Positions 1 through 64,000 of a stretch of 64,000 nucleotides of DNA are shown here, piece by piece. Position 1 is the stretch's first letter. The number at the start of each line of letters is the position of its first letter. The translations under genes were made by a program, and so were the position numbers. Source of the stretch: Nonlabens xylanidelens (GTDB taxonomy: Bacteria > Bacteroidota > Bacteroidia > Flavobacteriales > Flavobacteriaceae); NCBI RefSeq assembly GCF_002934445.1, contig NZ_PTJE01000007.1, positions 62,001-126,000 of the forward strand, read 5' to 3'. The notes beneath the pieces are model-generated. The model was given only the letters and a program-made list of their open reading frames with translations, was not told the DNA's origin and made no database searches.

Positions 1-2556
1 ACTGATGCAGATGGTTTGAATAGTGTAGAACTGCAATATGGTTTTGCTTCTGGTGTTTATGATCAGACTCCTGTAGCTATGGTATTGTCTAGTGGTGATA
101 CTTATCAAGCAAATATCCCAGCGCAATTAGATGGGACAACTGTGTATTATCAAATAGTTGCTATAGATGCAAACGCTTCACCAGAAACAGCAACTAGTAC
201 AGAGCAGAATTACATAGTTTTAGATCCGCAACTTCAAGGTCTTCAAATAGATGTTGTAGATACAGCTTATTTAATTGATTTTGATAATACGGTTGCAAAT
301 GTGAATAACGGACCTTTTGATGGTTCAGGATTTGTAACTGTACCTTCAGTTGGACAACTAGATGCAGATGCTTTTGCAATAAATGGTTTACAAGATGCGA
401 CAACTGACTTCGGAGATGAGCAGTCAGGCAATGATTTCGGAAAAGGAGTTTCTGACGGTGGCGTTTCAAGTGGTGGTATATATGCATTTGAAGTAGCTGC
501 AGGAGATTATGCATTAGGAGTGCAACCTACAGGTAGTGACTTTACACCTGGTACTATCTTCTTTCAGTTTACTAACAACACGGGAGCTGTAGTTACCGAT
601 TTATCTGTAGCTTATGATTTTTATGTTTTTGATAATGAGAATAGAGCAAATGATTTTAGATTTTCTCATGGTTCAGATACATCTTCTCTTACTGAGGTGA
701 CTGATGCGGCACTTTCTTCAATGCTAGGGCAAGATGCGATTGAAGAATGGAAACGCAATGCAGTAGCAATGGATCTAACAGGTTTGAATATAGCCGCAGG
801 CGATACTTATGTGTTAGCATGGTCTTCTGCAGATAGTGGAAGTAATTCTTCTGATGAGATAGCGTTAGATAATATCCAGTTAATTGCAAATCCTTCTAGT
901 CAAAAAATCGCTCTAAGTGGATTTTTAGAATCATTAACTTTATTAGGTGATGTGAATTTGAACAATACGACTGAATTGAATGGTTTCTTAAAATTAGTTT
1001 CAGGAGATTTAGCAACAAATGATAATTTGACTCTGAAATCTATTGATAGTAAAAGCGCTGTAGTAAGAGAGGTGATCGCTGGTACAGTAACTGGAGACGT
1101 AAAAGTAGAGCAGTTTTATCCAGCTCAAAGAGCGTTTAGATTTATAGGTTCTTCTGTGGATATGACAGGAAGTGTTTATGATAATTGGCAGCAAGCTGGC
1201 CTAAATGTAGATGATGCAGGTTATATAGCAGGAAATGGTACACATATTACAGGTGGATCAATGGCTGACGGTTTTGATGTGTCTGGTTCTAATAATCCAT
1301 CTGCATTTAGCTTTAATGAAGATACACAGCTTTGGGAAAGTACTTCTGCTACAAATTCTACTAGTTTAACTGCAGGTGATGCTATACGTGTATTAATTAG
1401 AGGAGATCGCAGTGTTTCTTTAACAACAGCTGGTGCTTTACCATCTAGTACTACATTGATCTCTAACGGATCTTTGTCTTTGGGAGATTTTACAACATCA
1501 AATTTATCCACTACAGAAGGTGGTTTTAACTTTGTAGGTAATCCATACCAAGCACAAGTGAATTTAAATAGCGTTTTAAATGATGCTGCTACAGAGGATA
1601 TCGATGTAAGTGAATATTATGCTTGGGATCCAACTATTGGGGCTAGAGGTGCTTATGTGACTCATAATTTTGTACTAGGAAATAGTAATGCAACATCTGA
1701 AGTTAGTGAGTTCGTACAACCAGGTCAGGCATTTTTTGTTACTACTGCCGAAGATGGAAGTAATGCTGCTGCACTTGCACCAAGTATTACTTTTAAAGAA
1801 TCTTATAAGTCAACAAGCTTTGAAACGACTAATACCTATCGTAATTCTAATGTAAATGAGCAGATATCTGTTTCTCTATATACAGATCAAGAATTGGCTT
1901 CAGGTAAAGCTAGAGATGGTGTTTTAATATCATTTAATTTGAATGCATCTAGTGCAGTTAGTGCAAACGGTGCTGTAAAACTTCAGAATCCTGATGAGAA
2001 CTTGTCTGTTGAGACATTAAACTCGTCATTAAGTATTGTGGAGCGTTCGGAGCCAGTAGATAATGAGTTAATACCGTTGAAATTAAATGGTTTAACTTCT
2101 ACTGATTACACATTTGATATCAATACTACATTAACTAATCTACAGACTTTATTTGTAGATCATTTCTTAGGTACTGAGACTTTAATGGCAAATGGTAGTA
2201 ATCTTGTCTCTGTTAGTTTTGATACTACAAACGCGGCAAGTGTGGATGAGAATAGATTTGAATTAAAGTTTTTAAACAGCACATTGTCTGTTGGTGATAT
2301 CGCTTTCGCGGAAGCGGTACAAGTATATCCTAATCCAGTAAACGGAGATAGTGTTACTATCGGAAACCTAATCGCAGGTGAGTCTGTGAAAATTTCTATT
2401 TATAATACATTAGGTCAACTTATTGTTTCTTATCAAAAAGAATCGACTAACGGTAATGAAACAGTTGCAAATATGAATAGTCTAACAAATGGAATTTACT
2501 TGTTAAAAGTAGAACAAGATAAAGTAGCGACCACTAAGAGAATTATAAAAAACTAA
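1..2556 (+). CDS. Secreted T9SS-dependent surface protein, C-terminal part (5' end outside the window)
   Basis: The reading frame is open from base 1 (T-D-A-D-G-L-N...), so only the last 851 residues are visible and the start lies upstream. The first ~70 residues look like a beta-rich extracellular domain. The rest is low in Cys and rich in S/T/N/G/D, as in flavobacterial adhesin-like or secreted enzymes. The last ~75 residues form a type A T9SS sorting domain: VYPNP motif, then I-Y-N-T-L-G-Q, then N-G-I-Y-L-L-K-V and a basic KRIIKN end. This predicts export by Sec, then T9SS, with C-terminal cleavage and surface attachment or release. The linker just before the sorting domain contains a one-mismatch copy of the dispersed palindrome (2301-2316, read as AFAEA). 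The catalytic or binding function cannot be told from this part. T9SS cargo status is well supported. Confidence 0.85.
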   Translation, partial: TDADGLNSVELQYGFASGVYDQTPVAMVLSSGDTYQANIPAQLDGTTVYYQIVAIDANASPETATSTEQNYIVLDPQLQGLQIDVVDTAYLIDFDNTVANVNNGPFDGSGFVTVPSVGQLDADAFAINGLQDATTDFGDEQSGNDFGKGVSDGGVSSGGIYAFEVAAGDYALGVQPTGSDFTPGTIFFQFTNNTGAVVTDLSVAYDFYVFDNENRANDFRFSHGSDTSSLTEVTDAALSSMLGQDAIEEWKRNAVAMDLTGLNIAAGDTYVLAWSSADSGSNSSDEIALDNIQLIANPSSQKIALSGFLESLTLLGDVNLNNTTELNGFLKLVSGDLATNDNLTLKSIDSKSAVVREVIAGTVTGDVKVEQFYPAQRAFRFIGSSVDMTGSVYDNWQQAGLNVDDAGYIAGNGTHITGGSMADGFDVSGSNNPSAFSFNEDTQLWESTSATNSTSLTAGDAIRVLIRGDRSVSLTTAGALPSSTTLISNGSLSLGDFTTSNLSTTEGGFNFVGNPYQAQVNLNSVLNDAATEDIDVSEYYAWDPTIGARGAYVTHNFVLGNSNATSEVSEFVQPGQAFFVTTAEDGSNAAALAPSITFKESYKSTSFETTNTYRNSNVNEQISVSLYTDQELASGKARDGVLISFNLNASSAVSANGAVKLQNPDENLSVETLNSSLSIVERSEPVDNELIPLKLNGLTSTDYTFDINTTLTNLQTLFVDHFLGTETLMANGSNLVSVSFDTTNAASVDENRFELKFLNSTLSVGDIAFAEAVQVYPNPVNGDSVTIGNLIAGESVKISIYNTLGQLIVSYQKESTNGNETVANMNSLTNGIYLLKVEQDKVATTKRIIKN
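2301..2316. repeat. Dispersed palindrome, variant copy
   Basis: CGCTTTCGCGGAAGCG, one mismatch to the 16-bp consensus. It lies inside the coding sequence of the T9SS protein, just before the sorting domain, and reads as AFAEA. Confidence 0.75.
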
Positions 2557-2558
2557 AG

Positions 2559-2732
2559 ATGAAAACAAATAAAATTTTACTTACAATTTTTGTAATCGTC
2601 ACATTTTCAGTTGTAATAAATGCTCAAGCAGCGTTTGATCCTGAAGTAGAGGACGTGGCAGCATTACCAGGGCTATTAGCTGCTGCTATTGCAGGTTTAT
2701 TGATAGGCGGTAAAAAATTGTTACGCAAATAG
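2559..2732 (+). CDS. 57-residue secreted or membrane peptide with tripartite C-terminus
   Basis: ATG starts 2 nt after the stop of the T9SS gene, so the two are probably cotranscribed. Residues 1-22 form a signal peptide (MKTNK, hydrophobic core, then NAQA as a likely cleavage site). A short acidic stretch follows (FDPEVEDVA). Next comes LPG plus a second hydrophobic helix (LLAAAIAGLLIGG) and a basic end, KKLLRK. This Pro-hydrophobic-basic tail resembles the short C-terminal sorting tails of the PID-CTERM/exosortase-type small proteins known in Bacteroidota. The exact motif of those families is not present, so this is only an architectural likeness. It could also be a plain two-helix membrane peptide. 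A strong terminator follows directly. Confidence 0.7.
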   Translation: MKTNKILLTIFVIVTFSVVINAQAAFDPEVEDVAALPGLLAAAIAGLLIGGKKLLRK

Positions 2733-2758
2733 TAAGCTGTAAAACTTATGTAAATTAA

Positions 2759-2789
2759 GGGCAATGTTTAACGCATTGCCCTTTTTTTT
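2759..2789 (+). terminator. Rho-independent terminator after the small peptide gene
   Basis: Stem GGGCAATG (2759-2766) pairs with CATTGCCC (2774-2781) across a 7-nt loop, followed by eight T. It separates the T9SS gene/peptide unit from the polysaccharide genes. Confidence 0.9.
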
Positions 2790-2793
2790 GTGC

Positions 2794-2801
2794 TATTTTT
2801 G
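2794..2801 (+). promoter_or_regulatory. Bacteroidota -7 box (TATTTTTG) of the polysaccharide operon
   Basis: TATTTTTG fits the TAnnTTTG consensus of the Bacteroidota primary sigma factor. It lies 12 nt before the ATG at 2814 and directly after the terminator, which implies a very short leader. It also rules out an in-frame GTG at 2790 as the start. Confidence 0.6.
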
Positions 2802-2813
2802 CGCCAAGGGAAA

Positions 2814-4763
2814 ATGAAAATAGAATATTTTAAAAATAGATTGGCTCAAATCTTTTGGAATGGAGATAATTCTCTACAATTAAAAAATTTGAGGTATTTG
2901 CCACGTTGGATGGTAATCGCAATAGATGTTTTTCTAGTTGTGATATCTTTCTGTATCTCATTTTTAGTAGTAGAAAATATTGCTACTAGCTTTTATCAAG
3001 TGCTTTCTATCTTTCAACAAGCAGTATTCTTCACGCTTGTTTATTTAGCTTCTTTTTTTGTTTTTAGTACATATTCTGGGCTTATAAGGCACAGTACTTT
3101 TGTAGATATTTTTAAAATAGCATTTGCTTGTGTAGCCAGTACTGCGGTAATAGTAGTTGTGAATTATGGCTATTATCTTATATATGATCAGAAAATATTT
3201 TTAATGCCATTTTTGATTATCAACATGACAACTACCTTTGTTGCTTTGTTGTTATTTAGGGTAATGGTTAAGAGATTGTATTCTTTTGTGTCTCATGGAA
3301 AACAGAAAATTTATGATGTTTTAATAGTTGGGGTAAATGATGATAGCATTGCTCTAGCTGAAGCATTAACGACTTCTAAGACACAAAGTTTTAATCTAGC
3401 TGGTTTTATCTCTTTTAAAAACGATCATCAACGTATCAAGATTTTGGGAAAACCTATTGTTAAATATGGTAGTAAGTTTTATGATAAAATCGCACCTATG
3501 AAGGTGAATGGTCTTATTATCGCTGGCTCTCAATTATCCATAGCTCAAAAAAATGAGTTGGTGGATAAGGCGCTGGCAAATGATTTGAAAATATTTAATG
3601 TTCCTGATATTACACAGTGGACAGATAAGGAAGATGTTAGTACAAAGATTAAAGAAATTCAAATAGAAGACCTTTTAGAGAGAGAGGCTATTCATCTCGA
3701 TGATAGTCAGATTTCTAATTATTTAGAAGATAGAGTTGTTTTGATAACTGGTGGAGCAGGTTCTATAGGAAGTGAGATCGTAAGACAAGTTTCTGATTAT
3801 AATCCGAAGTGTGTACTTATATTAGATCAAGCCGAGTCTCCTTTATATGATCTAGAGTTAGAGTTAAAAGAAAAGTTTCCTGATGTAGCCTATAAATTTA
3901 TCCTTGCAGATGTAAGGCGTAGGGAGAGGTTAGAAAGTATATTTGAAGCTAATGATATTTCGGTTGTTTTTCATGCTGCAGCATATAAACATGTCCCAAT
4001 GATTGAATCCAATCCTAGGGAAGCTGTATTTGTTAATATATTAGGTACTGTTAATTTAGCAAACCTTGCAGTAAGTAAAGGAATAGATCGATTTGTAATG
4101 GTGAGTACAGATAAGGCTGTGAATCCAACTAATGTGATGGGTGCTAGTAAAAGAGCAGCAGAGATTTATGTACAATCCTTACAGCAACATTCTACTGGTA
4201 CTACTAAGTTTATTACCACAAGATTCGGTAATGTGTTAGGTTCGAATGGGTCTGTAATTCCTTATTTTAAGAAGCAAATAGAAAGCGGTGGGCCTGTTAC
4301 CGTGACTCATCAAGATATTATTAGGTATTTCATGACTATACCAGAAGCTTGTCAACTAGTGTTACAAGCTGGTACCATGGGTAATGGAGGTGAGATATTT
4401 GTATTTGATATGGGAAAACCTGTACGCATCATGGATCTTGCAGAACGTATGATCAAGTTATCAGGCTTTAAACCATATGACGAGATAGATATCAAAATAA
4501 TAGGTCTAAGACCTGGAGAGAAATTATATGAAGAATTATTAAGTGATGATTCTAAGACCTTACCGACACATCATCAAAAGATTATGGTAGCTAAGGATGA
4601 ACCTTATGGTTATGAAAATGTAACTCGTTATTTAAAAGAAATTGAGATAGCAACTCAAGATTTCAATGATGATTTAGTAGTCATGAAAATAAAGCAAATG
4701 GTGCCTGAATTTATTAGTAAAAACAGTGTATTTGAATTGCTAGACAAGAAAGTAAAATTATAG
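2814..4763 (+). CDS. Membrane-bound nucleotide-sugar 4,6-dehydratase (FlaA1/WbpM/CapD family)
   Basis: The 649-residue protein has four N-terminal membrane helices (about residues 30-140). A first Rossmann-like domain follows (D-V-L-I-V-G-V), then the catalytic SDR domain with TGGAGSIGSE near residue 312 for NAD(P). The segment STDKAVNPTNVMGASKR (about 430-446) is the family's active-site region, with Met in place of the usual SDR Tyr. Family members convert UDP-GlcNAc-type sugars to 4-keto-6-deoxy sugars for capsule, O-antigen or exopolysaccharide. It is the first gene of the unit with the Wza-like and Wzc-like genes and probably makes the first sugar of the repeat unit. ATG 2814 was chosen because the promoter box lies between it and the next upstream in-frame start. 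The exact substrate is not known. Confidence 0.88.
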   Translation: MKIEYFKNRLAQIFWNGDNSLQLKNLRYLPRWMVIAIDVFLVVISFCISFLVVENIATSFYQVLSIFQQAVFFTLVYLASFFVFSTYSGLIRHSTFVDIFKIAFACVASTAVIVVVNYGYYLIYDQKIFLMPFLIINMTTTFVALLLFRVMVKRLYSFVSHGKQKIYDVLIVGVNDDSIALAEALTTSKTQSFNLAGFISFKNDHQRIKILGKPIVKYGSKFYDKIAPMKVNGLIIAGSQLSIAQKNELVDKALANDLKIFNVPDITQWTDKEDVSTKIKEIQIEDLLEREAIHLDDSQISNYLEDRVVLITGGAGSIGSEIVRQVSDYNPKCVLILDQAESPLYDLELELKEKFPDVAYKFILADVRRRERLESIFEANDISVVFHAAAYKHVPMIESNPREAVFVNILGTVNLANLAVSKGIDRFVMVSTDKAVNPTNVMGASKRAAEIYVQSLQQHSTGTTKFITTRFGNVLGSNGSVIPYFKKQIESGGPVTVTHQDIIRYFMTIPEACQLVLQAGTMGNGGEIFVFDMGKPVRIMDLAERMIKLSGFKPYDEIDIKIIGLRPGEKLYEELLSDDSKTLPTHHQKIMVAKDEPYGYENVTRYLKEIEIATQDFNDDLVVMKIKQMVPEFISKNSVFELLDKKVKL

Positions 4764-4770
4764 AAATAAG

Positions 4771-4778
4771 TATCTTTG
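4771..4778 (+). promoter_or_regulatory. Bacteroidota -7 box (TATCTTTG) before the export lipoprotein gene
   Basis: TATCTTTG is a perfect TAnnTTTG box ending 4 nt before the ATG at 4783. A transcript from here would be almost leaderless. It gives the export and kinase genes their own start in addition to read-through from the dehydratase gene. Confidence 0.55.
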
Positions 4779-4782
4779 CAAA

Positions 4783-5562
4783 ATGAAAAATATCTTAATT
4801 AAATCATCTTTAATATTAATCTTTGTAGCTTTAGTCACCTCTTGTGTATCTAAAGATAAGATTCTTTATGTTCAAGATATTGACTCTGCGTTAACAGAAA
4901 GAGAATTGAATTACGAGTCCATTATAAAAAAGGATGATATTCTTAGAATTATTGTAACTAGCGAGAACATGAAACTAGTACAGCCTTTTAATCAAGTAGT
5001 TAACCCAACGGCTAATAACGATTTGACGATCACTTCTCAAAATAAACTACTTGGTTACCTTGTTAATAATGAAGGTAATATTTCATTCCCTTTATTAGGT
5101 GATATAAAGGCTGCAGGAATAAGCCGAAAAGACTTAACTGATACTATTCAAAATAGATTGAGAGCAGAATATGTTAAGGATGCAACAGTAGACTTGAGAG
5201 TTGTTAATTTTAAGATCACCGTATTAGGTGAGGTGACTCGACCAGGAAATTATAATTTTGATTACAACCGTATTACTTTACTTCAAGCTATAGGTATGGC
5301 TGGGGATTTAACTATTTATGGTAATAGAAATAATGTTACCGTATGGAGAGATGTGGATGGAGTTCAAAAGGTTCATAAATTGGATCTTACTAAATCTGAT
5401 TTTATAGACTCAGAATATTACTACCTTCAACAAAATGATGTGATCATAGTGGAACCTAATAATGCACAAGTACAAGCAGCAGGTTTTAATAGAAACGCCT
5501 CTCTTTACGTATCGATAGCATCGGTGTTGCTATCCTTAATAGTTGTTCTTTCAAGAAATTAA
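4783..5562 (+). CDS. Polysaccharide export outer-membrane lipoprotein (Wza/BexD-like)
   Basis: The 259-residue protein starts with a lipoprotein signal peptide ending in LVTSC (Cys21), so it is lipid-anchored. A Poly_export domain (about 40-135: E-S-I-I-K-K-D-D-I-L-R-I) and an SLBB domain follow (about 145-225: V-L-G-E-V-T-R-P-G-N-Y). A single hydrophobic helix lies at the C-terminus (about 235-255), as in Wza, where a helix crosses the outer membrane. It forms the export channel for the polymer together with the Wzc-like partner encoded 3 nt downstream. It is shorter than E. coli Wza (one clear SLBB domain), as is usual in Bacteroidota. Confidence 0.9.
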   Translation: MKNILIKSSLILIFVALVTSCVSKDKILYVQDIDSALTERELNYESIIKKDDILRIIVTSENMKLVQPFNQVVNPTANNDLTITSQNKLLGYLVNNEGNISFPLLGDIKAAGISRKDLTDTIQNRLRAEYVKDATVDLRVVNFKITVLGEVTRPGNYNFDYNRITLLQAIGMAGDLTIYGNRNNVTVWRDVDGVQKVHKLDLTKSDFIDSEYYYLQQNDVIIVEPNNAQVQAAGFNRNASLYVSIASVLLSLIVVLSRN

Positions 5563-5565
5563 TTT

Positions 5566-7974
5566 ATGAGTACTACAAATATGGAGGCTAATCAGGCTCT
5601 TTCACTTAAAGATCAGATTAATCAATACTTAAGGTATTGGCCATGGTTTATAATCAGTGTTTTCATCTTTTTATTATTGGGTTTCGTTTATTTAAGATAC
5701 GCTAGTAAGGAATATGTAGCATCAACAAAAATTTTAATAAAAGATACTCAGAGTGGTGGTGGATTATCTGAGCTTTCTGCATTAGGAGATATAGATGTAT
5801 TGGGAGGCTCTTTCAATACAGTAGAAAACGAGATGGAAATCTTAAATTCTAACAAGCTTATTAATGATGTGGTGTCTAATCTGGATTTGAATATTGTTTA
5901 TACGCGAACAGGAAATATTAAGTCTACCAATATCTATAAGAATAGTCCTATTAAACTATCGATTTTAATTGATTCATTATCTAATACAATTTCTGAGTCG
6001 ATAGATTTAATGATTAGATATGTAGATGATAATAAGTTTGAAATTAAGTATAAGGAGGACTTAAATTATGTAGTTCATGAATATGGCGCATCGTTTAAAA
6101 TGAATGATTTAGACTTATTAGTCGTTCCAGATTTTAACCATTCAAGAAATGCTTCTCGATCTAATGATGTAGAACACGAAAACTGGAAAGACTTATTTAT
6201 TTCTATTAAATCGATTAATGATGTTACCAAATCTCTAAAGTCTGAATTAAACATTACTAAAGCAGATAAAAGAGGTAGTGTTCTAGAAATTACTTTAGTA
6301 GATCCAGTAAAGGAGAAAGCTGAAGATATTCTTAATAATCTGGTAGTTGTTTTTAATGAAGATGCTATAAAAGATAAGAATCAAGTGGCTCAAAATACGG
6401 CCAAATTCATTGATGAACGCCTTGCCGATATTCAAAAAGACCTCGATAGTTTGGAACGTGGCATACAAAATTTTAAGACTACTGAGAAATTAACAGATTT
6501 GGTAGCTGAATCTGCCTTGAACTTACAATCCTCTGCAGGGATTACTCGAGAATTGATTGAATCTAGGACGCAGTTAGAAATAGCTAGGCTAATTAAGAAT
6601 AAACTGAATAAAGAGAGTTATAACTTTATTCCTGAAAATATTGGTTTAGAAAATTTAAACATTCAACAAGCGTCTAATAGTTATAATTCATTGGTTCAAG
6701 AATATAATAGATATAAGGACAATGCTACAGCTGATAACCCAATTCTTAAAAGATTGAAAGATGAAATAGATAGTTTAAAACAAGCTATTCTTTTATCTCT
6801 GAACAATACTATTAATTCTATAGAAATTCAAAAACAAAGTCTGACTAGAGAGTTAGGTTCTGTTTCTGGTAAAATTTCTACAGTTCCTGAAAACGAACGA
6901 ATAGCTAGATATATAGAAAGAGACAGAGAAGTTGTCGAAGCTATTTATTTATTATTAAATGAGAAGAAAGAAACAACTGCGATTTCTTTAGCAGTTACTG
7001 CACCTAAAGCGAAGATTGTTGATTTTGCACTTGCTTCTAAGGATCCAGTATCACCTAAACCAAAGATTGTTTATTTAGCTATGATGTTGATAGGTTTCAT
7101 TCTTCCTGGTGCGATAATTTATGGAAGGTCCATTTTCTATAATAAAATTGAGTCTAGAAATGATGTAGAGAGAGGATTACCTAATGCTAATATTTTAGGT
7201 GAAGTACCTAAGTTAGATAAGGATAGTGTCGATTATATTGTGTCTAACGATAGATCTGTCTTAGCTGAGTCTTTTAGAATTATAAGAACGAACCTTCAAT
7301 ATAAGTTGAATGCTTTAAATCATGATGGTACTAAAATCATTTTGGTAACTTCTACCATCAAGGGTGAAGGGAAGACACTTGTTTCTTATAACATTTCAAA
7401 TACATTTGCATACTCTGGGAAGAAAGTATTGCTTATAGGTGGTGACATTAGAAACCCTCAATTACATAGGTATTTACCTAACGTATCAAAGAGAACAAAA
7501 GGGGTTACAGAATACCTTACAAATGATCAACTGACTGTAGAAGAGTTAGCAATGACCTCTAAGGTTAATCCTAACCTTGATATCATTCTTTCGGGAGCTA
7601 TACCACCTAATCCTGCAGAATTGTGGATGCAAGATAGAACTAAGGACTTATTTGAAGAAGCTAAGTCTTTATATGATCTGGTAATTATTGATAGTGCACC
7701 TACTATATTGGTAACCGATACATTATTGATTAATAAGTATGCTGATGTTACAACTTATGTTACAAGAGCAAATTATACAGACACTTCATTATTAGAATTT
7801 GTTGCAGATACTATTGAAGATGGAAAATTGAGTAATGTAGCGGTAGTTGTAAACAACGTTAAGTTAGCTAACTTCGGTTATGGTAATAAGTATGGATATG
7901 CTTATGGAGAGGAAAAGAAAACTTGGTTAGATCTCTTGAAAAAGAAATTTTCAAAAGGAAAATCTTTCGAATAA
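5566..7974 (+). CDS. Wzc-like tyrosine autokinase / polysaccharide co-polymerase
   Basis: The 802-residue inner-membrane protein has a Wzz domain starting with a membrane helix (about 28-47), then a long periplasmic coiled-coil region. A second helix lies near 510 and a cytoplasmic BY-kinase domain follows. The kinase shows Walker A STIKGEGKT (~595-603), Walker A' G-G-D-I-R-N-P, Walker B L-V-I-I-D-S-A-P (~705) and a Tyr-rich C-terminus (Y-G-N-K-Y-G-Y-A-Y, ~772-780). The Tyr cluster is the usual autophosphorylation site. The protein controls chain length and export with the lipoprotein channel. The Walker A' reads GGD, not the usual DAD. The counteracting phosphatase is encoded convergently right after it. 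Confidence 0.9.
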   Translation: MSTTNMEANQALSLKDQINQYLRYWPWFIISVFIFLLLGFVYLRYASKEYVASTKILIKDTQSGGGLSELSALGDIDVLGGSFNTVENEMEILNSNKLINDVVSNLDLNIVYTRTGNIKSTNIYKNSPIKLSILIDSLSNTISESIDLMIRYVDDNKFEIKYKEDLNYVVHEYGASFKMNDLDLLVVPDFNHSRNASRSNDVEHENWKDLFISIKSINDVTKSLKSELNITKADKRGSVLEITLVDPVKEKAEDILNNLVVVFNEDAIKDKNQVAQNTAKFIDERLADIQKDLDSLERGIQNFKTTEKLTDLVAESALNLQSSAGITRELIESRTQLEIARLIKNKLNKESYNFIPENIGLENLNIQQASNSYNSLVQEYNRYKDNATADNPILKRLKDEIDSLKQAILLSLNNTINSIEIQKQSLTRELGSVSGKISTVPENERIARYIERDREVVEAIYLLLNEKKETTAISLAVTAPKAKIVDFALASKDPVSPKPKIVYLAMMLIGFILPGAIIYGRSIFYNKIESRNDVERGLPNANILGEVPKLDKDSVDYIVSNDRSVLAESFRIIRTNLQYKLNALNHDGTKIILVTSTIKGEGKTLVSYNISNTFAYSGKKVLLIGGDIRNPQLHRYLPNVSKRTKGVTEYLTNDQLTVEELAMTSKVNPNLDIILSGAIPPNPAELWMQDRTKDLFEEAKSLYDLVIIDSAPTILVTDTLLINKYADVTTYVTRANYTDTSLLEFVADTIEDGKLSNVAVVVNNVKLANFGYGNKYGYAYGEEKKTWLDLLKKKFSKGKSFE

Positions 7975-7986
7975 GATTTTCCTATA

Positions 7987-8724
7987 TTAAATATTAAATA
8001 TAAGCTTGTGGTTTTCCACAAGCTTTTTTATTGAATCAATTTGATTCTTTTTAATTTTTATAGTTTTTATTTTTTTTAGGTGTGATGGCTTGTGAGCGTC
8101 TGTTCCTATGAACTCATACATCCCTTTATCTAGAAGTGATTTTGCTTTTTGAAAAGAATCTTCTCCATAATGTTCTGTTAAGGAAAGTAAATTGAGTTGC
8201 AACTCAAATCCTCTATCTTTTAAGTCTTGATAGGCGTCTATTGATTTAATATATCGGTATCTCTCTGGGTGGGCTAGTATAGGTTTTAAATTTTTTTGAC
8301 ACATTTTAAAAACTAACTCCTCAAGGTTGTTAGGTTTTTGAAAATAAGATAACTCCGTCAGGATGTAGTTCTTATGGATACATAAATAATTATTAGTATC
8401 AATTAGGTTTTCAAATTCACCATCCATCATGTATTCGGAAGCAGTAGAAATAATAAAACCTCTATGATTGCTTGCATCTAAGGCTAATTTGGTTTGATTA
8501 AATTTCTCAGTAATCCCAATTGCATCATTCCCATAATAATCTTCCATGGTATGAGGTGTTGCAATACAACTTCTAAAACCTAATTCTTTAAAAGCTCCTA
8601 TCATTTCTAAGGTGGTTTCTAGGTCTTTTGATCCATCATCTATACCTGGTAGTATGTGATTGTGAATATCAACGACGTCTTCTAAGAAATCGACTAAAAA
8701 AACAGATTTGTTAAAGAAAAACAT
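7987..8724 (-). CDS. PHP-family tyrosine-protein phosphatase (CpsB/YwqE type)
   Basis: The 245-residue protein has the metal-binding motifs of PHP phosphatases: D-I-H-N-H-I-L-P-G-I-D-D-G near residues 19-31 (His21 and His23), A-T-P-H-T, H-P-E-R-Y and G-T-D-A-H near the C-terminus. Family members (CpsB of streptococci, YwqE of Bacillus) dephosphorylate the Tyr-rich tail of BY-kinases and so control capsule or exopolysaccharide production. Its position convergent with the Wzc-like kinase fits that job. No signal peptide is seen, so it is cytosolic. Its start lies 3 nt after the stop of the upstream TPR gene, implying coupled expression. The C-terminal codons double as the terminator of the opposite operon. 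Confidence 0.88.
   Translation of the reverse strand: MFFFNKSVFLVDFLEDVVDIHNHILPGIDDGSKDLETTLEMIGAFKELGFRSCIATPHTMEDYYGNDAIGITEKFNQTKLALDASNHRGFIISTASEYMMDGEFENLIDTNNYLCIHKNYILTELSYFQKPNNLEELVFKMCQKNLKPILAHPERYRYIKSIDAYQDLKDRGFELQLNLLSLTEHYGEDSFQKAKSLLDKGMYEFIGTDAHKPSHLKKIKTIKIKKNQIDSIKKLVENHKLIFNI
8002..8029 (+). terminator. Terminator of the polysaccharide operon, inside the phosphatase coding sequence
   Basis: A perfect 10-bp stem, AAGCTTGTGG (8002-8011) with CCACAAGCTT (8016-8025), has a TTTT loop and a T-run to 8029. It reads on the plus strand, 28 nt after the kinase stop, but lies within the last codons of the opposite-strand phosphatase gene. Confidence 0.8.
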
Positions 8725-8727
8725 AAT

Positions 8728-10110
8728 TTAATTATTTAATAATTTTTGAACATCAAGAAGTAGGTATTCATTAGGGAATAGCTCCTCTAGAATAGTTTTG
8801 TATTCCGCATTATTTTTTAAAGCATTTTGTAAATGAAACTTTCCTTTTATTAAATCACCACTTTTTAAATAAAGGCCAGCGATTCTGTAAAGAAGTCCTG
8901 CTTCTTGTGGGTAAAATTCTAATCCATTTTCGACATTTACTATTGCGGTATCTAACTCGCCTAAAAATAATAGAAGGTCACATCTATCAATCCATGTAGA
9001 GAGTTCATAATTACCTAATTCAATAGCTTTCCTGAAGCCGTATTCTGCCTCTTCAATAAAATTGAGCCTTCTGTTTATTGATGCATACTTCGTCCAATAC
9101 AAAGCATTGTCGCTGTCTACTTCTGTTGCTTTTTCAATATAAGTTAATGCTTTTTGAAAATCGAGACGTTGGGTGTAAAAATTTACTATGGCTAACCATC
9201 CCTTATCTAGCAAAGGATCTTCTTTAACGGTTTCTTTAAAATAATGTATGGCTTTTTCATCTACGCCTAGTTTTTCAAAGCATTTACCTAATCGCAAGTA
9301 AGCAAATGATGTTGGGTCATCGAGTTTTAAAGTAATTTGATAATTTTCTATTGCTTCATTATACCTGCCTAGTTTTTCAAGAACCTTTCCTTTTTCTAAA
9401 TAAGCACCCACAAAATGATCATCTGATATGATAGCAAATTCAAAAGCAGCTAGTGATTTCTCATACATTTTTATGTCAAAATACTGTTTACCTACTTGGT
9501 GCCAGGCCACCTCACTATATGGGTTTTTATTTAAGAATAAGTTTAAAAAATCTATAGCCTGTTGATGTTCTTGTAAAAAATCAAAACAATAAATGATGTT
9601 GTAAAGAGCAGAGTAATCTGTGTCATCTAGCTCGAGACATTTCATAAAATTAACCTTAGCATTTGAATAATCTTCTATAAAAAGAAATTCCATCCCTATA
9701 AGATTATAGACATCTGCTTGATCTAGTGTTAAATCTAGAGCTATCTTGAGTAGATGTATCGCTTTATCATGTCTTTCTGTTTTAGAAAAAATATTAGCTT
9801 TTTGTATGTAAACTTCGGCATTTTGAGGTTCTAGTTCAAATAACTCATTAAGAACCTCTTCGGCTTGAGAGAATTGATCGTCAAAAATATACATCTCTGC
9901 TTTGAATAGCTTCAAATTTGCAGAAGATGGATGCTGTGATATACCTAAACTAATAGCTTTTCGGGCTAGAACCATTTTTCCTTCATCGAGATAATGTTCT
10001 ATTATCTCTTCAAATTCTCCACTGTCAAAGAATCCAACTTCATTGGACTTTAACATGAGTTCAAACTTTTTTATGCTCAAACCTTCATCACCATTTAAAT
10101 CAAAATGCAT
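8728..10110 (-). CDS. TPR-repeat protein
   Basis: The 460-residue protein has no signal peptide and is built almost wholly of tetratricopeptide repeats. Recurrent signatures are A-x-x-Y-x-x-L-G-x-x-x-x, F-E-K-A-L and E-x-A-I-x-x-Y. I count about ten repeats from residue ~35 to ~440. It is expected to be a cytosolic protein-interaction scaffold; the partner is not known. It forms a two-gene unit with the tyrosine phosphatase (3-nt spacing), so a role in exopolysaccharide regulation is possible but only inferred. Confidence 0.85.
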   Translation of the reverse strand: MHFDLNGDEGLSIKKFELMLKSNEVGFFDSGEFEEIIEHYLDEGKMVLARKAISLGISQHPSSANLKLFKAEMYIFDDQFSQAEEVLNELFELEPQNAEVYIQKANIFSKTERHDKAIHLLKIALDLTLDQADVYNLIGMEFLFIEDYSNAKVNFMKCLELDDTDYSALYNIIYCFDFLQEHQQAIDFLNLFLNKNPYSEVAWHQVGKQYFDIKMYEKSLAAFEFAIISDDHFVGAYLEKGKVLEKLGRYNEAIENYQITLKLDDPTSFAYLRLGKCFEKLGVDEKAIHYFKETVKEDPLLDKGWLAIVNFYTQRLDFQKALTYIEKATEVDSDNALYWTKYASINRRLNFIEEAEYGFRKAIELGNYELSTWIDRCDLLLFLGELDTAIVNVENGLEFYPQEAGLLYRIAGLYLKSGDLIKGKFHLQNALKNNAEYKTILEELFPNEYLLLDVQKLLNN

Positions 10111-10173
10111 ACATAGAATATTAAAAATTCTTGTTTTACTAAGTTCAATTTTTTTGCCAAATTATAGGCAAAA

Positions 10174-10189
10174 ACAAGATTTCTCTTGT
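10174..10189 (-). terminator. Possible weak terminator after the aminotransferase gene
   Basis: The 6-bp stem ACAAGA/TCTTGT with a 4-nt loop is followed on the minus strand by five T. It lies 30 bp past the aminotransferase stop. A second hairpin, TTTTTGCC/GGCAAAAA (10151-10174), abuts it. Confidence 0.4.
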
Positions 10190-10218
10190 CAACAACTTAT
10201 AAACAGAGTCTTTTAGGG

Positions 10219-11403
10219 TTAATTGGAATAGAAGTTTTCAGTAACTTCTATAAGTGTTTTACATGCAAATTCTATTTCTGAATTTGTTATAGTATACGGT
10301 GGAGTGATCCTGATAGCTCGTTTTTCAAATAATAATAAGAAAAAAATCACACCGCGATTTCTACATTCCTCTACTATTTGAGTTGTAAACTTATCATCGG
10401 GCAATAAAGCTATAAGCATAAGGCCTTTACCTCTTACTTCCTTAATGTTTTTGTGTGTTAAGCTTTCGCGAAAGCGTAACTCTTTATCTAACATTTCTAA
10501 CATGTACCCACCATGTTCAACTTCTTGTAAAGTGGCTAGTGCAGCCGCTGCGATTACAGGATGTCCTCCGAATGTGGTAATGTGTCCTAACATGGGTGAG
10601 TTTGATAATTGTGACATATGTTCTCTACTCGCAGTTAATGCGCCAATGGGAAGGCCTCCTGCGAGTCCTTTGCCGGTCACGACAATATCTGGTACAATGT
10701 CTAACTGAGTGAAGTAAAACATGCTACCTGTGCGGCCTATACCAGGTTGTATCTCGTCTATAATGAGCAAGGTATTTGTTGCTTTACAGCGTTTACTTAG
10801 TTCTTGTGCCCATATTTTATTAGGTATTTTAAAGCCAGCACCGCCTTGAATACTTTCTATAATAACAGCTGCGGTATTTTTATTAATCTTCTTTAAATCT
10901 TGAAGGCAATTAAAATTGATATGTGATATACCTGGAAGTAAAGGTCTGAAAGGTGCTTTGCGCTCTTCAAAATCCATTAGGCTCAGTGACCCTAACGTAT
11001 TACCGTGATAGGCGTTTCTCATAGCGATGATTTGAGATTTTCCAGTTACTTTTCGGGCTAGTTTTATAGCGGCCTCTATCGCCTCGGTACCGCTATTTAC
11101 CAGATAAGTGGTTTCTAATGGAGCCGGTAGGAGAGAGGCTAGTTTTTTACACAATAATACAGCTGGTTCTTGAGCATACTCTCCATAAACCATGACATGC
11201 ATATATTGATCTACTTGTTGTTTTATCGCTTTTACAACGACAGGGTGACAATGTCCTAATGGTAGTGCACTTACACCTGCAACCATATCTAAATATTTCT
11301 TGCCAGATTTATCATAGATATAATTTCCCTTTGCACTGGATATCTCTACTCCTGGTGCATAGGGTGTGGTTTGTGCTTGGTATTTATAAAAATCATCCTT
11401 CAT
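10219..11403 (-). CDS. Class III PLP-dependent aminotransferase (ornithine/acetylornithine type fold)
   Basis: The 394-residue cytosolic enzyme has the class III signatures: N-S-G-T-E-A-I-E-A-A for cofactor phosphate binding, L-L-I-I-D-E-I-Q-P-G-I-G-R-T-G, and the PLP lysine in VTGKGLAGGLPIGAL (~Lys244). The family includes acetylornithine, ornithine, 4-aminobutyrate and related transaminases; the substrate cannot be fixed from sequence and no arginine genes are near. It overlaps the OstA-like gene upstream by 11 nt, so the two are cotranscribed. A copy of the dispersed palindrome (10461-10476) lies inside the gene and encodes RFRES in a helix near residue ~310. Confidence 0.85.
   Translation of the reverse strand: MKDDFYKYQAQTTPYAPGVEISSAKGNYIYDKSGKKYLDMVAGVSALPLGHCHPVVVKAIKQQVDQYMHVMVYGEYAQEPAVLLCKKLASLLPAPLETTYLVNSGTEAIEAAIKLARKVTGKSQIIAMRNAYHGNTLGSLSLMDFEERKAPFRPLLPGISHINFNCLQDLKKINKNTAAVIIESIQGGAGFKIPNKIWAQELSKRCKATNTLLIIDEIQPGIGRTGSMFYFTQLDIVPDIVVTGKGLAGGLPIGALTASREHMSQLSNSPMLGHITTFGGHPVIAAAALATLQEVEHGGYMLEMLDKELRFRESLTHKNIKEVRGKGLMLIALLPDDKFTTQIVEECRNRGVIFFLLLFEKRAIRITPPYTITNSEIEFACKTLIEVTENFYSN
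10461..10476. repeat. Dispersed palindrome, near-exact copy inside the aminotransferase gene
   Basis: AGCTTTCGCGAAAGCG, 15 of 16 consensus bases. The flanks GTTA and TAAC extend the symmetry. Read on the minus strand it gives RFRES. Confidence 0.85.
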
Positions 11404-13129
11404 TTTCTTTCTCTTCCTTTATAGCATCAGGAGTATCTGTAGATCTGGTTTTAAGATCTTCTTCTTTTAATCTTGAGTTCTTATTGATGTTAAATGGTGT
11501 TTCTTTTTTGAAGAAATCCTCTTCGATATCAGGTAATGGTATCCCTTGAATTGGGGTTAAAATAGGTTTTGGTTTGCCTCTGAAAAGATCTTCTTTTGAT
11601 ATTATTCTTTCATCGCCTCGCCATTTAAAGCCTCTTAAAGTTCGAGCATTTTCAGGTAATTCTTCTGGAGGGTATGTCTTATCGTCTGGATCATCATAAT
11701 TTGTGATAACGGTCATTTCTTTATTTTGAAAAAGAATCTCCATCCTACCGCTAGTACCTTTGTTTATACCTATTAATTCTTGTTTGTCATTGCGTGAATA
11801 GATTAAATTTTCAACATTCTTATTAATATTGACGACTTCTAATTGACTAGAATCATTAAATTTACCAATAAGTTCTTTTCCTTTTATTTGATTAAAACCA
11901 CCGCTACTATCTTGGTCTACTATAAATGCATTATAGAAGACGTGCAAACTGTCCAGACGCTCTGTTAAGGTGTTGCTTTGAATATGTATGCTATCTCCTG
12001 TCATCTGGCTGTTACCACTCCACAATACTGGTTTAGTAATCATTTTAGTAAGTCCAGTACTTTGCCTAGTGACTATCGAGTCACATCTACCACTGAGGTT
12101 GCTTTTAAATAAACGTACATCATAAAAACCTCTTACTATTCTATCATTTTCGGGACCTGTGACCATGAGTCTATCTGCATGTATGTATACACTATCTTGA
12201 TCTTGAATAGAAATTGCAACGGCTCTTTTAGTTATAAAGACAGAATCTTTTGCTCGATACACTTCTGCATAGTGTCCTTTAATAATAGATTTATTTATTG
12301 TGTCGGTTACGACTATGTTATTAGTCGCACTAGCAAATGATCTGCCTCGATTAAAGTATAGGCTATCTCCAGTGACGGTTCTATTGTTGTAGTCTATCCT
12401 AGAGTTCTTTATGAAGTAACCTTCGTCATTTCTAGTGTCATAAAAACCTCTTTCACAATATACAGTGCTAGTTTTTCCCTTTATAGTAGATGGTCCATAC
12501 ATTCTAGTATGCCCAGTGTCGGTATAGAAGTTAAGGTGATTACTATCTATGGTGTATTCTGGATTTGTCACTTTTACGTCATCAAGAAACTGGTAACGTT
12601 TTTCTTTAATAAAATAACGACCGATTCTGCTTTCTAAAGTACTAGCAGTGTCTTTTACAGTACCGCCACTTCTATAATAAGCTTCTTGCTTTGCACGATC
12701 AAAGAATAAGGTGTCTGTTTTGAGTGTCGTCTCTGGGTTTCTCATAAAAACATCACCACTGGCAAATGCTAGTTGAGAAGTACCATTATATTCTGCATAT
12801 TCAGAGCTCATTTTTATAGAATCACCTTGATGTATACGTACGTTTCTAAATATTCTTATAAAGTTATCTTTCTGATATAAAACAGCTCGGTCACACCACA
12901 TTTCTATGCCTTTGTGTTGTACAAATACTTGTTTTCTATCATTACCAGAATAAATTACTGCGCCAGGAAAAAGGTCTTCATTAATTTCTCTTAGACCACC
13001 AGTTACATTAATTAAAGAATCATTTACTGTTTCCTGTGCAATGGCAGTATATGAAAGTGACATGAATATAAAGAAAAGAAGTTTTTTCAAGATTGTGTTT
13101 TTAGAGAGTTCAAAATTACGAAAATGCAT
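11393..13129 (-). CDS. OstA-like (LptA/LptD N-terminal type) outer-membrane biogenesis protein
   Basis: The 578-residue protein has an N-terminal signal peptide (KKLLFFIFMSLSYTAIAQ). Repeated beta-strand segments of the OstA/LptA type follow, such as G-D-S-I-K-M-S-S-E-Y-A-E-Y and V-T-G-D-S-L-Y-F-N-R. These jellyroll repeats form the lipid-binding groove that carries lipopolysaccharide across the periplasm. The C-terminal ~120 residues are polar and rich in P/E/K. In Flavobacteriia such proteins stand in for or assist LptA. The gene heads a two-gene unit with the aminotransferase. The first in-frame ATG gives ten extra residues before the signal peptide core, so the true start could be slightly downstream. 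Confidence 0.78.
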   Translation of the reverse strand: MHFRNFELSKNTILKKLLFFIFMSLSYTAIAQETVNDSLINVTGGLREINEDLFPGAVIYSGNDRKQVFVQHKGIEMWCDRAVLYQKDNFIRIFRNVRIHQGDSIKMSSEYAEYNGTSQLAFASGDVFMRNPETTLKTDTLFFDRAKQEAYYRSGGTVKDTASTLESRIGRYFIKEKRYQFLDDVKVTNPEYTIDSNHLNFYTDTGHTRMYGPSTIKGKTSTVYCERGFYDTRNDEGYFIKNSRIDYNNRTVTGDSLYFNRGRSFASATNNIVVTDTINKSIIKGHYAEVYRAKDSVFITKRAVAISIQDQDSVYIHADRLMVTGPENDRIVRGFYDVRLFKSNLSGRCDSIVTRQSTGLTKMITKPVLWSGNSQMTGDSIHIQSNTLTERLDSLHVFYNAFIVDQDSSGGFNQIKGKELIGKFNDSSQLEVVNINKNVENLIYSRNDKQELIGINKGTSGRMEILFQNKEMTVITNYDDPDDKTYPPEELPENARTLRGFKWRGDERIISKEDLFRGKPKPILTPIQGIPLPDIEEDFFKKETPFNINKNSRLKEEDLKTRSTDTPDAIKEEKENEG

Positions 13130-13175
13130 AATGCTTTAACTAAACGTTTCTTTATAGATTAATTATATTATAAAC

Positions 13176-13205
13176 AAAAAAAAAGCGTCCTCAAGGACGC
13201 TTTTT
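13176..13205. terminator. Bidirectional terminator
   Basis: Stem GCGTCC (13185-13190) pairs with GGACGC (13195-13200) across loop TCAA, flanked by an A-run and a T-run. It lies 37 bp past the stop of the minus-strand lipoprotein gene, whose transcription it should end. Confidence 0.85.
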
Positions 13206-13241
13206 AAATTTATGTAAGAGTTGAATCTTTATAATTTAATA

Positions 13242-13994
13242 CTAGTTATCGTTAGAGATTCCTCCTGTCCCGCAATCATCTTTGCAGAAAGAGTTAGTAG
13301 TACCTACTGAGTCACCAACTTGATCACCATCTAGCCAGATACCTTTGCTTTCGCTGATACCACCATTACTATTAAGTCTATATAAAACAGCATAAACAGA
13401 GTTGCAAGTGCATTCGTCTATACAACTGTCAGAAAAAGTATAAGTTACTTTAGTTTTTCTACTACCGAAACAGTTTCTAATGTTAAAACGACATACGTTA
13501 GGAGTACCGTCTGCAGTTAGTGGAAGATCATCACAATCTTCATCGATGTTCATAAATACAGAGTAAATAAACCATCCATCTGTTGATTCTAATGTATATG
13601 TAAATTTTGTGTTATTGCTGCTTATAGGACCTCCTAAAATACCATCTTGTACTTTAGCTATTTTTAGGTTAAGAATGCTTTCTCCAGTTGCAGGGTCAAT
13701 ACCATCTTGATCTACACAGTTACCAAATTCTGGGTTAGTAATAGGTAATAATTTATTTAAATCACTTACAGCAACAATAGACTCGATATCATAAGGGTAA
13801 ACAGATGCGTCTGGATTAATTGCCTCAGGAACTAAACCGTTAGATAACGCGTCTTCTTCCATAAAGTTGATAAATCTTTCTTCGCTTAATGCTGTTACAT
13901 CTACAAGATCTGCTCTATCTTCATTAGTCTCTTCTACAGAACAAGAAATGATAGTAAATGCGGCTATAAATAAAAGTAATAATTTTTTCATCAT
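13242..13994 (-). CDS. Lipoprotein with Cys-rich C-terminal domain, function unknown
   Basis: The protein is about 250 residues. The start at 13994 (or 13991) gives M(M)KKLLLLFIAAFTIISC, a clear lipoprotein signal with the acylated Cys followed by S-V-E-E. An upstream in-frame ATG at 14012 was rejected because a promoter box overlaps it. The mature part has an acidic spacer. From mid-protein on it has about ten Cys, including C-V-D-Q-D-G, D-E-D-C-D-D, N-V-C-R-F-N-I-R-N-C-F, C-I-D-E-C-T-C and F-C-K-D-D-C-G. This suggests a disulfide-stabilised outer-membrane-anchored domain. I do not recognise the family. It is monocistronic, with its own promoter box and terminator. Confidence 0.75.
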   Translation of the reverse strand: MMKKLLLLFIAAFTIISCSVEETNEDRADLVDVTALSEERFINFMEEDALSNGLVPEAINPDASVYPYDIESIVAVSDLNKLLPITNPEFGNCVDQDGIDPATGESILNLKIAKVQDGILGGPISSNNTKFTYTLESTDGWFIYSVFMNIDEDCDDLPLTADGTPNVCRFNIRNCFGSRKTKVTYTFSDSCIDECTCNSVYAVLYRLNSNGGISESKGIWLDGDQVGDSVGTTNSFCKDDCGTGGISNDN

Positions 13995-14009
13995 GTTTGT
14001 TTTACATGA

Positions 14010-14017
14010 CAAAACTA
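14010..14017 (-). promoter_or_regulatory. Bacteroidota -7 box (TAGTTTTG) for the Cys-rich lipoprotein
   Basis: On the minus strand TAGTTTTG fits TAnnTTTG. It ends about 16 nt before the ATG at 13994, so the start codon at 14012 would lie within the promoter and cannot be used. Confidence 0.55.
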
Positions 14018-14183
14018 CAATAAAACAGAAGTTAGATTTTAAAATAATTGTTTTTTTCGACCTAAGGTGTTATTTATTCGACTTTCAACAATTATATTCA
14101 TAAACATCTGCTTTTCAAATATTTAACAAATGCATTTTATCGATATAACATGCGTTTAACGTTTTTCTAGGTACTTTTTTGAT

Positions 14184-14951
14184 CTATTCAATCTGCCAGG
14201 TCATTTTAGTACTTGTTAAATCTTCTGTAGATACTTCAGTTTCTGTAATAGCAGCTTTTCCAGTTGAGCTATTCTTTAAAGAAAGTACCTCGTATTTAAT
14301 TAAATTCCATCCTTCCTGAATGTCTAATTGATAAGAATCTATTCTAGAATAAATTTCGTTAGAGTTATCTTCAAAAAGATTTTCTGAAACTTGTTCACCT
14401 ATGATAGAGATAGGACCTTTGGCATAAATGTAATAATAGTGATATCCTTTTTCTGGAGTAGCATCACTTTTTCCAACTGCGTAGTCCACAAAGTTTTTGC
14501 TCGAACTAGAAAATATATAATGAGTTTTTTCTGGTGATATTATTTCAAATCTAAAGAACTTACCAGCATAGGCTATTAATTCTTTTTTACCAGTAAAATC
14601 TAGCTCGCTAGCATTTGGAAAACTATCTAATGCGCTAGTGAATTCTAGGTTGTATTCTGCATCAGGAGAAGAGTTATAGGTGTTAAAAGAATTACGTGTG
14701 ATGGCATCAAAATCCTGAGGTAATTCAATTTTAAAAGTACCATTATTAGCTATTTCTCCACCTATTATAGGTTCAACAAAATAACCCATAATATTGATTT
14801 CACCATTTATTCCTTCTGGATTAGAGACTTTACCTTCAATAAATAATACGTTTTCTGTGTTGTCTTCAATGCTATCTTCTTTTTCTTTTTCGGTTGTTTT
14901 ACAGCTGGTTAAAATTATGAGAAATGCTAGCAATAGGTGTCTTTTAATCAT
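14184..14951 (-). CDS. Lipoprotein, function unknown
   Basis: The 255-residue protein starts with MIKRHLLLAFLIILTSC, a lipoprotein signal peptide (Cys17), followed by an acidic linker rich in E/K/D. The mature domain is beta-rich, with segments such as V-S-N-P-E-G-I-N-G-E-I-N-I-M-G-Y and T-H-Y-I-F-S-S-S. It has no catalytic motif I can name. It overlaps the upstream small membrane protein gene by 4 nt and so belongs to the end of the murQ transcription unit. The 232 bp between it and the Cys-rich lipoprotein gene hold nothing else I can identify. Confidence 0.72.
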   Translation of the reverse strand: MIKRHLLLAFLIILTSCKTTEKEKEDSIEDNTENVLFIEGKVSNPEGINGEINIMGYFVEPIIGGEIANNGTFKIELPQDFDAITRNSFNTYNSSPDAEYNLEFTSALDSFPNASELDFTGKKELIAYAGKFFRFEIISPEKTHYIFSSSSKNFVDYAVGKSDATPEKGYHYYYIYAKGPISIIGEQVSENLFEDNSNEIYSRIDSYQLDIQEGWNLIKYEVLSLKNSSTGKAAITETEVSTEDLTSTKMTWQIE

Positions 14952-15181
14952 CTTGTTTTATTTGATTTAAACATAGAATCTAATATAAGATTGATTCCTT
15001 GAAATATAAATACTATGGCCAGTAATGCAAATGCTATTCCTGGCATTAAAAAAATAATAGGGTGTTCAGACCCTGCTCCTATATATATAAGGATAGGGCC
15101 AGCAAATAGAAAAAGTACGCTTATAGCAAGCTTTTTAATTCCTTTACCTAAGACTTCTCTATCTGTTGATGTTTGCGACAT
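14948..15181 (-). CDS. Small two-helix membrane protein (DUF6095-like)
   Basis: The protein is 77 residues from the chosen start MSQTSTDREVLGKG. The polar start T-D-R-E-V-L-x-K-G-I-K-x-L and the two hydrophobic helices (about 20-40 and 47-68) match what I recall of the DUF6095 family, small inner-membrane proteins of Flavobacteriia. A longer in-frame start at 15208 would overlap murQ by 23 nt. The chosen ATG lies 4 nt after the murQ stop and fits family starts better. It is followed with a 4-nt overlap by the lipoprotein gene. Function unknown. Confidence 0.72.
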   Translation of the reverse strand: MSQTSTDREVLGKGIKKLAISVLFLFAGPILIYIGAGSEHPIIFLMPGIAFALLAIVFIFQGINLILDSMFKSNKTR

Positions 15182-15185
15182 AATG

Positions 15186-16001
15186 TTAGCAAATTCCTTG
15201 ATGTTCAATAGCGTTTCTTACACTACCATGATCGATTAATAACTTTCTAGCAATTTCATAATTTACACCTGTCGCTTCCATAATCATACGTGTACCTCGA
15301 TCTACTAGCTTATCATTACTTAACTGCATATCGACCATTTTATTACCTTTTATATGGCCTAGTTGAATCATAACACTGGTACTGATCATGTTAAGAATCA
15401 TTTTTTGCGCTGTACCAGCTTTCATCCTGCTGCTGCCGGTAATGAATTCAGGGCCCACAATTACTGCTATAGGATGTGTGGCAACTTGATCTAATGGACT
15501 GCCTGGATTACAAGTAATGCATCCAGTGGTAATTCCCATTTTATTGCAACTTTCTAGACCGCCTATGACATATGGTGTAGTGCCGCTAGCTGCTATTCCT
15601 ATAACTACATCTTTATTAGTTATTTGGTAGTTTTCTAGATCTTTAAATGCTTGTTTTTCATCATCTTCAGCATTTTCTACAGCTTTTCTAATTGCTGTAT
15701 CACCACCGGCAATAATACCTATGATTTTATCATAAGAAACACCGAATGTCGGTGGACATTCACTAGCGTCTAGTACACCTAAACGACCACTAGTTCCAGC
15801 GCCTATATAAAATAGACGGCCACCAGTTTTCATTTTAGAAACAATTTCTATTACGAGTGACTCAATAAGTGGTATTACCTTTTCTACAGCAATTGCTACT
15901 GTTTGATCTTGTTCATTAATACTACTTAATAACTCTCTAGGACTCATCTTTTCTAGATGATTGTAATGAGAATCTTGCTCTGTTATTTTATTAAATGCCA
16001 T
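15186..16001 (-). CDS. murQ: N-acetylmuramic acid 6-phosphate etherase
   Basis: The 271-residue protein has the SIS-domain signatures of MurQ: Y-I-G-A-G-T-S-G-R-L-G-V-L-D-A-S-E-C-P-P-T-F (about 60-81) and G-I-A-A-S-G-T-T-P-Y-V. The conserved E in the first motif and N-M-I-S-T near the C-terminus are also present. It cleaves the lactyl ether of MurNAc-6-phosphate to give GlcNAc-6-phosphate and D-lactate in peptidoglycan recycling. It is cytosolic. It lies downstream of ribB with an exact palindrome copy 11 bp before its start codon. No transporter or anhydroMurNAc kinase is adjacent. Confidence 0.93.
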   Translation of the reverse strand: MAFNKITEQDSHYNHLEKMSPRELLSSINEQDQTVAIAVEKVIPLIESLVIEIVSKMKTGGRLFYIGAGTSGRLGVLDASECPPTFGVSYDKIIGIIAGGDTAIRKAVENAEDDEKQAFKDLENYQITNKDVVIGIAASGTTPYVIGGLESCNKMGITTGCITCNPGSPLDQVATHPIAVIVGPEFITGSSRMKAGTAQKMILNMISTSVMIQLGHIKGNKMVDMQLSNDKLVDRGTRMIMEATGVNYEIARKLLIDHGSVRNAIEHQGIC

Positions 16002-16012
16002 GATGTTGGTAT

Positions 16013-16028
16013 CGCTTTCGCGAAAGCG
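16013..16028. repeat. Dispersed palindrome, exact copy
   Basis: CGCTTTCGCGAAAGCG between ribB and murQ, 14 bp past the ribB stop and 11 bp before the murQ start. Confidence 0.95.
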
Positions 16029-16042
16029 GTATTTTAATTAAA

Positions 16043-17191
16043 CTAATAAGATATGGTATCCATGATTTCTAATCCATAACCTATAATTCCTATGCGTTTA
16101 CTTTGCTCAGAGTTAGTCATCAACTTAATTTTAGTAATGTCTAAATCATGAAGTATTTGCGCGCCTATTCCATAATCTTTATTATCAAGATTGCGTCTAG
16201 GAGCTTTAATACCACCGTTTTCTTGTAGATCTTTAAGCTCTTCTAATCTACCTAACATGTTTTCTGGCTCAAACTGCTGGTTAATGAATACTATCGCGCC
16301 TTTCCCTTCTTTGTTTAATTGATTAAACATTGCATCTATCTTTCTGTCGGCATCGCTAGTAAGGGTAGAGAATAGGTCATTATTTACCTGTGTAGAATTC
16401 ATACGTGTAAGAACGGTTTCTTCTTTTTCCCAATCACCTAGAGTAAGTGCTATGTGAATTTGATCGTTAGTTGTTTGTTGATATGCACGTAAACGGTACT
16501 CACCAAAACGTGTTTTTAACATAAAGTCCTCTTTCTTTACGATAAGGCTATCATGTTTCATCCTGTAAGCAACAAGATCTTCTATAGATACTAATTTAAG
16601 GTTGTGTTTTTTTGCAACCTCTATTAATTGTGGTAGACGTGCCATGCTACCATCTTCATTCATGATTTCTACTATAAACCCTGCAGGTTCATGACCAGCA
16701 AGTCTTGCAAAATCAATGGCTGCCTCTGTATGTCCTGTTCTTCTTAGAACACCGCCATCTTTTGCCTTAAGAGGAAAAATATGTCCAGGTTTACTTAAAT
16801 CGTGTGGTTGTGTGTCTTTATCAATAATCGCTTGTAGAGTTAAAGCTCTATCTCCCGCACTTATTCCAGTGGTCACACCGTGACCTCTTAAATCTACTGA
16901 AACGGTAAAAGCCGTTTCCATAGGATCAGAATTATTTACTACCATCATGGCTAGATCTAGTTCTTTACATCTAGATGCGGTAATAGGTGCGCAAATTAAT
17001 CCACGCCCATGTGTGGCCATAAAATTCACTAATTCTGGTGTTGCAGATCTAGCGCTGGCAACAAAGTCACCCTCGTTCTCACGATTTTCATCATCTACAA
17101 CTATAATGGCTTTACCATTTTTTATATCTTCTATAGCATCTTCTATGCGGTCTAATTGAAAGGTAGGAGCGGCTTTTTCTTGAGTAATCAT
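16043..17191 (-). CDS. ribB: 3,4-dihydroxy-2-butanone 4-phosphate synthase with degenerate GTP cyclohydrolase II-like domain
   Basis: The 382-residue protein has an intact N-terminal DHBP synthase domain (~1-205): D-D-E-N-R-E-N-E-G-D-F-V, H-G-R-G-L-I-C, and R-R-T-G-H-T-E-A with its catalytic residues. It converts ribulose 5-phosphate to the four-carbon riboflavin precursor. The C-terminal domain (~208-382) keeps the GTP cyclohydrolase II frame (F-G-E-Y-R-L-R-A-Y, D-Y-G-I-G-A-Q-I-L). It has lost the three zinc Cys of that enzyme (the region reads M-N-S-T-Q-V...S-D-A-D) and the R-Q-E-G-R-G-I-G-L loop (N-Q-Q-F-E-P-E-N-M-L). The second activity is therefore unlikely. It sits in the ftsK-lolA-permease run. 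Confidence 0.9.
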   Translation of the reverse strand: MITQEKAAPTFQLDRIEDAIEDIKNGKAIIVVDDENRENEGDFVASARSATPELVNFMATHGRGLICAPITASRCKELDLAMMVVNNSDPMETAFTVSVDLRGHGVTTGISAGDRALTLQAIIDKDTQPHDLSKPGHIFPLKAKDGGVLRRTGHTEAAIDFARLAGHEPAGFIVEIMNEDGSMARLPQLIEVAKKHNLKLVSIEDLVAYRMKHDSLIVKKEDFMLKTRFGEYRLRAYQQTTNDQIHIALTLGDWEKEETVLTRMNSTQVNNDLFSTLTSDADRKIDAMFNQLNKEGKGAIVFINQQFEPENMLGRLEELKDLQENGGIKAPRRNLDNKDYGIGAQILHDLDITKIKLMTNSEQSKRIGIIGYGLEIMDTISY

Positions 17192-17267
17192 AAGGAGTTA
17201 TTGATTTAAAAAAAACATCTTAAATACGATTATTTAAGTATTTAAGACTTCCTTACAAAGATAATGA

Positions 17268-18710
17268 TTAAGGTGCAGCGTGAGGCGATTTTGGGCGTTT
17301 TTTAAACTTTGAGAACAGCTTCTTAAAGCTGAATTCATTACTAAAGATACCCTGGTCTGTCGTTGCTCTGTAGGTAAGGTAGATACCTATAGGGAATAGA
17401 ATAAATGTACTCAACCATGCACCTAACCATGCAGGAAATGCGCCCTCAGTAGCTGCTTTTTCTGCAAAAATACCAATGAAATGATAGGTTAAAAAGAATA
17501 AGGTAGCGACTACTAGTGGCAGTCCCATACCACCTTTTCTTATAATTGCACCTAGTGGAGCACCTATAAAAAACAGTATAATACAGGCTACACCTAACAC
17601 GTATTTCTTGTGAATTTCTATTTCATGTTTTGCAAGTCTAGATTTCTCACCTTTAATTTGATCTTCTCTATTTTGAACTGCTGCTTTCTGGCTGCGCACT
17701 TTACTCATCGCGACATCTAGTGCTCTACGCTGGTCAAATATTTTAAGGCTGGCAAGCAAATCTTTAGGGTTTTCTCTAATGGTATCTAACGCAGCAGTAC
17801 GATCCATAGTACTGGGTGCCCACGTTCTATGCTGGTTACTTCTATATATTTTATAGTTATTAGTAAGTGCAAGAGAGAAAGTGTCGATACGATTATACAG
17901 CTCATTAATTTTAAGCATTCTATGATTATCAGTCACTGACTCATCATCTATATCGACTTGATTTAATTTAGATACATCTATGTTTAGAGCATATTCTTTA
18001 AATTCTGTTTTTACAAATGGAGACGTTTTCGCTTTTTTAGGCTCTGTTATAAAAAGGTCTTCATAATAATTTCCATCTTCTAGAACCAGTTGAATGATAT
18101 TAGATTTTAAAGAACTTTTTAACTCACCGCTTTTACTTTTGATAACGGTATAATTACCGTTTTTCCTTGGATTTTTTTTATGGATAATCACGTCGGTTAA
18201 AAACTCACCGTTTTCTCCGGACTTTTCTCCCACTTTAATATTTATATCACCTAATTGATTAAATGTTCCCTGACCTATAGCCATGGCAGGTTTCATTTTT
18301 GCAATATTACCTCGCAGATTTCTCTGTTTAAAATATCCCCATGGAATGACAGAATTAGCAAATAAGAAAGAAGTAATTCCTATACCTAGAATAACAAAGG
18401 TTAGGGAGCGCATAGCTCGTTGCAGTGAAATCCCGTTAGATTTCATAGCGGCAAATTCATAATTCTCTGCCATTTTACCAAAAACCAATATGGCTGCCAA
18501 TAGCACACTTAAAGGTAGAGCGATAGGCACCGCAACAGGAGTAGAGTAGTATAAAAATTTTGCAATAGTTAATACATCGAGATCTTTACCAGCCAGCTCT
18601 TTGATATATAACCATATAGCTTGCAGGATAAGAATAAACATTAACACAATAAAGACGCTTAAAAACGTCTTTATGTATTGGCTTAATATGTATCGATCTA
18701 ATATCTTCAA
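17268..18710 (-). CDS. LptF/LptG-family permease (YjgP/YjgQ)
   Basis: The 480-residue inner-membrane protein has three N-terminal helices (about 12-35, 55-75, 100-120). A long periplasmic region (about 140-360) includes a coiled coil near 330-360, and three C-terminal helices lie at about 365-450. This is the LptF/G layout. Such permeases form the membrane part of the ABC machine that extracts lipopolysaccharide from the inner membrane. The start lies 1 nt past the lolA stop, so the two are translationally linked; both serve outer-membrane biogenesis. The periplasmic part is longer than in E. coli LptF/G, as often in Bacteroidota. F versus G cannot be decided. Confidence 0.88.
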   Translation of the reverse strand: MKILDRYILSQYIKTFLSVFIVLMFILILQAIWLYIKELAGKDLDVLTIAKFLYYSTPVAVPIALPLSVLLAAILVFGKMAENYEFAAMKSNGISLQRAMRSLTFVILGIGITSFLFANSVIPWGYFKQRNLRGNIAKMKPAMAIGQGTFNQLGDINIKVGEKSGENGEFLTDVIIHKKNPRKNGNYTVIKSKSGELKSSLKSNIIQLVLEDGNYYEDLFITEPKKAKTSPFVKTEFKEYALNIDVSKLNQVDIDDESVTDNHRMLKINELYNRIDTFSLALTNNYKIYRSNQHRTWAPSTMDRTAALDTIRENPKDLLASLKIFDQRRALDVAMSKVRSQKAAVQNREDQIKGEKSRLAKHEIEIHKKYVLGVACIILFFIGAPLGAIIRKGGMGLPLVVATLFFLTYHFIGIFAEKAATEGAFPAWLGAWLSTFILFPIGIYLTYRATTDQGIFSNEFSFKKLFSKFKKRPKSPHAAP

Positions 18711-18711
18711 T

Positions 18712-19356
18712 TTAGTTCATCTCTTGAATCAACCAGTTTTTGTACTGATTTTTATCAAAGGTAAAAGAATTCTTAGGTAAAGGTTCATTAGTCTTTAAAG
18801 ACTTTAATGTAAATGTAGCTACTGTTCCAGAGTTTTCTGTAATAATGACTTTGTAAATATGCTTTGTGTTTGCATCTATACCTAGTAAAACATTTTTATA
18901 TTCAGAGTTAGATTTTATAGGAGTAAGTCTTATGAATTGAATTTTTCTACCACCTTCATTTTGTACGATATCCCATTTTTTAGAATAACCTTTTTCATAA
19001 AAAGTTAAGATATTAGATGGTGTGATCATTTGGTCACCATCATTACTTACTTTAGAAATTGTCACTTCTTCATCTTCAGAGTTTACCGCATATTGTTTTG
19101 CACCGTCAAATATGTAAGTAGTACCTAGAAAATTCACATTGTACTTTTCTCCTTCTAGCTTTGCATCACCTTGCACATCCATGTCTGTGCTCGTTTTAGG
19201 GTTTTTAAAATTGCCTTTATAGGTAAATGCTACATTTTTGTAAGACTTGAATTTTTGGGCTACTTCACTTAATAATTTATCTGCCTTAGCATCTTGTGCT
19301 GTAACCGCTTGCGCGAAAGCAAAAATCATAAAAACAGAAAGGAAATAATTTTTCAT
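18712..19356 (-). CDS. lolA: LolA-like outer-membrane lipoprotein carrier
   Basis: The 214-residue protein has a signal peptide (MKNYFLSVFMIFAFAQAVTAQ) cleaved after A-Q. The mature domain is the LolA/LolB half-barrel: A-D-K-L-L-S-E-V-A-Q-K-F-K-S-Y-K-N, V-Q-G-D-A-K-L-E-G-E-K-Y-N and W-D-I-V near the middle. It shuttles lipoproteins through the periplasm to the outer membrane. It lies between ftsK (9 nt) and the LptF/G permease (1 nt), an arrangement common in Bacteroidota. The end of the hydrophobic core of its signal peptide is encoded by a degenerate copy of the dispersed palindrome (19306-19321). Confidence 0.85.
   Translation of the reverse strand: MKNYFLSVFMIFAFAQAVTAQDAKADKLLSEVAQKFKSYKNVAFTYKGNFKNPKTSTDMDVQGDAKLEGEKYNVNFLGTTYIFDGAKQYAVNSEDEEVTISKVSNDGDQMITPSNILTFYEKGYSKKWDIVQNEGGRKIQFIRLTPIKSNSEYKNVLLGIDANTKHIYKVIITENSGTVATFTLKSLKTNEPLPKNSFTFDKNQYKNWLIQEMN
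19306..19321. repeat. Dispersed palindrome, degenerate copy in the lolA signal peptide
   Basis: CGCTTGCGCGAAAGCA differs at two positions from the consensus. It reads AFAQA on the minus strand. Confidence 0.55.
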
Positions 19357-19365
19357 TGTACTTAT

Positions 19366-21822
19366 TTATTTGTTTTGTTCTTCATTTAAAAATACTTCTA
19401 GAGACGTGAGATCTGGGATTAAAACCTGTCTAGCTTTACTACCTTCAAATCCACCGACTATACCAGCAGCTTCTAATTGGTCTATAATTCTACCAGCACG
19501 ATTGTAACCTAGTTTCAATTTACGTTGTAATAAAGAGGCACTACCTTGTTGGGCAATAACTATTATTTCTGCTGCGTCTCTAAACTTAGCATCTCTCTCA
19601 TCAATATTATTATCAATACTCGTGCCACCATCTTCACCTACATATTCAGGTAAAATATGCGCATCAGGATATGCTTTTTGATTACCTATAAAATCGGTAA
19701 TTTTTTCTACTTCTGGTGTGTCAACAAATGCACATTGTATACGTATCAATTCGTTTCCAGCGGTGTAAAGCATGTCTCCACGACCTATCAATTGGTCTGC
19801 ACCACCGCTATCTAGAATAGTGCGAGAATCGACTTTTTGCATCACTCTAAAAGAGATACGTGCTGGGAAGTTAGCCTTAATCATACCTGTAATCACGTTT
19901 ACAGATGGACGTTGCGTTGCGATAATTAAGTGAATACCTATCGCACGAGCTAGTTGTGCAAGTCTCGCAATAGGGGTTTCTACCTCTTTACCAGCCGTCA
20001 TGATTAAATCGGCAAATTCATCTACTACCAGAACTATATAAGGTAGAAATTTATGACCATTTGCAGGATTTAACTTTCTAGCTTTAAACTTTGCATTATA
20101 CTCCTTTAAGTTACGGCACATGGCATCCTTAAGAATGTCATAACGTTGATCCATCTCTATACAAAGGCTATTCAGGGTATTGATTACCTTAGAGTTGTCT
20201 GTGATAATAGCCTCTTCACTATCAGGTAACTTAGCTAGATAATGACGTTCTATTTTGTTAAATAAAGTAAGCTCTACCTTTTTAGGATCTACGAGTACAA
20301 ATTTAACCTCGGCAGGGTGTTTTGAATAGAGTAGTGAAGTAAGAATAGCATTTAGTCCTACTGACTTACCTTGTCCTGTTGCACCGGCCATAAGTAGGTG
20401 AGGCATTTTTGCAAGATCTACTACAAAGGTCTCGTTAGAAATAGTTTTACCAAATGCGATAGGTAATTCCATCTCGGCATTTTGAAATTTAGGAGACGCA
20501 ACCACAGATCTCATCGATACTATAGATGGATTCTGGTTAGGGACTTCAATACCTATAGTTCCTTTTCCTGGAATAGGAGCGATAATACGTATACCTAATG
20601 CGGCAAGAGATAGCGCAATATCATCTTCTAGATTCTTAATTTTTGAAATACGTATTCCTGCCTCAGGTACTATTTCATATAGAGTAACCGTAGGACCTAC
20701 CGTGGCACTTATTTTTGCAATACCTATTTTATAATTCTTAAGAGTTTCTACAATACGGTCTTTGTTGGCTTGTAACTCTTCTTCATTAATAGTTATCGTT
20801 TTACCTTTAGTATAATCTTTTAAAAGATCTAGTGGTGGAAACTGGAAGTTGCTTAACTCTAGAGTAGGATCAAACTCTCCAAAATCTTCTACTAATTTAT
20901 TAGCTTTATTATCGATTACCTCTTCCTCATCTAGCGTTTGCTCGATTTCCATTCCTATGTCATTCTCATCTTTAGGAGCAACAACTTTTTTAAGAACAGG
21001 TTCTGGAACAGTTTCTTCTTCTGGTACCGTAACTTGCATAGCATCGTCCGACAGCTCTACAGTATTTTTAGGCTCTTCTGTCGCTGTTGCTGGGGCAGTG
21101 GTTTGATCTATGTCCGGAGCAGGATTACCTTCTACAGTAGCTTTTTCCCAATCGCTTTCTTCGTCTGTAGTCTCTATGTTTTCAAAACCTTCCTTAACCT
21201 CTGTAGCTTTTTTAGAGAAATAAGCAGTTATCAACTCTGGTGTCAGTTTAAGTCTCAATACTACATAGACTATCGCTATAAAGAACATGACAAGTATAGC
21301 GCCTAATAAGCCTAAATAGTCTTGTAAGAAATCATTTAATTCATAACCTACCTTACCACCTAATAATGCATTTGTATTGTGAAAAAATCCTAAAAAGATA
21401 GATAGCCAGAGCATTAATAATAATCCCCAGAACCATAGATTTGAAATTCGCTTTCGCGAAAGCGAGAACACTTTATCACCAGTTGCAAATAAAAATATTC
21501 CAGAGATCATGGTTAGAACCGAAATGGAAAAAGCAGGGATACCAAATCCTTTATAAACAAAGGTGTGTCCTAGCCATGCACCTAACTGGCTTATCCAGTT
21601 CTTAGTTTCTGTACTACGGCTGCCTAATTCTACCAGTACACTTTGATCTTGTGCGCCAGTGAATAGATAAGATATAAAAGAAAAAAGCAGTAATAAACCG
21701 ACTACTATTAGTGCGCTCCCTACGATTACCTCTTGTAATCTATTGAGCTTTAAATTAGGTAGCTGGAATGGTTTACTGGCCTTTGCAGTAGTTTTCTTAG
21801 ATGTTGTTTTTTTACGCGCCAT
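19366..21822 (-). CDS. ftsK: DNA translocase FtsK/SpoIIIE
   Basis: The 818-residue protein has an N-terminal basic tail and four membrane helices (about 30-190). An acidic, Pro/Thr/Glu-rich linker (~210-330) is followed by the RecA-type motor with Walker A G-A-T-G-Q-G-K-S (~477-484) and Walker B I-V-L-V-V-D-E-F-A-D. The C-terminal winged-helix gamma domain (~745-810: A-E-I-I-V-I-A-Q-Q-G-S-A-S) reads polar DNA motifs in known FtsK. It pumps chromosome ends through the closing septum and activates dimer resolution. An exact palindrome copy (21449-21464) lies in the membrane part and encodes LSRK in a cytosolic loop. It is followed by lolA and probably cotranscribed with it. Confidence 0.95.
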   Translation of the reverse strand: MARKKTTSKKTTAKASKPFQLPNLKLNRLQEVIVGSALIVVGLLLLFSFISYLFTGAQDQSVLVELGSRSTETKNWISQLGAWLGHTFVYKGFGIPAFSISVLTMISGIFLFATGDKVFSLSRKRISNLWFWGLLLMLWLSIFLGFFHNTNALLGGKVGYELNDFLQDYLGLLGAILVMFFIAIVYVVLRLKLTPELITAYFSKKATEVKEGFENIETTDEESDWEKATVEGNPAPDIDQTTAPATATEEPKNTVELSDDAMQVTVPEEETVPEPVLKKVVAPKDENDIGMEIEQTLDEEEVIDNKANKLVEDFGEFDPTLELSNFQFPPLDLLKDYTKGKTITINEEELQANKDRIVETLKNYKIGIAKISATVGPTVTLYEIVPEAGIRISKIKNLEDDIALSLAALGIRIIAPIPGKGTIGIEVPNQNPSIVSMRSVVASPKFQNAEMELPIAFGKTISNETFVVDLAKMPHLLMAGATGQGKSVGLNAILTSLLYSKHPAEVKFVLVDPKKVELTLFNKIERHYLAKLPDSEEAIITDNSKVINTLNSLCIEMDQRYDILKDAMCRNLKEYNAKFKARKLNPANGHKFLPYIVLVVDEFADLIMTAGKEVETPIARLAQLARAIGIHLIIATQRPSVNVITGMIKANFPARISFRVMQKVDSRTILDSGGADQLIGRGDMLYTAGNELIRIQCAFVDTPEVEKITDFIGNQKAYPDAHILPEYVGEDGGTSIDNNIDERDAKFRDAAEIIVIAQQGSASLLQRKLKLGYNRAGRIIDQLEAAGIVGGFEGSKARQVLIPDLTSLEVFLNEEQNK
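21449..21464. repeat. Dispersed palindrome, exact copy inside ftsK
   Basis: CGCTTTCGCGAAAGCG in the loop between membrane helices of FtsK. Read on the minus strand it gives SLSRKR. Confidence 0.95.
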
Positions 21823-21922
21823 GTATGATAGTGAACGAGCAAAAATAAGAATATTGCACGGTAATAGTAGAACACATTTAACTTGATTGTTAACAGTTGT
21901 GTTTTATGCCGTAAAACAGCTA

Positions 21923-22300
21923 TTAATTAAACAGCGCAAGGATATAAGGAATATAAATAATACCGCCCACAATACTAGATGCGATGGCAGTAATTACCAC
22001 GGCACCAGCGGCTATATCTTTAATGTGACCTATTTTCTCATGAAAATCTGGATGAATAAAGTCGGCAATAGCCTCTGCAGTGGTGTTCATACCTTCTAGT
22101 CCCATAATAAGTCCTATGCACAAGGTTTGAGCAATCCACTCGGTTGCAGTAATGTTAAAATAAAAGCCGGCAATAGTCATAATAATGGCTATTGCGGCTT
22201 GTACTTGTATGCTGGCTTCTGTTTTGATAAGGATGATGGCGCCTTTAAGGGCATATCCCATCGCTTTACATCTACCAATAATAAATTTTGATGCACTCAA
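21923..22300 (-). CDS. dgkA: DgkA-family lipid kinase (diacylglycerol/undecaprenol kinase)
   Basis: The 125-residue membrane protein has three helices and the family core E-G-M-N-T-T-A-E-A-I-A-D-F followed by K-I-G-H-I-K-D-I-A-A-G-A-V. This core is the active site that binds ATP and magnesium. The Gram-positive-type relatives phosphorylate undecaprenol, while the E. coli type acts on diacylglycerol. The sequence pattern here (N-T-A-E, H-I-K-D) fits either. The start codon abuts the tpx stop, and ftsK follows after 100 bp. Confidence 0.85.
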   Translation of the reverse strand: MSASKFIIGRCKAMGYALKGAIILIKTEASIQVQAAIAIIMTIAGFYFNITATEWIAQTLCIGLIMGLEGMNTTAEAIADFIHPDFHEKIGHIKDIAAGAVVITAIASSIVGGIIYIPYILALFN

Positions 22301-22801
22301 TTATAATAACGTTTTAAGTGCAGCAAGATAGTTAGGTTCGTCTGCAATTTCAGGAACTTGTTCATTATAAATTACTTTTCCTTCTTCATTAAGAACAACT
22401 ACTGCTCTAGAATGAAAACCAGCAAGTGGTCCAGAAATCATAGTAAGTCCATAGTCGTTACCAAATGCACCGTCTAGCACATCGCTTAAATTCTCTACAT
22501 TCTCTAGTCCTTCATCACTTGCAAAACGCTTTTGTGCAAAAGGAGTATCTCTAGAAATACATAAAACCGCAGTATTATCTAGCTCTGTAGCTCTTTTATT
22601 GAAATTTTTTACAGATGTTGCACAAACGTCTGTATCTATACTAGGGAAAATGTTAAGTACAACTCGTTTTCCTTTATAATCATTTAAAGAAGCCTCAGAT
22701 AGGTCTGCTTTTTTAAGTTTAAAATCTGGTGCTTGTGATCCTACTGCTGGTAGTGAACCGCTTGTAGATATCTCGTTACCTCCTATAGTAATAGTTGCCA
22801 T
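22301..22801 (-). CDS. tpx: Thiol peroxidase (Tpx-type peroxiredoxin)
   Basis: The 166-residue protein has the atypical 2-Cys peroxiredoxin motif F-P-S-I-D-T-D-V-C-A-T-S-V (peroxidatic Cys near residue 60). The resolving Cys lies in V-L-C-I-S-R-D-T-P-F-A-Q (near 94), and the conserved Arg is present. It reduces hydrogen peroxide and alkyl peroxides with thioredoxin. The length is that of the family. It lies near oxyR, separated by a cytochrome c gene, which makes OxyR control plausible. It is directly followed by dgkA without a gap. Confidence 0.94.
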   Translation of the reverse strand: MATITIGGNEISTSGSLPAVGSQAPDFKLKKADLSEASLNDYKGKRVVLNIFPSIDTDVCATSVKNFNKRATELDNTAVLCISRDTPFAQKRFASDEGLENVENLSDVLDGAFGNDYGLTMISGPLAGFHSRAVVVLNEEGKVIYNEQVPEIADEPNYLAALKTLL

Positions 22802-22867
22802 GTGTTTTATTTAGTTATTAAGACGATAAAGTTACAATTTACCTATCGATGCTGTATGAATGTCTTG

Positions 22868-23320
22868 TTAATTCTTAGAGGATTCTATATAATCTAGAAT
22901 AGCGTCTATATCTTCTTTAGTTAGATTAGGAAAAGAATTCATATTAGCCTGATTGTATTCATTATATAAAGCAACCGCTTGTGTATCTCCGGATTTTATG
23001 AGTGCAGCGCTATTATTGATCCATTTGTAAAGCCATTCTTTTTCATAACGATCTGTGACACCGTATAATACTGGTCCTACGGCTTTTTTAAAAAGTTTAT
23101 GACATGCTGCACAATTGGTTTTAAAAAGCGACTTGCCTTTTTTTTGTTGTTCAGTTAAAGCTATTTTAGGTACTGTATCTATGATCTGTTCTGGTGATTC
23201 TTGCTTGTAATATGTAGATTCTTCACCAGAGATAATAAATGCCGTGCTAAAAATCACAACGATCATGGCGAGTACGAGTGCACAAATGGTACCTAGGGTT
23301 CTTGATAATTCTTTAAACAT
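22868..23320 (-). CDS. Membrane-anchored class I cytochrome c
   Basis: The 150-residue protein has an N-terminal hydrophobic helix (about 10-32) that can act as an uncleaved anchor. A cytochrome c domain with heme motif C-A-A-C-H (~70-74) follows, with the likely axial Met in N-M-N-S-F-P-N-L. The C-terminal helix reads T-K-E-D-I-D-A-I-L-D-Y-I. It is expected to carry electrons in the periplasm. It is divergent from oxyR with an exact palindrome copy 37 bp upstream of its start codon. Its partner is not shown by the neighbours. Confidence 0.88.
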   Translation of the reverse strand: MFKELSRTLGTICALVLAMIVVIFSTAFIISGEESTYYKQESPEQIIDTVPKIALTEQQKKGKSLFKTNCAACHKLFKKAVGPVLYGVTDRYEKEWLYKWINNSAALIKSGDTQAVALYNEYNQANMNSFPNLTKEDIDAILDYIESSKN

Positions 23321-23357
23321 AGTTGTTTGAATTTAAGAAGGTTATTGTTGTTGGTCT

Positions 23358-23373
23358 CGCTTTCGCGAAAGCG
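23358..23373. repeat. Dispersed palindrome, exact copy
   Basis: CGCTTTCGCGAAAGCG in the divergent region between cytochrome c and oxyR. Confidence 0.95.
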
Positions 23374-23464
23374 GAATACAATCCATCATAAAGATAATCC
23401 CCAAAGCTCATTTAACTAAATAAAATAGATTGATATCGTAATAGATTTATCAAATGACATTACT

Positions 23465-23472
23465 TATTTTTG
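23465..23472 (+). promoter_or_regulatory. Bacteroidota -7 box (TATTTTTG) for oxyR
   Basis: TATTTTTG ends 15 nt before the ATG at 23488. This excludes an in-frame TTG at 23470, which lies within the box. Confidence 0.6.
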
Positions 23473-23487
23473 TTTAAAATATCTATC

Positions 23488-24426
23488 ATGACGATTACCC
23501 AGTTAAAATATGTTCTTGCTGTTGCTCAATATCAAAATTTCACCAAAGCGGCAGATAAGGTTTTTGTAACACAGCCTACATTAAGTATGCAAATACAGAA
23601 GCTAGAAGATGAGCTAGATGTTCAAATATTTGATAGAAGTAAAAAACCTATCGAGCTTACAGAAACTGGTAAGAAGATCGTTAACCAGGCGCGTAATATA
23701 GTTAATGAAAGTGACCGTATTCAAGACATAGTAGATCAAGAAAAAGGTTTTATAGGTGGCGAGTTTAAAATAGGAGTGATACCTACGGTAATGCCTACGT
23801 TATTACCTATGTTTCTAGCTAATTTTGTAAATAAATATCCTAAGGTAAAACTGCGCATAGAAGAACTTACTACAGAGAGTATTATAGATAGCCTACTTGA
23901 TGGAAGTATCGATGCTGCAATAGCTGCTACTCCTTTAAAAAATGACTTTATTAAAGAAAGAGTTCTATATTATGAGCCTTTTGTAGCTTATGATCCTAGA
24001 TTATCTGGTAAGCCTAAAACAAAAATTAAGGTAGATGAGATTAATGTAGATGACTTGCTTCTATTAGAAGACGGGCACTGTTTTAAGGATAGTATTCTTA
24101 ATTTATGTCGTAATTCTAGAGATACAGATGGAGAGCGTTTTATGTTAGAGAGTGGTAGTTTTGAAACCTTAATAAAACTAGCTGACGAAGGTCTAGGAAT
24201 GACTTTATTACCTTATTTAAACACGATGGATTTACCAGAGCATAAAAAGGAGAATCTTAGATTTTTTGAAGATCCTTCTCCTGCTCGTGAGGTAAGTCTT
24301 ATTTTTCATAAAAGCGAGTTGAAAATGCAAATTATAGAAGCGTTACAAAATGTAATAACCGGAGTTATTAAAGGTGCTATTGCTTTTCAAAACGTGCAAA
24401 TAGTCAGTCCTATATCAGGTAAATAA
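23488..24426 (+). CDS. oxyR: OxyR-type LysR regulator (hydrogen peroxide sensor)
   Basis: The 312-residue protein has an N-terminal LysR helix-turn-helix (MTITQLKYVLAVAQYQNFTKAADK...). Its substrate-binding-like sensor domain has the two redox Cys with OxyR spacing: E-D-G-H-C-F-K-D-S-I-L-N-L-C (nine residues apart, ~200 and ~209). In OxyR these form a disulfide on peroxide exposure and switch on antioxidant genes. The neighbours tpx and cytochrome c fit a redox regulon. The start was set by the family N-terminus and the promoter box upstream. A long bidirectional terminator follows. Confidence 0.92.
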   Translation: MTITQLKYVLAVAQYQNFTKAADKVFVTQPTLSMQIQKLEDELDVQIFDRSKKPIELTETGKKIVNQARNIVNESDRIQDIVDQEKGFIGGEFKIGVIPTVMPTLLPMFLANFVNKYPKVKLRIEELTTESIIDSLLDGSIDAAIAATPLKNDFIKERVLYYEPFVAYDPRLSGKPKTKIKVDEINVDDLLLLEDGHCFKDSILNLCRNSRDTDGERFMLESGSFETLIKLADEGLGMTLLPYLNTMDLPEHKKENLRFFEDPSPAREVSLIFHKSELKMQIIEALQNVITGVIKGAIAFQNVQIVSPISGK

Positions 24427-24444
24427 ATCTTATTATTGAATAAA

Positions 24445-24490
24445 AAAAAGGCTAGTTACTTCATGTTTAAATGAAGTAACTAGCCTTTTT
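24445..24490. terminator. Strong bidirectional terminator between oxyR and the convergent small gene
   Basis: A perfect 20-bp stem (24445-24464 with 24471-24490) has a 6-nt loop and A/T-runs at both ends. It can stop transcription from either side. Confidence 0.93.
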
Positions 24491-24510
24491 AAGTTTTAAT
24501 AAATAGGCGT

Positions 24511-24708
24511 TTATTCCTTTGATATCAGTACACAAGTTTGCAAGTCTGGATTTTGTAATACAAGCTGTTTTATCCAGATTTCAAGTTCTACTATTTCAAA
24601 AGGTAATAGACGATCAACTGCTTTTTGTAATTCCTTGCAAAATAGGGTTGGGTTAAAACTTACTTTCTCGAGTATTGTTTTGGTATACTCAAACATAGCT
24701 CTAGCCAT
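24511..24708 (-). CDS. Small conserved cytosolic protein, function unknown
   Basis: The protein is 65 residues from ATG 24708 (MARAMFEYTKTILEKVSF). Three further codons upstream (MKI) are possible. It is helical, without membrane segment or signal, and has one or two Cys near F-C-K-E-L and L-Q-T-C-V-L. From memory, closely similar short proteins (M-F-x-Y-T-K-T-x-L-x-K-V-S-F-D) are widespread in Flavobacteriia as stand-alone genes, but no function is known to me. The 200 bp upstream of it are AT-rich and hold only promoter-like sequence. Confidence 0.7.
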   Translation of the reverse strand: MARAMFEYTKTILEKVSFNPTLFCKELQKAVDRLLPFEIVELEIWIKQLVLQNPDLQTCVLISKE

Positions 24709-24920
24709 AATTTTCAAGATTTTTAGTTAAAGTAGTTTTGTTGAATAGGGGTGTTTTTTATTGTAGTTAAAGATACGTTCTAATACTATTATGCTGTGAA
24801 TAGTAAATGTTAAATTTGTTTAAAATTTTAAACTAAAGGTTAACATAAGTATCAACGCTTTAACTGCTCTAATTAGAAACAATAGGTTATAAATGTTAAA
24901 ATAGTAGTGTTAATTCACTC

Positions 24921-26063
24921 TTAATGCCTTGTAATTACGGCAACACTTATAATACATAAAACCGCAAAAAAGAAGGTAGAAAGCGCTACTTTCTTCAACT
25001 CAGGATCGAGTAGAGCTGGAGACTCTGTTCTTTTTACTTTAAATAAATGTATGAATAATGGGATGAAGGCTAGGAGTGGTAAGAAAGCGATGAGAGTTAT
25101 CCCAAATTCTGGATTGTAATTTGTGATCGAGAACCAGTTATATTCAATCTGATTAGCATTTTTACCGATTAAACTGTTTATTCTATTAGTTTCGTGTAAT
25201 TGATATTTCAAATAAACTTGAAAAAAATAGGTGTTTGTAGTTGCAAAAACCGCACATAAAAAAGCAATAATTAGAAATCCATAATGAACCAACTTAGCCT
25301 TAGCAAGTCCCATCTTCACCACAATTGTATTTTTTCCAGCTTTCTTATCGCTCTCTATATCTCTCATGTTATTGAGATTAAGAACAGCAACACTTAGCAG
25401 CCCCACTGTGATAGAAGGGAAAATCATTTCCCAGTCTAGACTCTTAGTAATTAGAAAATAAATACCCATAACACTAACAGGGCCGAAAAATATAAAAACA
25501 AACACATCACCTAGACCTCGATAACCATAAGCGTTATCGCCTACGGTATATTTAATCGCTGCCCAAATAGCTGCAATACCTAAAACTAAAAAGAATAGAG
25601 AGATTAATAATTTTTCAACCCCTAAACTTACATATATAAGGAGTATGGCACTTATTAAAGTAAGAACAGCTGTTATTATCATAGCGTTTTTCATCTCTTT
25701 AGGAGAAATGATACCGCTTTGAATCGCACGCATAGGACCTATTCTATCTTCATTATCAGTTCCTTTAACGCCATCGCCATAATCGTTAGCAAAATTAGAA
25801 AGGACTTGGAAACCTAAAGTGGTTATTAAAGCAAGTATCGGAATGTAAAAATTGAAATTAAAGTTGTATTCAAAAACATTTGCTAAACTTGATATACCGG
25901 AGTTTTCATTAGATGAATTTTTAAGCCATTTACCCATAGCTTTTAAATATGATAAGTTCAAATAAGCAAAAGCACTACCTACAAGAATCCCACTTATGCT
26001 CAAAGGCAAAGTTCTCAATCTCGCAGCACTTATCCAGGCTTTTAATTTACTTGTTTCAGCCAT
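24921..26063 (-). CDS. menA: 1,4-dihydroxy-2-naphthoate polyprenyltransferase
   Basis: The 380-residue inner-membrane UbiA-family enzyme has both Asp-rich motifs: N-F-A-N-D-Y-G-D-G-V-K-G-T-D-N (~88-102) and N-M-R-D-I-E-S-D-K-K-A-G-K (~232-244). About eight membrane helices are visible. It joins the prenyl chain to dihydroxynaphthoate, giving demethylmenaquinone. It is about 70 residues longer than typical MenA because of loops near 35-60 and 285-320. Its start overlaps the holA stop by 1 nt, so the two are cotranscribed. Four other menaquinone genes are scattered through the window. Confidence 0.93.
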   Translation of the reverse strand: MAETSKLKAWISAARLRTLPLSISGILVGSAFAYLNLSYLKAMGKWLKNSSNENSGISSLANVFEYNFNFNFYIPILALITTLGFQVLSNFANDYGDGVKGTDNEDRIGPMRAIQSGIISPKEMKNAMIITAVLTLISAILLIYVSLGVEKLLISLFFLVLGIAAIWAAIKYTVGDNAYGYRGLGDVFVFIFFGPVSVMGIYFLITKSLDWEMIFPSITVGLLSVAVLNLNNMRDIESDKKAGKNTIVVKMGLAKAKLVHYGFLIIAFLCAVFATTNTYFFQVYLKYQLHETNRINSLIGKNANQIEYNWFSITNYNPEFGITLIAFLPLLAFIPLFIHLFKVKRTESPALLDPELKKVALSTFFFAVLCIISVAVITRH

Positions 26064-27070
26064 TATTTAGACATAATATTTACCATTACTTCTTTCAATA
26101 AATCGTGATGATTTGCTTGATGTGTTCCTACACCTTTTGACTTTACGTCCATATCTCTGATGAGTTTTATGGAGCGACTGCAGTATTTCATAGGGTAATT
26201 CTTTGCAGCAGTGATAATTTCTTGAACAAAAAATGGATTCACACCAGCAGCCTTTGCCACCGCTTGCGGATTCTTATCCTTAATAGTGTGCACTTTCAAC
26301 AGCTGAGTAAAAAAACTATACAACTGTGCAGTAGTCAGCACCAGCGGATTATCCTTTGGGTTATCTGCAAAATAGTTGATGATTTTATGAACCTTAACCA
26401 CATCACGCATTCCCATGGCTTTGCGCAATTCAAAATTGTTATAATCCTTAGAAATACCTATGTTATCCTCGATTACTTGTGGGGTGATAGGTCGGTCTTT
26501 AGAATGTACTATCGCGAGTTTAGAAAGTTCGTTATTTATTTTTCCTAGATCAGTTCCTAGAAATTCAACTAACATTCTAGTCGCATTAGGATCGATTTGA
26601 TATCCCATTTCTTTTAAACGACCAGTTACAAAAGCAGGTACTTTATTTTCATAAAGAGGTTTGCTTTCCATGTAAACCGCGTGTTTTTTAAGCAATTTAG
26701 TTATTTTGCTACGTCCGTCTGGTGTCTTGTATTTGTAAGCAAAAACGAGAATAGTAGTAGTTTGCGGTTGCTCAATGTAACTTTCTAGTTGTGCTAGTTG
26801 TTTAGTTAAATGTTGTGCTTCTTTAACTATAATAACTTGATGCTCTGCCATCATCGGGAAACGCTTTGCGTTTTCTAAAACCTCGGACATGGTAGTATCT
26901 TTACCATAAATAACCGTCTGGTTAAAGCCTTTTTCACCTTCGTCTAAGACGTTGTCCTCTATATAATCACTAACTTGATCTATAAAATAGGGTTCGCTAC
27001 CGCATAAAAAGTATACAGGAGCATATCGCTTTTGTTTTAAATCGGCAAGAATGTTTGTAGCGTCACTCAT
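26063..27070 (-). CDS. holA: DNA polymerase III delta subunit
   Basis: The 335-residue protein has the clamp-loader delta fold. It starts with Y-A-P-V-Y-F-L-C-G-S-E-P-Y-F-I-D and continues with a degenerate P-loop region, then F-P-M-M-A-E-H-Q-V-I-I-V-K-E-A. The C-terminal collar domain ends K-G-V-G-T-H-Q-A-N-H-H-D-L-L-K-E-V. It opens the beta clamp for loading on primed DNA. It is divergent from the HsdR-N-like gene with only 33 bp between the start codons. Confidence 0.9.
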   Translation of the reverse strand: MSDATNILADLKQKRYAPVYFLCGSEPYFIDQVSDYIEDNVLDEGEKGFNQTVIYGKDTTMSEVLENAKRFPMMAEHQVIIVKEAQHLTKQLAQLESYIEQPQTTTILVFAYKYKTPDGRSKITKLLKKHAVYMESKPLYENKVPAFVTGRLKEMGYQIDPNATRMLVEFLGTDLGKINNELSKLAIVHSKDRPITPQVIEDNIGISKDYNNFELRKAMGMRDVVKVHKIINYFADNPKDNPLVLTTAQLYSFFTQLLKVHTIKDKNPQAVAKAAGVNPFFVQEIITAAKNYPMKYCSRSIKLIRDMDVKSKGVGTHQANHHDLLKEVMVNIMSK

Positions 27071-27103
27071 CGAGAGCTGTTGTGGTTTTTGTAATATTGC
27101 GTT

Positions 27104-27550
27104 ATGAAGCCATTGCGACTACCAGCTGGAAATTTCAGAGTCAAAAGTACTGAAAAAGGACGTGCTATCTTTGACCAGATCAGGAAAAAATTTATCATTC
27201 TAACACCAGAAGAATGGGTGAGACAACATGTTGTTTTGTTTCTGCTTACGCAAAAACGAATACCGCATAATCTCATTAACGTAGAAAAGCAGTTGATAAT
27301 CGCAGGAACTACAAAGAGATATGACATTATCAGTTATAACACAGATGGTTCTATACATTTAATAGTAGAGTGTAAAGCCCCAGAAATTAAGATAGATCAA
27401 TCTGTTTTTGATCAAATTGCGCGATATAACCTGGCGTTAAATGCTAAATACTTAATGGTGACTAACGGTCTGGAACATTATTTTTGTACTATGGATTACG
27501 AGAATCAAACCTATAATTTTATAGCAGACTTACCAGAATACGTTTTATGA
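27104..27550 (+). CDS. Stand-alone HsdR N-terminal-like protein (PD-(D/E)xK nuclease fold)
   Basis: The 148-residue protein matches the N-terminal nuclease domain of type I restriction R subunits (HSDR_N_2 type): P-E-E-W-V-R-Q-H, then R-Y-D-I-I and L-I-V-E-C-K-A-P-E. The Asp and the E-x-K supply the PD-(D/E)xK metal site. It has no helicase part and no HsdM or HsdS neighbour, so it is not a restriction system. From memory it is a conserved small flavobacterial protein next to holA. A DNA-end-processing role is only a guess. The next gene starts inside its stop codon (4-nt overlap). Confidence 0.8.
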   Translation: MKPLRLPAGNFRVKSTEKGRAIFDQIRKKFIILTPEEWVRQHVVLFLLTQKRIPHNLINVEKQLIIAGTTKRYDIISYNTDGSIHLIVECKAPEIKIDQSVFDQIARYNLALNAKYLMVTNGLEHYFCTMDYENQTYNFIADLPEYVL

Positions 27551-28557
27551 AAATAGCAATAGTCATATTAAATTGGAATGGGGTAGACCTGCTCAAGACC
27601 TATTTACCTAGCGTTGTAGAGCACAGTAAAGATCACGTTATCTATCTAGCAGATAATGCCTCTACAGATAACTCTATTCCATGGACTACAGCCACCTATC
27701 CAGAAGTTAAAATAATTGCGATGGATAAAAATCGCGGTTATGCAGGTGGATATAACGTCGCCTTGAAAAGTGTTCAAGAAGAGGTAGTCTGTTTGTTAAA
27801 TAGTGATGTCGCTGTAACTGCAGGCTGGTGTGACGTGATTGCAAATAGGTTTCAAACAGACAGCAGTCTAGCTGCGTGTCAGCCTAAAATTTTAGATGAT
27901 AAGCGCAAAGATTACTTTGAATACGCGGGCGCAGCAGGTGGATTCTTAGATCGTTATGCTTACCCATACTGTAGAGGCCGCATTTTTGATACCATAGAAA
28001 AAGATCTAGGACAGTATAATGATGCTATAAACCTGCATTGGGCGAGTGGAGCATGTTTGTTTTTAAGAGTAAGTTCTTATAATGAAGTACATGGGCTGGA
28101 CGAAGATTATTTTGCACATCAAGAAGAGATAGATTTATGCTGGCGATTGCGTCACGCAGGTTATACAATTAGTTATCAGCCAGACTCCGTAGTTTATCAC
28201 TTAGGTGGTGGCACGCTGGCAACAATTAATCCACGCAAGACCTTTTATAATTTTAGAAACAGTTTATATAATATAATAAAAAATGACCGTTCTAGTTTCT
28301 GGATTGGTACCTTGTTTATTAGAATGGTGCTCGATGGGATAGCTGCTTTTAAATTTCTAATAGAATTTAAATTGGCTCATTTTATGGCTGTTCTCAAAGC
28401 TCATTTTTACTTCTACTTAAAGTTAATACCACTGTTTAGAAAGAGAAAATCAGTAAAACGATTAATAAAAAATAATAGTGCTCAAAACGCACAATTAAGT
28501 ATTGTTTATCAGTATTTTGTAAAAGGTAATAAGCAGTATAGTAATAACCTTAAATAA
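27547..28557 (+). CDS. Family 2 glycosyltransferase (rhamnosyltransferase-like)
   Basis: The 336-residue protein has a GT-A domain starting M-K-I-A-I-V-I-L-N-W-N-G. The sugar-nucleotide motifs D-N-A-S-T-D-N and L-L-N-S-D-V-A (DxD equivalent) follow, then a late acidic motif H-Q-E-E-I-D-L-C-W-R-L. One or two hydrophobic segments near the C-terminus (about 250-305) suggest membrane association. It probably adds a sugar to a cell-surface glycan. It overlaps the HsdR-N-like gene by 4 nt. The acceptor is unknown, and no other glycan genes are adjacent. Confidence 0.87.
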   Translation: MKIAIVILNWNGVDLLKTYLPSVVEHSKDHVIYLADNASTDNSIPWTTATYPEVKIIAMDKNRGYAGGYNVALKSVQEEVVCLLNSDVAVTAGWCDVIANRFQTDSSLAACQPKILDDKRKDYFEYAGAAGGFLDRYAYPYCRGRIFDTIEKDLGQYNDAINLHWASGACLFLRVSSYNEVHGLDEDYFAHQEEIDLCWRLRHAGYTISYQPDSVVYHLGGGTLATINPRKTFYNFRNSLYNIIKNDRSSFWIGTLFIRMVLDGIAAFKFLIEFKLAHFMAVLKAHFYFYLKLIPLFRKRKSVKRLIKNNSAQNAQLSIVYQYFVKGNKQYSNNLK

Positions 28558-28600
28558 CTTAAATCCTTGTTAATGATCATGTACAACAGTTGAATATCAT

Positions 28601-28608
28601 TAATTTTG
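28601..28608 (+). promoter_or_regulatory. Bacteroidota -7 box (TAATTTTG) for the OmpA-like gene
   Basis: TAATTTTG fits TAnnTTTG and lies about 57 nt before the ATG at 28666. This gives a longer leader than at other boxes in the window. Confidence 0.45.
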
Positions 28609-28665
28609 ATCTGTTATTTAACATTAATAACATTAATAAAACAACACATAAAATCTCATATTAAA

Positions 28666-29553
28666 ATGAAAAAAATATTTTTAATGTTGCTTGCAGGTGG
28701 ACTTTTAGTGTCATGTGCATCTAAAAAAGATCTTGAGGCAGCACTCGCAAAACAGCAAGAAACTAAAGAACTATTAGATACCGCTACAGTAAAATTAAAT
28801 GCATGTCTATCTGATGAAAAAGCATCACAAGCTAGACTAGAAGCACTTAAAGACCAGATAGCTAATTTAAAGAATTCTAATAGCGCACTTTTAAATAACC
28901 AAGGTGAGTTAGTAACGTTATCAACACAAGGTAGTCGTAATTTAGAACGTTCTTTAGAGAGTATCAGAGAAAAAGATCTACAAATCAAATCTTTAAACGA
29001 TGCCATTACAAAGAAAGATAGTGTAACACTTGCGCTAGTTACTAGTTTAAAGAGCTCTCTAGGTAATCTACAAGATGAGGATATTAATGTTAATGTAGAA
29101 AAAGGTGTGGTTTACATCTCTATTTCTGATAAATTATTGTTCTCTAGTGGTAGCGATAGAATTAATAACAATGCAAAAGTGGTTTTAGGTAAGGTTGCAA
29201 AAGTAGTTAACGATAAGCCAGAAATAGACATCATGGTAGAAGGTCATACAGATAACCAGCCTATATCGTCTGCAAAATTTTCTGATAACTGGGCGTTAAG
29301 TACAGCTAGAGCAACTGCCGTAACTAGAGTATTGCAAGAGGAGTTTAGTGTAGCGCCAGAGCGCATGACTGCAGCAGGTAGATCTTACTACATTCCAGTT
29401 GCCAGTAACGACACTGCAGAGGGACGTTCTAAGAATAGACGTACTAGAATCGTTGTTCTTCCTAAGTTAGACCAATTCTTTGATATGGTAGAAAAAGGAA
29501 TGGAAGAAGCAAAAGAAAATGCAAAGAAAGAAACTGAAATGAACAAGAACTAA
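28666..29553 (+). CDS. OmpA-family peptidoglycan-binding lipoprotein
   Basis: The protein is 295 residues from ATG 28666. The signal peptide MKKIFLMLLAGGLLVSC gives a lipidated Cys17, followed by A-S-K-K-D-L. A long coiled coil (about 20-130) precedes the OmpA C-terminal domain (about 145-265): L-F-S-S-G-S-D-R-I, V-E-G-H-T-D-N-Q-P-I, and R-S-K-N-R-R-T-R-I-V. The last two carry the residues that bind diaminopimelate. The C-terminal tail is a charged helix. It should tether the outer membrane to the cell wall. It is monocistronic, with a perfect terminator behind it. Confidence 0.9.
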   Translation: MKKIFLMLLAGGLLVSCASKKDLEAALAKQQETKELLDTATVKLNACLSDEKASQARLEALKDQIANLKNSNSALLNNQGELVTLSTQGSRNLERSLESIREKDLQIKSLNDAITKKDSVTLALVTSLKSSLGNLQDEDINVNVEKGVVYISISDKLLFSSGSDRINNNAKVVLGKVAKVVNDKPEIDIMVEGHTDNQPISSAKFSDNWALSTARATAVTRVLQEEFSVAPERMTAAGRSYYIPVASNDTAEGRSKNRRTRIVVLPKLDQFFDMVEKGMEEAKENAKKETEMNKN

Positions 29554-29580
29554 TTAGTTCTTATTCTTCTAGATGAATAG

Positions 29581-29610
29581 AAAGCACCTACGCAAGTAGG
29601 TGCTTTTTTT
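29581..29610 (+). terminator. Terminator after the OmpA-like gene
   Basis: A perfect 11-bp stem, AAAGCACCTAC with GTAGGTGCTTT, has a GCAA loop and a T-run. Confidence 0.93.
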
Positions 29611-30020
29611 GTTTAAGAATTTTCTAACCTATAACACATAGAGCAAATTTCCAAAATAATTCTCAATGGCAGTTTATAACTAACTACTATAGGAAATGCT
29701 GTTAAAACCTTAATGGGGTTGAAATGTATGCGAGAATAAAGAGTGTAATGGTATTGTTTAAAATCACTAAATTTCTCAAAAGTCAAATACATAAATTTAC
29801 ACGCAGTCTATAATGCTTAATTATACCAAACTTGTAAAAAGCTTATTACGTTCTTTTAACTAAGGATTTATGACATCTAGAAGCTATTCGTGAGATTTTC
29901 ATTGAGATTAACGCACGTGAGTACAAAACCTGTAGAGGCGATTTACGCTTCTTAAATATTAGTTTTAAAGAAAAGTCAGAATAATTTTCTCGCTTTCGCG
30001 AAAGCGGAACCGCATTAAAT
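29611..30020. other. Intergenic region of 410 bp with a possible gene relic
   Basis: No convincing full gene. A 36-codon open stretch at 29874-29984 (plus strand, no start codon, preceded by TGA) reads H-L-E-A-I-R-E-I-F-I-E-I-N-A-R-E-Y-K and looks more protein-like than its surroundings. I cannot assign it to a family. An exact palindrome copy (29991-30006) follows directly. The rest is AT-rich without visible hairpins. Confidence 0.4.
29991..30006. repeat. Dispersed palindrome, exact copy
   Basis: CGCTTTCGCGAAAGCG, 14 bp past the stop of the minus-strand DedA-like gene. Confidence 0.95.
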
Positions 30021-30644
30021 CTATACTAAAGAAAATATAGCTGCACCATAAAGAGCAAAACGTATAAAACGCAGCAAACCTACAAGTGCCCAATTTTTAA
30101 CTGGATAACGTAACATACCAGCGACCAGACTAGCCATAGAAAAAGGAAGTGGTAATAAAGCACCTACAGCTATAAGAACGCCACCCCATTTTCTAGCCAT
30201 AACAAGTTGTTTGGCCATTTTTACTTCTAGGTAATTATGTAAACTAGGTATTTTTAAAGCTCTTCTTCCGATCCAGTACGATGTAAAACCACCTAGATAT
30301 GAAAACAATGCGATAAGAAATAGATTAAGTACAGGAGTAGCCGTCTCTCCAGCCCATGCTATAAATAATTCTGGTGGGATTAATCCTAAAACAGTTTCTG
30401 ATACATAGAAAAAACCTAAAACACCATAGTCAGGTAGCTTTTCTACAGCAAGTTCTAGTAAGCCCATTAAACCACCATCTACGGTAAAATGAACAACAGC
30501 TAGAATAGCAACCACGACTAAAACAGGTGGCATGGATTTCTTGATACTATCGACCACAAATTTATAGAAGCCGGTAAGCTTATAGTATTTATGAGCGCGA
30601 TCTGGTTGAAACCATGGTTTTTTCTTAGTCGTTGAATGTTCCAC
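30021..30644 (-). CDS. DedA/VTT-type inner-membrane protein
   Basis: The 207-residue protein has an N-terminal cytosolic stretch and about five hydrophobic helices. The VTT (SNARE-associated) domain features are F-Y-V-S-E-T-V-L-G-L-I-P-P-E-L, Y-L-G-G-F-T-S-Y-W-I-G-R-R and the Gly/Pro-rich G-A-L-L-P-L-P-F-S. Relatives act as lipid scramblases or transporters, for example of undecaprenyl phosphate in DedA/UptA. The exact substrate here is not known. It has its own promoter box upstream on the minus strand and no co-oriented close neighbour. Confidence 0.78.
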   Translation of the reverse strand: MEHSTTKKKPWFQPDRAHKYYKLTGFYKFVVDSIKKSMPPVLVVVAILAVVHFTVDGGLMGLLELAVEKLPDYGVLGFFYVSETVLGLIPPELFIAWAGETATPVLNLFLIALFSYLGGFTSYWIGRRALKIPSLHNYLEVKMAKQLVMARKWGGVLIAVGALLPLPFSMASLVAGMLRYPVKNWALVGLLRFIRFALYGAAIFSLV

Positions 30645-30666
30645 TTATCTGTTTGTTTTGGTAAGA

Positions 30667-30674
30667 CAAAATTA
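30667..30674 (-). promoter_or_regulatory. Bacteroidota -7 box (TAATTTTG) for the DedA-like gene
   Basis: On the minus strand TAATTTTG fits TAnnTTTG, 22 nt upstream of the start codon at 30644. Confidence 0.5.
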
Positions 30675-30769
30675 CTACTAAAACCTATTTTATCACGTTA
30701 AAATCTTATCAATTAAAATTATCTAAGATTCTTAACAGTAAACAAAGGATAATAACCTTAAAAAAGCAG

Positions 30770-30777
30770 TATTTTTG
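30770..30777 (+). promoter_or_regulatory. Bacteroidota -7 box (TATTTTTG) for the helicase gene
   Basis: TATTTTTG ends 12 nt before the ATG at 30790. An in-frame TTG at 30775 falls inside the box and is not a credible start. Confidence 0.6.
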
Positions 30778-30789
30778 CAAATCTCAAAA

Positions 30790-32340
30790 ATGAAATCCAG
30801 AGTAATGACGATGAAAAAAGAAAGTAAGATTAAATCTTTATACGATTATCAAGAACGCGATCTGGAAGCGATTTTTGATCGTATAAACAATCAAAAAGAC
30901 GATTATAACCTTCTATATCAGTTGCCTACAGGTGGAGGAAAAACAGTGGTCTTTTCTGAAATTGTACGCAGGTACATCAGAGAAAAAGGTAAGAAAGTGG
31001 TTATCCTTACACACCGTATTGAGCTGTGTAAGCAAACGTCAAAAATGCTTAATGGTTTTGATGTAAAGAACAAAGTGATTAATTCTAAGGTTAAAGAATT
31101 AGATGACCAGAAGGATTATGAGTGTTTTGTAGCCATGGTAGAGACCTTGAATAACCGTATTCAAGATGATAAACTAGAACTAGATGACATAGGTCTGGTT
31201 ATTATTGATGAGGCGCATTACAATAGTTTTAGAAAATTATTTAAGTACTTTGATCACTGTTTCATGCTAGGTGTTACAGCGACACCTTTAAGTTCTAACT
31301 TTAAGTTGCCTATGAAGGATAACTATAGAGAGCTTATAGTAGGTAATAGCATTACATCTCTAGTAGAAAAAGGGTTTCTAGCACAAGCAGTAACGCATAC
31401 TTATGATGTAGGTTTAAGTGGGCTTACCATAGGTATGAATGGAGATTATACGGTAAAATCAAGTGAAAAACTTTATACTGCGACAACCATGCAGGATAAA
31501 TTGATCCAGTCGTATAATGAAGTAGCAAAAGGTAAAAAGACTCTTATTTTTAATAACGGTATTAGAACCAGTATTGAGGTAGAGGACACCTTCAGACGTG
31601 CGGGAATAGAGATAAGACACTTAGATAATACTAATACTAAGGAAGAGCGTAAAGAGATTCTAAGATGGTTTAAAGAAAAGCCAGATGCGGTTTTAACCTC
31701 AGTAAGTATATTAACTACTGGATTTGATGAGCCTAGTGTAGAGTGTATCGTTTTAAATAGAGCGACAAAGTCACTGACTCTTTATTATCAAATGATAGGT
31801 CGTGGTTCTCGTGTTCTTAAGGATAAAAAAGAATTCCAAATCATTGATTTAGGTAACAATGTTGCTCGTTTTGGTTTATGGAATGAGCCTGTAGACTGGC
31901 AGCAAGTGTTTAGATCTCCAGATTTCTATGTGGAGAACATTGTGTCTGACGAAGAGATAGAACGCAACTTTGTTTATACTCTACCAGATTCTACAAAAGC
32001 AGAATTTCCTAATACTACAGAGTTTACCTTTGATATCAAAGGAGCCTATAAACGTATTACCAAGGAAAACCGTAAGTCTAAAGACGTACTGGATGAGTCT
32101 ATCGCACAACACGTGCAGTGGTGTGTAGAGAATAGTGAGGACGTTTTTGACGCTCGTATTTTAGCAAAATTACTGAAAGAAGATATTAAAGATCGTATTA
32201 GACGTTATGCATACTGTATTATCAATAATACTAACAACTATAAGGATTGGTTAGAAGAAGACTATTACCGTCGTCTTAGGATGTCTATACAGCAAGAATT
32301 TGCAGGTATAGAGGCCGCAGCAGAATCTGATTCAGAATAA
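30790..32340 (+). CDS. DEAH-box superfamily 2 helicase (RadD/SSL2-like)
   Basis: The 516-residue protein has motif I L-P-T-G-G-G-K-T (~40-47), motif II I-I-D-E-A-H, motif III G-V-T-A-T-P, and motif VI Q-M-I-G-R-G-S-R (~337-344). The intervening T-T-G-F-D-E-P-S is typical of the RadD/XPB/type III restriction helicase group. It probably moves on or remodels duplex DNA or branched intermediates; the role (repair or RNA metabolism) is open. It is monocistronic. The start was set by ATG 30790 just after the promoter box; two further Met at codons 6 and 8 are possible. Confidence 0.87.
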   Translation: MKSRVMTMKKESKIKSLYDYQERDLEAIFDRINNQKDDYNLLYQLPTGGGKTVVFSEIVRRYIREKGKKVVILTHRIELCKQTSKMLNGFDVKNKVINSKVKELDDQKDYECFVAMVETLNNRIQDDKLELDDIGLVIIDEAHYNSFRKLFKYFDHCFMLGVTATPLSSNFKLPMKDNYRELIVGNSITSLVEKGFLAQAVTHTYDVGLSGLTIGMNGDYTVKSSEKLYTATTMQDKLIQSYNEVAKGKKTLIFNNGIRTSIEVEDTFRRAGIEIRHLDNTNTKEERKEILRWFKEKPDAVLTSVSILTTGFDEPSVECIVLNRATKSLTLYYQMIGRGSRVLKDKKEFQIIDLGNNVARFGLWNEPVDWQQVFRSPDFYVENIVSDEEIERNFVYTLPDSTKAEFPNTTEFTFDIKGAYKRITKENRKSKDVLDESIAQHVQWCVENSEDVFDARILAKLLKEDIKDRIRRYAYCIINNTNNYKDWLEEDYYRRLRMSIQQEFAGIEAAAESDSE

Positions 32341-32352
32341 TTGTATTTATAC

Positions 32353-32368
32353 CGCTTTCGCGAAAGCG
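32353..32368. repeat. Dispersed palindrome, exact copy
   Basis: CGCTTTCGCGAAAGCG, 12 bp past the helicase stop and just before its terminator. The symmetry extends by one C/G pair. Confidence 0.95.
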
Positions 32369-32380
32369 GAACACATATCA

Positions 32381-32413
32381 AAAAAAGGTGCGATGTAAAT
32401 CGTGCCTTTTTTT
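32381..32413 (+). terminator. Terminator after the helicase gene
   Basis: A 14-bp stem (32381-32394 with 32399-32413) contains two G-T wobble pairs, a GTAA loop and a T-run. Its T-run overlaps the stop of the convergent membrane-protein gene. Confidence 0.8.
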
Positions 32414-32759
32414 ATGCCACATATATAAGCCAGAAAAATAAATTTAAAATTAATAGAAGTGTCATAAGACGTTTAAGAAAAGGGCTTTTATTTCTTTTAG
32501 AGATCATTTCTTTTTGAAGTCGAAAAGTGCGTAGTCGGAGTAAATCAACTTCAGGATGTTCTCTGATTGATTTAGGGTCCCAAAGCAGGAGTAGTGCAAA
32601 AAGGTAACTTATAGAGCTTCTATGTAGAAAATCAATGGTTACTTCTGTTTTAGGAACTCCTTTTAATAAGCCGATAAATAAAATTGCCGTGTATAGCATG
32701 CAAATCATTAAGAATAGGCTCGCTATAAAATTTACTGCCTTATGAAACCAGTATAACAT
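32412..32759 (-). CDS. Small membrane protein, function unknown
   Basis: The protein is 115 residues from ATG 32759 (MLYWFHKAVNFIASLF). Two N-terminal hydrophobic stretches (about 8-32), one mid-protein helix near L-F-A-L-L-L-L-W and one C-terminal helix (L-L-L-I-L-N-L-F-F-W-L-I-Y) are visible. A charged region between them (R-L-R-T-F-R-L-Q-K-E) is probably cytosolic. A longer in-frame start at 32813 was rejected because the terminator of the upstream peptidase gene lies in that segment. I do not recognise the family. Confidence 0.6.
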   Translation of the reverse strand: MLYWFHKAVNFIASLFLMICMLYTAILFIGLLKGVPKTEVTIDFLHRSSISYLFALLLLWDPKSIREHPEVDLLRLRTFRLQKEMISKRNKSPFLKRLMTLLLILNLFFWLIYVA

Positions 32760-32770
32760 AATGTAAAATG

Positions 32771-32803
32771 AAAAAAGCGCTAACTTAAAAGTTAACGCTT
32801 TGT
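32771..32803 (-). terminator. Terminator after the M28 peptidase gene
   Basis: A 13-bp stem (32774-32786 with 32789-32801, one mismatch) is followed by a T-run on the minus strand. Confidence 0.8.
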
Positions 32804-32825
32804 GTTGTATCAAATATAATACTTC

Positions 32826-33926
32826 TTATTTATCTGTAAGTGCAGGTCTTTTATCTGCATTTGCCACATCCCATGCGGTTACAAAAATTAACTTAGCTCT
32901 TCTTTGATATAATTTGTATTCAATTTTATCAGGAGTATCAGTTGCTTTGTGATAATCTTCATGAGTACCGTTAAAATAGAAAATTACAGGCACGTCGTTC
33001 TTTGCAAAATTGTAATGATCACTACGGTAGTAAAAACGATTAGGGTCGTCCTTACCGTTGTAAGAGTAATCAAGTCTCATATTAACAGATTTCTTGTTTG
33101 CTGCCTCAGAGATATCGTGTAAGTCTTGAGAGAGCATGTCACTACCTATTAGGTAAACGTAATCAGGACTGTCCTTTTGTGCAGGGTCTATTCTACCTAT
33201 CATATCTATATTAAGATCTGCAATGGTGTTAGCCATAGGGTAAATAGGGTTGTTTGCATAATACTTACTTCCTTTAAGACCTATTTCTTCTCCAGTTACA
33301 TGAAGAAAAAGAATGGATCTTTTAGGACCATAACCGTCATTTGCCGCTTGTTTAAAGGCTTCAGCAATTTCTAGTAGAGCGATGGTACCACTACCATCAT
33401 CATCAGCGCCATTAAAAACTTTTCCATCATGCATACCTACGTGATCAAGGTGAGCAGAGATGACAAGGATTTCATCAGGAAATTCAGTTCCTTCTATAAA
33501 AGCAAGTACATTTTCTGAAGAAAGTTCTGGTTTTCCAAATGCTTTTCCAGGTACGATTTGAAAATAATCTCCATTTTCTCCACCGCCTGCAACGCCCATT
33601 TTTTTGTATTGCTCTCTTAAGTAGTTTACAGCTCTTTTTTGACCTGGACTACCAGTAGCGCGGCCTTCCATTTCATCACTTGCATAAAAATAGAGTTGTT
33701 CTTTTAATTCCTTTTCAGTAATCGTGTTTGCATAAGACATGATGTCTACTTGCGAGTAATCTCTAACGGTATTTCCAGACATGCCATCGGCACCATCTTC
33801 TCCAGTTTGTCCATTAATTCCAGGCTCTCCACTTTTTCCAGGTTCGCCGTCTTTTCCTTTCATGTTAATGCAGCTGGTTAAAAGGGTAGCTGCAAGAGCA
33901 TAAGATAATAGGTGTTTGTAATTCAC
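32826..33926 (-). CDS. M28-family zinc peptidase lipoprotein with collagen-like spacer
   Basis: The 366-residue protein has the lipoprotein signal A-L-A-A-T-L-L-T-S-C (Cys19). Directly after it come about nine Gly-X-Y triplets (G-K-D-G-E-P-G-K-S-G-E-P..., ~24-52), a short collagen-like stalk. The M28 domain follows (~75-355) with zinc ligands in S-A-H-L-D-H-V-G, F-N-G-A-D-D-D-G-S-G-T, V-T-G-E-E-I-G, and a late S-D-H-Y-N-F. It should be an aminopeptidase anchored in the outer membrane, perhaps surface-exposed, with the stalk lifting the catalytic domain. It lies 14 nt after the carboxypeptidase-regulatory-domain gene, with which it is cotranscribed. Confidence 0.88.
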   Translation of the reverse strand: MNYKHLLSYALAATLLTSCINMKGKDGEPGKSGEPGINGQTGEDGADGMSGNTVRDYSQVDIMSYANTITEKELKEQLYFYASDEMEGRATGSPGQKRAVNYLREQYKKMGVAGGGENGDYFQIVPGKAFGKPELSSENVLAFIEGTEFPDEILVISAHLDHVGMHDGKVFNGADDDGSGTIALLEIAEAFKQAANDGYGPKRSILFLHVTGEEIGLKGSKYYANNPIYPMANTIADLNIDMIGRIDPAQKDSPDYVYLIGSDMLSQDLHDISEAANKKSVNMRLDYSYNGKDDPNRFYYRSDHYNFAKNDVPVIFYFNGTHEDYHKATDTPDKIEYKLYQRRAKLIFVTAWDVANADKRPALTDK

Positions 33927-33940
33927 AAGTTTGATTTTGG

Positions 33941-34759
33941 TTATTTTTTATTTTTGTCTTTAGAAGTCTTCAATATCTTGTATTCTTCATAACACTCGCT
34001 GATAGCATCTAGTATTTGAAGATCGTTTGCAGTTTCAATAAACTGCTTAGAATATTGGCAATTTCTAAGGATTCCATCTATATCAACTTTGTCTAGTTGA
34101 AGTAAGTTCATCAGAGTCTCTCTGTCGTATTTACTTTGTAGTAAGTTTCTAATCTCGTCTTGTTGTTTTACCTGTCTTAGCTTGCGCATAGATTTTCCTT
34201 TTTTACCAAAGGTGTTGTAAAGGAAATCTGCAGGATTAAATACACTTTCTAGTACATTTGTAATAGCACCAGGCTCACTGTCACCAGCTTCATAACCTTT
34301 AGGTAAACCGCTTATTTTGTACCTTCTAGTAGCATAAATAGGAGCACGCTTTGCGTCTATTTCTAAGAAACCAGTAAGAGAAGTCTCTGTAACCGTTACT
34401 TCGTCTAGTGCGATACCTTTTTCTGTCATAGAAATAGTAACATCACCAAATTTTAACCAATCCTCAGTAACTCTTACATTAATGGTTTCAAAACCTAAAT
34501 AAGAAAAGTATAACGTATCATTTACCTTGGCAGCGATTTTAAATAGTCCTTCCTTAGTGGTAATGGTACCTTTGATCTGATTTAAGTTAACGATGTTAAC
34601 GTTCTCAAGAATGGTATTATCTTTTGCGTTAAGAACTTTTCCCTTTACCATGCCAGATATGGGAGAAGTAGTTTTGCTTTCTGATTTCTCTTCTTGAGCA
34701 TTACTAATTGAAATACTTAAGGTAAAGCAGAATAGTAGGATGTAGTGTTGTAATTTCAT
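33941..34759 (-). CDS. Secreted protein with carboxypeptidase D regulatory-like domain
   Basis: The 272-residue protein has a signal peptide (MKLQHYILLFCFTLSISISNAQ). A carboxypeptidase-D-regulatory-like beta-sandwich follows (~35-125): V-K-G-K-V-L-N-A-K-D-N-T-I-L-E-N-V-N-I-V, F-S-Y-L-G-F-E-T. This is the domain found at the N-terminus of TonB receptors, but no plug or barrel follows. The C-terminal half is polar and helical (Y-D-R-E-T-L-M-N-L-L) and not recognised. Function unknown; probably periplasmic. It precedes the M28 peptidase gene in the same unit. Confidence 0.78.
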   Translation of the reverse strand: MKLQHYILLFCFTLSISISNAQEEKSESKTTSPISGMVKGKVLNAKDNTILENVNIVNLNQIKGTITTKEGLFKIAAKVNDTLYFSYLGFETINVRVTEDWLKFGDVTISMTEKGIALDEVTVTETSLTGFLEIDAKRAPIYATRRYKISGLPKGYEAGDSEPGAITNVLESVFNPADFLYNTFGKKGKSMRKLRQVKQQDEIRNLLQSKYDRETLMNLLQLDKVDIDGILRNCQYSKQFIETANDLQILDAISECYEEYKILKTSKDKNKK

Positions 34760-34811
34760 AATTATCTGAGCTAAATTAAGCTAATGTGCTTATTTAAAGT
34801 GAATTTATAAT

Positions 34812-35390
34812 TTAATTAACTTCTTTCAGGTAGTCTATGAGCTTTCTCAGAGCCTTTGCTCTATGACTTATAGCACCTTTTTCTGTAAGAGTCATTTCTG
34901 CAAAGGATTTTTCATAGCCGTCTGGCTGGAAAATAGGGTCGTAGCCAAAACCTTTTGAACCACTTCTTTCTAACAAAATAGAACCTTCACAAACTCCTTC
35001 AAAGAGAGTTTGATTATTATTCAAATCTAAGGCAATAGCAGTGACAAAGCGCGCAGATCTATTGTTATTGTTTGTTAACTTTTTAAGCAATAAATCCATG
35101 TTGTCTTCGCTGCTTTTTTGTTCACCTGCATATCTAGCACTGTACACACCAGGTTCTCCATCTAGTGCTTCAACCAGCAGTCCAGTATCGTCTGCAAAAA
35201 TGGGCTGTTGAAATCTGTTTTTTAAATACTCCACCTTTTGAATGGCGTTACCAGCAATTGTACCTGATGTTTCTGGTATGTCCTCATCAAAACCTAGATC
35301 TTCTAAGCTTATAAGTTTGATGTAAGAAGGCATTAACGCTTGTACTTCTTTTAATTTATTCTGATTATGTGTAGCAAAGATGATTTCCAT
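34812..35390 (-). CDS. rdgB: Non-canonical purine NTP pyrophosphatase (dITP/XTP)
   Basis: The 192-residue protein has the Ham1/RdgB motifs: I-I-F-A-T-H-N-Q-N-K-L-K-E-V at the N-terminus, F-A-D-D-T-G-L-L-V-E-A-L-D-G-E-P-G-V-Y-S-A-R-Y-A-G (~68-92), G-F-G-Y-D-P-I-F and S-H-R-A-K-A. It hydrolyses ITP, dITP and XTP to monophosphates and keeps deaminated bases out of DNA. The length is normal. It starts 2 nt from the stop of the upstream hydrolase gene and is cotranscribed with it. Confidence 0.94.
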   Translation of the reverse strand: MEIIFATHNQNKLKEVQALMPSYIKLISLEDLGFDEDIPETSGTIAGNAIQKVEYLKNRFQQPIFADDTGLLVEALDGEPGVYSARYAGEQKSSEDNMDLLLKKLTNNNNRSARFVTAIALDLNNNQTLFEGVCEGSILLERSGSKGFGYDPIFQPDGYEKSFAEMTLTEKGAISHRAKALRKLIDYLKEVN

Positions 35391-35392
35391 GT

Positions 35393-36037
35393 TTATAGAC
35401 TTTTAGCAATTTCTAAAATAAGTGGTACGTGTACCACATGTTTAATTTCTGGTTGGTATAACTCACATTTTGTACCAAAGAGAAGTTCTATCTTTTTACT
35501 TTCCCTTTTTATTACTTCTTCATTAGAATATTCGTCTAGCGTGCCTGCTATGTGAATGAATCTAGAACAGGTGTCTCTAAAATGCTTGCCATCACTAGTG
35601 TCTAGTTCTGCCGGTATGCTGCCACTATGCATAATTAGGGCTTTTATTTTATGATGGTAAGATTTTAAAAATCGAGTAGCGATAGATACTCCTTGAGAGT
35701 ATCCCATTAATAAAATGCGTGGATCACCTACGAGATTTTCGGTTTTGAGTACTTCATGAATATAGTTGAGGTTGTTGCCCATTTCTTGAGTCGTGTCCAC
35801 CTTTGTTAACCAGCATGCACCTACGTGTTTAAAGCCTTTACCTATATAAGATTTAGACGGAGCCTGTAAAACGATTACATAGTTCTCTTGAGAATCTAAG
35901 CCTTCAAAATAACGTTTAAAATAGGTAGCTAGATAACCTAAACCATGAAAGCATATCCAGATATTTTTAGTCTTATCTGTTAATTCAAAAAGTGTCTCGT
36001 AAGAATTAGTATGTGTATAGGAAACTGTTTTTACCAT
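35393..36037 (-). CDS. Alpha/beta hydrolase (phospholipase/carboxylesterase type)
   Basis: The 214-residue cytosolic protein has an alpha/beta hydrolase core: I-W-I-C-F-H-G-L-G-Y (oxyanion region, ~30), nucleophile elbow G-Y-S-Q-G (Ser ~106), a likely acid in I-A-G-T-L-D-E-Y, and His in I-K-H-V-V-H-V-P near the C-terminus. The order fits the Ser-Asp-His triad of the carboxylesterase/LYPLA group. The substrate is unknown. It is divergent from the hotdog thioesterase gene (35 bp between starts) and upstream of rdgB. Confidence 0.83.
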   Translation of the reverse strand: MVKTVSYTHTNSYETLFELTDKTKNIWICFHGLGYLATYFKRYFEGLDSQENYVIVLQAPSKSYIGKGFKHVGACWLTKVDTTQEMGNNLNYIHEVLKTENLVGDPRILLMGYSQGVSIATRFLKSYHHKIKALIMHSGSIPAELDTSDGKHFRDTCSRFIHIAGTLDEYSNEEVIKRESKKIELLFGTKCELYQPEIKHVVHVPLILEIAKSL

Positions 36038-36056
36038 TTTTTCTATCGGTATGACT

Positions 36057-36064
36057 TATTTTTG
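36057..36064 (+). promoter_or_regulatory. Bacteroidota -7 box (TATTTTTG) of the thioesterase-menF unit
   Basis: TATTTTTG ends 8 nt before the ATG at 36073, implying a leader of only a few bases. Confidence 0.6.
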
Positions 36065-36072
36065 GTAAAGAT

Positions 36073-36486
36073 ATGGACAAAGAAGATATACTACAGCGTT
36101 GTAATGCTATTTGCCGCAATACACTCATGGAGACGTTAGACATCGATTTTATTGATGTAGGAGAAGATTTTTTAACGGCTAGAATGCCAGTAACTCCCAA
36201 AGTGCATCAGCCAGATGGAGTGTTGCATGGAGGTGCAAGTGTTGCTCTTGCCGAGAGTGTAGGTAGTGCTGCTAGTTATATGTTTTTAGATACCGAAAAC
36301 TTTGCGATTAGAGGTCTAGAAATAAGTGCAAATCATACACGATCTAAGAAGGATGGACACGTGTTTGCAACGGCCCGTTTTTTACATAAAGGAAGAACAA
36401 CACAGCTCTGGGAAATCAAAATTACAGATGAAGAAGAGAGGCTTATTTCTATATGTAAATTAACCACTATAGCTCTCAAAAAATAA
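36073..36486 (+). CDS. Hotdog-fold thioesterase, probable DHNA-CoA thioesterase
   Basis: The 137-residue protein belongs to the PaaI/YbgC-like hotdog group, with H-Q-P-D-G-V-L-H-G-G-A-S-V-A-L-A-E-S (~50-67). In this motif the His/Gly and the Glu form the active site. Members such as MenI hydrolyse 1,4-dihydroxy-2-naphthoyl-CoA in menaquinone synthesis. Its position directly before menF, with menD further down, supports that role, but other acyl-CoA substrates are possible. Its stop is followed by only 30 nt before the menF start, in the same reading frame. Confidence 0.85.
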   Translation: MDKEDILQRCNAICRNTLMETLDIDFIDVGEDFLTARMPVTPKVHQPDGVLHGGASVALAESVGSAASYMFLDTENFAIRGLEISANHTRSKKDGHVFATARFLHKGRTTQLWEIKITDEEERLISICKLTTIALKK

Positions 36487-36513
36487 CACTTTTACTCACT
36501 ATTATTCCTATAC

Positions 36514-36527
36514 CGCTTGCGCGAAAA
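36514..36527. repeat. Degenerate palindrome at the menF start
   Basis: CGCTTGCGCGAAAA matches the first part of the palindrome family and then diverges. The proposed TTG start of menF is inside it. Confidence 0.45.
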
Positions 36528-37560
36528 TTTACTCTCATACACGGCATTACTACTTAAAAAAGAACTACCTTTCTTGTTAATTAGACAGGTGAATAGCGAT
36601 ACTGTGCGCATACTCTCACAACGAGATCAAAAATGGTATAAAAGCGCACCTGACAACATGACTTATGGTGTTTTTTCAAAATTTCAAAAATCAGAATACC
36701 AGGTTTTTATAATAGCTCAAGAAGATTATAACTTTACTTATAAAAATACGAACTCAACGCCCAAAGAACTTTTAAATGCAGTACGTTTAGTAGATGCCGA
36801 GGAGCAAAAAAGGTACACAAATTTAGTGGCAAAAGCGGTTCTTAGATTAAAAGAATCTAGTTTGAAAAAGGTTGTTCTTTCGCGCAAGCAATCTTTTCAA
36901 AATTCAAAATCAGATACAGAGATTTTAACTGATTTACTAGATGCATATCCAGCAGCAAATTGTTACTTTTTTTATCATCCTAAAGTAGGGAAATGGGTAG
37001 GTGCAACTCCAGAAGTTTTGGTCCAAATAGATGGTGTAAAACTTAAAACAATGTCTCTAGCTGGTACGGCTCTTTATCAAGAAAATGAAGAACATATTTG
37101 GGGTAAAAAAGAGCTAGAAGAACAACGATTAGTTACCGATTTTATAATTCATAATTTACAAGAAAGTGGTGCTGATAACATTCAAGAATCAGACGTTAAA
37201 ACGGTGCGTGCTGGTAAACTTATTCATTTAAGAACAGATATCACTGCCACGGTAAATTCTAAGGATAAGAATATGTTTATCGATGCATTGCATCCTACAC
37301 CTGCGGTATGTGGTATGCCTAGAAATGAGTCTCTGGACTTTATCAATAAGAACGAAAATTATGATCGTTCTTTCTACACTGGTTATTTAGGTATGGTGGA
37401 CAAGGGCAGCGCGAGTTATTTTGTGAACTTAAGATGTATGGAGCTGCATGATGATCAAGTAGATATCTATGTAGGTGGTGGTATTACAGCATTGAGTGAT
37501 CCAAATGCAGAATTTGAGGAAACGCTCAACAAGCTATCTACTATGAAAAAGTTAGTATAA
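36517..37560 (+). CDS. menF: Isochorismate synthase
   Basis: The 347-residue protein has the chorismate-binding fold: V-V-L-S-R-K, W-V-G-A-T-P-E-V-L, T-M-S-L-A-G-T-A, H-P-T-P-A-V-C-G-M-P and F-Y-T-G-Y-L-G. The Lys and Glu positions of isochorismate synthases are kept. It converts chorismate to isochorismate, the first step to menaquinone. There is no ATG. The frame runs back to the stop of the thioesterase gene and the only near start is TTG 36517, inside a degenerate palindrome copy. A siderophore role cannot be excluded by sequence, but menD nearby favours menaquinone. Confidence 0.9.
   Translation: MRENLLSYTALLLKKELPFLLIRQVNSDTVRILSQRDQKWYKSAPDNMTYGVFSKFQKSEYQVFIIAQEDYNFTYKNTNSTPKELLNAVRLVDAEEQKRYTNLVAKAVLRLKESSLKKVVLSRKQSFQNSKSDTEILTDLLDAYPAANCYFFYHPKVGKWVGATPEVLVQIDGVKLKTMSLAGTALYQENEEHIWGKKELEEQRLVTDFIIHNLQESGADNIQESDVKTVRAGKLIHLRTDITATVNSKDKNMFIDALHPTPAVCGMPRNESLDFINKNENYDRSFYTGYLGMVDKGSASYFVNLRCMELHDDQVDIYVGGGITALSDPNAEFEETLNKLSTMKKLV
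36875..36890. repeat. Possible palindrome remnant inside menF
   Basis: The stretch contains CTTTCGCGCAAGC, a partial match to the palindrome family. It may be chance. Confidence 0.3.
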
Positions 37561-37569
37561 ACAGTGCTG

Positions 37570-37758
37570 TTAAAGAATACTTCTAAATGCTGTTCGTAAC
37601 AGTGTCGTTTTAAAACCTACTACCTGTCCTTGCTCATTACGACTTTCATTTAACGATCTAATGTAGTTTATAGCTGCTCTTATAGAAGACTTTATAAAAA
37701 CTGTAGACTGATAGAATCCTACAAACGTATAAAAAACAAGATATTTAATTATAATCAT
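37570..37758 (-). CDS. Possible 62-residue membrane-associated protein
   Basis: MIIIKYLVFYTFVGFYQ starts a hydrophobic segment followed by a basic, helical part (S-S-I-R-A-A-I-N-Y-I) and L-L-R-T-A-F-R-S-I-L at the end. It begins with ATG and fills a gap without other genes, but there is no clear promoter box, terminator or known family. It could be a chance frame. Confidence 0.35.
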   Translation of the reverse strand: MIIIKYLVFYTFVGFYQSTVFIKSSIRAAINYIRSLNESRNEQGQVVGFKTTLLRTAFRSIL

Positions 37759-38116
37759 AGTTAGGGCTGGTTTAATAGAACTTAAACTTAGTTATTTTTA
37801 ATGAAATAAACTAGGGCAAATTTCTAAATCTTGTATTTGAACTTTTAATACTCAGTATAATATAGATAAAAAGACAATTGTATAGCTGAGTAGTAACGGA
37901 CTAAGTGATTGATTGATGGTAGAGACTAGGTTTACGGTCAATATTCCTGTGCATCACTTGTTTAATAGCTTATTTTTGAGGTGATTTCTTACACGATAAT
38001 GCCATATGGAGGTGCTGTAACGCAGGATACTGGTGAATTTGTTAACGTTTAAAAATAGGAATCTAATTTTATGAGAAGAAGCTGTTAAGTATGTTGTATG
38101 CGGCGACTGGCATCTT

Positions 38117-38124
38117 TACCTTTG
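38117..38124 (+). promoter_or_regulatory. Bacteroidota -7 box (TACCTTTG) for menD
   Basis: TACCTTTG is a perfect TAnnTTTG match ending 6 nt before ATG 38131. It overlaps codons of a longer frame from ATG 38098 and so argues for the shorter protein. Confidence 0.65.
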
Positions 38125-38130
38125 TTATAT

Positions 38131-39804
38131 ATGTATCCAGAAATTCTACATGCCCAGCAGGTTGTACTTCTTTTTAAAGAAAGAGGTATTAAAAACATTG
38201 TCATTTCTCCAGGTTCTAGAAATGCGCCTTTAACAATAGGTTTTTCAGAAAACGATTATTTTAATTGTTACAGTATTGTAGATGAGCGTTGTGCAGCTCA
38301 TGTGGCATTAGGTATGGCGCAACAATTACAAGAACCTGTTGCTGTATTATGTACTAGTGGTAGTGCACTTTTAAATTACTACCCTGCGGTTACAGAAGCT
38401 TATTATTCTGAAATCCCCTTAATAGTTCTCAGTGCAGACCGCCCGCCTCATAAAATCGATATAGGTGACGGTCAGACTATAAGACAACAAGGAGTGTATG
38501 CAAATCATATTTTATATGATACGCAGTTAGAGATGTTATTATCTATCGATAACCAAGAAAGTATTGCGACTAACGAGCGACTAATCAACAAAGCTATCAA
38601 CACCGCTATTTCACAGCATGGACCGGTTCATATTAATATACCATTTGAAGAACCGCTATATAATAAAGTAGAAAAGCCATCTTTAGAGGTTAAAGTTATT
38701 GATTTATTGAAGAATGAATCTAGCGAGATACCAGATAGCTTTATAGAACAATGGAAGAGCGCTCAAAGGAAACTAGTCATTCTCGCAACGTTGAATCCGC
38801 CGGTGTTTGATAATGCAGACCTAGATATACTTACTAGTGACCCTAGTGTTCTGGTAATGAGTGAGGTGAGTAGTAATGTAGTTCATGATAAGGTAATATG
38901 GGGAATAGATACCTTAATTGCTCCCATAGAAAAGGAAGATGACCAGATAAAAGACCTGCAGCCAGACCTAGTTATCACTATAGGCGGTATGATTGTCTCT
39001 AAAAAGATAAAACAATACCTAAGACGCTTTGAGACTAAAGTACATTATCATGTTGGTAAAAGACGTGCCTATGATACGTTCTTTAAGCTAGCAGGACATA
39101 TTAAAGTAAAACCACAAAAATGGGTACAACAGCTACCTAAAGACTATATAGATAGTAACTATCAAGATAGATGGCTGTCACATTTCAAAAATTACCTAGT
39201 TAAAAGGCAGGATTACTTTGCGCAAATGCCGTGGTCAGATTTTAAAGCTTTTGAACATATTTTCCCTAGTTTACCAGATAATAATATAGTACTACAGTTA
39301 GGTAACAGCAGCACGATAAGGTATGCGCAGTTATTCCAGATGAATGAGTCACACACTGTTTTTTCTAATCGAGGTACTAGTGGTATAGACGGTAGTACGA
39401 GTACAGCGATAGGAGCGGCAATGGCTAGCGATAGGCAAGTAGTTTTTATAACAGGAGATTTAAGCTTTTTCTATGATTCTAATGCGTTATGGAATAATTA
39501 TATACCTGATAACTTTAAGATTATAGTCATAAATAACTCTGGTGGTGGGATATTCAGGATTTTACCAGGTCATAAAGAGACTGATGAGTTCCAGACTTAT
39601 TTTGAAACTCAACATGATTTAACGGCAGCGCATCTTTGTAAAATGCATGGCGTGAATTATCAAAGTGTTAGTGAAGAGTCCGCTTTCGCGAAAGCGTGCA
39701 ACCTATTGTTTACTAGTAATAAAGGACCGCAGTTGTTAGAAGTGTTTACACCTAGACAGATAAATGATACCGTTCTTCTAGATTACTTTAAATTTTTAAA
39801 ATAA
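38131..39804 (+). CDS. menD: 2-succinyl-5-enolpyruvyl-6-hydroxy-3-cyclohexene-1-carboxylate synthase
   Basis: The protein is 557 residues from ATG 38131. The thiamine-diphosphate enzyme signatures are V-I-S-P-G-S-R-N-A-P-L-T near the N-terminus, D-E-R-C-A-A-H-V-A-L-G with the cofactor-activating Glu, and the diphosphate/Mg motif F-I-T-G-D-L-S-F-F-Y-D-S-N-A-L-W-N-N. It joins isochorismate and 2-oxoglutarate in menaquinone synthesis. The start was chosen because family members begin M-x-Y-P...A-Q and a promoter box overlaps the longer frame. An exact palindrome copy (39681-39696) encodes AFAKA in the C-terminal domain. Confidence 0.94.
   Translation: MYPEILHAQQVVLLFKERGIKNIVISPGSRNAPLTIGFSENDYFNCYSIVDERCAAHVALGMAQQLQEPVAVLCTSGSALLNYYPAVTEAYYSEIPLIVLSADRPPHKIDIGDGQTIRQQGVYANHILYDTQLEMLLSIDNQESIATNERLINKAINTAISQHGPVHINIPFEEPLYNKVEKPSLEVKVIDLLKNESSEIPDSFIEQWKSAQRKLVILATLNPPVFDNADLDILTSDPSVLVMSEVSSNVVHDKVIWGIDTLIAPIEKEDDQIKDLQPDLVITIGGMIVSKKIKQYLRRFETKVHYHVGKRRAYDTFFKLAGHIKVKPQKWVQQLPKDYIDSNYQDRWLSHFKNYLVKRQDYFAQMPWSDFKAFEHIFPSLPDNNIVLQLGNSSTIRYAQLFQMNESHTVFSNRGTSGIDGSTSTAIGAAMASDRQVVFITGDLSFFYDSNALWNNYIPDNFKIIVINNSGGGIFRILPGHKETDEFQTYFETQHDLTAAHLCKMHGVNYQSVSEESAFAKACNLLFTSNKGPQLLEVFTPRQINDTVLLDYFKFLK
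39681..39696. repeat. Dispersed palindrome, exact copy inside menD
   Basis: CGCTTTCGCGAAAGCG reads S-A-F-A-K-A-C in MenD. Confidence 0.95.
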
Positions 39805-39868
39805 AATTTAATCTATTATATTTAAGGCATATTTTTAACTAAATAACTAACATTTCAATATAAAAATT

Positions 39869-40204
39869 ATGAGTAAATTTGACGAAAGAGTAGAAAAATA
39901 CATCGCAGCTTACAAAGATAAAGTAGGAGGTAAATTAGATGAAGAGCTACTCAGAAAAGTAACTAAAGGATTAGGTCCATCTATTTATAATAGAGATGCT
40001 GAAACTGTAAGTGCTGAGAAAACAGAAATGGAACGTGTAGTAAAAAATTATTTACAGAAAAAATTAGGACTTACTGGAGATGACCTTATGGGATCTGTAG
40101 AAGCTGTAATTGAGAAGTATGGTAAAAGTGAGCGTGCTAAGTATCGCGCTATTATTTATTACATGCTTTGTGTACACCACGGTAAAGAATCTATCTATAA
40201 CTAG
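39869..40204 (+). CDS. DUF2853 family protein
   Basis: The 111-residue soluble, helical protein starts M-S-K-F-D-E-R-V-E-K-Y. It carries the family features K-V-T-K-G-L-G-P-S-I-Y-N-R-D-A-E-T-V-S and a C-terminal A-K-Y-R-A-I-I-Y-Y-M-L. DUF2853 proteins are small cytosolic proteins of unknown function, common in Bacteroidota and Proteobacteria. It follows menD by 64 bp and has a strong terminator behind it. Confidence 0.88.
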   Translation: MSKFDERVEKYIAAYKDKVGGKLDEELLRKVTKGLGPSIYNRDAETVSAEKTEMERVVKNYLQKKLGLTGDDLMGSVEAVIEKYGKSERAKYRAIIYYMLCVHHGKESIYN

Positions 40205-40225
40205 AACTAGATATAATTATATAGT

Positions 40226-40260
40226 AAAAATCCCATCTCTTGAAAAGAGATGGGATTTTT
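40226..40260 (+). terminator. Terminator after the DUF2853 gene
   Basis: A perfect 15-bp stem (40226-40240 with 40246-40260) has a 5-nt loop. The A- and T-runs at both ends make it possibly bidirectional, ending the cytochrome gene from the other side too. Confidence 0.92.
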
Positions 40261-40312
40261 TATTATTAGCTAATATGATGTTTTACATCAGTGAGAATCA
40301 CCTTTTTTTAAA

Positions 40313-40747
40313 TTACTTCTCCACAGCTTTAACCTCTTCTTCTGTAACCATATCTCCGGTGTTCCAGGTCTGTATGGCATAATTCATAACATCTGCTACT
40401 TCTTTATCATCCAGTCCTAATGGCAGCATGACACTATTATACGCAGCACCATTAACGGTAATTTCTCCTCTAAGACCATATTTTACAGCATGTATACTAG
40501 CGATACGTTTGTTAGTTAACCAGTCCGATGGGTTAAGTGGTGGGAACGCGCCAGGGACACCTTTACCAGTAGGCATGTGACAGGTAACACACAACTCGCC
40601 GAAGATATCTTCTCCACGTTTTACACTTTTTTCTAGTGGCGTGGTAGGTGTAGTGTTTGCGTTATTACTGCCTAATGTAGATTTTCTTTTATCATTACCA
40701 CAGCTAGTTATAGCAATGGCTAGTAGTAATAGATATACGTATTTCAT
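40313..40747 (-). CDS. Class I cytochrome c lipoprotein
   Basis: The 144-residue protein has the signal L-L-L-L-A-I-A-I-T-S-C (lipidated Cys16) and a polar linker. The cytochrome c domain has heme motif C-V-T-C-H (~54-58), followed by M-P-T-G-K-G-V-P-G-A-F-P-P-L, and a likely axial Met in S-V-M-L-P-L-G. Members often serve as electron acceptors for periplasmic dehydrogenases. A PQQ-dependent dehydrogenase gene lies 1 kb away in the same direction, so a link is possible. The 268 bp before the next gene (40748-41015) hold nothing I can identify. Confidence 0.88.
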   Translation of the reverse strand: MKYVYLLLLAIAITSCGNDKRKSTLGSNNANTTPTTPLEKSVKRGEDIFGELCVTCHMPTGKGVPGAFPPLNPSDWLTNKRIASIHAVKYGLRGEITVNGAAYNSVMLPLGLDDKEVADVMNYAIQTWNTGDMVTEEEVKAVEK

Positions 40748-41015
40748 AATGGTTTTCTTGATGTTTAAAAATACAATTCCATTTATAAATTTCTAGGTTT
40801 AAAAGTGATAATTTTTAAAGTAGAAATTTATGTTACTAGTTTGTAACGGTATGCTTTTATGTATTAAAGATTTGTTTTATATACTAAGCGCAACCCACAA
40901 GTGAAATAACTTTATTATTTAATGACTCAAAAGAATTCCCCTCCATAGGGTATTGTGTGATTAAAACTTAATAAATAATTTTGAATTGAACTCAACTAGC
41001 TAATTAAGTAAGAAA

Positions 41016-41612
41016 ATGAAATATATATTATTAATAATTGCGTTAATCTGCATATGGGGTGGTTCTCAAGGAGTTTATACATCTATAAATAACTCTTCAC
41101 CTACCGTATATGATGTTAATTCTTTTGTAAATGGAATAATTCCAAAAGAAGAATGGCTGCAACTAGAAAATTGTAATATAAACTTGATGGAATCAATTTA
41201 TTTTGAAAGTGCCTTTGGAAATGGTCTTGCTGAAGAATTATTCATACCATTAAATACTCAGAATGATTCTATTACTGTTTTTATATCTGAAAAATCTCAA
41301 AATGTCTTAGATGTGTTTAATTTAATTAATACACAAACAGACCCTGAGAAAGCACAAAATTATTTTGAGAAATATGAACATCTTATTTTTAAAGATAGCA
41401 TTACTTATAGTGGTATTGTAAAATATGGAATAGACTTAGATAATAAGCAATGGAGGCAACTGTCATCTACATCACCTAAAATAATTAGCAAGTTTTTAAT
41501 TTTAGATAATAACACTACACCAGACAGCATTTTTTCTTATTTTATATTAGGACTAGGTGTTTTACTACTACTTTTATCTATTAAAAGTTTTTTAAAGAAA
41601 GAAACAGAATAA
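41016..41612 (+). CDS. Membrane protein of unknown function with two terminal helices
   Basis: The 198-residue protein has an N-terminal helix (Y-I-L-L-I-I-A-L-I-C-I-W-G), an extracytoplasmic domain of ~150 residues and a C-terminal helix (I-L-G-L-G-V-L-L-L-L-L-S-I) with a basic end. The middle part has no motif I recognise; its content (P-K-E-E-W-L-Q-L, D-N-K-Q-W-R-Q-L) suggests a mixed alpha/beta domain. It is flanked by convergent or divergent genes on both sides and appears monocistronic. Confidence 0.68.
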   Translation: MKYILLIIALICIWGGSQGVYTSINNSSPTVYDVNSFVNGIIPKEEWLQLENCNINLMESIYFESAFGNGLAEELFIPLNTQNDSITVFISEKSQNVLDVFNLINTQTDPEKAQNYFEKYEHLIFKDSITYSGIVKYGIDLDNKQWRQLSSTSPKIISKFLILDNNTTPDSIFSYFILGLGVLLLLLSIKSFLKKETE

Positions 41613-41713
41613 ACGTATTATTCCATTTAGTAATATAAAGCTCCTTTATTATAGAATGACTAGTAAAAATAGATGGTATATGTTTCATCATAATTTTTAA
41701 ACTTCAAGTCACA

Positions 41714-42907
41714 CTATCGTGTGATTTTAAAAATACCTTTCCCCTCTACACTTATATAAATAAAACCATCGGGCCCTATTTTTACATTGCGTAGACGTCC
41801 TATACCGTCTACTATTTTTTCTCTTTTTGTAACTGCATTATCATTTACATAAAGCATTTCTAAGTATTGAAATTTTAAAGAACCTACTAAGTAATTTCCA
41901 TTCCAGTCGCCATAAGCCGTGTTATCTAGAATAGCAAATCCGCTAGGTGCAATACTAGGTACCCAATAATAGAAAGGTTGTTCCATTCCTTGCTTGGCAG
42001 TACTTTCGGCAAATTTTCCACCGCCATAGTTCTCACCATAGCTTATTACTGGCCAGCCATAATTGCGACCAGGTTTGACAAAATTTATCTCGTCACCACC
42101 TTGTGGACCATGTTCATGACTCACTATTTTACCTGTTTTAGGATGTACGGTCATCCCTTGCGGATTTCTATTTCCATAAGTAAAAGCAGCAGTTTTTGCA
42201 CCAGCTATATCTATAAAAGGGTTATCAGCAGGCACGCTACCATCGTCATGCAGTCTGTATATTTTACCACCATCGCGACTCAAATCCTGCGGATTCACAT
42301 CTCGTTCTCCGCGCTCACCTATAGAAAAGTATAAATAACCATCACTATCCCAAGCAAATCGAGAGCCAAAATGCTGTCCTTTTCTAGTATTAGGTGTCGC
42401 TTTGTAAAGTACTTTTAAATCTGTTAATTGATCGTTTTTAAGAACAGCCGCAGCAATAGCCGTGTTCCCGCCAGATCCTTCACCCTCAGAACTTGCATAA
42501 GAAATGTAAATGCGCCCATTTTTATCAAATTCTGGATGTGTTATTACATCGAGTAAACCACCTTGACCACGTAAATATACCTCAGGTAAACCAGTGATTT
42601 CTATAGATTTTGTACCATTATATCGATAGAGTTTTCCTTCTTTTTCTGTGTAGATAAGATCACCATTAGGCAACCATGTCATTCCCCAGGCATTGTTTAA
42701 TCCCTCAATTACAGGTGTAACCGTATACTTTTTTTGATCTTCAATAAGTGGTATGTTTTCAACAAGTGGTACTTGTTGATTACTATTTATACTAGTAATG
42801 GTGTTGCTATTAGTCTGTATAGCCACAATAGCTTCATTTGATTTAGATTCATTTTTACAACTTAAAACAAGAGTAGCAAGTAGTAAAAGAGTGAAGAGAT
42901 GTTTCAT
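41714..42907 (-). CDS. PQQ-dependent soluble-type sugar dehydrogenase, lipoprotein
   Basis: The 397-residue protein has signal L-L-L-L-A-T-L-V-L-S-C (Cys17). The GSDH/HHIP-type beta-propeller (~60-395) shows G-L-N-N-A-W-G-M-T-W-L-P-N-G-D-L, F-G-S-R-F-A-W-D-S-D-G-Y-L-Y, T-Y-G-N-R-N-P-Q-G, S-H-E-H-G-P-Q-G-G-D-E-I and N-Y-G-W-P. The G-S-R, R-N-P-Q-G and E-H-G-P motifs bind PQQ and calcium in aldose sugar dehydrogenases. It oxidises sugars in the periplasm or at the cell surface and may pass electrons to the nearby cytochrome c. No PQQ synthesis genes are in the window. Confidence 0.9.
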   Translation of the reverse strand: MKHLFTLLLLATLVLSCKNESKSNEAIVAIQTNSNTITSINSNQQVPLVENIPLIEDQKKYTVTPVIEGLNNAWGMTWLPNGDLIYTEKEGKLYRYNGTKSIEITGLPEVYLRGQGGLLDVITHPEFDKNGRIYISYASSEGEGSGGNTAIAAAVLKNDQLTDLKVLYKATPNTRKGQHFGSRFAWDSDGYLYFSIGERGERDVNPQDLSRDGGKIYRLHDDGSVPADNPFIDIAGAKTAAFTYGNRNPQGMTVHPKTGKIVSHEHGPQGGDEINFVKPGRNYGWPVISYGENYGGGKFAESTAKQGMEQPFYYWVPSIAPSGFAILDNTAYGDWNGNYLVGSLKFQYLEMLYVNDNAVTKREKIVDGIGRLRNVKIGPDGFIYISVEGKGIFKITR

Positions 42908-42964
42908 AATCAGTAATTTGGCTTAAAAATAATTGTTACCAGCTGCCAAAACGTTAATAAAAGT

Positions 42965-42993
42965 AAAAATCCCTTAGCGCTAACTAAGGGATT
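42965..42993 (-). terminator. Terminator at the end of the micro-ORF cluster
   Basis: A perfect 10-bp stem, AATCCCTTAG (42968-42977) with CTAAGGGATT (42984-42993), has a 6-nt loop. On the minus strand a T-run (42965-42969) follows. It overlaps the stop of the last micro-ORF. Confidence 0.8.
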
Positions 42994-43088
42994 CAGTTGT
43001 TTTTGGTGGTTTTGTGAAGTCTATCAGGCAAAGTAAAAAGATGTAAGAAGGCTAATTCAAAATTATCTAGATGTCTTTGCGGCTTCAT
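42993..43088 (-). CDS. Micro-ORF C (31 residues), third of a tandem set
   Basis: It begins M-K-P-Q-R-H-L-D-N-F and has the amphipathic stretch E-L-A-F-L-H-L-F. ATG starts 5 nt after the stop of micro-ORF B and ends at the terminator stem. Not recognised; translation unproven. Confidence 0.4.
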   Translation of the reverse strand: MKPQRHLDNFELAFLHLFTLPDRLHKTTKNN

Positions 43089-43093
43089 GCTGC

Positions 43094-43222
43094 CTAGCAT
43101 AAAAAGAAGGTATTTGTTGCTTCCATGTTTTCATTAAAAGGGTTATTCTCATCTATAGATCTATTTCTAGATAGGATAGGAAAGTCAGAGTTAAGGCTCA
43201 ATATTTTTTGTGAAATTTTCAT
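43094..43222 (-). CDS. Micro-ORF B (42 residues), second of a tandem set
   Basis: It begins M-K-I-S-Q-K-I-L-S-L-N-S-D-F and ends in the hydrophobic T-F-F-L-C with one C-terminal Cys. The N-terminal M-K-(I/T)-S is shared with micro-ORF A. No signal peptide. It could be a small regulatory or precursor peptide; not recognised. Confidence 0.45.
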   Translation of the reverse strand: MKISQKILSLNSDFPILSRNRSIDENNPFNENMEATNTFFLC

Positions 43223-43251
43223 AATAAAAGTTTTAAGAGTTGAGGTTTAAA

Positions 43252-43359
43252 TTATCTATAACGACGTCTAGAGTTCCATGAATCAGAAAAAGTAGTTGCA
43301 TTGCTTGTTCTGTTAGTAGTCTGTTGGTTTCCGTTTAAAAATCCTGTTGAAGTTTTCAT
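43252..43359 (-). CDS. Micro-ORF A (35 residues), first of a tandem set
   Basis: It begins M-K-T-S-T-G-F-L-N-G-N, is rich in Thr, Ser and Asn, and ends in a basic W-N-S-R-R-R-Y-R. The composition is unusual for random AT-rich DNA. It starts 29 nt before micro-ORF B. Not recognised. Confidence 0.45.
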   Translation of the reverse strand: MKTSTGFLNGNQQTTNRTSNATTFSDSWNSRRRYR

Positions 43360-43499
43360 AATATTGTTATTTTGTGGTTATATCTAATAGACGACCACGC
43401 TTTTCAATTGTTACAGTAAAATAAACAAATAATATTCGAATTTAATTTATAATACTGTTATTCAGTTGTTTGTGCTGCTAATATTTTTAGCTATAAAAT

Positions 43500-43533
43500 A
43501 AAAAAGCGATTCTTTTTAGTAAAGAATCGCTTT
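43500..43533 (-). terminator. Terminator of the BlaI-M56 operon
   Basis: A perfect 13-bp stem, AAAGCGATTCTTT (43503-43515) with AAAGAATCGCTTT (43521-43533), has a 5-nt loop and a T-run on the minus strand. Confidence 0.88.
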
Positions 43534-43547
43534 GATTGTGTTTGTTT

Positions 43548-43563
43548 CGCTTTCGCGAAAGCG
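43548..43563. repeat. Dispersed palindrome, exact copy
   Basis: CGCTTTCGCGAAAGCG, 13 bp past the stop of the M56/TonB gene and before its terminator. Confidence 0.95.
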
Positions 43564-43576
43564 GAATAAGTACCGT

Positions 43577-45250
43577 TTATTCCTTTATTTCAAAAATGAT
43601 AGGTAAAGCATAAATAGTGGTTACTGCTTTTCCTTTTTGCTTACCAGGAATCATTTTTGGTAGTTTGTTAATTACACGGGCAGCCTCATTTTGTAGCTCA
43701 ATGCTTTTAGCTTTAGACTGTACACCTGTGACATTACCATTTTTATCGATTTTGAATTGAACCGCAATTTTATGGCGTCCTGGTAAGTCTTTTGCAATCT
43801 CTGTATTGAAATTCTCATTCACAAATGAAGTGATTTTATCTACGGTACATTTTTTAATTTCTACTTGCGTACCAGTGCAGTCTTCAAAATGAGGTACTTC
43901 TTCTAATTTAGAAAAAGGAATATCAAAATCAACCGCTTCAATACCATCATTGTAACCATCAGTATATGAATGAGTAGTATTAGGGTAGTTGATTGATATA
44001 TATTTCACAAAATTTGCATATTCCTTTTTTGTCATATTTAAATGATATTCCAAAGGGAAACCATCAAATCTCACATCTTTATCAAAAGGGCTTTCATGAG
44101 CGCTTATTATACCGGTATTATCTATATCATCAAGGATAATAGTTGTTCCGTTTTTCATTAGAATAGGAAAAAGAGTCGCTAATTTTCTTATTTTAATAGA
44201 GTCTTCTTTTTTTATTTCAAAAGAATTATTGTTTACAATTTCTTCTATAAATTTTTTATCTTCTTTACTTATATTAAGATAATAATCTTTTAGACCAGCT
44301 TTAAATTCAGATCGTTTTACAATCCCATAATTATTAGAGTCGTCTAGAACTATAGTTTCTTCTATAAATTCTGGCTCTTCATTACAAGCTGTAAAAATCA
44401 AACTACCCAATACTATAGGCAGTAAGAAAGCTAGTTTAAATAAAGCTTTTGCGGTACTTTTCTTTTTTTGTAACATAAGGATTCGGTTTTTTAAAAGTGA
44501 TTTATTGAAATAAGAACTAGCAAGTGAAAATTGTTCTGTGCCAAAAACAGTTTTTAATAAAGACTCTTGATAGGTTATTGATTCTTGATTTTTAATTAGA
44601 ACATCATCCACGATGTATTCATGGACTTGTTTTAATTCTTTTTGTGCGATATAACAAATAGGGTGGAACCAGAAAATGATTTTATACACCTCAAAAGCCA
44701 TCAGGTCCCAAGAATGGCATTGTTTTACATGGATAATTTCATGATTTAGTATTTCATCTACCTTTTTAGAATCTAGATTTTCATCTATCACTATATTTTT
44801 AAAAAATGAAAAAGCAGTAAGTTTTTGAGATGTTTTAGTGATCCATATTCCATCTTTGAAATGAGTTGTTCCTAACCTAATAATCTCTTTTATGCTAGAC
44901 ACATTATATAGAAAAAAGAGAAGACTGATAAATGCACCTATACTATATATACTCACGGCGATCATTTTGTAATCAATAGGTTTTGATGTCTTTATGGTAA
45001 TAGGTTGTTCACTTATCATAGATACATTACCTATATCTACCGATGCGAGTGGTACTACCTCATCGATTACCGTTGGAGTCATGTCTATAGAAAAAGGCGC
45101 GCTCAAAAACGGAATGGTTATGCTAAGCAAAGGAATAGCTAGTAAATAAGCTCTATTCCATTGAAAAAACGTTTCTTTTCTTAGAAAAAGATGGTAAACA
45201 CCATATAATAATACGGCAAGTAAAGAGCTGTGTAAGATATGTTGTATCAT
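43577..45250 (-). CDS. M56-family (BlaR1-like) membrane peptidase with TonB-type C-terminal domain
   Basis: The 557-residue protein has N-terminal membrane helices (about 3-20, 35-52, 90-115). An M56 peptidase domain with zinc motif H-E-I-I-H (~169-173) and the later H-E-Y-I-V-D-D follows, then another helix near 270-290 that reads like a lipobox (L-I-F-T-A-C). The C-terminal TonB-like domain (~465-557) contains V-Q-F-K-I-D-K-N-G-N-V-T-G-V. BlaR1/MecR1 relatives sense a cell-wall signal and cleave the BlaI repressor. The TonB-type end is common in Bacteroidota M56 proteins. It lies downstream of a second M56 gene and blaI. Confidence 0.85.
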   Translation of the reverse strand: MIQHILHSSLLAVLLYGVYHLFLRKETFFQWNRAYLLAIPLLSITIPFLSAPFSIDMTPTVIDEVVPLASVDIGNVSMISEQPITIKTSKPIDYKMIAVSIYSIGAFISLLFFLYNVSSIKEIIRLGTTHFKDGIWITKTSQKLTAFSFFKNIVIDENLDSKKVDEILNHEIIHVKQCHSWDLMAFEVYKIIFWFHPICYIAQKELKQVHEYIVDDVLIKNQESITYQESLLKTVFGTEQFSLASSYFNKSLLKNRILMLQKKKSTAKALFKLAFLLPIVLGSLIFTACNEEPEFIEETIVLDDSNNYGIVKRSEFKAGLKDYYLNISKEDKKFIEEIVNNNSFEIKKEDSIKIRKLATLFPILMKNGTTIILDDIDNTGIISAHESPFDKDVRFDGFPLEYHLNMTKKEYANFVKYISINYPNTTHSYTDGYNDGIEAVDFDIPFSKLEEVPHFEDCTGTQVEIKKCTVDKITSFVNENFNTEIAKDLPGRHKIAVQFKIDKNGNVTGVQSKAKSIELQNEAARVINKLPKMIPGKQKGKAVTTIYALPIIFEIKE

Positions 45251-45267
45251 GATTTTATTTTAAATTC

Positions 45268-45283
45268 CGCTTTCGCAAAAGCG
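45268..45283. repeat. Dispersed palindrome, one-mismatch copy
   Basis: CGCTTTCGCAAAAGCG, 17 bp before the start of the downstream M56 gene. The symmetry of the flanks extends to TTC/GAA. Confidence 0.85.
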
Positions 45284-45335
45284 GAATAATAATTTTAATT
45301 ATGGAGCAAATCAATTTTCTGTAGTTAATGGATAG

Positions 45336-46604
45336 TTAGTTTTTAGGATTTACAGATATTTTCATATTTGAGGTATCGATACTATCGTTTAGCCATTTTA
45401 TAAATTCTAGATACTCCTTACTATTTATATCTTTTGCCTTTAAACTTTTTAAAATAGCATCATCCATTTTTCTATTAGATGCGATACTATCTAATTCTAA
45501 TTGAAAAGCAATTCCTTCTGGGGAATTTATATATGCTTCATGATCGTAAGGTTCTCCTTTATATATTTGAGCATATTCATCACCTTCTTCAAATGAATAT
45601 CCACTGATAGTTAATTTTTCCAAAGCTTCCATATCTTTAAAACTTATAGAATCAGTTTTTTTAAGTGTTTCTTGAAGGTTACTTATTTGTTCTTCAAGAC
45701 TCATTTCTTTCTCTTTTGCAGTAGTACATGAGGTATAAACAACGGTAGAAAGTAGTAGTATTAATAGAGTTGCATATCGTATTTTGGAAATTTTAGGTGT
45801 AGATTCTTTGTGTAACATAGATATTCTAGTTTTAATGGTTTTAAAATTGAAAAACATATTGGCAAATGATATAGAATTGGTATCAAAGGTTTCCTTTAAT
45901 AAAAGCTGAGCATAGTTTTTAGTTCCTACTTGTTGTGCAACAGCACGATCTGCTAGAAGTTCGTGCGTTAATTTTAAACGGTTTAAAAAGAGGTAATGAA
46001 ATGGTTGAAACCACATTACGATACCTAACAATTGAAAGAAAATCAAGTCAAAATGATGGTTCTGCTCGATATATACTTGCTCATGAGCGATTATTGACTC
46101 TAGATCTTCATTTTTTATTTGATCACCTATTAAAATAGAGCCTACAAATGACAGTGCTATTTTACTATCATTGATTTGATAGTATCTAACACCGTTAAGT
46201 TTTTTTAAGGTTCCTTTATTTTTCACCTTTTTTAAATTATAATATGATTTTATAAAATAAGTCAGAGATATACCTACTCCTAATAAGTAAACCCACCACC
46301 AAGAAAAAGTAATTGAACCTTCTTCTTTAGTCTTCAATTCAGTAGGAATTTCAATAGCTTGATAATCTACAGGACTTATGTTAAGCTCTTCTTGTATTGT
46401 AGAATTTTGAAATAGAACTTCTTCTGCAATTGGTTCTTGATTCAAAGAATCAATATTTATAAGAGGGATAAACCATAATATTACTGGAACGATCAAAAGA
46501 TAGGAGCGATTGCTATTTAAAAAAGTGGTTGTTTTAAGAAGCAATTCATATATGGCAAATGCACAAACATGTAATATGAGAACAGTTAATAAGTAGTCTA
46601 TCAT
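45336..46604 (-). CDS. M56-like membrane protein with altered zinc motif
   Basis: The 422-residue protein has several N-terminal helices (about 3-20, 33-50, 98-118) and an M56-like domain. The zinc motif reads H-E-Q-V-Y (~174-178), where the family has HExxH, so the second His is Tyr. The downstream H-E-L-L-A-D-R is kept. A helix near 275-292 ends with S-C-T-T-A-K, and a polar C-terminal region without TonB domain follows. It may be a non-catalytic sensor partner of the second M56 protein. Its start overlaps the blaI stop by 4 nt, so the two are translationally coupled. Confidence 0.8.
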   Translation of the reverse strand: MIDYLLTVLILHVCAFAIYELLLKTTTFLNSNRSYLLIVPVILWFIPLINIDSLNQEPIAEEVLFQNSTIQEELNISPVDYQAIEIPTELKTKEEGSITFSWWWVYLLGVGISLTYFIKSYYNLKKVKNKGTLKKLNGVRYYQINDSKIALSFVGSILIGDQIKNEDLESIIAHEQVYIEQNHHFDLIFFQLLGIVMWFQPFHYLFLNRLKLTHELLADRAVAQQVGTKNYAQLLLKETFDTNSISFANMFFNFKTIKTRISMLHKESTPKISKIRYATLLILLLSTVVYTSCTTAKEKEMSLEEQISNLQETLKKTDSISFKDMEALEKLTISGYSFEEGDEYAQIYKGEPYDHEAYINSPEGIAFQLELDSIASNRKMDDAILKSLKAKDINSKEYLEFIKWLNDSIDTSNMKISVNPKN

Positions 46605-46963
46605 GATTTCTTTTTATTAATATCATTTAATATCTCTTCTAGATCTTGTACGCTTAGGTCTTCTTGTTCCATAAAAAACGAAACCATATTTTTAAAAGAA
46701 CCTTTAAAATAATTACTAGCTAGTTTTCCGGCAGTGGCAGCAGTGTAGGTTTCTTTATTTACTTTAGGAAAATAGATATGTCCACGACCTTCTTTGCGAT
46801 AATCCACAAAACCTTTGTTTTCTAAAATTCTAATTATGGTAGAAACGGTATTGTAGGCAGGTTTAGGAGATTTCATTTTTTCTATAATGTTCGCTACGTT
46901 TGCTTCTTTAAGCGACCATAGGTGTTGCATTATCTCTTCTTCGGCAGTGGTGAGTGTTTTCAT
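46601..46963 (-). CDS. BlaI/MecI-family winged-helix repressor
   Basis: The 120-residue protein has a winged-helix domain: T-T-A-E-E-E-I-M-Q-H-L-W, A-N-V-A-N-I-I-E-K-M, Y-N-T-V-S-T-I-I-R-I-L-E-N-K-G-F-V and G-R-G-H-I-Y-F. A C-terminal dimerisation helix pair follows (V-S-F-F-M-E-Q-E-D-L-S). Family members bind paired operators as dimers and are inactivated by cleavage by a BlaR1-type peptidase. Two M56 genes follow with 4-nt coupling. Three matching operators lie just upstream (46968-47025), strongly suggesting autoregulation. No beta-lactamase gene is nearby. Confidence 0.92.
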   Translation of the reverse strand: MKTLTTAEEEIMQHLWSLKEANVANIIEKMKSPKPAYNTVSTIIRILENKGFVDYRKEGRGHIYFPKVNKETYTAATAGKLASNYFKGSFKNMVSFFMEQEDLSVQDLEEILNDINKKKS

Positions 46964-46967
46964 ATTT

Positions 46968-46983
46968 AACTAAGTTCTTAGTT
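46968..46983. promoter_or_regulatory. Probable BlaI-type operator O1
   Basis: AACTAA-GTTC-TTAGTT, an inverted repeat of AACTAA with a 4-nt spacer, 4 bp before the blaI-like start codon. Confidence 0.75.
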
Positions 46984-46991
46984 CAAAATTA

Positions 46992-47007
46992 AACTAACTA
47001 TTTAGTT
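46992..47007. promoter_or_regulatory. Probable BlaI-type operator O2
   Basis: AACTAA-CTAT-TTAGTT, the same inverted repeat as O1, 8 bp from it. With O3 it forms a perfect 34-bp palindrome (46992-47025). Confidence 0.8.
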
Positions 47008-47009
47008 TA

Positions 47010-47025
47010 AACTAAATAGTTAGTT
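47010..47025. promoter_or_regulatory. Probable BlaI-type operator O3
   Basis: AACTAA-ATAG-TTAGTT, 2 bp from O2. Its position, 78 bp before lemA, means the repressor could also affect the divergent gene. Confidence 0.75.
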
Positions 47026-47103
47026 ATAAATTTAATAAAGTGACTTATTTCTTCTTTTTTATAAATATTAAAAGCAGTATTTTGCGATGTAATAAACTAT
47101 GAC

Positions 47104-47694
47104 ATGAGCAAATCAACCGCATTAATTATCCTAATAGTCTTTGTAATCATAACAAGTCCTTTTTGTTTTGTAGGCTTCATTATCGTTTTGTTTTTATACA
47201 ATAGTATAGTTAGACAAAAGAATAGGGTAGGCATGAGTTATAGCGGTATAGATGTGGTTCTTAAAAAACGATATGACCTGGTGCCTAATCTAGTAGCTAG
47301 TGTAAAAGAATACATGAGTCATGAAAAGGAGTTGTTTGAAAAGATCACTTCATTAAGAAGTAAAATTCCTAATGCTACTTCTAAAGAAGAGCGTTTTGAA
47401 ATGGAAAATCAAATGTCACAACTTCTAGGAGGCATCAATGTATCGTTAGAGAACTATCCAGATTTAAAATCTAGTGAGAACATGATACAACTGCAAAGAA
47501 CTCTTACAGAGATGGAAGAACAAATAAGTGCGGCAAGAAGAGCTTATAATTCTAATGTTTTAGCACTTAATGATAAAATAGTAACTGTACCTTCTAATGT
47601 CTTGGCTGCATTTTTAGAATATAAACCTGCTATTTATTTTGAAACAACTGATTCTGAAAAGATTAATCCAAACGTTTCATCCCTATTTAGATAA
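47104..47694 (+). CDS. LemA family protein
   Basis: The 196-residue protein has one N-terminal membrane helix (about 6-30) followed by a long helical domain. The LemA signatures are S-Y-S-G-I-D-V-V-L-K-K-R-Y-D-L-V-P-N-L-V, Y-P-D-L-K-S-S-E-N and A-A-R-R-A-Y-N-S. LemA proteins are conserved membrane proteins of uncertain function, sometimes linked to envelope stress. The DUF3137 gene follows after 6 nt, a common pairing. It shares its upstream region with the BlaI-like gene. Confidence 0.9.
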   Translation: MSKSTALIILIVFVIITSPFCFVGFIIVLFLYNSIVRQKNRVGMSYSGIDVVLKKRYDLVPNLVASVKEYMSHEKELFEKITSLRSKIPNATSKEERFEMENQMSQLLGGINVSLENYPDLKSSENMIQLQRTLTEMEEQISAARRAYNSNVLALNDKIVTVPSNVLAAFLEYKPAIYFETTDSEKINPNVSSLFR

Positions 47695-47700
47695 AATAAT

Positions 47701-48765
47701 ATGAGATCTGAATTAATAGAGTTACTTCGTCAAAATTCTATTCAATTAGAAAAAAAGAGAAGGAAACTTAAACCGCTTGCTTTGTTATACGGTTTTACTG
47801 TTGTACCTATTCGTTTTTTATTAAAAGTGGCGGCAGTTTTAATTGTTATTATAGGGCTTTTTTTTCCTCCTATTGTGTTATGGTTATTCTTAATAGGAGC
47901 TATTTATATAGGATTAATTTTTATACCTAACCCTAAGGAAATTTATCACGATTATATAAAGGAAGGTATTTTACCAGAAATTTTTAAGGCAGTTAATTCA
48001 AATTACAAATATGAGCCTTTTGGTTATAATCAAGAAGATTTACACAGTAGTGGTTTTTTTAATAAAACTTTTTTTAGAAATAATGTAAGAATCACAGGTG
48101 AGGATCGAGTAAAAGGTGTGATAGAAAATGTAGAAGTTGATTTCAATGAAATTTCATTTTTCAGAGAAGATATTAATTGGCCAAAGTCAATAGGTGTTTT
48201 TTTATTAATAATTTTTTTATTACCTGTCATTATTTTCAGGTTGATTACTAGTGAAGGTGGTGATATTAATGCAGGTTGTGGTGGTTCATTATTTGTACGA
48301 GATACTATTCAATACTACAGAGGACTTTTTTTGTGTGCGGATTTTAATAAAAACTTTGAGGGTAATGTAATTATGATGCCCAAAAGTATTGAAAGTAAGT
48401 GGGATAGATTTACTGATTCTGTTTTTGGATCTTCGTTTTCTAAAATTCAAATAGAAAACCAGTTAATAAATAGTAAATATTCTATTTACACAACTAATTT
48501 GCAAACAGGGTTCTACGTATTGTCTCCTAATTTAATTGAAGCCATTGCTCAAATAATTGAAACTGAAAAGGTGTTACCTATGATTTCTTTTAATTCTGGT
48601 AAAATTTATATGAGTATACCATGGAATCGAGATTATTTTAGTGTAAATATAAATAAATCAGTAGAAGGAGTAGAATATTTTACTAACTATATTGATGATA
48701 TTCAGTCTTTTGAGAAAATAATAAAACATTTGAAATTAAATGTTAAGATATGGTCTAAAACCTAG
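47701..48765 (+). CDS. DUF3137 membrane protein
   Basis: The 354-residue protein has an N-terminal charged helix and two membrane helices (about 38-58 and 61-80). A cytosolic or periplasmic domain follows (~85-155) with Y-E-P-F-G-Y-N-Q-E-D, and another helix lies near 160-180. The C-terminal domain holds the DUF3137 pattern (F-E-G-N-V-I-M-M-P-K, S-K-Y-S-I-Y-T-T-N-L-Q-T-G). It is linked to lemA. Its stop codon and that of the convergent DUF2452 gene share the four bases CTAG (48762-48765). Function unknown. Confidence 0.82.
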   Translation: MRSELIELLRQNSIQLEKKRRKLKPLALLYGFTVVPIRFLLKVAAVLIVIIGLFFPPIVLWLFLIGAIYIGLIFIPNPKEIYHDYIKEGILPEIFKAVNSNYKYEPFGYNQEDLHSSGFFNKTFFRNNVRITGEDRVKGVIENVEVDFNEISFFREDINWPKSIGVFLLIIFLLPVIIFRLITSEGGDINAGCGGSLFVRDTIQYYRGLFLCADFNKNFEGNVIMMPKSIESKWDRFTDSVFGSSFSKIQIENQLINSKYSIYTTNLQTGFYVLSPNLIEAIAQIIETEKVLPMISFNSGKIYMSIPWNRDYFSVNINKSVEGVEYFTNYIDDIQSFEKIIKHLKLNVKIWSKT

Positions 48766-49173
48766 TCTTCCTTTTCTTCCCAGAGTTTTTCAGAAGTAAG
48801 TCTATAGGTACCCACAAAATCCCAAGAACATTCTGATGGATCTATGACAGATAAGAATGGCTGTCCATCTTTGTGTCCTTTATATAGATGATAAATTTCG
48901 CCTACTATAGGTTCAAAAGAGAATTTTGCTCCATAGATCAATTGGTTATCCTCAAATTTTTTAACCATAGCATCATATTGCTCTTTTAAGTTGGTCAAAT
49001 TGGGATTTGATCTCATGGTTGACTTTATTAATGTTAGTCTGTTTCCATGAGGTAATATCTGGAGTGGTAATTTTAGGAGCGGCAACACCGCTAGAATAGG
49101 GAAGAAGTGCCGCGTTATAAGTGCCTGTCTCTTCATCATATACTACGTAATCTGGTTTTTTATCCTCGCTCAT
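48762..49173 (-). pseudogene. DUF2452 protein gene with an apparent +1 frameshift
   Basis: Two overlapping minus-strand frames together make one DUF2452-type protein of about 135 residues. The first part (from ATG 49173) reads M-S-E-D-K-K-P-D-Y-V-V-Y-D, then A-A-L-L-P-Y-S-S-G, S-W-K-Q, and S-Q-F-D-Q-L-K before running into a stop. The second, shifted by one base, continues E-Q-Y-D-A-M-V-K-K-F, F-S-F-E-P-I-V-G-E-I-Y-H-L-Y. Removing one base from the four-T run at 48984-48987 restores a single frame. This may be a real mutation, a sequencing error or, less likely, programmed shifting. Function of DUF2452 is unknown. Confidence 0.78.
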
Positions 49174-49237
49174 ATTACAAATTTACGACTTGAAATTCTG
49201 TTTTGTAGAACATTAACATGAATTTCTTAAACAAAAA

Positions 49238-49265
49238 ATCGAGACAGATGCATCTGCCTCGATTA
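49238..49265 (-). terminator. Hairpin with T-run on the minus strand, upstream of the DUF2452 gene
   Basis: A 14-bp stem with one mismatch (49238-49251 with 49252-49265) is followed on the minus strand by six T. No minus-strand gene ends just before it, so its job is unclear. Confidence 0.5.
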
Positions 49266-49396
49266 TGTTAATTCATCAATCCCCTACAACTGATGAACTC
49301 CTATGCTAAATTACTGACAGATAAGGTTCTTACACACGGTGATTAGATGATTGTACTTTCTGATTCTATGAACGGTAAGGATGACTTGATGAAACT

Positions 49397-49412
49397 CGCT
49401 TTCGCGAAAGCG
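49397..49412. repeat. Dispersed palindrome, exact copy
   Basis: CGCTTTCGCGAAAGCG, 33 bp before the next plus-strand gene. A 22-codon plus-strand frame (49347-49415) ends in it as L-A-F-A-K-A-stop. Confidence 0.95.
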
Positions 49413-49445
49413 TAACAATTATCATTTTACCGATACATATAAAGT

Positions 49446-49718
49446 ATGACAAACGAAATACACTTTATAGATTTTGAGCCTCAGGTTACTGGAACAACTT
49501 TCTGGCAAGGAAAAACTTACGAATCTAAAGAGTTGGTTCTAGAACGTGCCAATCAATGGATTCGTAAAAATTACAATAATAAAATTGTTAATGTTGAGAC
49601 CATACTTTTACCTGTAAGTAATAAGACAGGTAAAAAGAATACAACTTCAAAAATTAATATGCATGCTGGTCATGTGTACTTGATTCAAGTCATGCGAGTA
49701 TGGTATCAAATAGGATAG
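49446..49718 (+). CDS. Small protein of unknown function
   Basis: The 90-residue soluble protein has no signal peptide. It begins M-T-N-E-I-H-F-I-D-F-E-P-Q-V-T-G-T-T-F-W-Q-G, has a central helix (S-K-E-L-V-L-E-R-A-N-Q-W-I), a basic loop and a C-terminal beta stretch, H-V-Y-L-I-Q-V-M-R-V-W-Y-Q. The alternation suggests a small alpha/beta fold. I do not recognise it. It lies 29 bp before menB but has no obvious menaquinone link. Confidence 0.65.
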   Translation: MTNEIHFIDFEPQVTGTTFWQGKTYESKELVLERANQWIRKNYNNKIVNVETILLPVSNKTGKKNTTSKINMHAGHVYLIQVMRVWYQIG

Positions 49719-49722
49719 ACCT

Positions 49723-49730
49723 TATATTTG
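49723..49730 (+). promoter_or_regulatory. Bacteroidota -7 box (TATATTTG) for menB
   Basis: TATATTTG fits TAnnTTTG and ends 17 nt before ATG 49748. Confidence 0.6.
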
Positions 49731-49747
49731 TATAAAAACTGAATCAT

Positions 49748-50587
49748 ATGTCCATTAACTGGAAAACTGCGATAGAATTTGAAGATATTACTTATAAAAA
49801 AGCTGACGGTATAGCCCGTATTGCTTTTAATAGACCTGAAGTACGCAACGCTTTTAGACCTAAAACGGTGAGCGAGCTTATAAAGGCTTTTTATGACGCA
49901 CAAGAAGATCTTTCTATAGGTGTGGTTATTCTCACTGGAGAAGGACCTTCTAAGAAAGATGGTGGTTGGGCTTTTTGTAGTGGTGGTGATCAAAATGCTC
50001 GTGGACACGATGGCTATAAAGATGACTCTGGGACTGGTAGATTAAATATTCTAGAAGTACAGCGCATGATACGTTTTATGCCTAAAGTGGTTATTTGTGC
50101 AGTACCTGGCTGGGCTGTAGGTGGTGGACACAGTTTACATGTGGTATGTGACATGACTATAGCTAGTAAAGAACATGGTGTTTTTAAACAAACAGATACG
50201 GACGTAGCTAGTGTAGATGCTGGTTATGGTAGTGCATACCTAGCAAAAATGGTAGGGCAGAAAAAAGCTCGCGAGATTTTCTTTTTAGGTCGTACGTATA
50301 GTGCTCAAGAAGCTATGGATATGGGAATGGTAAATGCGGTTGTACCGCATGAAGAACTGGACCAGACGGCTTATGACTGGGGACAAGAAATACTTAAAAA
50401 ATCTCCTATTGCTATAAAAATGGCAAAATTTGCTATGAATGCGACTGATGACGGTATGGTAGGACAACAGGTGTTTGCTGGAGAAATGACACGTCTTATC
50501 TACATGACTGACGAGGCAAAAGAAGGTAGAGAAGCGTTCTTAGAAAAACGTGCTCCAGAATGGGGTAATGATCGTTATATTCCATAA
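49748..50587 (+). CDS. menB: 1,4-dihydroxy-2-naphthoyl-CoA synthase
   Basis: The 279-residue crotonase-fold enzyme has the MenB signatures: R-I-A-F-N-R-P-E-V-R-N-A-F, W-A-F-C-S-G-G-D-Q-N-A-R-G (oxyanion-hole part), P-G-W-A-V-G-G-G-H-S-L-H, D-A-G-Y-G-S-A-Y-L-A and the C-terminal K-R-A-P-E-W. It closes the naphthoquinone ring from O-succinylbenzoyl-CoA. The length is normal. It is monocistronic with its own promoter box and terminator, apart from the other men genes; menC and menE are not in the window. Confidence 0.96.
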   Translation: MSINWKTAIEFEDITYKKADGIARIAFNRPEVRNAFRPKTVSELIKAFYDAQEDLSIGVVILTGEGPSKKDGGWAFCSGGDQNARGHDGYKDDSGTGRLNILEVQRMIRFMPKVVICAVPGWAVGGGHSLHVVCDMTIASKEHGVFKQTDTDVASVDAGYGSAYLAKMVGQKKAREIFFLGRTYSAQEAMDMGMVNAVVPHEELDQTAYDWGQEILKKSPIAIKMAKFAMNATDDGMVGQQVFAGEMTRLIYMTDEAKEGREAFLEKRAPEWGNDRYIP

Positions 50588-50612
50588 TTTTTTTAGAAAA
50601 GATAGAAATTAC

Positions 50613-50644
50613 AAAGTGTCAATTTAAAGAATTGGCACTTTTTT
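50613..50644 (+). terminator. Terminator after menB
   Basis: A 12-bp stem (50613-50624 with 50630-50641) has one G-T wobble pair, a 5-nt loop and a T-run. Confidence 0.85.
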
Positions 50645-50782
50645 ATTTTACGGTAAAAAAAGAGAGCTTTTTGTATCCCAGATTTTACCTGTAACTACAT
50701 AGATTGTACTTAGTTCCATGAGTTTTTACTTACATTAGCACTAGATATAGCTTACAACTATATCTAGCCCAACCACACACTT

Positions 50783-53231
<2,449 letters not shown>

Positions 53232-53248
<17 letters not shown>

Positions 53249-54482
53249 ACTTTTTACTGTTTTAACGCTGTTAGTTAGCGTTATATCATTTGCTCAATTA
53301 AAAGAGTACGATTATAAAAGATCTCTAGATGCTGTAAAAGAGGATTGGCATACGGTTACGGTACCAGATGATGTATTTAGTAAGGTATCTCCATCTTTAA
53401 ATGATATGAGGATTTACGGAATATCTACAGCGCTAGATACTATCGAGGTTCCTTATATTTTAAAGATTAATAAGGAAAAGACTATTTCTCAAAAACATCC
53501 TTTTGAGATTATAAATACTTCAAAAACTGATAAAGGCTATTACTTTACCTTTAAGTTAGACGCACCGACTAGCATTAATAACATACAGTTGTCATTTAAG
53601 GATACAAATTTTGACTGGAAAGTAGACCTAGAAGGTAGCCAGCACTTAAAACAATGGTTTACGATTCTAGAAGATTATAGAATACTAGACATTCACAACA
53701 CGACCTCTGTGTATTCATTTACAGAATTGGTTTTACCAGAATCTAGTTATCGATATTTCCGTGTGCTAGTAAGAAGTGATCAACAGCCTGTGTTGGAATC
53801 TGCTTTAATATCTATGGATAAGCTTATAGATGGTGAGGTAGTAAAGCATCGTGTTAAAACTATGAAACTCAAGGAAGATAAGAGTTCAAAGTCGAGTGTA
53901 TTTGAATTTGAGTTAGAAAATAAAGTTCCTGTAAGTCGTATTAAAGTTCTTGTAGATGCAAATTATGATTACTTCAGAACGATCAATATATCATACCTAT
54001 CTGATAGTATTCATACAGAAAAAGGGTGGAAATATAACTACCGCAACATACGCACAGAGACTCTTAATTCATTAGAATCTAATGAGTTTAAGATTGAAAA
54101 GACGATTGCTCAAAAATTTAGAATATCTGTTTTAAATGACGATAATCAAGCACTAGACATTACATCAGTTGCAGTAGAAGGTTATAAACATGAATTAATA
54201 GCTAGATTCACCCAGCCAGCAGATTATGTACTTGCTTATGGAAACGCATCAGCTTACCGACCTAATTATGATATACAGAAATTTAAAAACACCATTCCTG
54301 CTCAGTTAACGAGTTTAGGATTAGGTAAAGAAGTGGCTATTGATAAAATCAAGCCCACTCAAGTATCACCTTTATTTGAAAACGAATGGTGGCTTTGGGT
54401 GGTTATGGGAATTGTTATTACTTTATTAGCTGGTTTTACATTTAAGATGTTGAGTAATACTAACAATAAGATAGAAAAGTAG
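53232..54482 (+). CDS. DUF3999 family protein
   Basis: The 416-residue protein has a signal peptide (K-L-F-T-V-L-T-L-L-V-S-V-I-S-F-A-Q). A large beta-rich periplasmic region (~25-375) and a C-terminal helix (W-W-L-W-V-V-M-G-I-V-I-T-L-L-A-G) with a short polar end follow. Typical DUF3999 pieces are Y-R-Y-F-R-V-L-V and S-P-L-F-E-N-E-W-W-L-W. It is presumably a partner of the DUF2339 protein, whose gene it overlaps by 17 nt. Role unknown. Confidence 0.85.
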
Positions 54483-54502
54483 AGTAGTGTTTGTATAAAT
54501 TC

Positions 54503-54518
54503 CGCTTTCGCGAAAGCG
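54503..54518. repeat. Dispersed palindrome, exact copy
   Basis: CGCTTTCGCGAAAGCG between the convergent DUF3999 and epimerase genes, 20 bp past the DUF3999 stop. Flank symmetry extends by TTC/GAA. Confidence 0.95.
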
Positions 54519-54547
54519 GAACTAAAATTAATCTTCTTTAGGGTTTT

Positions 54548-55363
54548 TTATAGAGCAATACTACTTTCTACCACATCTTCTATGGTAAGTTGAAGATGTT
54601 TAGGAAGTAAATTATCTTTAGGTAATACAGCTAGATGTCTATCTTCATTAGAATCAAAGACCTGCTTTAATAAAGGAGTAGGAGTGCCCAGTCGCTCACA
54701 AATATCACTTACTAAATCTATATGGTGGATAAGATTGCGGCTACCTAAATGAAAAATACCACGACGTCTTCTATTAATAATATAATGGAGTTGTTGTACT
54801 AGTTTTTTAATATGTGTCGCGTTAATAACCACATTAGGAAAGACCTCGATAGCTTCATTTCTCTTAAGTTGATCTTTGATCTCATTAAGGCGTGGTGAGC
54901 CGGTACCGTAAATCATAGGTATTCTACAAATCACGTACTTAGAAACTGGTTTTCTAAGCAATTCATTTTCAATTCTTATTTTAAAACGGCCATAAATACT
55001 TTCTGATAGTGTTTTATCATACTCATAACTTGGGTAGTTAGTAAAACGGTCAAAAACGTTTGCACTAGATAGAAAAATCACCTTGCAATCTCGATTATCT
55101 ATGTAGTTAGAAATCTCAAAATGCATTCTTAAAAGACTATTCACATTACCTCTTACGGCGGTTACTATAAATTTAGGTTTTAAATTATCTAGTAGTATGT
55201 CTAGACTTTCTAATTCATAATCAAATTGATGAAAATGCTTATTTTTTTCAAAGACTTTACTATCTGTTTTATAGGTAGCATGTACATCAAAAAAAGGCGC
55301 AAGCTCTTTATAAAGGGCATTCCCTATAAAGCCGCTTCCGCCTAGTATTAAGATTCTATTCAA
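54548..55363 (-). CDS. NAD-dependent epimerase/dehydratase-like (extended SDR) protein
   Basis: The 271-residue protein has the nucleotide-binding motif L-I-L-G-G-S-G-F-I-G-N-A-L at the N-terminus. A possible catalytic Y-E-Y-D-K follows S-S-A-N-V-F-D (about 98-118), similar to RmlD-type reductases. It may modify a sugar nucleotide, but other substrates are possible. It lies 11 nt downstream of gcvT in the same direction, so it is probably cotranscribed, with no evident functional link. Confidence 0.78.
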   Translation of the reverse strand: MNRILILGGSGFIGNALYKELAPFFDVHATYKTDSKVFEKNKHFHQFDYELESLDILLDNLKPKFIVTAVRGNVNSLLRMHFEISNYIDNRDCKVIFLSSANVFDRFTNYPSYEYDKTLSESIYGRFKIRIENELLRKPVSKYVICRIPMIYGTGSPRLNEIKDQLKRNEAIEVFPNVVINATHIKKLVQQLHYIINRRRRGIFHLGSRNLIHHIDLVSDICERLGTPTPLLKQVFDSNEDRHLAVLPKDNLLPKHLQLTIEDVVESSIAL

Positions 55364-55374
55364 AAATGTAAGAT

Positions 55375-56457
55375 TTACTTTTTATAAAAAGGTAGTTTTA
55401 CTACTGTGGCAGGTACTAACTTTTTTCTAATTTGTATGTGTATTTTACTACCAGGAGTGGCAAAAATAGGTGGTACATAACCCATTCCTATTCCTATTCC
55501 CATAGATGGAGACATGGTACCGCTGGTAACTATTCCTAGATCTTGCTGGCTGCTATCTTTAATTTCATAACCACCACGAGGTATAGCACGCTCGTCCATT
55601 TCAAAGGCGATTAATTTTCTGTCTACACCTTTTTCTTTGTGTTCTAATAACTGCTCGTGGTTTACAAAATCTTTAGTGAATTTTGTAACCCATCCTAGTC
55701 CAGCTTCATATGGAGAAGTGGTGTCGTCTATATCATTACCATAAAGACAGTAACCCATTTCTAATCTCAAGGTATCACGTGCAGCAAGACCTATAGGTTT
55801 GATACCATAATCTGCCCCAGCTTCAAAAACCTTATTCCAGATTTGTTCTACCTCAGTGTTTTTACAATAGATCTCAAAACCACCAGAACCTGTATAACCA
55901 GTTGCACTAATGATTACGTTTTCTATACCTGCAAAGTCAGATACTTCAAAGTGATAAAATTTAATAGCACTTAAATCTACAGAAGTAAGTGATTGCATTG
56001 CTTCTACAGCTTTAGGTCCTTGAATAGCAAGAAGTGAATAATCTTCAGAAAGATTTTTCATGTCTGCATTCATGGTATTATGAGAGGTAATGTGATCCCA
56101 ATCTTTATCAATATTAGAAGCATTTACTACTAGTAAATATTGCTCTTCTTTGATTTTATAAACAATCATGTCATCTACTATACCGCCAGTAGCGTTAGGT
56201 AGGTAACTATATTGAGCTCTTCCTACTGTAAGTTTAGACGCGTCATTAGAAGATACTTTTTGAACTAGATTTAAAGCCTCAGGTCCAGAAATTAAAAATT
56301 CTCCCATGTGAGAAACGTCAAAAACACCCACGTTATCTCTAACAGTCTGGTGTTCTATATTAACACCTTCATATTGAACAGGCATATTATATCCAGCAAA
56401 AGGAACCATTTTTGCTCCTAATGATTCATGTATAGCGGTAAGCGCGGTATTTTTCAT
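55375..56457 (-). CDS. gcvT: Aminomethyltransferase of the glycine cleavage system (T protein)
   Basis: The 360-residue protein starts [10 protein letters not shown]. The folate-binding signatures are [41 protein letters not shown] and R-D-T-L-R-L-E-M-G. The conserved Asp in the D-D-M motif activates tetrahydrofolate. It transfers the aminomethyl carbon of glycine to tetrahydrofolate. Other gcv genes are not nearby, which is usual in this group. Confidence 0.95.
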
Positions 56458-56604
56458 ATTCTAATTTTTACGAGTTCAAATGTAGAGATTTCTCCTTTAA
56501 ATAGCACACCTTTTTAGATTCTGAAAAAGCTAACTAATTCACAATTCTAATTAAATAGCTTTACACTCGATTTCCTTAACTTGCAGATTCATAAAATTGA
56601 CACT

Positions 56605-58149
56605 TTGAAAATTCTAAGCGCACAACAACTGGCAGAAGCTGATCTGTCCACAATTAATAAACAACAAATTTCTAGTAACGACTTAATGGAGCGTGTGGCA
56701 ACACTCGTTTTTGAAAGACTCCATCAACGATTAAATGGTTCACCAGTGCCTGTAAAAATCTTTTGTGGGATAGGAAATAACGGTGGTGATGGTCTTGCGA
56801 TAGCTAGACACATGATACAACATGGTTACCATGTAAAAGTTTATGTCACTAATTGTAGTAAAAAAAGGTCTCCAGACTTTTTAGTAAACTATGACCGTAT
56901 AAAAGATGTGACTAACGAGTGGCCGGTGTTATTGAGCTGTAAAGAAGATTTTCCAGAAATCACACCTCAGGACTTTATTATAGATGCCATCTTTGGTACA
57001 GGTATTAATAGACCTGTAGATGGCTGGATGGCAGATTTAATAGTCTATTTAAATAGTGTGAAAGCATTTAAAGTTGCTATCGATATGCCTAGTGGCCTGT
57101 ATGCAAATACAGCACATAAAACTGATGATGCCATCTTACAAGCAGACCATACCTTTACTTTTCAAACGCCTAAACTATCTTTTTTCCTTCCAGAAACCGG
57201 TCAGTACACCGGTACTTTTGAGGTGATTAATATAGGGTTAGATCCTGAGTATTTAATGGCAGCAGCGCCAATAGCTCAATTGATTACTAGAGAGGCTGCT
57301 CAAAATATGTATCAACCTCGAGAGAAATTTTCTTATAAAGGAGATTATGGTCACGTGTTAACATTTGCTGGTAGTAAAGGTAAGATGGGTGCCGCTGTAC
57401 TTTGTGCAGGAGCAGCCATAAATGCAGGAGCAGGTAAAGTGACGGCCTATATCCCAGAAGACGGTAATTTTATAATGCAATCTTCTTTACCAGAGGTAAT
57501 GACGGTAGAAAGTGAAGGAGAAGAATACATAACAGATTTTAAAAACCCTATTGAGAATGCTGTTTTATGCATAGGTCCTGGAATAGGTGTGAAGAAGTAT
57601 ACGTGTTCCGCTTTCGCGAAAGCGGTAAAAGAACAATCTACTCCTATAGTTATTGATGCTGACGGAATTCAAATTCTAGCAAAGCATCCAGAATTAATAA
57701 AAGATATACCTAAAGATTCTATTTTAACTCCTCACGATGGCGAGCTTAAAAAGTTGATAGGTGAGTGGGATAATAGTTATACAAGGTTAGAAAAAGCACA
57801 AGAGTTTTCTAAGAAAAACAATGTAATTCTTGTATTAAAAGGAGCACATACCATTACTGTCGCAGGTTCTGGTCAGTATGTTAACAGTACAGGAAATCCT
57901 GGAATGGCAACTGCAGGTAGTGGCGATGTGTTGAGTGGTATTATAGCTTCATTCCTTGCACAAGGATATGACCCACTTACGGCAGCTGCATTCTCTGTGT
58001 ATTTACATGGAGCCAGTGGCGATCTAGCATCACAAACATATGCACATGAGGGTCTTAAGGCTTCCATAATATCTAATTTTATAGGTTCTAGTATACTCCA
58101 GCTATTTAGAAATCCGGCGCAAGAGCAACAAGCGCAACCACAGAGTTAA
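56605..58149 (+). CDS. nnr: Bifunctional NAD(P)H-hydrate epimerase / ADP-dependent dehydratase
   Basis: The protein is about 514 residues from TTG 56605 (K-I-L-S-A-Q-Q-L-A-E-A-D, the family N-terminus). The next upstream in-frame start is also TTG (56581), and no ATG is available. The YjeF-N epimerase domain (~1-210) has C-G-I-G-N-N-G-G-D-G-L-A-I-A-R. The ribokinase-like dehydratase domain (~225-500) has T-P-H-D-G-E-L and N-P-G-M-A-T-A-G-S-G-D-V-L-S-G. It repairs hydrated NAD(P)H. An exact palindrome copy at 57609-57624 encodes S-A-F-A-K-A-V in the dehydratase domain. Confidence 0.93.
   Translation: MKILSAQQLAEADLSTINKQQISSNDLMERVATLVFERLHQRLNGSPVPVKIFCGIGNNGGDGLAIARHMIQHGYHVKVYVTNCSKKRSPDFLVNYDRIKDVTNEWPVLLSCKEDFPEITPQDFIIDAIFGTGINRPVDGWMADLIVYLNSVKAFKVAIDMPSGLYANTAHKTDDAILQADHTFTFQTPKLSFFLPETGQYTGTFEVINIGLDPEYLMAAAPIAQLITREAAQNMYQPREKFSYKGDYGHVLTFAGSKGKMGAAVLCAGAAINAGAGKVTAYIPEDGNFIMQSSLPEVMTVESEGEEYITDFKNPIENAVLCIGPGIGVKKYTCSAFAKAVKEQSTPIVIDADGIQILAKHPELIKDIPKDSILTPHDGELKKLIGEWDNSYTRLEKAQEFSKKNNVILVLKGAHTITVAGSGQYVNSTGNPGMATAGSGDVLSGIIASFLAQGYDPLTAAAFSVYLHGASGDLASQTYAHEGLKASIISNFIGSSILQLFRNPAQEQQAQPQS
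57609..57624. repeat. Dispersed palindrome, exact copy inside nnr
   Basis: CGCTTTCGCGAAAGCG, read as AFAKA in the dehydratase domain. One further C/G pair extends the symmetry. Confidence 0.95.
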
Positions 58150-58188
58150 ACTTTTTGTTTAATATTGCCGCAGTCTAAACAGCCCATC

Positions 58189-59691
58189 ATGACACACGAA
58201 ATTTCTTCAAAACGTTTAAGTTTAAAAGATTTACAGCACATAGTAAATAATGTTACAGCTCTAAAATTATCAGATAACGCTGCACAAGCCGTAAAGGAGT
58301 GTAGAGATTATTTAGATAAAAACTTTGGCGATACAAATAGCAAACCTACTTATGGTATCAATACAGGATTTGGTTCTTTGTGTAATACCCAGATAGAGAG
58401 TGATCAACTAACGCAGTTGCAACATAATCTAATTATGTCACATGCATGTGGGGCAGGAGAAGAGGTTCCAGAAAAGATAGTGAGATTGATGCTTTTTCTT
58501 AAAGTTCAAAGTTTAAGCTATGGACATAGTGGAATAAGTATAGCTGTAATACAGCGATTAATTGATTTTTACAATGCAGGAGTGCATCCAGTAGTTTATC
58601 AACAAGGTTCTTTAGGAGCATCTGGAGATCTTGCACCACTAGCACATCTTGCTTTACCCTTAATAGGATTAGGAGAGGTTTCTTACCTAGGAAAACGATA
58701 TACTGGTGCTGAAATCAATGATCTTATGGGATGGGATTCTCTCCAATTACAGTCTAAGGAAGGTCTAGCTCTTATTAATGGTACGCAATTCATGCTAGCT
58801 TATGGAGTTTATTTAAGTCTAGAATCTCAAAAACTATGGTACTGGTCACATGTGACTACCGCTATATCTTTAGATGGTTTTTCTTGTAATATGTCACCCT
58901 TTGACGAGCGAATTCACTTGATAAGACCACACAAAGGACAGCTTAAGAGTGCTTCCATTATCCGCGATTTATTAGAAGACAGTCAGATAGCGTCTGGTAA
59001 AAAAGAGAATGTACAAGATCCTTATAGTTTTAGATGCACACCACAAGTTCATGGTGCTACAAAGGACACACTAGATCATGTTATTAAAACAATAGTGACA
59101 GAATGTAACTCAGTTACCGATAATCCTAATGTATTTCCAGAATCTGACACCATTATATCTGGTGGTAATTTTCATGGACAACCACTAGCTCTAGCTCTAG
59201 ATTTTCTTTCTATAGCAATGAGTGAAATAGCCAGCATTAGTGAGCGTAGGATATTTCAATTAATGAGCGGTACTCGTGGTTTACCACCTTTCTTATGTAA
59301 TAATGCCGGTTTAAATAGTGGTTTAATGATTATTCAATATACCGCAGCAAGTATAGTAAGTCAGAATAGACATCTTGCAAATCCAGCTTCTACAGATAGT
59401 ATCGTTAGTTCTAACGGGCAAGAAGATCATGTAAGTATGGGGGCAAATGCTGCAACTAAGGCTTATAAAATAATTGATAATATAAAAACAGTACTTGCCA
59501 TAGAACTTATAAGTGGTACACAAGCATTAGAATTTCAAGGCAAGAAAACATCTGACTTTTTAGAATCTATAGTTATGCTACTGCGCAGTTCTGTACCTTT
59601 TTACGACACGGATAGAGTCATGTATGGAGATATTCAACTAGCTAGAGAGTTAATGGATTCCACAGCTTTGGACCTAGAAATAATAAATTAA
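58189..59691 (+). CDS. hutH: Histidine ammonia-lyase (aromatic amino acid lyase family)
   Basis: The protein is 500 residues from ATG 58189. The MIO-forming A-S-G triad is at 144-146 within G-S-L-G-A-S-G-D-L-A-P-L-A-H. Other signatures are Y-G-I-N-T-G-F-G (active-site Tyr 55), R-C-T-P-Q-V-H-G-A, T-D-N-P-N-V-F, G-G-N-F-H-G-Q-P and H-V-S-M-G-A-N-A. It removes ammonia from His to give urocanate. The rest of the hut pathway is not adjacent, and related lyases act on Phe or Tyr, so the substrate is inferred. It follows nnr by 39 nt and has a strong terminator. Confidence 0.88.
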   Translation: MTHEISSKRLSLKDLQHIVNNVTALKLSDNAAQAVKECRDYLDKNFGDTNSKPTYGINTGFGSLCNTQIESDQLTQLQHNLIMSHACGAGEEVPEKIVRLMLFLKVQSLSYGHSGISIAVIQRLIDFYNAGVHPVVYQQGSLGASGDLAPLAHLALPLIGLGEVSYLGKRYTGAEINDLMGWDSLQLQSKEGLALINGTQFMLAYGVYLSLESQKLWYWSHVTTAISLDGFSCNMSPFDERIHLIRPHKGQLKSASIIRDLLEDSQIASGKKENVQDPYSFRCTPQVHGATKDTLDHVIKTIVTECNSVTDNPNVFPESDTIISGGNFHGQPLALALDFLSIAMSEIASISERRIFQLMSGTRGLPPFLCNNAGLNSGLMIIQYTAASIVSQNRHLANPASTDSIVSSNGQEDHVSMGANAATKAYKIIDNIKTVLAIELISGTQALEFQGKKTSDFLESIVMLLRSSVPFYDTDRVMYGDIQLARELMDSTALDLEIIN

Positions 59692-59692
59692 G

Positions 59693-59732
59693 AAAAGAGG
59701 TGAACGTTACTATAGTTCACCTCTTTTTTTTT
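59693..59732. terminator. Bidirectional terminator between hutH and the convergent gene
   Basis: A perfect 13-bp stem (59693-59705 with 59715-59727) has a 9-nt loop and a T-run to 59732. The T-run touches the stop of the minus-strand gene. Confidence 0.9.
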
Positions 59733-60102
59733 AATTGAGTAATTGAGAGTTGGTCCAGTTGATGGCATGTTCTTTATTGAAAAAAGATTGTAGCTTTCCA
59801 GGTTTAAAGAACTTACTCTCTAGATCTACAGAGCTTATAATTTGAGAATTGCTCTCCACTATACTTATACTTCTTAAATTTTGATGTTTTGTATTATATA
59901 AATGCACCATAGGATCTATGCTGTAACTATTCTCGCGCATACTTATATATCCTAATTTTTGCTCGGTACCATAATGAGCAATAATCTCATCGTTAAGTAT
60001 GGAGTTAAGAGCCATATTAAAGTGTATACCTTCATTAATTATACCTATAATTATATCTTTATGTAATTCAAATTTTCCGAACCCTAATTCTAAAATATTC
60101 AT
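59731..60102 (-). CDS. SpoIIAA/STAS-like small protein
   Basis: The 123-residue cytosolic protein has an alternating beta/alpha pattern: F-G-K-F-E-L-H-K-D-I-I-I-G-I-I-N-E-G, K-L-G-Y-I-S-M-R-E-N-S-Y-S-I-D-P, I-S-I-V-E-S and a final A-I-N-W-T. From memory this resembles the SpoIIAA-like/STAS-SEC14 proteins common in Flavobacteriia (x-K-x-G-Y-I-x-x-R-x-N-S-Y-S-x-D-P). A signalling or lipid-binding role is possible but unknown. The 276 bp between it and clpC hold only the clpC terminator. Confidence 0.65.
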   Translation of the reverse strand: MNILELGFGKFELHKDIIIGIINEGIHFNMALNSILNDEIIAHYGTEQKLGYISMRENSYSIDPMVHLYNTKHQNLRSISIVESNSQIISSVDLESKFFKPGKLQSFFNKEHAINWTNSQLLN

Positions 60103-60317
60103 AATTCAATTCTTAAATCGAGGTGCAAATATAAGTGCTTTTTACTATGCGTGCATAATAAAAAATGTAACCAAAGATTAATCGATCAACTACTTAATTG
60201 ATAGTTTTAAGACCAAAAAAGAGTATGAATATGTCTTTTTCGCCTCATTTTCACTAAAGGATTACTTATATGTTTTTTCATATTTCATGATAAAAATAAC
60301 ATAAAACAACAGGTCAT

Positions 60318-60359
60318 AAAAAAAACGAGTCTTAAGAAATACATCTTAAGACTCGTTTT
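60318..60359 (-). terminator. Terminator of clpC
   Basis: A perfect 16-bp stem (60322-60337 with 60344-60359) has a 6-nt loop and a T-run on the minus strand, 20 bp past the clpC stop. Confidence 0.92.
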
Positions 60360-60378
60360 AAAGAAATTATTTTGAAAA

Positions 60379-62943
60379 TTACTCTGCAGAATGTTCTTCA
60401 GATTCTTTTTCAATTTTTATCACTAGTTTATCTTCTTCTTTATCAAAATTCATAAAAATAGAATCACCTTCACTAAGCTGACTGTTTACTATTTCTTCAG
60501 CAAGAGCGTCTTCTATATGTTTTTGAATAGCTCTTTTAAGTGGACGTGCACCGTACTCTTTGTCAAAACCTTTTTCTACAATGTAGTCTTTTGCCTCATC
60601 ACTAAGAGAAAGATTGTACCCTAGACCTTTGATTCTAGTAAATAACTTAGCTAGTTCAATATCTATAATTTTATGAATATCATCTTTTTCTAAAGAGTTG
60701 AATACGATTACATCATCTATTCTGTTTAAGAATTCTGGTGCAAAGGTTTTCTTTAATGCTGCTTGTATAACTCCACGAGCGTTGTCGTCTTCGGCCATTT
60801 TGCGAGCTGCAGTACCGAATCCTACACCAGACGCACCAAAGTCTTTCAGTTTTCTAGCACCTACGTTAGAAGTCATTATGATGATAGTATTTCTAAAATC
60901 AATTTTTCTTCCTAAACTGTCTGTTAAGAAACCGTCATCAAGAACCTGCAGTAACATATTAAACACATCAGGATGCGCTTTTTCTATCTCATCTAGAAGT
61001 ATAACCGCATACGGTTTACGTCTTACTTTTTCAGTAAGCTGTCCACCTTCTTCATAACCTACATATCCTGGAGGTGCTCCTACTAGTCTAGAAATAGCAA
61101 ATTTCTCCATGTATTCACTCATATCAATACGTATAAGTGAATTCTCAGAATCAAATAATTCGTTTGCTAGAACCTTTGCAAGTTGTGTCTTACCTACACC
61201 AGTCTGTCCTAAGAATATGAAAGAACCTATTGGTTTATTAGGGTCTTTTAATCCAGCTCTATTACGTTGTATGGCTTTTACAACTTGTTTCACCGCTTTA
61301 TCTTGACCTATAACTAGATCTGCAATAGTGCTATTAAGATTACTTAATTTCTTTAACTCTTTAGTAGCGATACGATTAACAGGTATTCCAGTCATCATGC
61401 TCACTACTTCGGCAACATTTTCTTCAGTTACCGTGTCTTTATGAAGTTTAGAAGCTTCTTCCCACGCATTTTGCGCTTCTTCCAGCTGTTGTTCTAACTT
61501 CTTCTCATCGTCTCTTAATTTTGCAGCTTGTTCATATTTCTGCTTTTTAACGACGTTATTCTTTTCTTTCTTAACATCTTCTAGTTGTTTTTCTATTTCA
61601 ACTATTTGTTCAGGTACCTCTATATTAGTAATGTGAATACGAGATCCTGCTTCATCAAGCGCATCAATAGCCTTGTCTGGTAGAAAACGATCTGTCATAT
61701 AGCGATTAGTTAACTTCACACAAGCTTCAATAGCCTCTGGAGTATAAATCACATTATGATGGTCTTCATATTTTGCCTTAATATTATTAAGAATAGTAAT
61801 AGTTTCTTCAACCGAAGTAGGCTCTACCATTACTTTTTGAAAACGTCTTTCTAGAGCGCCATCCTTTTCAATACTATTTCTATATTCATCTAGAGTAGTG
61901 GCTCCTATACATTGCAACTCACCACGAGCAAGTGCAGGTTTAAACATGTTAGATGCGTCTAGAGACCCAGCTGCACCACCAGCGCCTACTATGGTATGAA
62001 TTTCGTCTATGAAAAGAATGATATCATCATTTTTCTCTAATTCATTCATAACCGCTTTCATGCGCTCTTCAAACTGCCCTCTGTATTTAGTACCAGCAAC
62101 TAGGCTAGCAAGATCTAGAGTAATAACACGTTTATCATAGAGAATACGAGATACCTTTTTTTGTACGATACGTAAGGCTAGACCTTCGGCTATGGCACTT
62201 TTACCTACACCAGGTTCTCCTATTAATAAAGGGTTGTTTTTCTTACGACGACTCAAAATTTGTGAAACACGCTGTATTTCTTCTGTACGACCTACTACAG
62301 GATCTAGTTTATCATCCTCGGCCATTCTAGTAAGATCACGACCAAAGTTATCTAGAACCGGAGTTTTAGACTTCTTATTTGTTTTCTTATCGCCAGATGG
62401 TGAGAATAAATTCTCTTTACCGCCATCGTGCATTTCTTCTCCTGCGTCATCGTCACTAAATGATTGTGCGCTTACGTCTTCTATATAACCATCTTCTTGT
62501 GATAGAATCATTTTAAATTCATCCTTCACATTATCATAGTCTACACTCAGCTTATTTAAAAGTTTTGTAGTAGGGTCATTCTCATTACGTAAAATACATA
62601 ATAATAGATGAGCCGTATTAATAGATGTACTTTGAAAAAGTTTTGCTTCTAAAAATGTAGTTTTCAGTGCACGCTCTGCCTGTCGAGTAAGATGCAAATT
62701 CTTCTTCTCGTTTACTGCAGCTGTTATATTAGGGTTTGCTGGACTTAATATCTCAACTTTACGGCGCAGGTTATCAAGATCTACCGATAGATTATTTAAA
62801 ATCTCAATCGCTTTTCCATCTCCATCTCGCAGTAATCCTAACATTAAATGTTCTGTACCTATAAAATCGTGACCTAATCGCAACGCCTCTTCTTTGCTAT
62901 AGGCGATCACGTCCTTAACTCTTGGTGAAAAATTATCGTCCAT
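60379..62943 (-). CDS. clpC: ATP-dependent Clp protease ATP-binding subunit ClpC
   Basis: The protein is 854 residues from ATG 62943 ([20 protein letters not shown]), the family N-terminus. A longer in-frame start at 63045 was rejected because it would run through a palindrome copy and add 34 unrelated residues. Two Clp_N repeats (~1-150) precede AAA domain 1 with Walker [14 protein letters not shown]-like coiled coil ([12 protein letters not shown]) and AAA domain 2 with G-Q-T-G-V-G-K-T-Q and L-L-D-E-I-E-K-A-H follow. The G-V-G-F-G loop fits ClpP binding. It unfolds proteins for ClpP degradation. It is divergent from gyrA. Confidence 0.95.
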
Positions 62944-63023
62944 ATTGCTTCTTTCGTTTAAAAGTATTGAATTTATTCTTTCAAAAAGCATTCCGTAATA
63001 TAAAAAAGGGTTAATACTTTGTT

Positions 63024-63039
63024 CGCTTTCGCGAAAGCG
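63024..63039. repeat. Dispersed palindrome, exact copy
   Basis: CGCTTTCGCGAAAGCG, 80 bp upstream of the clpC start in the divergent region towards gyrA. Confidence 0.95.
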
Positions 63040-63211
63040 TAACATTTACAGTGCTTTACCTTAATATATAGACTGATAAAACTTATTCACAGAGAAGGCT
63101 TAAAAGTGTTAATAAAAACAGAGCTAAAACCGTATCAACACCTTATTATTACTAGCGATTTCCTTAAATTGCTAGTTGTTAAAATAACTAATTTAATATA
63201 ATCTGATTTAC

Positions 63212-64000
63212 ATGGCAGATGGAGAAAAGTTAATCCCGATTAATATCGAGGATGAAATGAAGTCAGCATACATCGATTACTCGATGTCAGTCATAGTGTC
63301 ACGTGCACTGCCAGATGTGCGAGATGGACTAAAACCAGTACACAGAAGGGTTCTTTACGGTATGTATGAACTGGGTGTACTTTCTAATAGAGGTTACAAA
63401 AAAAGTGCAAGAATAGTAGGTGAGGTACTAGGTAAGTATCACCCACATGGTGATACATCTGTTTACGATACTATGGTGCGTATGGCTCAAGAATGGTCAT
63501 TGCGTTATATGATGGTAGATGGTCAGGGTAACTTTGGTAGTGTAGATGGTGACCCACCAGCTGCAATGCGTTATACTGAAGCAAAAATGCGCAAGATATC
63601 TGAAGAGATGCTTGCTGATATCGATAAAGAAACAGTTGATACACAACTGAATTTTGATGATACCTTATCAGAGCCTACAGTTTTACCTACAAAAATCCCT
63701 AATCTTCTTGTTAATGGTGCTAGTGGTATAGCCGTAGGTATGGCGACTAATATGCCTCCTCACAACTTAACTGAAGTGGTGGATGGTACAATTGCCTATA
63801 TCGAAAATAATGATATTGAGATAGAAGAGTTGATAACGCACATCAAAGCACCAGACTTTCCTACTGGTGGTATCATTTATGGTTATGATGGTGTTAAAGA
63901 CGCATTTCATACCGGTCGTGGACGTATTAAAATACGTGGTCGTGTAAGAATAGAAGAAGTAAAAGGTCGTGAATGTATAATCGTTGATGAATTACCATAC
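63212..64000 (+). CDS. gyrA: DNA gyrase subunit A, N-terminal part (3' end outside the window)
   Basis: The first 263 residues are visible and the frame is open to the window end. It starts [16 protein letters not shown]. The family core includes [24 protein letters not shown] and [10 protein letters not shown], with the DNA-cleaving Tyr121. Gyrase introduces negative supercoils with GyrB. Thr82 takes the place of E. coli Ser83 and Asp86 matches Asp87; from memory G-D-T-S-V-Y-D is common in Bacteroidota, so it is not taken as a resistance change. It is divergent from clpC with 268 bp between the start codons. Confidence 0.96.

What the first reader, a model, noticed from the sequence alone, without database searches (positions are those of the whole stretch)
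46968..47025. Three tandem operators form a strong control region for a BlaI/M56 module
AACTAA-N4-TTAGTT occurs three times in 58 bp (46968, 46992, 47010) just before the blaI-like gene. The last two form a perfect 34-bp palindrome. BlaI/MecI proteins bind paired dyads, so this is very likely an autoregulated operator set. It may also reach the divergent lemA-DUF3137 pair. No beta-lactamase is nearby, so the module probably senses another envelope signal.
Basis: partly seen in the sequence, partly recalled or inferred. Interest (0 to 1): 0.65.

Follow-up and report, generated by a model that had tools for sequence, protein, structure and literature searches.

The report
Self-regulating operator cluster of BlaI-type repressor
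Three copies of a short mirror-image DNA site wrap the promoter of a small repressor gene, and the same arrangement precedes that repressor in most related bacteria, so this is a conserved self-repression switch for a membrane-protease signalling module that uses a different DNA code from the textbook penicillin-resistance repressors.

Summary
AACTAA-N4-TTAGTT occurs at 46968, 46992 and 47010 and nowhere else exactly in the 3.28-Mb genome; the last two form a perfect 34-bp palindrome. A Bacteroidota -7 box (TAATTTTG, 46984-46991, minus strand) fits without a gap between the sites at 46968 and 46992, so one site covers the predicted blaI start and the other two the upstream promoter.

The same pair (17-18 bp spacing) precedes the BlaI orthologue in relatives: 24 of 27 genomes with the orthologue have it, 0 of 32 without. 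This supports autoregulation strongly; binding itself is not shown.

The genome's three BlaI paralogues each have their own operator type: 18-bp ACTAA, 20-bp ACTA, and canonical TACA-N2-TGTA. Control of the divergent lemA-DUF3137 is not supported: that pair sits here in only two of the compared genomes.

The operon encodes two M56 proteins. M56b has an intact HEXXH and a TonB-type C-terminal domain instead of a penicillin sensor; M56a has HEQVY and is probably inactive. In some other genomes the same operator also marks an undescribed small lipoprotein, absent here.

New variant of a known kind.

The parts
46968..46983 (.). Operator dyad 3 (promoter-proximal): AACTAAGTTCTTAGTT; ends 4 bp before the blaI ATG, over the predicted transcription start
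   Evidence: Exact motif; third dyad at 23-24 bp conserved in the genus, decayed in G018
46984..46991 (-). Predicted -7 promoter box TAATTTTG (TAnnTTTG) of blaI, filling the gap between dyads 2 and 3
   Evidence: Sequence; box at the same offset from dyad 2 in orthologues; consensus from PMC7366714. Not mapped experimentally
46992..47007 (.). Operator dyad 2: AACTAACTATTTAGTT
47010..47025 (.). Operator dyad 1: AACTAAATAGTTAGTT; with dyad 2 forms the 34-bp palindrome 46992-47025
46601..46963 (-). blaI_A, BlaI/MecI-type repressor, 120 aa
   Evidence: Penicillinase_R E=1.7e-32; best solved relative MecI 1okr E=3.7e-16
45336..46604 (-). M56a, BlaR1-like M56 protein, 422 aa, HEQVY in place of HEXXH, no TonB domain; probably without protease activity
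   Evidence: Peptidase_M56 E=3.1e-17; alignment; fold match BlaR1
43577..45250 (-). M56b, BlaR1-like M56 protease, 557 aa, HEIIH intact, C-terminal TonB_C domain
   Evidence: Peptidase_M56 and TonB_C; invariant active-site residues; fold matches BlaR1 and TonB C-terminal domains

Best explanation
The three dyads are the autoregulatory operator of the blaI_A-M56a-M56b operon. Dimers of BlaI_A bind AACTAA-N4-TTAGTT: two side by side on dyads 1 and 2 over the upstream part of the promoter, one on dyad 3 over the transcription start, so that RNA polymerase cannot use the TAATTTTG promoter. When the periplasmic TonB-type domain of M56b receives an envelope signal, its cytoplasmic zinc-protease site cleaves or otherwise inactivates BlaI_A and the operon is derepressed. 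In this genome the operon is the only convincing target. Shown: the sites, their conservation, their place on the predicted promoter, their co-occurrence with BlaI_A, the separate operator types of the paralogues. Inferred: binding, repression, cleavage by M56b, the signal.
For: Only three exact copies in the genome, all in these 58 bp. Orthologues fetched by protein: 22 of 26 have the 17-18-bp pair directly before blaI. Genome-level co-occurrence 24/27 with BlaI_A against 0/32 without. In 299 genomes of the family 228 have tandem pairs, reversed control nearly always zero. -7 box directly beside dyad 2 in orthologues. Strict class-A motif positions 97-100% conserved. The BlaI family is known to bind multiple dyads; B. 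licheniformis BlaI uses three operators (PMC3305447), and BlaR1 cleaves BlaI directly (PMC9834060).
Against: No binding or expression data. The motif differs from the TACA-N2-TGTA operator described for BlaI, MecI and CopY (PMC7253601). The divergent relatives G039 and G052 have the dyads 47 bp apart. No -33 element is evident. The compared genomes are related, so the co-occurrence test overstates independence.
Confidence: 0.87

Rival explanations
1. The operators also control the divergent lemA-DUF3137 pair, so the region is a shared bidirectional control region.
For: The lemA start (47104) is only 79 bp from the last dyad.
Against: lemA-DUF3137 is at this locus only in G000 and G002; the same three-dyad set is found in genus members where other genes lie upstream. 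The dyads are centred on the blaI-strand -7 box and no box on the lemA strand overlaps them.
Confidence: 0.1
2. The long palindrome acts as a DNA or RNA hairpin (cruciform, terminator or attenuator) rather than as protein-binding sites.
For: The strand folds far better than shuffles (z = -5.6).
Against: Any perfect palindrome folds so. The 34-bp symmetry is lost in relatives while each 16-bp dyad is kept, and the third dyad is outside the hairpin. The predicted transcription start lies downstream of the palindrome, so it would not be in the blaI RNA.
Confidence: 0.03
3. The dyads are bound by another regulator, not by the BlaI encoded next to them.
For: The motif is not the canonical BlaI code and two other BlaI paralogues exist in the genome.
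Against: The 18-bp class tracks BlaI_A in 24/27 against 0/32 genomes, including genus members that keep BlaI_B and BlaI_C but lack BlaI_A. Each paralogue has its own operator type.
Confidence: 0.05
4. M56a is not inert: it is either the true antirepressor or an inactive partner that dimerises with M56b and tunes it.
For: M56a sits next to blaI with a 4-bp overlap, the place held by the single M56 in relatives. It keeps the other conserved residues of the protease core apart from one Pro. BlaR1 is a domain-swapped dimer with an intermolecular active site (PMC9834060).
Against: M56a alone of 53 aligned M56 proteins lacks the second zinc-ligand His and it lacks TonB_C, found in 35 of 38. It departs from near-invariant columns more than any relative (10 of 30), which also fits decay. 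M56b is the orthologue of the M56 of relatives. One C-to-T transition explains Tyr178, so an assembly error is possible.
Confidence: 0.25

Closest known systems
BlaI/MecI repressors and their bla/mec operators (S. aureus, B. licheniformis)
   Same: Same repressor family, gene order repressor-receptor in one operon, several dyads over the promoter, autoregulation expected. B. licheniformis BlaI also uses three operators (PMC3305447).
   Different: Operator AACTAA-N4-TTAGTT instead of TACA-N2-TGTA; no beta-lactamase or PBP2a gene under it; Bacteroidota-type promoter.
BlaR1 receptor protease of S. aureus (PDB 8EXP, 8EXQ, 8EXR, 8EXS, 8EXT)
   Same: M56 domain; in M56b HEXXH and ExxxD; predicted fold match.
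   Different: C-terminal domain of M56b is TonB-type, not beta-lactam-binding. M56a lacks the second zinc-ligand His and has neither domain.
CopY/CopR copper repressors
   Same: Same wider repressor family, usually two operators before the own operon (PMC7253601).
   Different: Operator code differs and the NCBIfam CopY_TcrY model is well below cut-off (58 against 122 bits).
BlaI_B and BlaI_C modules of the same genome (contig 9:39401-39751 and contig 1:116365-116703)
   Same: blaI-M56 order with tandem dyads upstream.
   Different: BlaI_B: 20-bp spaced ACTA-N6-TAGT. BlaI_C: canonical TACA-N2-TGTA pair 27 bp apart, its second copy overlapping a TAnnTTTG box.

Membership tests
BlaI/MecI/CopY repressor family | Penicillinase_R winged-helix domain | tested here: met
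   PF03965, 112.6 bits against cut-off 22.6; MecI 1okr E=3.7e-16
BlaI/MecI/CopY repressor family | Inverted-repeat operator dyads at its own promoter | tested here: met
   Three dyads and -7 box, conserved. Binding not tested
BlaI/MecI/CopY repressor family | Canonical TACA-N2-TGTA operator core | tested here: not met
   None before blaI_A; the only tandem canonical pair of the genome is before BlaI_C. The outer ACTA/TAGT frame and overall dyad length are similar
BlaI/MecI/CopY repressor family | Cleavage by the M56 partner at N101-F102 (S. aureus BlaI numbering) | not testable with these tools
   By alignment to MecI the Phe after the cut is kept and the Asn before it is Phe here; the cut itself needs the bench
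BlaR1/MecR1 M56 receptor | M56 domain with HEXXH and ExxxD zinc site | tested here: met
   M56b: H170, E171, H174, E211, D215 invariant in 29 relatives
BlaR1/MecR1 M56 receptor (M56a) | HEXXH zinc site | tested here: not met
   HEQVY, Tyr178 instead of His; unique among 53
BlaR1/MecR1 beta-lactam receptor | C-terminal penicillin-binding sensor domain | tested here: not met
   M56b has TonB_C; M56a has no second domain; NCBIfam blaR1_generic 26 and 23 bits against cut-off 400
bla/mec resistance operon | Beta-lactamase or PBP2a gene under the same operators | tested here: not met
   Neighbours are lemA, DUF3137, DUF2452, GSDH, ECH; no other tandem class-A operator in the genome

The most novel reading that the evidence does not exclude
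Flavobacteria run three insulated BlaI-M56 circuits in one cell, each with its own operator type. The class-A circuit uses a TonB-fused protease to sense outer-membrane or TonB-receptor state and controls an undescribed envelope lipoprotein where present. In this genome it also carries an inactive M56 that dimerises with and tunes the active one.
Probability: 0.3. Interest if true: 0.62.

Novelty: new variant of a known kind. Interest (0 to 1): 0.43.

Why it matters
BlaI-M56 modules are common in the related genomes examined, yet in the literature I could search I found no description of their operators or targets there. This work gives an exact operator definition and promoter geometry, shows that three paralogues in one genome have distinguishable operators, and names a first recurring target outside the operon in relatives (a small lipoprotein). 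That makes the module's function, and the basis of operator discrimination, directly testable. If Tyr178 of M56a is real, the operon also holds an inactive homologue inside a proteolytic signalling pathway.

Tried and rejected
Wider regulon in the window's own genome: one-mismatch sites are not enriched over control and those inspected lie in coding frames or, once, at the 3' side of neighbouring genes. Shared control of lemA: rejected by neighbourhood comparison. Hairpin role: symmetry not conserved. Close relatives of M56a: none in genome contigs; in the genus only its tail has a close match, at a broken contig end of G021 beside the same GSDH gene. The lipoprotein found in relatives is absent from this genome. 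PADLOC gave only weak partial matches to the repressor. The pattern allowed too short a gap and found only 17-bp pairs; repeated correctly. An operator-like pair in G176 beside a ribonuclease gene (L141) is itself a hairpin-like palindrome and was set aside. Literature searches for flavobacterial BlaI operators or TonB-fused M56 proteins found nothing to the point.

Full report
Observation. Three exact AACTAA-N4-TTAGTT sites lie at 46968-46983, 46992-47007 and 47010-47025. Chance gives 0.03 per window, and none of 100 shuffles gave three. The 3.28-Mb genome has no other exact copy. Tandem ACTA-N6-TAGT pairs occur at only two places in it: here and before a second blaI paralogue on contig 9. 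The last two sites form a perfect 34-bp palindrome.

Promoter anatomy. Read on the minus strand the order is dyad 1, 2-bp spacer, dyad 2, TAATTTTG, dyad 3, 4 bp, blaI ATG. TAATTTTG fits the Bacteroidota -7 consensus TAnnTTTG; the -7 part of that consensus, though not a -33 motif, was confirmed in Flavobacterium johnsoniae (PMC7366714). In orthologues the -7 box, where present, usually starts 14-15 bp after the start of the ACTA-N6-TAGT core of dyad 2, that is directly beside it. Centre distances of 17-18 and 23-24 bp put dyads 1 and 3 about four helical turns apart. A repressor on dyads 1-2 would block the upstream promoter and one on dyad 3 the start site and leader. This is inference from geometry.

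Phylogenetic footprint. Orthologues were fetched by protein, not by motif, from 59 genomes. Of 26 orthologous loci, 22 have the 17-18-bp pair directly before blaI. G033 has it 1.9 kb upstream, G014 has one decayed half-site, and the divergent G039 and G052 have dyads 47 bp apart. Scoring whole genomes for the strict pair gives 24 of 27 with BlaI_A and 0 of 32 without (Fisher p = 1.4e-13, overstated because the genomes are related). The third dyad, 23-24 bp downstream, is a feature of the window's genus (decayed in G018); elsewhere it is absent or 26-35 bp away. Across 299 genomes of the family, 228 have tandem pairs and the reversed control is nearly always zero.

Operator classes. Pairs with 17-18-bp spacing precede BlaI_A with M56_A; pairs or triples with 20-bp spacing precede BlaI_B with M56_B; the three BlaI_C loci read have canonical TACA-N2-TGTA pairs 27 bp apart. 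The last is the only such pair in this genome, C1:116293-116329. The aligned DNA-recognition region differs accordingly: YNTVST or YNTLST in nearly all A and B proteins, TTTIAT in C. That this difference sets the code is a hypothesis. Loci L102-L151 were collected by motif, so they show which genes follow motifs, not how often genes have motifs.

The proteins. BlaI_A is a Penicillinase_R protein with MecI as nearest solved structure. M56b has HEIIH, the E and D of the second motif, and a C-terminal TonB_C domain. Its predicted model matches BlaR1 and, at the C-terminus, TonB domains (mean pLDDT 76, pTM 0.46, so a domain-level statement only). TonB_C is found in 35 of 38 class-A M56 proteins scanned. 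The periplasmic part is therefore a TonB-type module rather than a penicillin sensor; what it senses is unknown. By analogy with BlaR1, which cleaves BlaI directly (PMC9834060), M56b is expected to inactivate BlaI_A.

An apparently inactive extra M56. The other 12 genus members with the locus have one M56 beside blaI; here a second, M56a, lies between. It is about 28% identical to M56b, so it is not a recent tandem duplicate. Its tail resembles the M56 at the same locus in G021, where the contig ends. It has HEQVY where the other 52 aligned M56 proteins have HEXXH. One C-to-T transition suffices, so a sequencing error remains possible. It keeps the other conserved protease-core residues except one Pro, but departs from near-invariant columns more than any relative. 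BlaR1 is a domain-swapped dimer with an intermolecular active site, so modulation of M56b by M56a is conceivable; nothing here tests it. Tandem M56 genes also occur in G195, both with HEXXH.

Regulon in relatives. Class-A pairs away from blaI in G004, G020 and G328 sit before members of one small lipoprotein family (about 173 aa, no Pfam or NCBIfam model). Searching by protein found 12 homologues in all. Apart from those three, G317 has operator-lipoprotein-blaI-M56 in one unit, G274 and G214 have the gene right after M56_A, and G031 has one exact dyad upstream. So 4 of the 9 homologues not found by motif are linked to the module. Two genomes have class-A pairs beside a secreted TPR protein. 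The window's genome lacks the lipoprotein, so here the circuit appears to control only itself.

lemA-DUF3137. This divergent pair is at the locus only in G000 and G002; in most others the DUF2452 gene is next to blaI. The operators do not depend on it. I rate control of lemA at about 10%.

Verdict. The kind is known (an autoregulated BlaI-M56 operon); the variant is new in operator code, paralogue-specific operator types, TonB-type domain and extra M56. Binding, signal and proteolysis remain untested.

Noticed in passing
46071-46073 (codon 178 of M56a): HEXXH of M56a reads HEQVY: the second zinc-ligand His is Tyr (TAT). Unique among 53 aligned M56 proteins; one transition, so strain mutation or assembly error is possible.
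   Followed up: partly
47104-48765: lemA-DUF3137 lies between the DUF2452 gene and blaI in this genome and G002 only; a lemA homologue also lies near the BlaI_B locus in both (L034, L081).
   Followed up: partly
M56b residue 289 (43577-45250) and relatives in alignment A2: An invariant Cys follows the last transmembrane helix of class-A M56 proteins (FTAC, YTSC, YTAC), resembling a lipobox; the periplasmic TonB-type domain might be cut off and lipidated. Two further Cys in the TonB part are also invariant.
   Followed up: no
L162:2600-3121, L163:3030-3578, L139:2951-3472, L175, L171, L173, L166: Undescribed small lipoprotein family linked to class-A operators or to the blaI-M56 operon in 7 of 12 genomes that have it; absent from the window's genome.
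   Followed up: partly
L131:18-1493 (G178): A triple class-B operator (20-bp spacing) lies directly before a PF00144 beta-lactamase/DD-peptidase-family gene, far from any blaI in the stretch read.
   Followed up: no
L035, L082, L083: In BlaI_C loci the second canonical operator TACATTTGTA contains a TAnnTTTG -7 box (TACATTTG), so operator and promoter element are the same bases.
   Followed up: no
L143, L145: Two more divergent BlaI loci (G097, G329) have 20-bp spaced dyads with outer T instead of A (TACTA-N6-TAGTA), perhaps a further operator type.
   Followed up: no
L132:3582-7501 (G195): Operator followed by two M56 genes and then blaI, both M56 with intact HEXXH: a second case of tandem M56 in this module.
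   Followed up: no
window: 16013, 21449, 23358, 29991, 32353, 39681, 43548, 49397, 54503, 57609, 63024: CGCTTTCGCGAAAGCG, a 16-bp perfect palindrome, occurs 11 times exactly (15 with up to 2 mismatches) in 64 kb with none expected; function not examined.
   Followed up: no
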